Assembly (NCBI GenBank): GCA_947448885.1 | Contig: CANFPJ010000019.1 | Coordinates: 1-32,276, forward strand | Source: Comamonadaceae bacterium | GTDB taxonomy: Bacteria > Pseudomonadota > Gammaproteobacteria > Burkholderiales > Burkholderiaceae_C | DNA: 32,276 nucleotides | Direction: 5' to 3' | Shown here: positions 1 through 32,276 of the stretch, in pieces | How the letters are laid out: each line of letters opens with the position of its first letter | Numbering within the stretch: the first letter of the stretch is position 1 | The notes under the pieces: model-generated | Databases searched by the model: none | The model's input: the letters and a program-made list of their open reading frames with translations, nothing else | What the model was told of the DNA's origin: nothing | Translations under genes and position numbers: made by a program

Positions 1-1388
1 GCGCCAATCAGCGCGCCGGTGGGGGCCAGCATTTCGGGCATGCCCGGTCCCCCTTTGGGGCCCAAGTAGCGCAGCACCATCACGTCGCCGGCGTGGATCT
101 TGCCGTCCAAAATCGCTTTCAGCGCCGATTGCTCGTCGTCAAACACCCGCGCAGGGCCGGTGATGACGGGGTTTTTCAAGCCGGTGATTTTGGCCACCGC
201 GCCCTCGGGCGAAAGGTTGCCTTTCAAAATCGCCAAGTGGCCCTCGGCGTACATGGGCTTGTCGATGGGGCGAATCACGTCTTGGTCGGCGCGGGGAGCG
301 TCTGGAATATCGGCCAAGTTTTCTGCCACGGTTTTGCCGGTGATGGTCATGCAGTCGCCGTGCAGCAAACCGGCGTTGAGCAACACCTTCATCACTTGGG
401 GAATGCCACCGGCTTTGTGCAGGTCCACCGCCAGGTACTTGCCGCTGGGCTTCAAATCGCAAATGACGGGGATTTTGCGGCGCATGCGCTCGAAGTCGTC
501 AATCGTCCAGTCCACGCCAGCGGTGTGGGCGATGGCCAAAAAGTGCAACACCGCATTGGTCGAGCCACCGGTGGCCATGATCACCGCCACGGCGTTTTCA
601 ATCGCCTTTTTGGTCACGATGTCGCGGGGTTTGAGGTCTTTTTTGATCGCCTCGATCAGCACCTTGGCCGAGGCCTTGGCCGAGTTTTGCGTTTCGTCGT
701 GGGGATTGGCCATGGTCGACGAGTAGGGCAGGGACATGCCCAGCGCCTCGAAGGACGACGACATGGTGTTGGCCGTGTACATGCCGCCGCACGAGCCGGT
801 GCCGGGGATGGCGCGCATCTCAATCTCGCGCAGGTCGGCATCACTCAACTTGCCGGCAGCGTTTTCGCCCACGGCTTCGAAGACGCTCACGATGTTGAGG
901 TCTTTGCCCTTGTAGCTGCCAGGCAGGATGGTGCCGCCGTACACATAAATGGCTGGCACATTGGCGCGCAACATGCCCATCATGCCGCCGGGCATGTTTT
1001 TGTCGCAGCCGCCGACTACCACCACCCCGTCCATCCACTGGCCGCCCACGCAGGTTTCAATACAGTCAGAAATGACCTCACGGCTGACCAGCGAGTACTT
1101 CATGCCCTCGGTGCCCATGGCCATGCCGTCCGAAATGGTGGGCGTGCCAAAAATCTGCGCGTTGCCGCCCGCCTCTTCAATGCCCGCCACCGCCGCGTCG
1201 GCCAGCTTTTGCAAGCCGCTGTTGCACGGTGTGATGGTGCTGTGGCCATTGGCCACGCCCACCATGGGTTTGACAAAGTCGCCCTCTTGGTAGCCCATGG
1301 CGTAATACATGGAGCGGTTGGGCGCGCGCGATTTGCCCTCGGTGATGTTGGCAGAGCGGCGGTTGATTTTGATGGGAAAAGTGGCCAT
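1..1388 (-). CDS. ilvD: Dihydroxy-acid dehydratase, 3' end cut off by window
   Basis: IlvD dehydrates 2,3-dihydroxy-isovalerate and 2,3-dihydroxy-3-methylvalerate to the 2-keto acids that precede valine, leucine and isoleucine; it is a cytoplasmic Fe-S enzyme. The minus-strand frame starts with ATG at 1388 ([18 protein letters not shown]) and stays open to base 1, giving about 462 codons of a family that is usually about 560-620 residues long. Family signatures seen are the cysteine-bearing [13 protein letters not shown] and [15 protein letters not shown], the [15 protein letters not shown] block near the N-terminus, and [11 protein letters not shown]. The C-terminal quarter lies outside the window. 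No Shine-Dalgarno or clear promoter was found before the ATG. The gene is divergent from the toxin-antitoxin patch. Confidence in the identification is very high. Confidence 0.97.
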
Positions 1389-1462
1389 GGTGTCTCAGGG
1401 TTTTGGGGAAAGCGGTTAGTTTAGCCGTGAGTCAATGGTGGGGGTCCATGATGTACTATTGC

Positions 1463-1477
1463 ATATAGTGCTATATT
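1463..1477 (+). promoter_or_regulatory. Inverted repeat and -10-like element before the HigB/HigA-type module
   Basis: ATATAG and CTATAT form a perfect 6-bp inverted repeat with a 2-base centre (1463-1476). It overlaps TATATT (1472-1477), a plausible -10 hexamer 8 bases before the ATG at 1486. Type II antitoxins with an HTH usually repress their own promoter by binding such repeats, so this is a reasonable autoregulatory operator. The -35 region is weak, and the operator role is inferred from position and symmetry only. Confidence 0.5.
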
Positions 1478-1541
1478 TAAGGCCCATGAAAACAAACGCG
1501 TTTTCAAGTTAAAAACCTTCGCGCGGTGGGCGAAAAAAATC

Positions 1542-1880
1542 TTGACTGATGAACAGCTATGCGCTGCAGCAAAAGAAATCCTTGCTGGCCAGTATGAGGC
1601 AGACCTCGGTGCTAGGGTATGTAAAAAACGCATCGCTGTGTCTGGACAGGGTAAGCGTGGCGCAACCCGAACGCTGGTTGCCAACACAAGCGCGCATGGT
1701 GTTTTTTTCATGGCGGGCCGCTCAAAAAGTGACCCGGGTACTGACTTTTCAGATGCATCGGTTGCACAGGCGCAACTGATTGCCAAGGATTTACAAGCAT
1801 CCACCATTCTTCAAATTGAAGATGCGATGCAAGACGGATACATAGAGGAAATTTGTCATGACTGCAAAGAAGAGGGTTGA
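1542..1880 (+). CDS. HigB/RelE-like type II toxin, apparent N-terminal frameshift
   Basis: The frame encodes a small basic protein of the RelE/ParE superfamily type (COG4737/HigB2-like), expected to cleave mRNA at the ribosome. Characteristic stretches are TDEQLCAAAKEI, YEADLG, CKKRIAVSGQGKRGATRTLVAN and VFFMAGRSKSDP. The start given is a TTG, but the frame is open further upstream and reads RVFKLKTFARWAKKILTDEQ, which is the normal N-terminus of the family. An ATG at 1486 lies in a different frame and stops at 1512; one more A in the AAAA run at 1489-1492 would join it as MKNKRVFKLKTF. The gene is therefore frameshifted, mis-sequenced, or translated from the weak TTG. Its 3' end overlaps the antitoxin gene by 23 bases, the usual toxin-first layout of HigBA modules. 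Confidence 0.72.
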   Translation: MTDEQLCAAAKEILAGQYEADLGARVCKKRIAVSGQGKRGATRTLVANTSAHGVFFMAGRSKSDPGTDFSDASVAQAQLIAKDLQASTILQIEDAMQDGYIEEICHDCKEEG

Positions 1881-2187
1881 CCGCGTTGCTGGCGAAATGA
1901 TTGAAATGGCCACGTTGCTGTCTAAGCGTGGCATTGTTTCCATGAAAAACTTGGAACAAATCAAGGCGCTGGGGACTGCCCCACCTGCTTACACTGCCGA
2001 ACGGGTGGCTGCGATTCGCACGAAAAAAGCCAAGATGAGCCAAGCAGTGTTTGCTGGTTTTCTGAATGTACGCCCGTCGACGATTCAAAAATGGGAATCT
2101 CCTGCTTCGGGCAAACATCCCGTTGGCGCTGCGGCCAAGCTGCTACAAATCATTGAGACCAAAGGGATCGATGCATTGGCATGTTGA
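1858..2187 (+). CDS. XRE-family HTH antitoxin (HigA-like)
   Basis: A 109-residue protein with a C-terminal helix-turn-helix: MSQAVFAGFLNVRPSTIQKWE is typical of the XRE/Cro class seen in HigA2-type antitoxins, where Q-A-V-F-A and T-I-Q-K-W-E form the two HTH helices. The N-terminal half (to about residue 45) would contact the toxin. ATG at 1858 lies inside the toxin frame and is preceded by AGAGGA, so translation is probably coupled. The expected roles are neutralising the upstream toxin and repressing the promoter that carries the inverted repeat at 1463-1476. The frame is intact although the toxin gene appears damaged, a common outcome because loss of the toxin is tolerated. Confidence 0.82.
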   Translation: MTAKKRVDRVAGEMIEMATLLSKRGIVSMKNLEQIKALGTAPPAYTAERVAAIRTKKAKMSQAVFAGFLNVRPSTIQKWESPASGKHPVGAAAKLLQIIETKGIDALAC

Positions 2188-2201
2188 GAATCGCCCCAAA
2201 A

Positions 2202-2270
2202 TCACAGCGAATCTGAAAATTCCTGAGCACGAACAATATCTGCACCCGATAGCCCGGGGAATTTAGGCAT
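2202..2270 (-). pseudogene. Truncated hicA toxin remnant
   Basis: On the minus strand an ATG at 2270 overlaps the last 8 bases of hicB and encodes MPKFPGLSGADIVRAQEF before diverging and stopping at 2202. The first 17 or so residues match the typical start of HicA toxins (MPK-PG-SG-DIVRALE--GF), and the overlap with hicB is the usual arrangement for hicB-hicA pairs. The double-stranded RNA-binding fold, including the catalytic GSH motif that normally follows, is missing. The homology breaks off at about 2220, some 30 bases beyond the 3' end of the higA-like gene, so the rest of hicA was deleted or replaced when the two modules became neighbours. The call rests on pattern recognition of a short peptide. 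Confidence 0.6.
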
Positions 2271-2466
2271 GGCTGACTTCAAATGTGGTCATCACAGGAT
2301 GATGATGAATTTTCATGGGGAATTCATCTAAGTAAAGGCTCGTCGCTTCTTTGAGGTTTTGGATGGCTTCTTGAAAGGTTTCGCCTTGGGTGGTGGTGCC
2401 TGTTTCTGGGTTCAAGGCGATGAACCCTCCATCTTCAGCCTCGGTGATGACTGCAGTAAGTAACAT
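2263..2466 (-). CDS. HicB-family antitoxin, orphaned
   Basis: A 67-residue protein with the partial RNase H-like fold of HicB: LTAVITEAEDGGFIALNPE, TTQGETFQEAIQNLKEATSLYLDE. The ATG at 2466 is preceded by GGAGCACTTTTG, a GGAG Shine-Dalgarno at 8-base spacing, and is preferred over a frame extension to 2538 that adds 24 residues unlike the family. HicB proteins neutralise the HicA mRNA interferase. Here the partner is reduced to a stub that overlaps this stop codon, so the protein is probably an orphan antitoxin, or it may cross-protect against a HicA encoded elsewhere. It has no fused DNA-binding domain within its 67 residues. Confidence 0.8.
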   Translation of the reverse strand: MLLTAVITEAEDGGFIALNPETGTTTQGETFQEAIQNLKEATSLYLDEFPMKIHHHPVMTTFEVSHA

Positions 2467-2774
2467 CAAAAGTGCTCCGGTGGATGTGGATGGAATGCGT
2501 TCATTTTTGCATGAATCGCTTGTGGACAACTGATTCATGTTTGAGGTGCTGACTCAATGCCCCCAACTTTTTATTCGGCTTCGCCAAATCGCTCTCCAAA
2601 AGCATCCGAACACAGCGAGTCAACATCAGCGAATTGGCCGGGATGGAAAAAAACGAACGCGCCCTGCGACCCATCGCCGAAGCTGAAAGCCATCAAATCA
2701 TGGCTTCAAAAAACAGTGCGAGGCGCTTGCTTCGCAGCAATACAGGCCAGCGGATGGGCCTAAAAGTATCGGAT
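2467..2774. other. Gene-poor spacer between hicB and the fimbrial adhesin
   Basis: No convincing gene was found in this 308-base stretch. The plus strand has an open frame from about 2570 to 2774 reading FGFAKSLSKSIRTQ, then ISELAGMEKNERALRPIAEA, that continues antisense into the adhesin gene. It has no Shine-Dalgarno sequence, and I do not recognise the peptide. It could be the remains of another accessory gene, but codon use gives no clear support. Confidence 0.4.
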
Positions 2775-3788
2775 TTACTGGAAACCGATCAATATCGTGA
2801 TGCTGGTCGCCGCCGCACCAGGTGTGATGGTTGCCAGGGTTTTGGCGTACTGGACCTTAAAAGTTTTGCTGATGCTTTGCGATTGGGTTGGTGTGTTGAA
2901 ACCATAAACGGCACCGGTTATGGGGGTGTTGTGTCTGACAGCACTGCCGTCGGGGGCCAGCACCCGAAAGCCAAAACCCAGGTCATCTGTGGCAAGGGCG
3001 GTACGAGAAATAGAAATTGAATTTGCTGTAAGTGGTCTGGTGAATTGAAAAGTAGGTATGAGATTGGAGGCTATTGCCAAGGCATTGGGGGGACAGTTGA
3101 TTGAAAGATTGAATGTCTTTTCTCCTGCTGTGCTGAAGGTGCCAGCCGCGCCCGGAAGTTCCGTTGGTTTGATATTGCTCAGGATCAGATTTGAAGGGTC
3201 AATGGTGGTGCTGCAAGTGGGTGCTGTTGATACGGGAACTTTGACTTCTGGGTAATTGCCATTGGTCAAGTGAGTTAGTAAAACTTGTTTATCAGCGAAC
3301 GTGGTTAGTTTGGGGGTAAAAAAAGCAACATCTGTTGTTGTGGCGGTGCTTTTGCCTTCTAAAAAAAACACAACATCAAATTGAACTGTGACATTAGCAC
3401 AGCCCCTAGCCCCTATATTGTTGTAATTAAAAACTGTAGTTCCGCTCCCAGAAACACCACAGGATGCTCCAGGGTTGCTTCGGGCTATAAAAATTGTTTT
3501 ACCGAAGTCTACGGTCAAACCATTTTTGGTAATAACAGTAGGCCCACCTGCTCCATTAAATATCGGAACAGTTGGGGTGGGCAAGATAGAGCAACCTGCC
3601 TCCAATCCATTCAGCGTGATTGAGGTCCTCAGAACCACCTTGGTTACATTCCCTGTATTGCCCACGATAGAAATGGTTCCGCCGCCCCAGGAACTGTTGC
3701 ATATGGTTACCCCTTGTGAGTGGCTGAGGATGGGGAGCACGCTCAACAACATGAGTAATAAAAATTTGTAACCAAGTTTGTATGGCAT
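2775..3788 (-). CDS. Two-domain fimbrial tip adhesin (FimH-like organisation)
   Basis: The last gene of the chaperone-usher operon, starting 10 bases after the usher stop. The product has 337 residues, with a signal peptide (about 1-25, ending near SHSQG), an N-terminal domain with several cysteines (about 26-185) and a C-terminal pilin-like domain (about 190-337). The pilin domain starts CSTTIDPSNLILSNI, has a second cysteine in SINCPP, and ends in the strand SITILIGFQ, as expected for a subunit that completes its fold with a chaperone strand. Length and layout fit tip adhesins, which bind a host or surface receptor. The receptor cannot be predicted, because the N-terminal domain resembles no specific lectin I can name. 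The gene is visibly richer in A+T than the usher next to it. Confidence 0.8.
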   Translation of the reverse strand: MPYKLGYKFLLLMLLSVLPILSHSQGVTICNSSWGGGTISIVGNTGNVTKVVLRTSITLNGLEAGCSILPTPTVPIFNGAGGPTVITKNGLTVDFGKTIFIARSNPGASCGVSGSGTTVFNYNNIGARGCANVTVQFDVVFFLEGKSTATTTDVAFFTPKLTTFADKQVLLTHLTNGNYPEVKVPVSTAPTCSTTIDPSNLILSNIKPTELPGAAGTFSTAGEKTFNLSINCPPNALAIASNLIPTFQFTRPLTANSISISRTALATDDLGFGFRVLAPDGSAVRHNTPITGAVYGFNTPTQSQSISKTFKVQYAKTLATITPGAAATSITILIGFQ

Positions 3789-3798
3789 TTCTCAAATC

Positions 3799-6714
3799 CT
3801 ATTCGTTGGATTTAACAGTTTTAGACCCGGATTCACCTACATCACAACGCAGTTTCAAATTGGTAAATCCTGTGGCATTGGCCATTTGTTTCTCGTCCAA
3901 GGCATAAGCCAGCCAGCAGGTTTCTTCGGGTTTGTCGCCCCACACCACTTTCAGGCGGTCTTTGTTGGTTTGCACCCGCACCAAGGCACGGCTGCCTTGG
4001 CCCACGGTGCCCACCTCGTTGCCAGCGGCGTCGCTCACGGTGGCACCAATGGGCACCCGGGCGCCGCTGCTGGCTTGCAACACAATCAACAAAGGCCGCC
4101 CTGAGTTGGCGCTGAACTTCAGGCGCACGATAGACCCCTCCACCGGCGCCACTTTTTGGCTGGCGTTTTCCACCTCCAACTCGTTGGAGGCACCCTCTAG
4201 GCTGATTTGGACATCGTTCAGGTAATAAGGCGAGAGGTAAGGCACCACGCCATAGCCCCGGCTGTTGATGCGGGCTTGGCTGCCCAGCACCCCCGCGCCT
4301 TCGCCCTTGGGCACTTCGACAATGGCAAAGGTGTCGCCCAAGGTCGGCGCCAATATCAAGCCGCCGCCGTGCACCACCAAGCCGCCGCTGGCCGACATGC
4401 CCGATTGTTCGCTGCCGGTGTTGCTGGTGGAGTAGCTGGCGCTTGCATTGCCGTAAGCGTGTTGCCGGCTGATGGACGCGCTGGTGCTGCTGTTGGCGCC
4501 GGTTTGCGACTGGTTCAGGTTAAAGCCCACTTGGCTGTCCTGGTGAAATCCGTTGAACGACAGCGATTGGGTCGGCGTCATGCTGCCAAACTGGTTTTGG
4601 CTGGCGCGCACGCTGCCCCGCATGCTGCCCACACCCAGGGGGATGGAGGCCGACACGCTCGTGCTCTCCAGCGGTTTGCGCCCATCGGCGTAGGTGGTTT
4701 GGTCCACGCTGAAAAACAAACTCATGGCCCTGGTGTAAACGCTGTAAGACAAGCGGTATTGGTGGGTTTGGGTGTTGTCGGTCCAGGTGTTTTGCTCCAC
4801 CGCCCCCAAAGACACAGCGCCCCATTGGCCCAGGTTCAGGCCCAGGCTGACAAACAGGCTGTTTTTGGGGCTCAAGGGGTTGTAGGGGTCGGCGTTGCTG
4901 TTGGTCAAGGCGGTGATGGGCGACAAATAACCCAGGCTTTGCCCGCTGATGCCGGCATACACATTCACCGGGCCCAGCGCTGGTGCCACGTAGTTCACCG
5001 CGTAAGACTGGCCCGCGCTGGGCACGGCGCCCAGCCCTTGCGACTGCAAGCGGTTGAAGGCCACCGTGCCCCAGGCCTGGTTGAAGGCGGCTTGCAAGCC
5101 GATGTTGTTGTAGTTGGTGGTGGTCAGCCACTCCACGCCGGGCGTGGGCCAGCCGTCCAGACCGTAGCGCAAAAAGGCTTGCAGCACCGGTGTTTCGGTG
5201 ACGTTGCCGGCGTTGCGAAAGTTGCCCGTTGACAAGCTGTAGCGGTAAGAGCCGGGTTTGAGCTTGCCCGCGCTCAGGCTGTAGGGCACTAAAAAACTTT
5301 GCACCGTGCCGTCGGCTTCGGTGACTTGCACTTGCAAGTCGCCCACTGCCGCTGGGGGATTGAGGTCGGCAAATTCAAACGGGCCAGGGGGCACGGTTTG
5401 CTCAAAAAACACCGCGTTGTTTTGCAGCACCCGCACCCGCGCGTTGCTGCGGGCCACGCCGCGCACCACCGGGCGAAAGACGCGCTCGTCGTCGCCCATC
5501 AGGCCTTCTTCGGAGGACAGGCGCAACCCGCGCACCGGCACGCTGCCCACAATGGGGCTGGTGCTGACAATTTCGCCCAAGGCCAGGGTGGCGCGCCAGT
5601 CTATGAGGGGGCGGCGCACATAGGTTTCGCCCGCCACATATTGCTGAACGCTGCCCGCCCCCTCGGTGTTGCTGTGGCTGAGGTAGCTGGTGTGACGCAC
5701 CTGCCAGCCTTGCAAATTGATGCCCGAGTTCAGTCCCAAAAACGACGAACTCGATTGCGCGGCTTGAAAATAGTTGAAGTTGTAATTGGCGTAGCCCGCG
5801 TTTTCGCCGCGGGTGAGCAAGCCCGTTGGCACCGCGTTGAGCGCGCGCCGGCTCAAAAAGGCCTGCGGGATGGTCAGGCTCAGGCGCAGCTCGGAGGGGT
5901 CGTAATCCTCCAGCGCCCCAGCCACCCATTGGTCGATGTACAGGCAGGGCGATGGGGCGCTGGACTTGGCGTCGGCCTTGGTTTGGTTCAGTTGCACCCC
6001 AGCGGGGCTGATGTGCTCGGGTTTGACGCCAAGTTGCACAAACAGCTCGGGCGTGATGCAAGCGCGCGCGCCGCCGCCACCGGGCGGGGCGGTGAAGTTC
6101 ACCAGGGTTTTGGTCACCAAACTGTCGTTGCGATAAACGTCCACATCGAAGTTGCCCGGGCGCGCCCGGCCGAGTTGGTTCACCGCATTGCGGTCCAGGT
6201 TGCGAAAGGCTTTGCCGCGCAAAAAGTCGGTGTCGAATTCAAACTCGCCGTCATCGGCGGCGGGTTTGGGGGCCAGGGGCGGTGCTTGGGGCACGGGCAC
6301 CGGGGCCATCAGCTCGGGCCGTTGGCTGCTGAGCACTTGTTTTTGTTGCGGCAGCAGGGGCAGTTGTATCGCCCCATCGGCTTGCTGCGGGGTGCGCAGG
6401 CGCAGGCTGACCGGGCTGATGGGGTTGAAGGGGCGCAGGTCGTCGATCAAAAAGGGCCCCTCGCTGAGCCGTTGCTCAAAAAACACCAGCCCGTTTTGCG
6501 TCAACTCCACCACCTGGCCCTGAAAGGCCTGTCCTTGCAAGCGCAGCACCACCCCCGTGCTGGGTCCGGGTTGGTGGGTGCTGATCTCGACGCGGGCGCG
6601 CATGCCCAGGGGTTGGTTGTCCAGGCTGGTGTCGGCGGCCTGCGCCCACGGCGCGCTGCTGGCCAATGTCCACAGCGCACACCAAGCCCCGGCTGTTTTG
6701 GCAACAGACCCCAT
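3799..6714 (-). CDS. Fimbrial outer-membrane usher with extra N-terminal plug-like domain
   Basis: A FimD/PapC-type usher, the 24-strand outer-membrane pore that collects chaperone-subunit complexes and secretes the growing fimbria. From ATG 6714 (971 residues) the order is: signal peptide to about residue 26 (PWAQA/ADTS); an extra domain at about 54-128; a Pro-rich linker at about 134-154; the canonical periplasmic N-terminal domain starting FEFDTDFLRG and including GNFDVDVYRND; the beta-barrel; the plug domain at about 411-482 (VRVLQNNAVFFEQTVPPGPF); and C-terminal domains with a cysteine pair (EETCWLAY and LKLRC). The extra domain contains VELTQNGLVFFEQRLSEGPF and looks like a second plug copy. 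A TTG at 6726 is an alternative start in the same frame. The chaperone stop is 32 bases upstream; no strong Shine-Dalgarno is visible. Confidence 0.93.
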   Translation of the reverse strand: MGSVAKTAGAWCALWTLASSAPWAQAADTSLDNQPLGMRARVEISTHQPGPSTGVVLRLQGQAFQGQVVELTQNGLVFFEQRLSEGPFLIDDLRPFNPISPVSLRLRTPQQADGAIQLPLLPQQKQVLSSQRPELMAPVPVPQAPPLAPKPAADDGEFEFDTDFLRGKAFRNLDRNAVNQLGRARPGNFDVDVYRNDSLVTKTLVNFTAPPGGGGARACITPELFVQLGVKPEHISPAGVQLNQTKADAKSSAPSPCLYIDQWVAGALEDYDPSELRLSLTIPQAFLSRRALNAVPTGLLTRGENAGYANYNFNYFQAAQSSSSFLGLNSGINLQGWQVRHTSYLSHSNTEGAGSVQQYVAGETYVRRPLIDWRATLALGEIVSTSPIVGSVPVRGLRLSSEEGLMGDDERVFRPVVRGVARSNARVRVLQNNAVFFEQTVPPGPFEFADLNPPAAVGDLQVQVTEADGTVQSFLVPYSLSAGKLKPGSYRYSLSTGNFRNAGNVTETPVLQAFLRYGLDGWPTPGVEWLTTTNYNNIGLQAAFNQAWGTVAFNRLQSQGLGAVPSAGQSYAVNYVAPALGPVNVYAGISGQSLGYLSPITALTNSNADPYNPLSPKNSLFVSLGLNLGQWGAVSLGAVEQNTWTDNTQTHQYRLSYSVYTRAMSLFFSVDQTTYADGRKPLESTSVSASIPLGVGSMRGSVRASQNQFGSMTPTQSLSFNGFHQDSQVGFNLNQSQTGANSSTSASISRQHAYGNASASYSTSNTGSEQSGMSASGGLVVHGGGLILAPTLGDTFAIVEVPKGEGAGVLGSQARINSRGYGVVPYLSPYYLNDVQISLEGASNELEVENASQKVAPVEGSIVRLKFSANSGRPLLIVLQASSGARVPIGATVSDAAGNEVGTVGQGSRALVRVQTNKDRLKVVWGDKPEETCWLAYALDEKQMANATGFTNLKLRCDVGESGSKTVKSNE

Positions 6715-6746
6715 GGTGGTGGTCAAAACAGTGCAGTCGGGGGGGA

Positions 6747-7574
6747 TCAGGGGCCGGGGGTGAGGGCAAACTCAACCGGTATGGGGCCACCGTAGTCGCT
6801 GACAAACTCCACCTTGATTTGCTTATGGTCTGGGGTGAATTTGCCCACCTCGCCCAGCAGCACCGTGCCCTTGCCCATGGGGGGCAACATGCCGCCATCG
6901 AAAGTCGACGAAAAAGTACCGCCTTGGCCCAGGCTCACGTTGAAAAACGACATGTGGTATGGCGTGGGGTTGGTGCCCTCGGCGACCCAATTGCCGTCTT
7001 TTTGGGTGATCTTCCAGGTCGATTTGTTCATCATGTCGTTGGGGTCGCCGCGCAAAGCCTTGGGCCGGAAAAACACCTTGATGCGGGTGCGCACCGCAAA
7101 CACCAGCTTGTTTTCTTCGGCCGACTTTTGCGGCACCTCAAGCATGTTGAAGTAAAAAACGCTTTCACGGTCGACGGGCAAGGGCTCGCCGGTGTAGACC
7201 AAGCGCACCACCTGGGCACCGTCGGCGCGCAGACGGGCCACCGGTGGCGAGAGGTTGAAGGGCGTGACCGAGTCTTCGGGCGACGAGGCCGCGTTGCCGT
7301 CGTCAAGCCACATTTGCACAAAGGCGGGTTTGTCTTTGGACACATTGGTGATCCTGAACGTCACCTCACGCCGCGCTTCGGGGTAAATGACGCGGGTGGT
7401 GTCAATGATCATGTCGGCCTGAGCACCTGCCCAGGCCCACAGGCAGGGCAGCACCAACCAGGCCGGATGCAGGCGGCGCAAAGTGGCCAGCCAGCGCCGG
7501 GACGGCTGGGCGAGGGTGAGCAAGGCTTGGAGCAGGGCGCGGGTCAGGTTGGGGGTGAAGCTGGGGTACATCAT
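6747..7574 (-). CDS. Periplasmic fimbrial chaperone (PapD/FimC family)
   Basis: This periplasmic chaperone donates a strand to immature pilins and delivers them to the usher. The 275-residue product starts at ATG 7574, preceded by GAGAAG; a second ATG follows at once (7571). A long basic N-terminus and hydrophobic segment end near GAQADM, so the mature protein starts around residue 53. Family features are the early arginine in IDTTRVIYPEARREVTFRITN, the F1-strand signature VFYFNMLEVPQ, the conserved lysine in RTRIKVFFRPKAL, and a second domain with NPTPYHMSFFNVSLG and MLPPMGKG. The short F1-G1 connection (QKSAEENKL) puts it in the FGS class that assembles rigid fimbriae. The signal region is unusually long, about 50 residues. 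Confidence 0.93.
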   Translation of the reverse strand: MMYPSFTPNLTRALLQALLTLAQPSRRWLATLRRLHPAWLVLPCLWAWAGAQADMIIDTTRVIYPEARREVTFRITNVSKDKPAFVQMWLDDGNAASSPEDSVTPFNLSPPVARLRADGAQVVRLVYTGEPLPVDRESVFYFNMLEVPQKSAEENKLVFAVRTRIKVFFRPKALRGDPNDMMNKSTWKITQKDGNWVAEGTNPTPYHMSFFNVSLGQGGTFSSTFDGGMLPPMGKGTVLLGEVGKFTPDHKQIKVEFVSDYGGPIPVEFALTPGP

Positions 7575-7638
7575 GGTCTTCTCGGTGGTTGAAGTGGCCC
7601 GCCCCAACCAGAAGAACCGTTTCGCGCCTGCCAGGGGC

Positions 7639-7959
7639 TCAGCGGTAGCTGAGGGTGAACAGGCGTTTGGCATCGGCCGTGCTGTGGGGCACGGCCTGGC
7701 GTTCTTCTGAAATGTGGGCGATGGCCGCGGTGGACAAGGCATTGCCAGCTCCCGTGCTCAGGCCGCAGGCCTGGCCACTCACCTGGGTTTGCCCTTGCCA
7801 GCGTTGCAAGGACTGCACGCCAACCAGGCAACTCGGGGAAGTCAACACGCCGTGAATTTCGAGCACACCCCGTTGAGCGTGTGCGCTGCAGACTGCGGCG
7901 GTTGCGAGGGCGGTCAATGCCACTTGGGCCCAGCGCCGTGTGTTGTTTTGGCTGTTCAT
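7639..7959 (-). CDS. Very short pilin-like fimbrial protein
   Basis: A 106-residue exported protein starting at ATG 7959 with GGGAG five bases upstream. The signal peptide ends near SAHAQ, leaving only about 76 mature residues. It starts like a pilin (GVLEIHGVLTSPSCLVG, first strand and cysteine), has a second cysteine in SGQACGLS, and ends FTLSYR with the aromatic-rich last strand typical of fimbrial subunits. The middle of an Ig-like pilin fold (normally about 150 residues) is largely missing. Position just before the chaperone gene suggests a minor subunit, terminator or adaptor, but a degenerate pilin is equally possible. I know of no named homologue. Confidence 0.62.
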   Translation of the reverse strand: MNSQNNTRRWAQVALTALATAAVCSAHAQRGVLEIHGVLTSPSCLVGVQSLQRWQGQTQVSGQACGLSTGAGNALSTAAIAHISEERQAVPHSTADAKRLFTLSYR

Positions 7960-8225
7960 GTCCACTCCCAGTTGTGCGGTGCGGTGTGGTGCACACCGCT
8001 TTGGATTCGATTGAACCCAAGCACGGGCCGTGGCACAAGATCAGCAAAAGCATTACCTGCGCGGGCTAAGCGTCAAACTTTAGGCGGGTGGGTGATCCTC
8101 CTGGGTGGGTTGAATGGATGCTTTTCGATGCGTTTCAACCGCCTGTGGCAGATCGCCGTGGCGGTGAAAAAATGTGCTTATTTCCCCCACACTGTGGGGC
8201 GCAAGCGTCAAAGGGTGGGTGGCGC
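7960..8225 (-). other. Intercistronic region of the fimbrial operon with hairpin and direct repeat
   Basis: No gene was seen in these 266 bases. A compact stem CCCCAC-ACT-GTGGGG lies at 8185-8199, just downstream of the third pilin stop in transcription order, without a following T-run, so it may stabilise or process the mRNA rather than end it. The 10-mer AAGCGTCAAA occurs twice in direct orientation (8068-8077 and 8203-8212). A secondary promoter for the chaperone-usher half of the operon could sit here, but no strong -35/-10 pair was found. Confidence 0.4.
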
Positions 8226-8933
8226 TCATTGGTGGTTCATCACAAAGGGCAAGTAAACCGACACATTGCCAGCGGTCACGTCCAGCGAGCCGTCGTTGGC
8301 ATTGACCAGTCCGGTCCATTGCTGGGGCACATAGCGCGCCGCCACATAACGCACTCCCAGCGACAGACCCGCCGACGCTGGGCTGCCGGGGTTGTTCAAC
8401 ACTTGGTTCAGCCGCTGCGGTCGGTTCAGGTCCAGGGGGGTGAACATGCCCTCGGCGCTGATCAAGCCCACCTGCACCAACACGTTTTGCGCCGGTCGCA
8501 AGGTGGCGGTGTTGCGCAACAAGCCGCTCAGAGGCAGCACCGGTGCGGCGCCGCCATCGAAACTGAGTTGGGTGGGCATGCCAGCCCCCACACCCTGGCA
8601 GCCTGTGTTCTGGCCCATGGGGCTCAAGCGCAAGGGCACCGGTGCCACCGGGCTGAAAGCCGTGTTCAGCAACAGTGTGGTTTGCAACGCGGGCAAATTG
8701 AACACATAAGCCCCCAGGTTGTCGCCCGCCATCAAGGGCGAGGTGCAGGCGTTTTGGCGGATAGCGCCCACCACCGCCAGGTAGGCCGGAATGGAAGAGA
8801 CATCGATCTGCGCCCTGGCTGGTTGGCCCAACAGACAAGTCAGGGCAAATGCGGCCATGGTCAGGCGGCGCAGCATGCCTGCATGTGCTTGGGCGTTGGG
8901 GGGTGTCCAGCGAAAAACCGGCAAGCAAGCCAT
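8226..8933 (-). CDS. Fimbrial pilin-like minor subunit
   Basis: An exported protein with pilin-like features: signal segment LTMAAFALTCLLGQPARAQ, an early cysteine (RQNACTSPL), a second cysteine (NTGCQGVG), and many short hydrophobic strands. ATG at 8933 lies five bases after the stop of the preceding pilin, so translation may be coupled; ATG 8876 (MLRRLTMAAF) would give a more ordinary signal peptide and is a good alternative. Unlike its two upstream neighbours the protein ends SVYLPFVMNHQ, without the penultimate aromatic residue usual in pilins. It contains the segment RPAQNVLVQVGLISAEG and is most likely a minor or adaptor subunit of the same fimbria. Its assignment rests on context and composition more than on a recognised domain. 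Confidence 0.7.
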   Translation of the reverse strand: MACLPVFRWTPPNAQAHAGMLRRLTMAAFALTCLLGQPARAQIDVSSIPAYLAVVGAIRQNACTSPLMAGDNLGAYVFNLPALQTTLLLNTAFSPVAPVPLRLSPMGQNTGCQGVGAGMPTQLSFDGGAAPVLPLSGLLRNTATLRPAQNVLVQVGLISAEGMFTPLDLNRPQRLNQVLNNPGSPASAGLSLGVRYVAARYVPQQWTGLVNANDGSLDVTAGNVSVYLPFVMNHQ

Positions 8934-8938
8934 GCGGT

Positions 8939-9649
8939 TCAGCGCCACCACATGTTGACCACGATGGTGGCTGCATAAGCGCCTGCAGTCACCGTGTTGG
9001 ATGTTTTGGCAAATTGAGCCGTGAGGGCATATGTGCGCGCATTGCCCGTATTGGCCACGGCATCGGTGAGGTTGTTGTTGCCAGACAGCAAAACCCCAAA
9101 AGGGCCGCCCTTGGTCAAATTGAGGGGGGTGGTACCAACAAAATCGCCACTAAATTTGTTGATCAGGGCCGAGGTTGACTTGAGGGACAAAGCCACGCCG
9201 CCCACAGCGCCACTGTCGGCCGTGCCAGTGCTCAGCAGCAAGGTTTGGCTGCCAGTGTTCAAAATTTTGTCGGATGGCAAGGTCAATCCAACGTCAAAGG
9301 CCTGTCCACCCGAACAACTGAAATCAGCAGGGAGAGAAGCTGCAGACGACTTGGTGAAAAAGTAAACGGTTTTGGCCGGGCCAAAGGTGGCGCCCAGCGC
9401 AGCGGCCTGGGCCGTGGTCAAGGGCACCGTGCCCAATTTCATGGTCAGTGACGAATTGGCGTTGGCGATGGTGTTGCTGTCAAGGACGTTGCTCTCTGAC
9501 ATCACAAATTGACAAGTTGCCGATGTGATTTGTCCATTGAGTGTCAGCGACCCTTGGTCATTGTTTTGCGCAAAGGCCAGCCAAGGGCACAGCAGTGCCC
9601 ATCCAAGCCAACGGGCTCGGAGGGAAAAGGTGTGAAGTAACTGGATCAT
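8939..9649 (-). CDS. Fimbrial major-type pilin, second subunit
   Basis: A 236-residue pilin of the type 1 fimbrial class. The signal peptide ends near WLAFAQ; the donor strand and first strand follow (NDQGSLTLNGQITSATCQF), with the second cysteine in ADFSCSGGQAFDVGL. The C-terminus is TAGAYAATIVVNMWWR, the alternating hydrophobic strand used for chaperone recognition and donor-strand exchange. It shares its layout, including GATFG.AK/Q and the motif GVLLSGNNN / GVMLSGSTS, with the upstream pilin, so the two are probably paralogues. The ATG at 9649 follows a TTTTTT tract and has no Shine-Dalgarno sequence, suggesting low translation relative to the upstream pilin. Confidence 0.85.
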   Translation of the reverse strand: MIQLLHTFSLRARWLGWALLCPWLAFAQNNDQGSLTLNGQITSATCQFVMSESNVLDSNTIANANSSLTMKLGTVPLTTAQAAALGATFGPAKTVYFFTKSSAASLPADFSCSGGQAFDVGLTLPSDKILNTGSQTLLLSTGTADSGAVGGVALSLKSTSALINKFSGDFVGTTPLNLTKGGPFGVLLSGNNNLTDAVANTGNARTYALTAQFAKTSNTVTAGAYAATIVVNMWWR

Positions 9650-9680
9650 GAAAAAACGCGGAAGGTTTCAGTCAGGATGT

Positions 9681-9716
9681 GGCACGCAGCGGCCCAACAG
9701 GGGCCGGCCGCGTGCC
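9681..9716 (-). promoter_or_regulatory. Strong GC-rich intercistronic stem-loop after the first pilin gene
   Basis: GGCACGC (9681-9687) pairs with GCGTGCC (9710-9716) and GGCCC (9691-9695) with GGGCC (9701-9705), leaving a short loop. In the operon transcript this lies between the first pilin stop (9729) and the second pilin start (9649). Stem-loops at this place in fimbrial operons are known to protect or partly terminate the major-pilin message, raising its level over the distal genes; that role is inferred here. It is not a classical terminator, since no T-run follows directly. Confidence 0.6.
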
Positions 9717-9728
9717 GCAAGGGCCGCT

Positions 9729-10406
9729 TTACTTGTACCAAACCGTCAAAGGCAGAGTGGCGGAAAACGCGCCGGCAGTCGGTGCCACGGTGGCGCTGGT
9801 GCGGGCAAATTGAGCCGTCACAGCGATGCTTTGCGCAGCCAAGGCCGCTGGCGCGCTGGTGCTGCCCGACAACATCACGCCATAGGGTGGGTTGACCAGG
9901 TTCAAGTTCAGGTTGTTGGCGCCCGTGGTCACGCCCGTTCCAAAGGAGCCTTTGAGCAAAACACCGACGTTGGAGGCAGCACCCGTGGCGGAAGTTCCAG
10001 AACTGAGCAATAAAACATTGCCGCCGGCGGTAACGGTTTGGTAGGTGCCGGGGGTCAAGCCAATGTCCCACAAGGTGTTGGCAGGGGTGCCGCCAAAGGT
10101 GCAGGTTGTGCCGTTGGCGTTGGTCACGGTGAACACCACGCTTTGAGCGGTGCCGAAAGTAGCGCCTGCAGCACCGGCGGCGGCGGGTGCTGCTGTGCTA
10201 CCGAGCTGAAGGGTTTTGACACCCGAGGCGGTGGCAGCGGTGTCGCCCATGTTCAGCACGCAGGTGGTGCTGGAAATTTGGCCGTTGATGTTGAGGGTGC
10301 CCGAGTCGTTGGCCGCTTGGGCCAATGAGTGCAGGTGCACGCCAAAGCCGGCGGCCAGGCAGGCGATGACGAGTTTGGATTTGTTGCGATTGAAAGTGGA
10401 AAGCAT
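9729..10406 (-). CDS. Fimbrial major pilin, first gene of the operon
   Basis: A 225-residue FimA-type structural subunit. ATG 10406 is preceded by AGGAG with 8-base spacing, the best ribosome site in the operon, which fits the most abundant product. The signal peptide ends near LAQA/AND; the mature protein begins SGTLNINGQISSTTCVLN with the first cysteine, and the second is in GTTCTFGG. The C-terminal strand is FSATLPLTVWYK, with the penultimate tyrosine typical of pilins. The protein is Ala/Gly/Thr-rich with few charges. It is promoter-proximal and followed by a strong stem-loop, both consistent with a major subunit. The frame could be extended upstream to 10478 but without a signal peptide at the new N-terminus. 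Confidence 0.9.
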   Translation of the reverse strand: MLSTFNRNKSKLVIACLAAGFGVHLHSLAQAANDSGTLNINGQISSTTCVLNMGDTAATASGVKTLQLGSTAAPAAAGAAGATFGTAQSVVFTVTNANGTTCTFGGTPANTLWDIGLTPGTYQTVTAGGNVLLLSSGTSATGAASNVGVLLKGSFGTGVTTGANNLNLNLVNPPYGVMLSGSTSAPAALAAQSIAVTAQFARTSATVAPTAGAFSATLPLTVWYK

Positions 10407-10634
10407 GTGAAAAGCTCCTGTGACAAATGAAGTTGAGGAATCCAACGAAATGAACCAAAGGACTACATTTCGCTGCATTTGAATGTTAAATGATTAGTTT
10501 TATTTTTCGCCACAGATGACAACTTTTTTCACTAAAAAATAACTCATTTTTTATTAATTTGTTGTTTTTTTGTTATTTTAGTACTCATAAATACGTGTTT
10601 TTACCGATATTCGGCCTGTCGCACAATAGGGCCC
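10407..10634. promoter_or_regulatory. AT-rich divergent regulatory region between the fimbrial operon and lgt
   Basis: This spacer is far richer in A+T than its surroundings, especially 10480-10600. It holds a perfect inverted repeat AAAAAAT-AACTC-ATTTTTT (10534-10552). On the minus strand TTGTCA (10522-10517) is a candidate -35 for the fimbrial operon, with AT-rich -10 candidates 14-17 bases further. Such regions are typical targets of nucleoid proteins such as H-NS/MvaT-type silencers and of fimbrial regulators. No recombinase gene is nearby and no long inverted repeats flank the promoter, so a switch of the fimS kind is not indicated. Confidence 0.5.
10600..10628 (+). promoter_or_regulatory. 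Putative lgt promoter with -10 next to the ATG
   Basis: TTTACC (10600-10605) and CACAAT (10622-10627) are spaced 16 bases apart. The -10-like hexamer ends 7 bases before the lgt ATG at 10635, so transcription would begin at or next to the start codon. There is no Shine-Dalgarno sequence (the preceding bases are AGGGCCC). Confidence 0.45.
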
Positions 10635-11450
10635 ATGTTGATTCACCCGCAATTCGACCCTGTGGCTTTGCAGCTTGGCCCGGTGGCTGTGCACTGGTAC
10701 GGCCTGACCTACTTGGCGGCTTTCGCTTTGTTTGTGTTTTTGGCGCGTTTGCGCTTGGCGCACCCCGACGTGGCGCAACGCGGCCCAGCTGTGTGGAACG
10801 CACAAACCATTGACGATTTGTTGTTTTACGGCGTGGTGGGTGTCATCTTGGGTGGACGCTTGGGTTATTGCTTGTTTTACAAACCCGCTTACTACGCGGC
10901 GCACCCCTTGGAGGTGTTGTTTGTCTGGCAAGGGGGCATGAGTTTTCACGGCGGCATGCTGGGGGTGATTGCGGCAATGGCGGTGTTTGCCCGGCGCCTG
11001 CAACTGCCCTGGTTGGCGGTGACGGATTTCATAGCGCCCTGTGTGCCCACCGGCTTGGCCGCTGGGCGGGTGGGCAACTTCATCAATGGCGAGTTGTGGG
11101 GCCGCGCGGCCGACGCCAGCTTGCCCTGGGCCATGGTGTTTCCGCAAAGCGGCGTGGCCATGCCCCGCCACCCCTCGCAGATCTACCAGTTTTTGCTCGA
11201 GGGTTTGCTCTTGTTTGTGCTGTTGTGGCTTTACGCGCGCCGCAGCCGGCCGGTGGGCGCGGTGTCGGGTGTGTTTTTGATGGGTTATGGGGCTTTTCGC
11301 TTTGTGGCCGAGTATTTCCGCGAACCCGATGCCCACCTGGGTTTGCTGTGGCTGGGCTGGAGCATGGGCCAGTGGTTGTGCGTGCCCATGCTGCTGGTGG
11401 GGGTGGTTTTGTGGGCCTGGGCACAAAAAGGCAAAATGTCATCTGTGTGA
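10635..11450 (+). CDS. lgt: Prolipoprotein diacylglyceryl transferase
   Basis: Lgt moves a diacylglyceryl group from phosphatidylglycerol to the lipobox cysteine of prolipoproteins, the first step in lipoprotein maturation at the inner membrane. The 271-residue length is normal. The family signature [14 protein letters not shown] is at about residues 144-157; other conserved parts are [11 protein letters not shown] near the N-terminus, the HGGMLG loop at about 105-110, and [13 protein letters not shown]. Roughly seven hydrophobic segments are visible. The ATG at 10635 has no Shine-Dalgarno and follows a -10-like CACAAT. A perfect 10-bp palindrome CAGTGCACTG begins right after the stop (11451-11460); its meaning is unknown. 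Confidence 0.97.
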
Positions 11451-11570
11451 CAGTGCACTGAGGGCTCTGGCTGGGTGTTGACAGGTCGGGGAAGCAGGTG
11501 CACCAGCACGCGCGCACTCGCACCGCTCAAAGTACAAACATATGTACACCACCACACCCAGGAGACAAGC

Positions 11571-12554
11571 ATGACACACAACCTCGATCGCCGTCAGTGG
11601 CTGCAATGGGGCGCTGGCGCTTTGGCCAGTGCCCACTGGGGGCTGCACGCCCAGTCGGCGTGGCCGAGCAAACCGCTGAATGTGGTGGTGCCCTTTCCCG
11701 CCGGCGGGGGCACCGACGCCTTTGCGCGCCCCTTTGCGGCGCAGTTTGCCAAGATGACGGGCCGGCAACTGGTGATTGACAACCGGGGTGGCGCGGGTGG
11801 CACCCTGGGCGCGGGTGTGGCGGCCAAGGCCGTGCCCGATGGTTACACCTTGTTCATGGGGGCGGTGCACCACTCGATCGCGCCGTCCATGTACCCCAAG
11901 CTCGATTACGACTTGGAAAAAGACTTCATCCCCCTGGCGCTGATGGCCACGGTGCCGCAGGTGCTGGTGGTCAACCCGAAGAACGTGCCCGGCGACTTCA
12001 AGGCGTTTGTCGAGCAGGTGCGCAAAAACCCAGGGCGGCTGAATTACGGCTCGGCCGGTGGCGGCACCTCGCACCATTTGGCGGGCGAGTTGTTCAAAAT
12101 CCAAACCAAGACCTTCATCACCCACATTCCCTACCGCGGCGCTGGGCCCGCTTTGCAAGACCTGATGGCCGGCAATGTGGACATGATGTTTGACGGCCTG
12201 GGCTCGTCGGCGGCGCACATCAAGGGTGGGCGCATCAAAGCGCTGATGGTGGCCGGTGCCAAGCGCAATGCGGCTTTTCCGGATGTGCCCTGCGCGGCCG
12301 AGTTGGGGCTGCCCGATTACACGGTGAGCACCTGGTACGGCATGTGGGCGCCCAAGGGCACCCCGGCCGAGGCGCAAGCCGGGTTTTTGGATTGGAGCCA
12401 AAAAATTGCCAATGCCCCCGAGATCAAAACCGCGTGGGCCAGCAACGGGGCCGAGTACCCCAACACCACGGGTGCACAATTCGGTGCTTTCATCGCCGCC
12501 GAGATCAAGCGCTGGGCCAGTGTGGTGAAAGCTTCGGGGGCCAAGCTCGATTGA
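11571..12554 (+). CDS. TctC/Bug-type periplasmic solute-binding protein
   Basis: A 327-residue extracytoplasmic binding protein of the tripartite tricarboxylate transporter receptor (TctC/Bug) family, greatly expanded in Burkholderiales. ATG 11571 follows AGGAGACAAGC, a good ribosome site. The N-terminus DRRQWLQWGAG resembles a twin-arginine signal, with cleavage near LHAQS. Family blocks are [65 protein letters not shown] and VPCAAELGLPDYTVSTWYGMWAPKGTP. The membrane subunits TctA/TctB are absent, as is common for Bug proteins. The next gene, matB, starts 47 bases on and is probably cotranscribed, so malonate or a similar dicarboxylate is a plausible ligand; that is inference from context. 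Confidence 0.92.
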   Translation: MTHNLDRRQWLQWGAGALASAHWGLHAQSAWPSKPLNVVVPFPAGGGTDAFARPFAAQFAKMTGRQLVIDNRGGAGGTLGAGVAAKAVPDGYTLFMGAVHHSIAPSMYPKLDYDLEKDFIPLALMATVPQVLVVNPKNVPGDFKAFVEQVRKNPGRLNYGSAGGGTSHHLAGELFKIQTKTFITHIPYRGAGPALQDLMAGNVDMMFDGLGSSAAHIKGGRIKALMVAGAKRNAAFPDVPCAAELGLPDYTVSTWYGMWAPKGTPAEAQAGFLDWSQKIANAPEIKTAWASNGAEYPNTTGAQFGAFIAAEIKRWASVVKASGAKLD

Positions 12555-12601
12555 GTTGGCTTGTTTGAGTGGGGGTTGCGACCCCGTGGATGTGATGGAC
12601 C

Positions 12602-14146
12602 ATGAACCACAATTTATTTGTCGCCTTGCGCGCAGCGTTTCCCCATGATTTGACCGCCACGGCTGTGGAGACCGACAACGGCCTGCACTACAGTTGGCAA
12701 GACCTGGAGCGGGCCAGCGCCATGCTGGCCAACTTGCTCAGCGATTTGGATTTGCCCCCGCGCTCGCGGGTGGCGGTGCAGGTGGAAAAGTCGGTCGAGG
12801 CGATGCTGCTGTACTTGGCCACCTTGCGCGCGGGCCATGTGTTTTTGCCGCTCAACACCGCGTACCAAAGCGCCGAGGTGGCTTACTTTGTGGGCAATGC
12901 CGAACCCGCTGTGGTGGTGTGCACTGGTAAAAACTTTGGTTGGGTGAGCAAAATTGCGTTTCAAGCCGGCACGCGCCATGTGTTCACCTTGAACGACGAC
13001 CGCACCGGCAGCTTGCTCGAGCGCGCCGCGCACCACAGCGACCAACACACGCCGGCCCATTGTGGGCCTGACGATTTGGCCGCCATCCTCTACACCAGCG
13101 GCACCACCGGGCGCAGCAAGGGCGCGATGCTCACCCACGACAACCTGTTCAGCAATGCCCGCATGTTGAAGGACTATTGGGGTTGGGTGCCGGGGGATGT
13201 GCTGATCCATGCCTTGCCCATCTTCCATGTGCATGGCCTGTTTGTGGCTTTGCATGGGGCGCTGCTGAATGGCAGCCCCATGCTGTGGCATGCCAAGTTT
13301 GACCCCAAGCGGGTGATCGCCGACATGGCCCGCGCCAGCGTGTTCATGGGCGTGCCCACCTTATATGTGCGCATGCTGGCCGAGCCCACGCTGACGCGCG
13401 CGGCGGTGGCGCGCATGCGCTTGTTCATTGCCGGTTCGGCCCCGTTACTGATCGAGACCTTCAAAGACTGGCAAACCCGCACCGGCCACACGATTTTGGA
13501 GCGCTACGGCATGAGTGAGACGGCCATGCTGACCTCCAACCCCTATGCCGCCGATGCGCGTTATGGCGGGCAAAGCGAGCGCCGTGGCGCGACGGTGGGC
13601 TTTCCCCTGCCAGGGGTGAGCTTGCGGGTGCAAGACGATGCCGGCCACACCCTGGGCGTGGACGAGGTGGGGGGCATTCAGGTCAAGGGGCCCAATGTGT
13701 TCAAGGCCTATTGGCGCATGCCCGAGAAAACCGCCGAAGAGTTCACCGCCGATGGGTTTTTCAAAACCGGTGACGTGGGCGCGGTGGACGCGCGCGGCTA
13801 TGTGCGCATCGTGGGGCGCAGCAAAGACCTGATCATCAGCGGCGGCTACAACGTGTATCCGGCCGAAGTGGAAAGCTTCATCAACGAGATGCCCGGCGTG
13901 GCCGAAAGCGCTTTGGTGGGCGTGCCCCACCCCGACTTTGGCGAGGTGGGCGTGGCGGTGGTGATCGCCAAGCCCGGCACCCACGTGGCCCCCGATGCGG
14001 TGGTGGCTGCCCTGAAGGCCAGCTTGGCCAACTTCAAGGTGCCCAAACAGTGCTTTGTGGTGGCAGAACTGCCGCGCAACACCATGGGCAAAGTGCAAAA
14101 AAACCTGTTGCGCGATCAGTACAAAGCTTTGTTCGTTCCGGCCTGA
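12602..14146 (+). CDS. matB: Malonyl-CoA synthetase
   Basis: An ANL-superfamily ligase (514 residues) that activates malonate with ATP and CoA to malonyl-CoA. Motifs are the P-loop YTSGTTGRSKG at about 164-174, IHALPIFHVHGLFVA, LERYGMSET (A5), the TGDVGAVDARGYVRIVGRSKDLIISGG block (A7/A8 hinge), and the catalytic lysine in RNTMGKVQKN at about residue 497. The wording EKSVEAMLLYLATLRAGHVFLPLNTAYQ, IAGSAPLL and GPNVFKAYWRMPEKTAEEF matches MatB of Rhodopseudomonas palustris as I remember it, better than general acyl-CoA synthetases. It follows a Bug-type binding protein and faces an AEC-family carrier. No malonyl-CoA decarboxylase (MatA) is present in the window. Confidence 0.92.
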   Translation: MNHNLFVALRAAFPHDLTATAVETDNGLHYSWQDLERASAMLANLLSDLDLPPRSRVAVQVEKSVEAMLLYLATLRAGHVFLPLNTAYQSAEVAYFVGNAEPAVVVCTGKNFGWVSKIAFQAGTRHVFTLNDDRTGSLLERAAHHSDQHTPAHCGPDDLAAILYTSGTTGRSKGAMLTHDNLFSNARMLKDYWGWVPGDVLIHALPIFHVHGLFVALHGALLNGSPMLWHAKFDPKRVIADMARASVFMGVPTLYVRMLAEPTLTRAAVARMRLFIAGSAPLLIETFKDWQTRTGHTILERYGMSETAMLTSNPYAADARYGGQSERRGATVGFPLPGVSLRVQDDAGHTLGVDEVGGIQVKGPNVFKAYWRMPEKTAEEFTADGFFKTGDVGAVDARGYVRIVGRSKDLIISGGYNVYPAEVESFINEMPGVAESALVGVPHPDFGEVGVAVVIAKPGTHVAPDAVVAALKASLANFKVPKQCFVVAELPRNTMGKVQKNLLRDQYKALFVPA

Positions 14147-14213
14147 ACGAGCCGGGCCGCCCAGTGGCTTGACCCCCAGCGGCCAAAGCCAAGCGGTTGT
14201 CCCAATGCCAAAG

Positions 14214-15128
14214 TCAGGGCGGCGTCATGCCGGCCAAGGACAAGGCCAACGGCAAGCTGGCCATGCCGAGCAGGGTGGACAGGGTCACCAAACCCGCGAC
14301 AAAGGGGCCGTTGTGGCCCATGCGCGCGGCCAACACATAAGCGCTGGAGGCGGTGGGCAGGCCTGAGAAGGCCATCAACACCAGGGCCTGGGTGGTGTCC
14401 AAGCCCCACAGGCCGACCAGGACCCATGCGGCCAAAGGCATGAGCAGGTGTTTGATGAGCAACACCCCCACGCTCAAGCGCGGGGCCAGGCCCAGTTGGC
14501 TCAGCTGCAAACCGGCCCCGGCGGCCATCAAGCCCAAGGCGATGGAGGCAGAGCCAATGCGCGCGGTGGTGGGCAGCAGCCAGTCGGGCAGGGTGCCCCC
14601 CATCAGGTTGAAGGCCAAGGCGCTGACGGTGGCCACCACCAAGGGGTTGCGCATCAACTCTTTGGCAAATTGGCGCCCACCGCCACCGACCATCGGCCAC
14701 ACCGCAGCGATGTTCAAGATGGGCACGCACACCCCAATGAGCACCGCGATCCATTGCAGGCCTTGGGCACCGGCCAAGCGCTCGGCCAGGGCCAGGCCAA
14801 TGAATGAATTGAAGCGAAACGCCACTTGGGCGCTGCCCGCGTGCAAGCGAACATCGGTGCCGCCCATGCCGGGCAGGTGGGGCAGGCTGTAGGCCATGAG
14901 CACGCCGGCCAGGCCCAGTGTCACGCCCGCGCCCATCAGGCCTGAGGTGGCAGCCACATCCAAGGGGGTGCGCACCATGGCGTGGAACAAAAGCACGGGG
15001 AACAAGAAGTAGTAAACCAAGCGCTCCACCGGCTCCCACACGCTGCGGTTCAAGGCGGTGTAGCGGCACACCACGTAGCCGCACAAAATGAGGGCAAAGT
15101 CGGGCAGCAGCAAAGAGGCGGTGTTCAT
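14214..15128 (-). CDS. AEC-family (auxin efflux carrier) transporter
   Basis: A 304-residue inner-membrane carrier with about ten hydrophobic segments and a polar centre, of the family that includes the malonate carrier MdcF. The N-terminus reads LLLPDFALILCGYVVCRY; typical AEC patterns are NSFIGLALAERL, GVCVPILNIAAV, RNPLVVATVSALAFNLMG, the LGLMAAGAGLQL loop, and the C-terminal SGLPTASSAYVLAARMG followed by TLSTLLGMASLPLAL. It converges with matB and diverges from the second Bug-type gene. Given MatB next door, malonate or a related acid is the most likely substrate, but the family also transports other small acids. No Shine-Dalgarno was found before ATG 15128. Confidence 0.9.
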   Translation of the reverse strand: MNTASLLLPDFALILCGYVVCRYTALNRSVWEPVERLVYYFLFPVLLFHAMVRTPLDVAATSGLMGAGVTLGLAGVLMAYSLPHLPGMGGTDVRLHAGSAQVAFRFNSFIGLALAERLAGAQGLQWIAVLIGVCVPILNIAAVWPMVGGGGRQFAKELMRNPLVVATVSALAFNLMGGTLPDWLLPTTARIGSASIALGLMAAGAGLQLSQLGLAPRLSVGVLLIKHLLMPLAAWVLVGLWGLDTTQALVLMAFSGLPTASSAYVLAARMGHNGPFVAGLVTLSTLLGMASLPLALSLAGMTPP

Positions 15129-15224
15129 CGGGGTGGGTTGAAATTAAGTGGATTTGCGTATGTTTGGGCGAGTGCCCCCACCTAGAATGCAAAGCTTTGG
15201 CGACCATCATAGGGGAATAAGAAC

Positions 15225-16196
15225 ATGATCCACAGACGACACCTGCTGTGCGCTTGCGCCTTGGCTGTGAGCGTTGCCGGGGCTTGGGCCCAAGGCGCGT
15301 ACCCGAACAAACCCATCAAGCTGCAAGTGCCGTTTGCACCTGGCGGCACCACCGACATCATTGCGCGCGTGATTGCCGAGCCCTTGGGCAAGGCCTTGGG
15401 CCAAACCGTGGTGGTGGAGAACAAAGCCGGTGGGGGTGGCGTGGTGGGTGCACTGGAGACGTCCAAGGCCGCGCCGGACGGCTACAACCTGGGCGTGGCC
15501 ACGGTGTCAACCACCGCAGCCAACCCGGCGATCAACCCCAAGATTCCCTACAACGCGCAGACCGATTTCACCCCCATCATCAACATTGCGGCCACGCCCA
15601 ATGTGATTGCGGTGCACCCCTCGTTTCCGGCGCGCGACTACAAAGCCTTTTTGGCCGAGGTCAAGCGCAACCCGGGCAAATATTCGTACTCCTCTTCGGG
15701 CACGGGCGGCATTGGCCACTTGCAAACCGAGCTGTACAAAAGCCTGTCGCAAACCTTCATCACCCACATCCCTTACCGGGGTGCAGGCCCCGCCCTCAAC
15801 GACACCGTGGCGGGCCAAGTGTTGATGATTTTTGACAACCTGCCTTCGGCCCTGCCGTTCATCAAAGACAACCGTTTGGTGCCCATCGTGGTCGCCGCGC
15901 CCCAGCGCTTGGCGGTGTTGCCCAACGTGCCCACCTTCAAAGAGGTGGGCTTGGAGCCGGTGAACCGCATGGCCTATTACGGCATTTACGGCCCCAAGGG
16001 CTTGCCCAAAGATGTGGTCGACAAAATCAATGCCGGCGTGCGCAAAGCCCTGGAAGACCCAGCGGTGCGCAAGCGCATTGAAGACACCGGCTCGCTGATC
16101 ATTGCCAACACGCCTGAGCAATTTGCCGCCCAAATGAAGGCCGAGTACGAGGTCTACAAAAAAGTGGTGGACCAGCAAAAACTCACCTTGGAATGA
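15225..16196 (+). CDS. Second TctC/Bug-type periplasmic solute-binding protein
   Basis: A 323-residue binding protein of the same family as the one at 11571-12554 but clearly divergent from it. The signal peptide [22 protein letters not shown] is followed by [83 protein letters not shown] and [25 protein letters not shown] gives a good ribosome site; TAGAAT (15183-15188) is a weak -10 candidate. The stop overlaps the xerD start as ATGA, an odd pairing of a transport protein with a recombinase. The ligand is unknown. No TctA/TctB partners are nearby. Confidence 0.92.
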
Positions 16197-17101
16197 GCCC
16201 CGCCCCAGCCACCGACTGCATTGACGCGTTTGCCGATGCACTGTGGCTGGAGTCGGGTTTGTCGGCCAACACCTTGGCCGCTTACCGCCGCGACTTGGCC
16301 TTGTTCGCCCAGTGGTTGCAGCCACAGGGTTTGGGTTTGATGGCGGTGCAAGAGGCGCATTTGCAGGCCTACTTTGCCCACCGCCACGACCAAACCCGCG
16401 CCAGCACCGCCAACCGGCGCTTGACGGTGTTCAAGCGCTTTTACCGCTGGTGCTTGCGCGAAAACCTTATCAGCGCCGACCCGACCTTGCGCATGTTGTC
16501 GGCCAAGCAGCCTTTGCGCGTGCCCAAGGGCTTGTCCGAAGCCCAAGTAGAGGCCTTGCTGTCCGCGCCCCCCAGCGACACCGACCTGGGTGTGCGCGAC
16601 CGCGCCATGCTGGAGTTGATGTACGCCAGTGGCCTGCGGGTGAGCGAATTGGTGGGCCTCAAGTTGCATCACTTGGGGCTGAGCGAGGGCGTGCTCAAGG
16701 TGCTGGGCAAGGGCAACAAAGAGCGATTGGTGCCGTTTGGCGAGGTGGCGCGCGAGTGGCTCAACCGCTACCTGGCGCAAGCCCGCGCGGGCTTGCTGCG
16801 CGGCGCCAGCACCGATGCGGTGTTTGTGACCCAGCGTGGCGCCCTGGCGGGTGGCGCGATGACGCGCACCATGTTTTGGTATGTGGTCAAGAAGTACGCT
16901 TTGCAAGCGGGCATCGATTCGCCTTTGTCGCCGCACACCCTGCGCCACGCCTTTGCCACCCATTTGCTCAACCACGGCGCTGACCTGCGGGCGGTGCAAA
17001 TGCTGCTGGGCCACGCCGATATTTCCACCACCACCATCTACACCCATGTGGCGCGCGAGCGACTGAAAAGCTTGCACGCCGAGCACCACCCACGCGGGTA
17101 G
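16193..17101 (+). CDS. xerD: Tyrosine site-specific recombinase of the XerC/XerD family, probably XerD
   Basis: A 302-residue recombinase that with a partner resolves chromosome dimers at dif. The N-terminal SAM-like domain (about 10-95) has [21 protein letters not shown], and the catalytic domain carries Arg149 (GLRVSEL), Lys173 ([10 protein letters not shown]), His248 and Arg251 ([13 protein letters not shown]), His274 (LGHADISTT) and the nucleophile Tyr283 (TIYTHV). The length and [41 protein letters not shown]-like ending are those of chromosomal Xer proteins, not of phage integrases. XerD is favoured over XerC by overall wording, with some doubt. The ATG overlaps the upstream Bug gene by four bases, so translation is likely coupled. 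Confidence 0.9.
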
Positions 17102-17211
17102 CCAGCGCACCGCGCCGCACATGGGCGGCGGCGCCGTCGGGACTTGGGCGTGCACACCCTGGGGCATTGAGGCTGGCTTGGTGGGTGGGCTTGAGTTGTT
17201 TTGATGTGGCC

Positions 17212-18045
17212 TTATGTGGCCGCAGGCGTGCGCGAGGTTTGGGTCGCGGCTTGGTGCAAGGCCGCCAATTCTTGCGCGCTGAAGCCGGCTTGCAAACGCG
17301 CGGCATCGTTGAAGGGGGGCTTCAAGTGGGGCGCGTCATATTGCGCCACCAGGGTGGGGTAGTGGGCTTCGGGGTCGAGCCCGCGCTGGGCGCACAACCA
17401 GCGGTACCAGTGGTTGCCAATGGCCACGTGGCCCACTTCGTCGCGCAAGATGATGTCCAAAATGCCCACCACCGCCTGCGCTTGCGGGGTGTTGGCGCGT
17501 TGCAGCTTGGCTTGGATCAGGGGCGTGGCGTCCAAGCCCCGCGCCTCCAAGGTGCGCGGCACCAAGGCCATGCGGGCCAGCACATCGGCGGCGGTTTTTT
17601 CGCACATCGCCCACAGGCCGTCGTGGGCATCAAAGTCGCCATAGGCGTGCCCATGCGTGTGCAAGTGGGTTTGCAGCAGGCCAAAGTGGGTGGCTTCTTC
17701 GTGCGCCACGCGCAACCAGTCGCGGTAATAGGTTTCGGGCATTTGCGGGTAGCGCCAAACCGCGTCGAGCGCCAAGTTGATGGCATTGAACTCGATGTGG
17801 CACACCGCATGCACCATGGCGGCCATGCCTTGCGGTGTAAACACCGAACGGGTGGGCACGGCTTTGGCCGAGCGCAAGGTCGGGCGTTCGGGCCGACCCG
17901 GCACGGTGTGTGCCGTGGGCTGGAGGGGGGTGTCGGTGTGCAGGTCTAAATGGTTGATGCGCGACCACAGGTCATGTACCGCAGCAACCTTGGCCGCAGG
18001 TTCGCGCAGGCACAAGGCGTCCAAAGCGAGTTGTCGGCATTCCAT
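17212..18045 (-). CDS. DUF455 family ferritin-like protein
   Basis: A 277-residue protein with metal-binding helices in a ferritin-like arrangement: [25 protein letters not shown] and [19 protein letters not shown] supply the Glu/His ligands expected of a di-iron site. Members are conserved in many proteobacteria and their reaction is not established. ATG 18045 is taken as the start; a TTG at 18069 is in frame but lies upstream of the -10 element. The palindrome TACAATTGTA (18049-18058) puts a -10 seven bases before this ATG, so the message may be leaderless. It is divergent from the gamma carbonic anhydrase gene and convergent with xerD. Confidence 0.85.
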
Positions 18046-18048
18046 CCC

Positions 18049-18058
18049 TACAATTGTA
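18049..18058. promoter_or_regulatory. Palindromic -10 element shared by divergent genes
   Basis: TACAATTGTA is a perfect 10-bp palindrome that reads TACAAT on both strands. On the minus strand the hexamer ends seven bases before the DUF455 ATG (18045); on the plus strand it lies 35 bases before the gamma carbonic anhydrase ATG (18090), which has its own AAGAAAGAG ribosome site. The two promoters would overlap and exclude each other. The -35 regions are weak, so the assignment is tentative. Confidence 0.5.
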
Positions 18059-18089
18059 TGAATATCCAATCTCCAAGAAAGAGCGCACC

Positions 18090-18614
18090 ATGGCCATTTA
18101 CCAACTCGACGCCGACAGCCCCGATATCCACCCCAGCGCCTGGGTCGCCGATGGCGCGCAGGTGATGGGCCGCGTCAAGCTGGCCGCTGACAGCAGCGTG
18201 TGGTTTGGTGCGGTGATCCGGGGCGATACCTCTGACATTTCGGTGGGCGAGGGCAGCAACGTCCAAGACGGCAGTGTGTTGCACGCCGATGTCGGCATGC
18301 CGTTGACGATTGGCAAGCATGTGACGGTGGGCCACCAAGTGATGTTGCATGGCTGCACCGTCGGCGACGAGTGTTTGATTGGCATTGGCGCGGTGGTGCT
18401 CAATGGCGCCAAGATTGGCAAAAACTGTTTGGTGGGCGCGCGATCGCTGGTGACCGAGGGCAAAGAGTTTCCCCCCGGCAGCTTGATCATGGGCAGCCCG
18501 GCCAAGGTGGTGCGCGAGCTCACGCCCGAGCAAATCGAGGGCTTGCGCCAATCTGCGCGGGGCTACATGGACAACGCCAAACGCTTCAAAGCGGGCTTGA
18601 AAAAAATCGGCTGA
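18090..18614 (+). CDS. Gamma-class carbonic anhydrase-like hexapeptide-repeat protein
   Basis: A 174-residue left-handed beta-helix protein (YrdA/gamma carbonic anhydrase family). Hexapeptide turns are seen throughout: [91 protein letters not shown]. The candidate zinc ligands are the histidines of VLHAD, VGHQ and LHGC. Members bind zinc or iron; carbonic anhydrase activity is proven only for some. ATG 18090 has AAGAAAGAG upstream, so it is preferred to the TTG at 18054. The stop overlaps the hslO start (TGATG), indicating coupling. Confidence 0.93.
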
Positions 18615-19597
18615 TGTCAGAGCTGCACAAGTTCGTTTTTGAAGGCCTGCCGGTGCGCGGCATGGTGGTGCGCTTGACCGATGTGTGGCAAGAAATTTTG
18701 CGCCGCCGTGCCAACAATGTGCAAAGCGGCGCCTACCCAGCGCCGGTCAGGCATTTGCTGGGCGAGATGACCGCAGCGGCGGCACTGATGCAGTCCAACA
18801 TCAAATTCAATGGCGCCTTGGTGCTGCAAATCATGGGCGAAGGCCCGGTGAAACTGGCGGTGGTCGAGGTGCAAGCCGATTTGAGCCTGCGCGCCACGGC
18901 CACCTTGCGCGGGGACGTGCCCGAGGGTGCGGGATTGACGCAGATGGTCAACCAAAACAATGAGGCGCGTTGCGCCATCACCCTGGACCCCAAAGACAAA
19001 TTGCCCGGTCAGCAGCCCTACCAAGGGGTGGTGCCTTTGTTTGACGACCAGCGCCAACCACTGTCGCGGTTCAGCGATGTGCTGGCGCATTACATGCTGC
19101 AAAGCGAACAGCTCGACACCACCTTGGTGTTGGCGGCCAATGACGAGGTGGCTGCGGGTTTGCTGATCCAGCGCCTGCCGGTGCAGGGCTTGGGCAATTT
19201 GTCAGCGCATTCGCGCGCGGCCGATGAGGACGAGATTGGCCGCAACGAGGACTACGCGCGCATCGCCATCTTGGCGCAAACCTTGCAAAGCGAAGAGCTG
19301 CTCACCTTGGACGTGGACACCTTGCTGCGGCGGTTGTTCTGGCAAGAGGATGTGCGCCGCTTTGAGCCATTGGCGCCGCGCTTTGCGTGCAGCTGCCACC
19401 GCGAGCGGGTGAGCCAAATGATTCGCAGCCTGGGCGCTGAGGAGGCCGCCAGCATCGTGGCCGAGCAAGGCCAGATAGAGGTGGGGTGTGAGTTTTGCGG
19501 CCAGCAATACCGCTACGACGCGGTGGACGCGGCGCAGTTGTTTGTCGACGGCCCCAGCCCAGCGGTGCCGCCCACCAGCCCTTCGGTGTTGCACTGA
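18614..19597 (+). CDS. hslO: Redox-regulated chaperone Hsp33
   Basis: A 327-residue cytoplasmic holdase that is switched on by oxidative unfolding. The C-terminal zinc site has Cys259 and Cys261 (CSCH) and Cys292 and Cys295 (CEFC), the CxC...CxxC layout of the family. Other conserved blocks are HKFVFEGLPVRGMVVRL at the N-terminus, GALVLQIMGEGPVKLAVVEV, LRGDVPEG and QNNEARCAITL. A zinc-bound reduced form is inactive; peroxide with heat forms disulfides in these pairs. The ATG lies within the stop of the preceding gene (TGATG). The unusual proline-rich tail (PSPAVPPTSPSVLH) is longer than in E. coli. Confidence 0.97.
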   Translation: MSELHKFVFEGLPVRGMVVRLTDVWQEILRRRANNVQSGAYPAPVRHLLGEMTAAAALMQSNIKFNGALVLQIMGEGPVKLAVVEVQADLSLRATATLRGDVPEGAGLTQMVNQNNEARCAITLDPKDKLPGQQPYQGVVPLFDDQRQPLSRFSDVLAHYMLQSEQLDTTLVLAANDEVAAGLLIQRLPVQGLGNLSAHSRAADEDEIGRNEDYARIAILAQTLQSEELLTLDVDTLLRRLFWQEDVRRFEPLAPRFACSCHRERVSQMIRSLGAEEAASIVAEQGQIEVGCEFCGQQYRYDAVDAAQLFVDGPSPAVPPTSPSVLH

Positions 19598-19607
19598 ATC
19601 GCGCTGC

Positions 19608-20042
19608 TTAGCTCGCGCGCAATTGGCTGAACAAGCGGTGCTCGCAAGCCGGGTCGGCACAGCGTTCGCAGGCACCTCGCCAGCGGGGCGCCAGTTCTTC
19701 ACGGGCCCGCAGGCCGGGCAAAGCTTTGAAGCGTTCGTCAGCCGCCAGGGCATGGGCGAGTTGTGCCATGGCCTCTGTGCCGGTGCCGTACACCACTTGG
19801 TAAGGCCATTGGCGCTGCTGGAGCCAGTCGCGCCAATGGGCCAGCGCCAAGGGCGGCCCCGCTGCCATCAGCACCACCGATGTGGTGCCCATGTCGGGGG
19901 GGAGTTGTTCGGGGTGTTGCACCGCCAGCAGCTCGGGGGCGTGGGGGGCTTGCGCCAAGATGGGCCGCAAGTGATCGGCCAGGGTTTGCAGCAGCGGCCC
20001 ATCTGCGGCGGCCAAGACCATGCGCCATGCGGGGCTGCTCAT
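19608..20042 (-). CDS. Hypothetical protein with C-terminal CxxCx4CxH motif
   Basis: A 144-residue protein not recognised as a named family. It begins MSSPAWRMVLAAADGPLLQ and ends with GACERCADPACEHRLFSQL. The cysteines and histidine of this tail (CxxCx4CxH) could bind zinc or an Fe-S cluster. The middle has a hydrophobic strand (TTSVVLMAAG) followed by an alternating helix, as in a small alpha/beta domain. It starts 15 bases after the ftsB stop, so it is probably the last gene of the pyrG-kdsA-eno-ftsB run. It converges with hslO, with only 10 bases between the two stops. The function is unknown; conservation was not tested. Confidence 0.75.
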   Translation of the reverse strand: MSSPAWRMVLAAADGPLLQTLADHLRPILAQAPHAPELLAVQHPEQLPPDMGTTSVVLMAAGPPLALAHWRDWLQQRQWPYQVVYGTGTEAMAQLAHALAADERFKALPGLRAREELAPRWRGACERCADPACEHRLFSQLRAS

Positions 20043-20057
20043 GCGCCTGGGGCCGGA

Positions 20058-20330
20058 TTACTTGGCGATTTGCACAAAGATTTCGTTGGGCTTGACCATG
20101 CCGATTTCCTTGCGCGCTTGCTCTTCGACCATTTCCAGGCCTTCGCGCAGGTCGCGCAACTCGCTCACCAGTTGTTCATTGGTGCGCTGCGCCACGGCGT
20201 TTTGTTTTTTCTGCACCTGCAATTGCTGGCCGAGTTGCCACACCGAGGGCAGGCTGCCACGGCCCAGCCACAGCTGGCCCTGCAAGATCAGCAGCAGGCC
20301 AATCAAAATCAGGGGCAGGGGGCGGCGCAT
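20058..20330 (-). CDS. ftsB: Cell division protein FtsB (septum formation initiator family)
   Basis: A 90-residue single-pass inner-membrane protein of the divisome (FtsQ-FtsL-FtsB complex). A hydrophobic segment (LPLILIGLLLILQGQLWLG) is followed by a periplasmic coiled coil with QLQVQKKQNAVAQRTNEQLVSELRDLREGLEMVEEQAR and the conserved ending ARKEIGMVKPNEIFVQI, which is typical of FtsB. The size and the position right after eno match the usual betaproteobacterial order. It starts 14 bases after the eno stop and is probably cotranscribed. Confidence 0.95.
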   Translation of the reverse strand: MRRPLPLILIGLLLILQGQLWLGRGSLPSVWQLGQQLQVQKKQNAVAQRTNEQLVSELRDLREGLEMVEEQARKEIGMVKPNEIFVQIAK

Positions 20331-20344
20331 GGGGGGCGTGCGGC

Positions 20345-21646
<1,302 letters not shown>

Positions 21647-21661
21647 TCAATTAAAAAAGGT

Positions 21662-22519
21662 TCACACCGAAAACTGGTCTTCCAAATAGCCGTGGCGTTT
21701 GGTCACCGCGTCCAGCGCCTGCAAGCTCTCGAGCAAGGCGCGCATGTGTTTCAAGGGGACGGCATTGGGCCCGTCGCTCAGCGCTTGGGCCGGGTTGGGG
21801 TGGGTTTCCATGAACAAACCGGCCACGCCCACGGCCACGGCGGCGCGGGCCAGCACCGGCACCATGTCACGCTGACCGCCACTGGAGGTGCCGTTGCCAC
21901 CGGGCAATTGCACCGAGTGGGTGGCGTCAAACACCACCGGGGCTTGGGTTTCGCGCATGATGGCCAAGCTGCGCATGTCGCTGACCAAGTTGTTGTAGCC
22001 AAAGGACGCGCCGCGTTCGCAGGCCATGAAGCGGTCTTCGCTCAAGCCAGCTGCACGGGCAGCGGCACGGGCTTTGTCGATCACGTTTTTCATGTCATGC
22101 GGGGCCAAAAACTGCCCCTTTTTGATGTTCACCGGCTTGCCCGATTGGGCCACGGCGTGGATGAAATCGGTTTGGCGGCACAAAAAAGCGGGGGTTTGCA
22201 GCACATCGACCACAGCGGCCACCGCAGCGATGTCGGCCTCGTTGTGCACATCGGTGAGGATGGGCAGGCCCAGTTCTTTTTTCACTTTGGCCAAAATTTC
22301 CAAGCCCTTGTCCATGCCCGGGCCGCGAAAGCTGGTGCCGCTGGAGCGGTTGGCTTTGTCGTAGCTGCTTTTGAAAATGAATGGGATGCCCAAAGCGGCG
22401 GTGATCTCTTTCAGGCTGCCGGCGGTGTCCATTTGCAATTGCTCGGACTCGATGACGCAGGGGCCAGCGATCAAGAAAAAGGGCCGTGTCAGGCCAACGT
22501 CAAATCCGCACAACTTCAT
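21662..22519 (-). CDS. kdsA: 3-deoxy-8-phosphooctulonate synthase (KDO-8-P synthase)
   Basis: A 285-residue enzyme condensing phosphoenolpyruvate and arabinose 5-phosphate to KDO-8-phosphate for lipopolysaccharide inner core. It begins [26 protein letters not shown], followed by [93 protein letters not shown] and [12 protein letters not shown], all standard for the family. ATG 22519 gives the usual N-terminus; ATG 22531, which overlaps the pyrG stop (TGATG), would add MRSP and may be used through translational coupling. The metal-site cysteine (AGPCVIE is the substrate site; the N-terminal motif is MKLCGF) suggests a possible metal-dependent type, undecided here. Confidence 0.97.
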
Positions 22520-22530
22520 GGGCGATCGCA

Positions 22531-25943
<3,413 letters not shown>

Positions 25944-25945
25944 TT

Positions 25946-26470
25946 TCAGTGCAAGTTCGCGCCCCCAGGCGCCTGGGGCACGATTTTGAAAAAGCCGGTG
26001 CCGGCACTGCCGCGCCCAACCTCATCCACGCTGGCTTCGCGCACGTCGGTGACACGAATGTCGATGTACAGAGATAAACCCGCCAGTGGGTGGTTGCCAT
26101 CGAGCACCACGTGATCGGGGTACAGGTCGGTGACGGTGTAAAAAATATCGCTGGGCGCGTCCGGGTTGCAGCCCAAAGGCAAGGCATGGCCTTCGATGGT
26201 CATGCCCACTTCCAATTCGGGTGGGAACAAGGCGCGTGACTCCAAAAACACCAGCGTTTCATTGAACAGGCCAAAAGCGTCTTCGGGTTCGAGGTGCAGT
26301 TTGAGTTTGTCGCCTGCACCCAGGCCGAGCATGGATTGTTCGATTTTGGCGAGCAAATCTTCGCCGCCCACCATGAACTCAACCGGATCGGTCAATTCGT
26401 CCAAGATTTCGCCCAAAGAGTCTTTCAACGTCCAGGTCAGCGCGACCACGCAAGGGGATGTGATTTTCAT
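25946..26470 (-). CDS. FKBP-type peptidyl-prolyl isomerase, SlyD-like
   Basis: A 174-residue prolyl isomerase and folding chaperone. It starts MKITSPCVVALTWTLKDSLGEILDEL at ATG 26470, with the FKBP segment PVEFMVGGEDLLAKIEQSMLGLGAGDKLKLHLEPEDAFG, the insert-in-flap (IF) domain, and VVLDGNHPLAGLSLYIDIRVTDVR, a SlyD/FKBP signature. The histidine-rich metal-binding tail of E. coli SlyD is missing; the protein ends in PGGANLH. GACAAT on the minus strand lies seven bases before the ATG, suggesting a leaderless transcript. It is divergent from the RoxA-type gene. Confidence 0.9.
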   Translation of the reverse strand: MKITSPCVVALTWTLKDSLGEILDELTDPVEFMVGGEDLLAKIEQSMLGLGAGDKLKLHLEPEDAFGLFNETLVFLESRALFPPELEVGMTIEGHALPLGCNPDAPSDIFYTVTDLYPDHVVLDGNHPLAGLSLYIDIRVTDVREASVDEVGRGSAGTGFFKIVPQAPGGANLH

Positions 26471-26477
26471 GGGCCGA

Positions 26478-26507
26478 ATTGTCGCAGTTTGCGCCTGCAC
26501 CTATCAT
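26478..26507. promoter_or_regulatory. Interlocked divergent promoters of the SlyD-like and RoxA-like genes
   Basis: On the plus strand TTGTCG (26479-26484) and TATCAT (26502-26507) have 17-base spacing and end six bases before the ATG at 26514. On the minus strand GACAAT (26483-26478) ends seven bases before the SlyD-type ATG at 26470. The plus -35 and the minus -10 therefore share the same bases. The reading is from consensus only. Confidence 0.5.
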
Positions 26508-26513
26508 GGCCTC

Positions 26514-27632
26514 ATGCAAACGCAACAACCTTTGGCCATGCTCGGCGGCCTGACAGCGAGCGAGTTCATGCAACGGTATTGGCAAAAGAAGCCCTTGCTG
26601 GTGCGGCAGGCCTTTCCCCAGTTCAAGCCCTTGCTCTCGCGCAAGCAGTTGTTTGACTTGGCGGCCAGCCCCGATGTCGGGTCACGGCTGGTGCAAGGCC
26701 GGGGGCGAGACTGGCAGATGCGCCACGGCCCGTTCAGTGCCCGACAGCGTCCACCGTTTGCCCAAGCGCGCTGGACCTTGCTGGTGCAAGGTGTGGATTT
26801 GCACAGCCATGACGCCGCGCAGTGGCTGCAAAATTTCCGGTTTGTGCCCGACGCCCGCTTGGACGATTTGATGGTCAGCTGGGCCAGCGATGGTGGTGGG
26901 GTGGGACCGCACTTTGACAGCTACGACGTGTTTTTGATGCAAGCCCATGGTCAGCGGCGCTGGCGCTATGGCGCTCAAAAAGACTTGTCTTTGCAGCCGG
27001 GCATGCCGCTGAAAATTTTGTCCCAGTTTCAGCCGCGCTGGGACGTGGTGCTCAACCCCGGTGACATGCTTTACCTGCCACCCCGCTACGCGCACGAAGG
27101 TACAGCGGTGGGCGAGTGCATGACCTATTCGGTGGGGTTTCGCGCACCGGGCATGGCCGAATTGGGGCGTGATGTGTTGCAGCGCTTGTCCGAGCAGTGC
27201 GAGGATGAATTGCCTGCCCGTTTGTATGCCGACCCGCAACAAGCCGCCGTCACACATCCGGCCCAAATGCCCGCCCACTTGCAGGTGTTTGCCCAAAACG
27301 CAGTGCAACAACTGTTGGCCAAACCCCATGCGCTGCACCAAGCTTTGGGAGAGGTCTTGACCGAACCCAAAGCCCATGTTTGGTTTGAGCCGCGCCCTGC
27401 ACCCCGGCGCATTCGGGCGTGGGTGTTGGATGCACGCAGCCGCATGTTGTATGACGATGGGCACATTTACCTCAATGGTGAGAGCTGGCGCGCCAGTGGC
27501 GCAGATGCCCGTTTGATGCGGGCCTTGGCCGATCAACGCGGCCTCGATGCGGCGCAATGGCGCACGGCCAGCCCAGCGGCCCAAGCCTTGTTGCGCGAAT
27601 GGGGCGAACAAGGCTGGTGTCACCCCACTTGA
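26514..27632 (+). CDS. roxA: Ribosomal protein uL16 arginine hydroxylase, RoxA/YcfD type (JmjC-like)
   Basis: A 372-residue 2-oxoglutarate/Fe(II) oxygenase of the cupin-JmjC class; E. coli RoxA (YcfD) hydroxylates an arginine in ribosomal protein L16. Iron ligands are His133 and Asp135 (GPHFDSYDVF) and His194 (YAHEGT). Also present are WQKKPLLVRQAFP near the N-terminus, LMVSWASDGGGVGPHFD, RRWRYG, VVLNPGDMLYLPPRYAHEG and CMTYSVGFRAP. A C-terminal winged-helix domain follows (about 230-372). Length matches the family (373 in E. coli). ATG 26514 lacks a Shine-Dalgarno and follows a -10-like TATCAT. The substrate is inferred from the family. Confidence 0.93.
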   Translation: MQTQQPLAMLGGLTASEFMQRYWQKKPLLVRQAFPQFKPLLSRKQLFDLAASPDVGSRLVQGRGRDWQMRHGPFSARQRPPFAQARWTLLVQGVDLHSHDAAQWLQNFRFVPDARLDDLMVSWASDGGGVGPHFDSYDVFLMQAHGQRRWRYGAQKDLSLQPGMPLKILSQFQPRWDVVLNPGDMLYLPPRYAHEGTAVGECMTYSVGFRAPGMAELGRDVLQRLSEQCEDELPARLYADPQQAAVTHPAQMPAHLQVFAQNAVQQLLAKPHALHQALGEVLTEPKAHVWFEPRPAPRRIRAWVLDARSRMLYDDGHIYLNGESWRASGADARLMRALADQRGLDAAQWRTASPAAQALLREWGEQGWCHPT

Positions 27633-27700
27633 AGCAGTGCCCCAGCGCACCGGCGTGGGGCATGTGTCGACTGATCGCCCATGGACCCCAGGATTTACCC

Positions 27701-27706
27701 TATAAT
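27701..27706 (+). promoter_or_regulatory. -10 element (TATAAT) of the small lipoprotein gene
   Basis: A consensus TATAAT lies 103 bases before the ATG of the Ala/Pro-rich lipoprotein gene, with no good -35. The intervening leader contains a short stem GCCAC...GTGGC and a ribosome site AAAGGA. Confidence 0.5.
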
Positions 27707-27809
27707 CATTGGCTGAGTTGAGGAAGCTTTTGAGTCCATCGGCTCGGCCACGCCAAAGTGTGGCGGTTCCAACAAATGAGTTTTATCCACCCCTTCAAAG
27801 GAAATCAAC

Positions 27810-28004
27810 ATGAAAAAATCACTCCTCTTGGCCGCTCTGATGGCCGCTGCTTTGGTCGCTTGTGGCAAAAAAGAAACCCCCGCACCTGCGCCCGCACCCG
27901 CTCCTGCTGCAGCACCGGCACCCGCTGCTGACGCATCGGCCCCCGCACCTGCTGCTGACGCTGCTGCTGCACCCGCCGCTGCACCTGCTGGCGAAAAGAA
28001 GTAA
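27810..28004 (+). CDS. Small Ala/Pro-rich lipoprotein
   Basis: A 64-residue secreted lipoprotein. The signal MKKSLLLAALMAAALVACG has the lipobox LVAC (Cys18), so Lgt and LspA would process it. The mature part is almost only Ala and Pro with a few Asp/Ser (APAPAPAPAAAPAPAADA), ending GEKK. It has no fold prediction; similar proteins occur as small lipoproteins in Burkholderiales with unknown roles, perhaps as outer-membrane or peptidoglycan-linked spacers. ATG 27810 follows AAAGGAAATCAAC. A strong terminator begins 17 bases after the stop, so it is a single-gene transcript. Confidence 0.9.
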   Translation: MKKSLLLAALMAAALVACGKKETPAPAPAPAPAAAPAPAADASAPAPAADAAAAPAAAPAGEKK

Positions 28005-28020
28005 TTCTTTTCAGCCCACA

Positions 28021-28049
28021 AAAAAAGCCACCTTCGGGTGGCTTTTTTT
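28021..28049. terminator. Strong rho-independent terminator, usable on both strands
   Basis: AAAAAAGCCACC (28021-28032), loop TTCG, GGTGGCTTTTTT (28037-28048) plus an extra T. The stem is symmetric with A-runs and T-runs on either side, so it can end the lipoprotein transcript going right and the bamC transcript (stop at 28080) going left. Confidence 0.93.
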
Positions 28050-28079
28050 GTGGCTGTTCCCCCGCGAGGGGGCTGGGGT

Positions 28080-29192
28080 TCATTTGAGTTCGTCGAGCAG
28101 CAGCTTGGCGATTTTTTGGCTGACCGGGCTGGATTCGTTTTGTCCGTCAATGCCCAGCACCACGACGCGGCTGCCCCCACTGGCTTGGGCGGTGATGGCG
28201 ATGCGGTATTTCACCGGAACAGGTACTTTTTTGGCTTTGAACATGCGGGTCAAGAAGTTGCCTTCGTTGTCGGTGGCGGCTTCCACATAGCGAACAAAAT
28301 AGGTGCCGGTTCGGCGGTCGCGGTCTTCCACGGTGAAGCCGGTGCGGTCCAGGGCCAAGCCAATGCGCCGCCAAGCGATGTCAAAGCCCTCGTTCAAGAA
28401 GAGGGACGTTTGTCCGGCGATGTTTTCAGCCTTGGCCGAGGTGCTGGGGACATTGGCCTGTGCCACGGCCTGATCGGCTTGCTGAATGGGCGCCCCCAAC
28501 TTCAGCATGAGCCGACGCAGGAATTCGTTTTCCAAGCCAGGGTCGCTCGGACGAGGTTGCCAAACGATCGTGTCCTTCACCATTCCGGAGTAAACCTCAA
28601 CCATGCCGCGGTGGCTGATGCGAATTTCTGTGGATTGGGCTGTCAAGGGTTCGAGTTGGGTGCGGTATTTGTCACGCTCACCCGTGGAATAAAGGCCATC
28701 GAGCACCTTTCCCAGCGTGCGCCGCAGCGCGTCCTGTGGCAACTTGGCGCGGTTTTCAGCCCATTCGGTTTCAAGCAAACCCAACACGGGGTTTTCTTGG
28801 GTGTATGCGAAGCCGTTTTCTTTCCAGAAATCACGCACGATGGGATACAACTGGTCGACCGAGCGGCCCACCACCAACCAGCGGTCGGTGCCCAAGCGCT
28901 CCAAGCGCACATCGCCCATGGCGTTGGTCACCGCGTTGCTGCGCTGGGCGGTGCGGCTGCTGTTGAACTCATTCGCACTCACCCCCACGCCAGGCAGGGC
29001 GTAGCGGGATTCGCGGCCAATTTGGCTCAGGTCTGGGGGCACGTCCAGCTTGGCACCCTTGACCTCACCTTGGGTTTTGTAGTCCACCTTGGAGTCGGGG
29101 ATCACACTGCCGCATCCAGCCAGCACGGCGGCAAACATCCAGGGGCTCAGTCGCAAGGAACTCAGGACACGTCGGTTCATGGGGAATTTCAT
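28080..29192 (-). CDS. bamC: Outer membrane assembly lipoprotein BamC
   Basis: A 370-residue lipoprotein component of the BAM complex (formerly NlpB) that helps insert beta-barrel proteins. ATG 29192 gives MKFPMNRRVLSSLRLSPWMFAAVLAGCGS with lipobox LAGC; ATG 29180 is an alternative. The unstructured lasso after the cysteine (VIPDSKVDYKTQG..LDVPPDLSQI) fits the BamD-binding N-terminus. Two helix-grip domains follow, the first with RLERLGTDRWLVVGRSVDQLYPIVRDFWKENGF, the second with LFLNEGFDIAWRRIGLALDRTGFTVEDRDR and TYFVRYVE. Position just after dapA is the conserved order. The shared terminator at 28021-28049 can end it. Confidence 0.94.
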   Translation of the reverse strand: MKFPMNRRVLSSLRLSPWMFAAVLAGCGSVIPDSKVDYKTQGEVKGAKLDVPPDLSQIGRESRYALPGVGVSANEFNSSRTAQRSNAVTNAMGDVRLERLGTDRWLVVGRSVDQLYPIVRDFWKENGFAYTQENPVLGLLETEWAENRAKLPQDALRRTLGKVLDGLYSTGERDKYRTQLEPLTAQSTEIRISHRGMVEVYSGMVKDTIVWQPRPSDPGLENEFLRRLMLKLGAPIQQADQAVAQANVPSTSAKAENIAGQTSLFLNEGFDIAWRRIGLALDRTGFTVEDRDRRTGTYFVRYVEAATDNEGNFLTRMFKAKKVPVPVKYRIAITAQASGGSRVVVLGIDGQNESSPVSQKIAKLLLDELK

Positions 29193-29203
29193 GGGTGATG
29201 GAT

Positions 29204-30088
29204 TCAGGCCAGCAGTCCGCTGGCGCGCAAGGCAGACTCCACCACCGCGTGGTGTTGGGAGGACAAGGGGGTCAAAGGCAAGCGCATGGCGGGGCCGCAC
29301 AGGCCCAGTTTGGCCATGGCCCATTTGAGGGGGATGGGGTTGGCCTCGACAAACAAATGCTTGTGCAAGGGCAGCAGTTTGAACTGGATGTCCATGGCCT
29401 TGCGGTGGTCACCCGCCAACGCGGCCTGGCAAAGTTGGTGCATCAAGGCTGGGGCCACGTTGGCTGTCACACTGATGTTGCCCTGTCCGCCGCACATCAT
29501 CAGGGCCACGGCAGTGGGGTCGTCGCCAGAGTAGACGGCAAAACCCTTGGGGGCTTCGCGGATCAGCCATTGGGCGCGCTCGATGTTGCCGGTGGCCTCT
29601 TTGATGCCCACAATGCCGGGCACTTGGGCCAAGCGCATCACGGTGTCGTGCTGCAAATCGGCCACGGTGCGCCCTGGGACGTTGTACAGCACCAGGGGCA
29701 GATCGACCGCTTGCGCGATGGCTTTGAAATGTTGGAACAAGCCTTCTTGGGTGGGCTTGTTGTAGTAGGGCACGACTTGCAGTTGGCAATCGGCCCCCAC
29801 CTCTTTGGCGCGGCGGGCCAACTCAATGGCCTCGGCTGTCGAGTTGGCGCCGCAGCCCGCCATGATGGGGATGCGCCCTTTGGCCTGTTCCACGCAAACC
29901 CGGATGATCTCCAAGTGTTCTTGCACGCTGACCGTGGGTGACTCGCCGGTGGTGCCCACCGCCACAATGCAGTCGGTTCCCTGATCCACATGCCAATCCA
30001 CCAAACGGCGCAGACCTGGGTAGTCGACGGCGCCGTCGTCAAGCATGGGGGTGGCCAAGGCCACAATGCTGCCAGTGATGCTGATCAT
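29204..30088 (-). CDS. dapA: 4-hydroxy-tetrahydrodipicolinate synthase
   Basis: DapA condenses pyruvate and aspartate semialdehyde in the lysine/diaminopimelate pathway. The 294-residue product begins [15 protein letters not shown] at ATG 30088; a TTG at 30094 would add two residues. Conserved parts are GTTGESPT (Thr46-Thr47), [18 protein letters not shown], the Tyr135 in LYNVPGRT, and the Schiff-base Lys163 in VGIKEATGN, then GDD and [12 protein letters not shown]. The stop is 11 bases before bamC, so the two genes are coupled in one transcript. A methyltransferase gene precedes it by 27 bases. Confidence 0.98.
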
Positions 30089-30115
30089 GTCCAAGTCTCG
30101 GTCAGGGAAAGGGAG

Positions 30116-30709
30116 TCATTCTACCGAGAGCGGGTAACGCACAGGGTGGGTGTGGTCAGGCCCCGTTTGAACCGCCACCACCCGTTGGACAAAGCGGGCC
30201 GGGGTATCGATAAAACCATTTTCGTAAGCCACGATGTGCATCCCCTCGCACATCTGCAGCAGTTCGCCATGTCGCAGCAAAAAATCAGGCCGCGACGGTC
30301 GACCCACGGTTTCGTTGCCCTGGGCAAAGGTTTCGTGAATCAACACCCCATCGGGCGCCAAACTGGCCAAAATATGTGGCAGCAGTGGGCGCCACAAATA
30401 GTGGGTGATGACCACGGCGTCAAACCGGCGGCCCGGAAAAGGCCAGGCCTGGTTCTCCACGTCGGCCAAACAGGTTTCTCCCCAGGTTTGGGCTTCGGCC
30501 AAAGCCTGGGGGTCGCGGTCCACGCCCACGGGGCGAAATCCGTGCGCCGCCAAAAATCGCATGTGCCTGCCATGACCGCAAGCCAAGTCGAGGACTTCAC
30601 CGCCTGGCGCCATCAGGTGGGTCCAGCGCTGCACCCAGGCATTGGGGGCATCTCCGACAGGCGGATGCGCGGGTTTGGGTGAGTGACCAGGGGCGTCGGC
30701 CGGGTGCAT
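30116..30709 (-). CDS. Class I SAM-dependent methyltransferase, substrate unknown
   Basis: A 197-residue Rossmann-type methyltransferase. Motif I is EVLDLACGHGRHMRFLA (glycine-rich SAM loop), motif II is PVGVDRDPQALAEA, then FDAVVITHYLWRPLLPHI and a post-motif LAPDGVLIHETFAQGNE. It is of the TehB/YcgJ-like small methyltransferase kind. The methylated substrate cannot be told. ATG 30709 gives MHPADAPGHS and is preferred; the frame stays open to a GTG at 30757, inside a small upstream ORF. It lies between the 39-residue membrane ORF and dapA, in the same direction. Confidence 0.85.
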   Translation of the reverse strand: MHPADAPGHSPKPAHPPVGDAPNAWVQRWTHLMAPGGEVLDLACGHGRHMRFLAAHGFRPVGVDRDPQALAEAQTWGETCLADVENQAWPFPGRRFDAVVITHYLWRPLLPHILASLAPDGVLIHETFAQGNETVGRPSRPDFLLRHGELLQMCEGMHIVAYENGFIDTPARFVQRVVAVQTGPDHTHPVRYPLSVE

Positions 30710-30720
30710 GGTGGGCCGGG

Positions 30721-30840
30721 TCAAAAGCAGGACCAAGCTTGCGAGGCCAACATCCACAACAATGCGGGGTGTTGGTACAGCATGAAGATGGGCACCAACG
30801 CCGCTGCCAACAGCAGCCCGGAAACAACTTTGTGCCGCAT
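30721..30840 (-). CDS. Possible 39-residue membrane protein
   Basis: A minus-strand frame from ATG 30840 to TGA 30721 encodes MRHKVVSGLLLAAALVPIF followed by MLYQHPALLWMLASQAWSCF. A positively charged start and one or two hydrophobic segments fit a small inner-membrane protein. It starts five bases after the MFS gene stop and ends 11 bases before the methyltransferase ATG, so it fills the gap exactly. There is no clear Shine-Dalgarno, but coupling to the MFS stop would not need one. I do not recognise it; chance cannot be excluded for such a short frame. Confidence 0.5.
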   Translation of the reverse strand: MRHKVVSGLLLAAALVPIFMLYQHPALLWMLASQAWSCF

Positions 30841-30845
30841 GGGTG

Positions 30846-32069
30846 TCAAGCCGGGTTCATTTGGGGATCTTGCCGCCGAATGGGGTTTTCATTGACTTGC
30901 CAATTGAACAAGGCCGCCACCAACCCCAAGGCAATGGCGATGTACCACACCACGTCATAACTGCCGGTGTGGTCGTACAACCACCCACCCAGCCAGACGC
31001 CCATGAAACTGCCCAATTGGTGGCCAAAAAACACCGAGCCGCCGAGCATGGAAAAGTGAGACAGGCCAAAAATTTTGGCCACCGTGCCATTGGTGGGGGG
31101 TACCGTCGACAGCCACAGCAAACCCATGCAGCACGAGAAGATATAAACGCTCCAATTGCTCACGGGGACCCACAGAAAAACCGAGATCACCACCGATCGG
31201 CCAAGGTAATTGCAAGCCAGCAATTGGCGCCCTGAAAAGCGCGAGCCCAGCAAACCCACGGTGTAGGTGCCAAACACATTGAACAAGCCAATCAGGGCCA
31301 GGGCATAACCAGCCACCTCAGGGCTCAAGCCTTTGTCTTTGAGGTAACTGGGCAGATGCACCCCAATGAAGACCACTTGAAATCCGCACACAAAAAAGCC
31401 CGCCATCAACCACTGAAAGCTGGGATAGGCCAAGGCCTCGCGCAGGGCTTGCACAATGGTTTGGTCGCGCTGGGGGGACTGACCATGGGCAAATGCGGGC
31501 TCGCGCAGCCCCCAAGTGAGCGGCAGCAAGAACAAGGCGATGGTGGCCAATGCCAACAAGGCTTGTTGCCAGCCCCATTGGGAAATCAAATAACCCTCAA
31601 TGGGCATCATCAAAAATTGACCAAAGGAGCCCGCAGCAGCGGTCAATCCCATGGCGTATGAACGTTTTTCGACCGGGGTGTTGCGGCCAACGATCCCGTA
31701 GACCACCACATAGGTGGTGGCCGCCTGGGCCAAGCCAATGACCACACCGGCACTCAAGACCAAGGACAGCGGGGTGGTGGCATGCGCCATGCCAAACAAG
31801 CCGCCTGCATACAAGAGGATGCCCACCAGGATGACGCGAAATGCACCAAATCGGTCGGCCAGCATGCCCGAAAAAATGCCGGCAATTCCCCAAGTCAGGT
31901 TTTGCACCGCCATGGCCAAAGAAAAGTCTTCTCGGCCCCAAGACAAGGCTTGGGTCATGGGTTGAAGCCACAGGCCAAAGCCGTGGCGAATGCCCATGGA
32001 CAGGGTCAACAAAATGGCGCTGCAAATGAGCAATTGCCGCAGATCGAGCATGGGGCGGGGGGTGTTCAT
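30846..32069 (-). CDS. MFS transporter, substrate unknown
   Basis: A 407-residue major facilitator with about 12 hydrophobic segments. ATG 32069 gives MNTPRPMLDLRQLLICSAILLTLSMG. The loop between helices 2 and 3 has GMLADRFGAFRVI, an MFS signature form (G-x-x-x-D-R-x-G). Features resemble the oxalate/monocarboxylate-type carriers: SMGIRHGFGLWLQPMTQALSWGREDFSLAMAVQNLTWG, and in helix 11 GHQLGSFMGVWLGGWLYDHTGSYD. The substrate remains open. TACAGT on the minus strand (32082-32077) ends seven bases before the ATG, suggesting a leaderless message. It is divergent from parE. Confidence 0.9.
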   Translation of the reverse strand: MNTPRPMLDLRQLLICSAILLTLSMGIRHGFGLWLQPMTQALSWGREDFSLAMAVQNLTWGIAGIFSGMLADRFGAFRVILVGILLYAGGLFGMAHATTPLSLVLSAGVVIGLAQAATTYVVVYGIVGRNTPVEKRSYAMGLTAAAGSFGQFLMMPIEGYLISQWGWQQALLALATIALFLLPLTWGLREPAFAHGQSPQRDQTIVQALREALAYPSFQWLMAGFFVCGFQVVFIGVHLPSYLKDKGLSPEVAGYALALIGLFNVFGTYTVGLLGSRFSGRQLLACNYLGRSVVISVFLWVPVSNWSVYIFSCCMGLLWLSTVPPTNGTVAKIFGLSHFSMLGGSVFFGHQLGSFMGVWLGGWLYDHTGSYDVVWYIAIALGLVAALFNWQVNENPIRRQDPQMNPA

Positions 32070-32076
32070 GCCCTGC

Positions 32077-32134
32077 ACTGTAGCGAATTCCTGGTCGGCG
32101 CGCTGTGCGGGCTCCACAGGGCCCTGCCTACAAT
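32077..32134. promoter_or_regulatory. Divergent MFS / parE promoter elements
   Basis: On the minus strand TACAGT (32082-32077) is seven bases before the MFS ATG. On the plus strand TACAAT (32129-32134) is eight bases before the parE ATG at 32143. Neither has a strong -35, and neither start codon has a Shine-Dalgarno sequence. Confidence 0.45.
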
Positions 32135-32142
32135 CGCGCACC

Positions 32143-32276
32143 ATGGCAAGCAAACAACCCGAATATTCCGAAGGCTCGATCCGCGTCTTGAAAGGCTTGG
32201 AGCCGGTCAAGCAGCGCCCGGGCATGTACACCCGCACCGACAACCCCTTGCACATCATCCAAGAGGTGATCGACAA
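32143..32276 (+). CDS. parE: DNA topoisomerase IV subunit B, 5' end only
   Basis: The window ends after 44 codons. The protein starts MASKQPEYSEGSIRVLKGLEPVKQRPGMYTR and continues TDNPLHIIQEVID, the opening of the ATPase domain in the GyrB/ParE family. The wording GLEPVKQRPGMYT-RTDNPLHI is that of ParE; in GyrB the corresponding stretch reads VRKRPGMYIGDT. The expected role is decatenation of daughter chromosomes with ParC. The 3' part lies outside the window. Confidence 0.93.
   Translation, partial: MASKQPEYSEGSIRVLKGLEPVKQRPGMYTRTDNPLHIIQEVID

Follow-up and report, generated by a model that had tools for sequence, protein, structure and literature searches.

The usher gene described here raises the questions of whether a domain lying ahead of its standard N-terminal domain (NTD) descends from the usher plug, and of what such a domain might do there. 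Ushers investigated to date have a single plug, which seals the pore and, once expelled, adjoins the NTD, and this makes it difficult to tell its two jobs apart; with a second plug copy split off by evolution, the periplasmic role could be tested in isolation. The gene lies in a 32,276-nucleotide stretch of DNA from a Comamonadaceae bacterium (assembly GCA_947448885.1, contig CANFPJ010000019.1, positions 1 to 32,276; hereafter the window), in which all of the features given below are on the reverse strand.

From its ATG at 6714, counted as residue 1, the usher gene occupies positions 3802-6714, and an in-frame TTG lies at 6726. Among six window proteins searched against Pfam, the usher matched PapC_N, the standard NTD (PF13954, 5770-6240, E 1.4e-28), the Usher barrel region including the plug (PF00577, 4114-5739, E 4.7e-104) and the C-terminal domain PapC_C (PF13953, 3892-4089, E 4.4e-15), in order and all above the Pfam cut-offs, and thus resembles FimD and PapC in having an NTD, a barrel with an internal plug and a C-terminal domain. 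The standard plug was located inside the barrel at 5251-5508 by an AlphaFold model and by the plug profile of this usher's group, which matches the plugs of FimD, Caf1A and PapC. The usher gene is adjoined by a periplasmic pilus chaperone gene (6747-7592, start provisional; PapD_N and PapD_C in Pfam), upstream of which three pilin-like subunit genes (8226-8951, 8939-9649 and 9729-10478) were assigned by position and length, with nothing in Pfam over the cut-off. Directly downstream of the usher, a 337-aa protein (2775-3788) with zero Pfam matches at E up to 1 is, from its position, a possible tip subunit. A chaperone was matched near the usher in 10/10 related loci, and at least one of the three pilin-like genes in all of these except L072.

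Between the apparent signal peptide (MGSVAKTAGAWCALWTLASSAPWAQA, 6637-6714, recognised by eye from the ATG start) and PapC_N there are 132 residues which, searched alone, fall below every Pfam cut-off, the Usher model giving a weak match (E 0.036). They hold a predicted plug-like beta-sandwich of eight strands (6322-6600, homologous core 6355-6540), followed by a linker (6241-6321). A wrong start codon or an assembly artefact was ruled out, as a single open frame spans the apparent signal peptide, the extra domain and the NTD in the window and in seven relatives (L064 to L070). The initial annotation had placed a second plug-like domain at 6331-6555, which does correspond to residues 54-128 when counted from the ATG at 6714. 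The motifs by which it had been aligned by eye to the plug are present as described, with VFFEQ, GPF and ADG in both segments and DL after GPF in both. The profile alignments are ungapped over 56 or 62 columns, and the local alignment has 3 gap columns. In this local alignment 24/64 residues were identical between the extra domain and the usher's own plug, and the score of 89 compared with 29.0 +/- 5.4 for 2000 shuffles (maximum 59); BLASTP of the extra domain against the remaining 813 residues of the usher gave an E value of 9e-7.

Profile comparisons extended this relationship beyond the window's usher. When 56 distinct plugs, located at 60 bits or more in ushers not belonging to the group, were combined in a profile, it matched the extra domain in 9/9 carriers (i-E 2.8e-5 to 0.097) and found nothing before the NTD in L072 or L073, two members of the group without the domain. 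HHalign probabilities were 96.4% with 38 plugs from outside the usher group and 96.5% with 9 from within it. Nine control regions of the operon (the NTD, a mid-barrel piece, two C-terminal domains, two chaperone domains and three pilins) gave at most 0.4%, with P 0.15 or higher, and as none of the 2000 shuffles reached the observed score, chance resemblance was ruled out. Searches of PDB sequences with the extra-domain profile returned 6 matches up to E 10, individually insignificant (best E 0.076), all of them ushers (five FimD, one PapC) and all within residues also matched by the group's plug profile. In the reverse search there were 26 further matches to the extra-domain profile in other genomes, of which 22 overlapped an usher plug and 4 were weak and unexplained. 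The Pfam Usher model matched 7/9 copies weakly (best E 0.018, below cut-off), and there was a weak KOW match in one. Judged by these sequence and profile comparisons, the extra domain is homologous to the plug of the same usher; since it precedes the NTD and does not interrupt the barrel sequence, where it could fill the pore, it counts as a homologue of the plug and not as the plug itself.

The predicted fold is consistent with plug likeness, not decisive for it. In AlphaFold models from 9-row alignments (pLDDT 77.5 for the extra domain and 80.2 for the plug), strands 2 to 7 of the extra domain start at residues 30, 42, 50, 60, 76 and 88 and the six strands of the plug at 15, 23, 32, 42, 58 and 69, such that the predicted six-stranded core of the sandwich agrees within 3 residues at an offset of 18, the same offset as in the HHalign alignments. 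The extra-domain model adds one strand before this core and one after it (13-21 and 99-105). Against the middle (plug) domain of Caf1A (PDB 3fcg), the extra-domain model was alike at a target-normalised TM of 0.63 and rmsd 2.7 over 62 columns, yet with 16% identity and a Foldseek E value of 0.12. Structure prediction, which had been proposed as a check, supported the earlier claim in the register of the six strands, and the Foldseek plug match was insignificant. Ushers made up 7 of the 50 matches listed for the extra-domain model (best E 0.053), an FNIII domain stood ahead of them at 0.043, and generic Ig-like folds scored as high as the Caf1A plug; for the model of the real plug, the best 20 matches were all ushers (E 1.1e-5 to 7e-3). 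By itself, Foldseek cannot set the modelled extra domain apart from generic Ig-like folds, and an unrelated Ig-like domain, alike by chance or by fold, could be proposed from the way in which usher matches are interspersed with FNIII and further Ig-like folds, none of which reached E 0.001 or better. This alternative is extremely improbable, as the sequence and profile evidence points to plugs and the outside-plug profile, HHalign and the operon controls bring it close to refutation.

The whole usher was matched in 20 of 84 genomes in a search of the genus, of which 12 carried this usher type, defined as 46% identity or more, and the remaining 8 only more distant ushers. Nine of the 12 had the extra domain, two lacked it (G016 and G095) and one was cut by a contig end (G002); the nine copies comprise eight in frame and one broken, the extra domain and NTD of G013 being in different frames. 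A scan of genome contigs gave 40 loci, 8 with the extra domain, and these lie on contigs which, judged by their length, the genus search had already covered. At locus L071, the NTD and extra domain are in different frames, and the usher frame of L072 (G095) is broken by a TAG stop, either of which may reflect decay or sequencing error. Each of the 8 carrier records bears the title of a metagenome bin, naming Comamonadaceae, Burkholderiales or Betaproteobacteria or, in two cases, Rickettsia and Bordetella, and two of the 8 have 'Lanier' in the contig name; judging from such contig names, the carrier group may be a freshwater one. L066, L067 and L076 are titled Rickettsia typhi, Bordetella parapertussis and Bacillus subtilis, and because their ushers group with Comamonadaceae bins or Lysobacter relatives, these titles look wrong or the assemblies mixed.

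Sampled searches, in which a capped number of candidates per genome was scored, revealed no further carrier among 399 order, 399 family and 369 class genomes, and there were zero relatives on viral contigs. Plasmid records gave 8 weak matches to the extra domain alone (E 0.1 to 1), of which the 4 annotated ones are all ushers. The profile search proposed earlier for other ushers with a plug, linker and NTD in this order yielded the 9 carriers within the genus and no plug-like domain before the NTD in 109 distinct outside ushers (best 4.2 bits, E 0.25), the layout not being found in other ushers examined. These 109, which include the Pseudomonas family sample, are the outside ushers with a locatable NTD, each counted once, with the window usher itself and any row in which the match to the NTD begins after profile position 15 set aside; some of the stretches start inside an open frame, and a few N-terminal parts are possibly cut. 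Two ushers have other material at this site, namely L008 (G031) of the same genus, at 32% identity, with a long Pro-Ala repeat and no domain before the NTD, and L101 (Comamonas kerstersii), with roughly 45 non-plug-like residues between the apparent signal peptide and the NTD.

In the published description (PMC8410936), FimD and PapC have five domains and none before the NTD, where the window usher has a plug homologue. The closest published layout seen is that of CupB3, a P-usher of Pseudomonas aeruginosa, which like the window usher has an extra N-terminal domain and is reported as essential for secretion of the TpsA-like CupB5 (PMC3031594). Compared by description, the extra domain of CupB3 is reported there as a POTRA, and a Pfam scan of the 9 copies returned no POTRA at E up to 1. 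The initial annotation had known of no well-studied usher with such a layout, which holds for a plug copy, no duplicated usher plug having been found in the full-text literature searched, which covers few subscription journals, and needs qualifying for extra N-terminal domains in general, for which CupB3 was the only published usher found in the literature searched.

A shared signature bears on the origin of the copy. Glu-Gln at plug positions 36-37 occurs in 9/9 copies, in 8/9 distinct group plugs and in 1/38 outside plugs, and the mean pairwise score is higher with group plugs than with outside plugs for 9/9 copies, the margin being below 2 points for 4 of them; 4/9 copies have their single best score with a plug from outside the group. 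The Glu-Gln signature and mean scores favour a plug of the group itself as the source, duplicated before the members of the group diverged. Derivation from a second usher gene in the genome is unsupported, a single usher having been found in the window's assembly (88% complete). In the usher tree, the group forms a 100/100 branch of 11 rows, in which L072, a 721-residue piece, branches first (96/91) and L073 is nested on a long branch (99/97), to which the long-branch warning applies. Presence or absence of the domain needs three changes on this tree, one of them solely because the cut-off L006 was scored as lacking the domain, and the simplest reading is one gain followed by loss in L073, with L072 either ancestral or a second loss. 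On this reading, an ancestor of the usher group would have duplicated its plug and placed the copy near the start of the same gene, after the signal peptide and ahead of the NTD, which would mean that usher architecture can grow through internal domain duplication.

The copies have since diverged more than the plugs, with 25-44% identity to the window's copy compared with 63-77% for the plugs to the window's plug, and dN/dS for three distant pairs with high dS of 0.33-0.45 for the extra domain compared with 0.09-0.23 for the plug. A possible explanation is that the duplicate folds and has been kept mainly for doing little harm, as a tolerated spacer with no specific partner, with which the faster evolution, the low identities and the absence of the domain in L072 and L073 are all consistent. 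This explanation is unlikely, given that near copies change few amino acids (synonymous and nonsynonymous differences are 12 and 2 for L065/L066, 7 and 1 for L066/L067, and 7 and 3 for L065/L067) and that nine residues are invariant across the 9 copies. On these substitution counts, which come from three closely related sequences, the extra domain is under purifying selection among near copies.

Conservation of plug features is selective. The plug-core residues G17, Q29, E36, Q37, G42, F44 and P75 are present in 9/9 copies, whereas of the residues typical of plugs E64 and G67 occur in 0/9 and D66 and the otherwise invariant D48 in 3/9 each; the Glu-Ala-Asp-Gly turn characteristic of plugs is lost, as is the Asn-Ala turn. 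The initial annotation had suggested that the extra domain could act as a gate, as a parking place for the real plug or as a further dock for chaperones. A second gate, in which the copy serves as a surrogate plug sealing the pore once the true plug has left, would accord with the homology and the predicted plug fold; it is disfavoured because several plug-typical residues are lost, and the two extra edge strands of the models and the well-conserved normal plug also argue against it, leaving this role improbable.

The reading preferred here, held at roughly even confidence, is that the plug copy has taken on a new role: located in the periplasm and attached to the NTD, it would aid the handling of chaperone-subunit complexes and would not seal the pore. 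According to PMC8410936, the PapC plug fills the resting pore and then moves beside the NTD, where a plug-NTD interface forms between plug residues P254, R256 and D297 and NTD residues Y128, D130 and W133, and the N-terminal tail of the NTD folds onto chaperone-subunit complexes as these are recruited; according to a review (PMC3960871), the plug of the Pap usher seems to assist in recruitment. In the window usher, the copy retains the predicted sandwich core with a further predicted strand on each side, has lost several plug-typical residues, and would fold in the periplasm, presumably under the pore, where its linker would connect it to the start of the NTD. Anchored to the NTD tail, such a plug homologue would be positioned for a recruitment job, and may dock there like a plug that stays outside the pore, assisting the NTD in capturing, retaining or choosing chaperone-subunit complexes. 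Its faster evolution than the plug and its absence in L072 and L073 count against a recruitment role. Plug-like docking is also unsupported at the residue level, because the Asp equivalent to D297 (position 48, inferred from the profile-match range) is found in 3/9 copies and P254 and R256 map, by inference, before the aligned core of the copies; any contact between copy and NTD probably differs, on these residues, from that of the real plug.

Two more specific arrangements can be derived from the PapC cycle. In the first, a tentative extension of the preferred reading, the permanently expelled copy would form the active-state platform of plug and NTD for recruitment while the real plug is still in the pore, and sealing and recruitment help would then be divided between two domains. 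In the second, which is doubtful, the copy would act as an autoinhibitory cap over the chaperone-binding face of the NTD in the idle usher, to be displaced by the first chaperone-adhesin complex. The tethering of the copy to the first NTD residues and the position of the plug beside the NTD in active PapC (PMC8410936) are compatible with such a cap; the presence of the interface Asp in only 3/9 copies is not what it would suggest, and the contact itself would be conjectural.

The linker through which the copy would be tethered varies among the carriers. It was described initially as Pro-rich, which is true of the window usher, where the 35 residues that precede the NTD include 8 Pro, and not of some relatives, as the seven other carriers counted have 0 to 6 (0 in L070). 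An R-P-E/D-L-L/M-A stretch follows the extra domain (window positions 6241-6321) in 6/9 copies, with a similar stretch in L064 and L069 and not in L070. A similar TELFALSPP stretch is still present in L073, which lacks the sandwich, and the linker motif may therefore outlive the extra domain.
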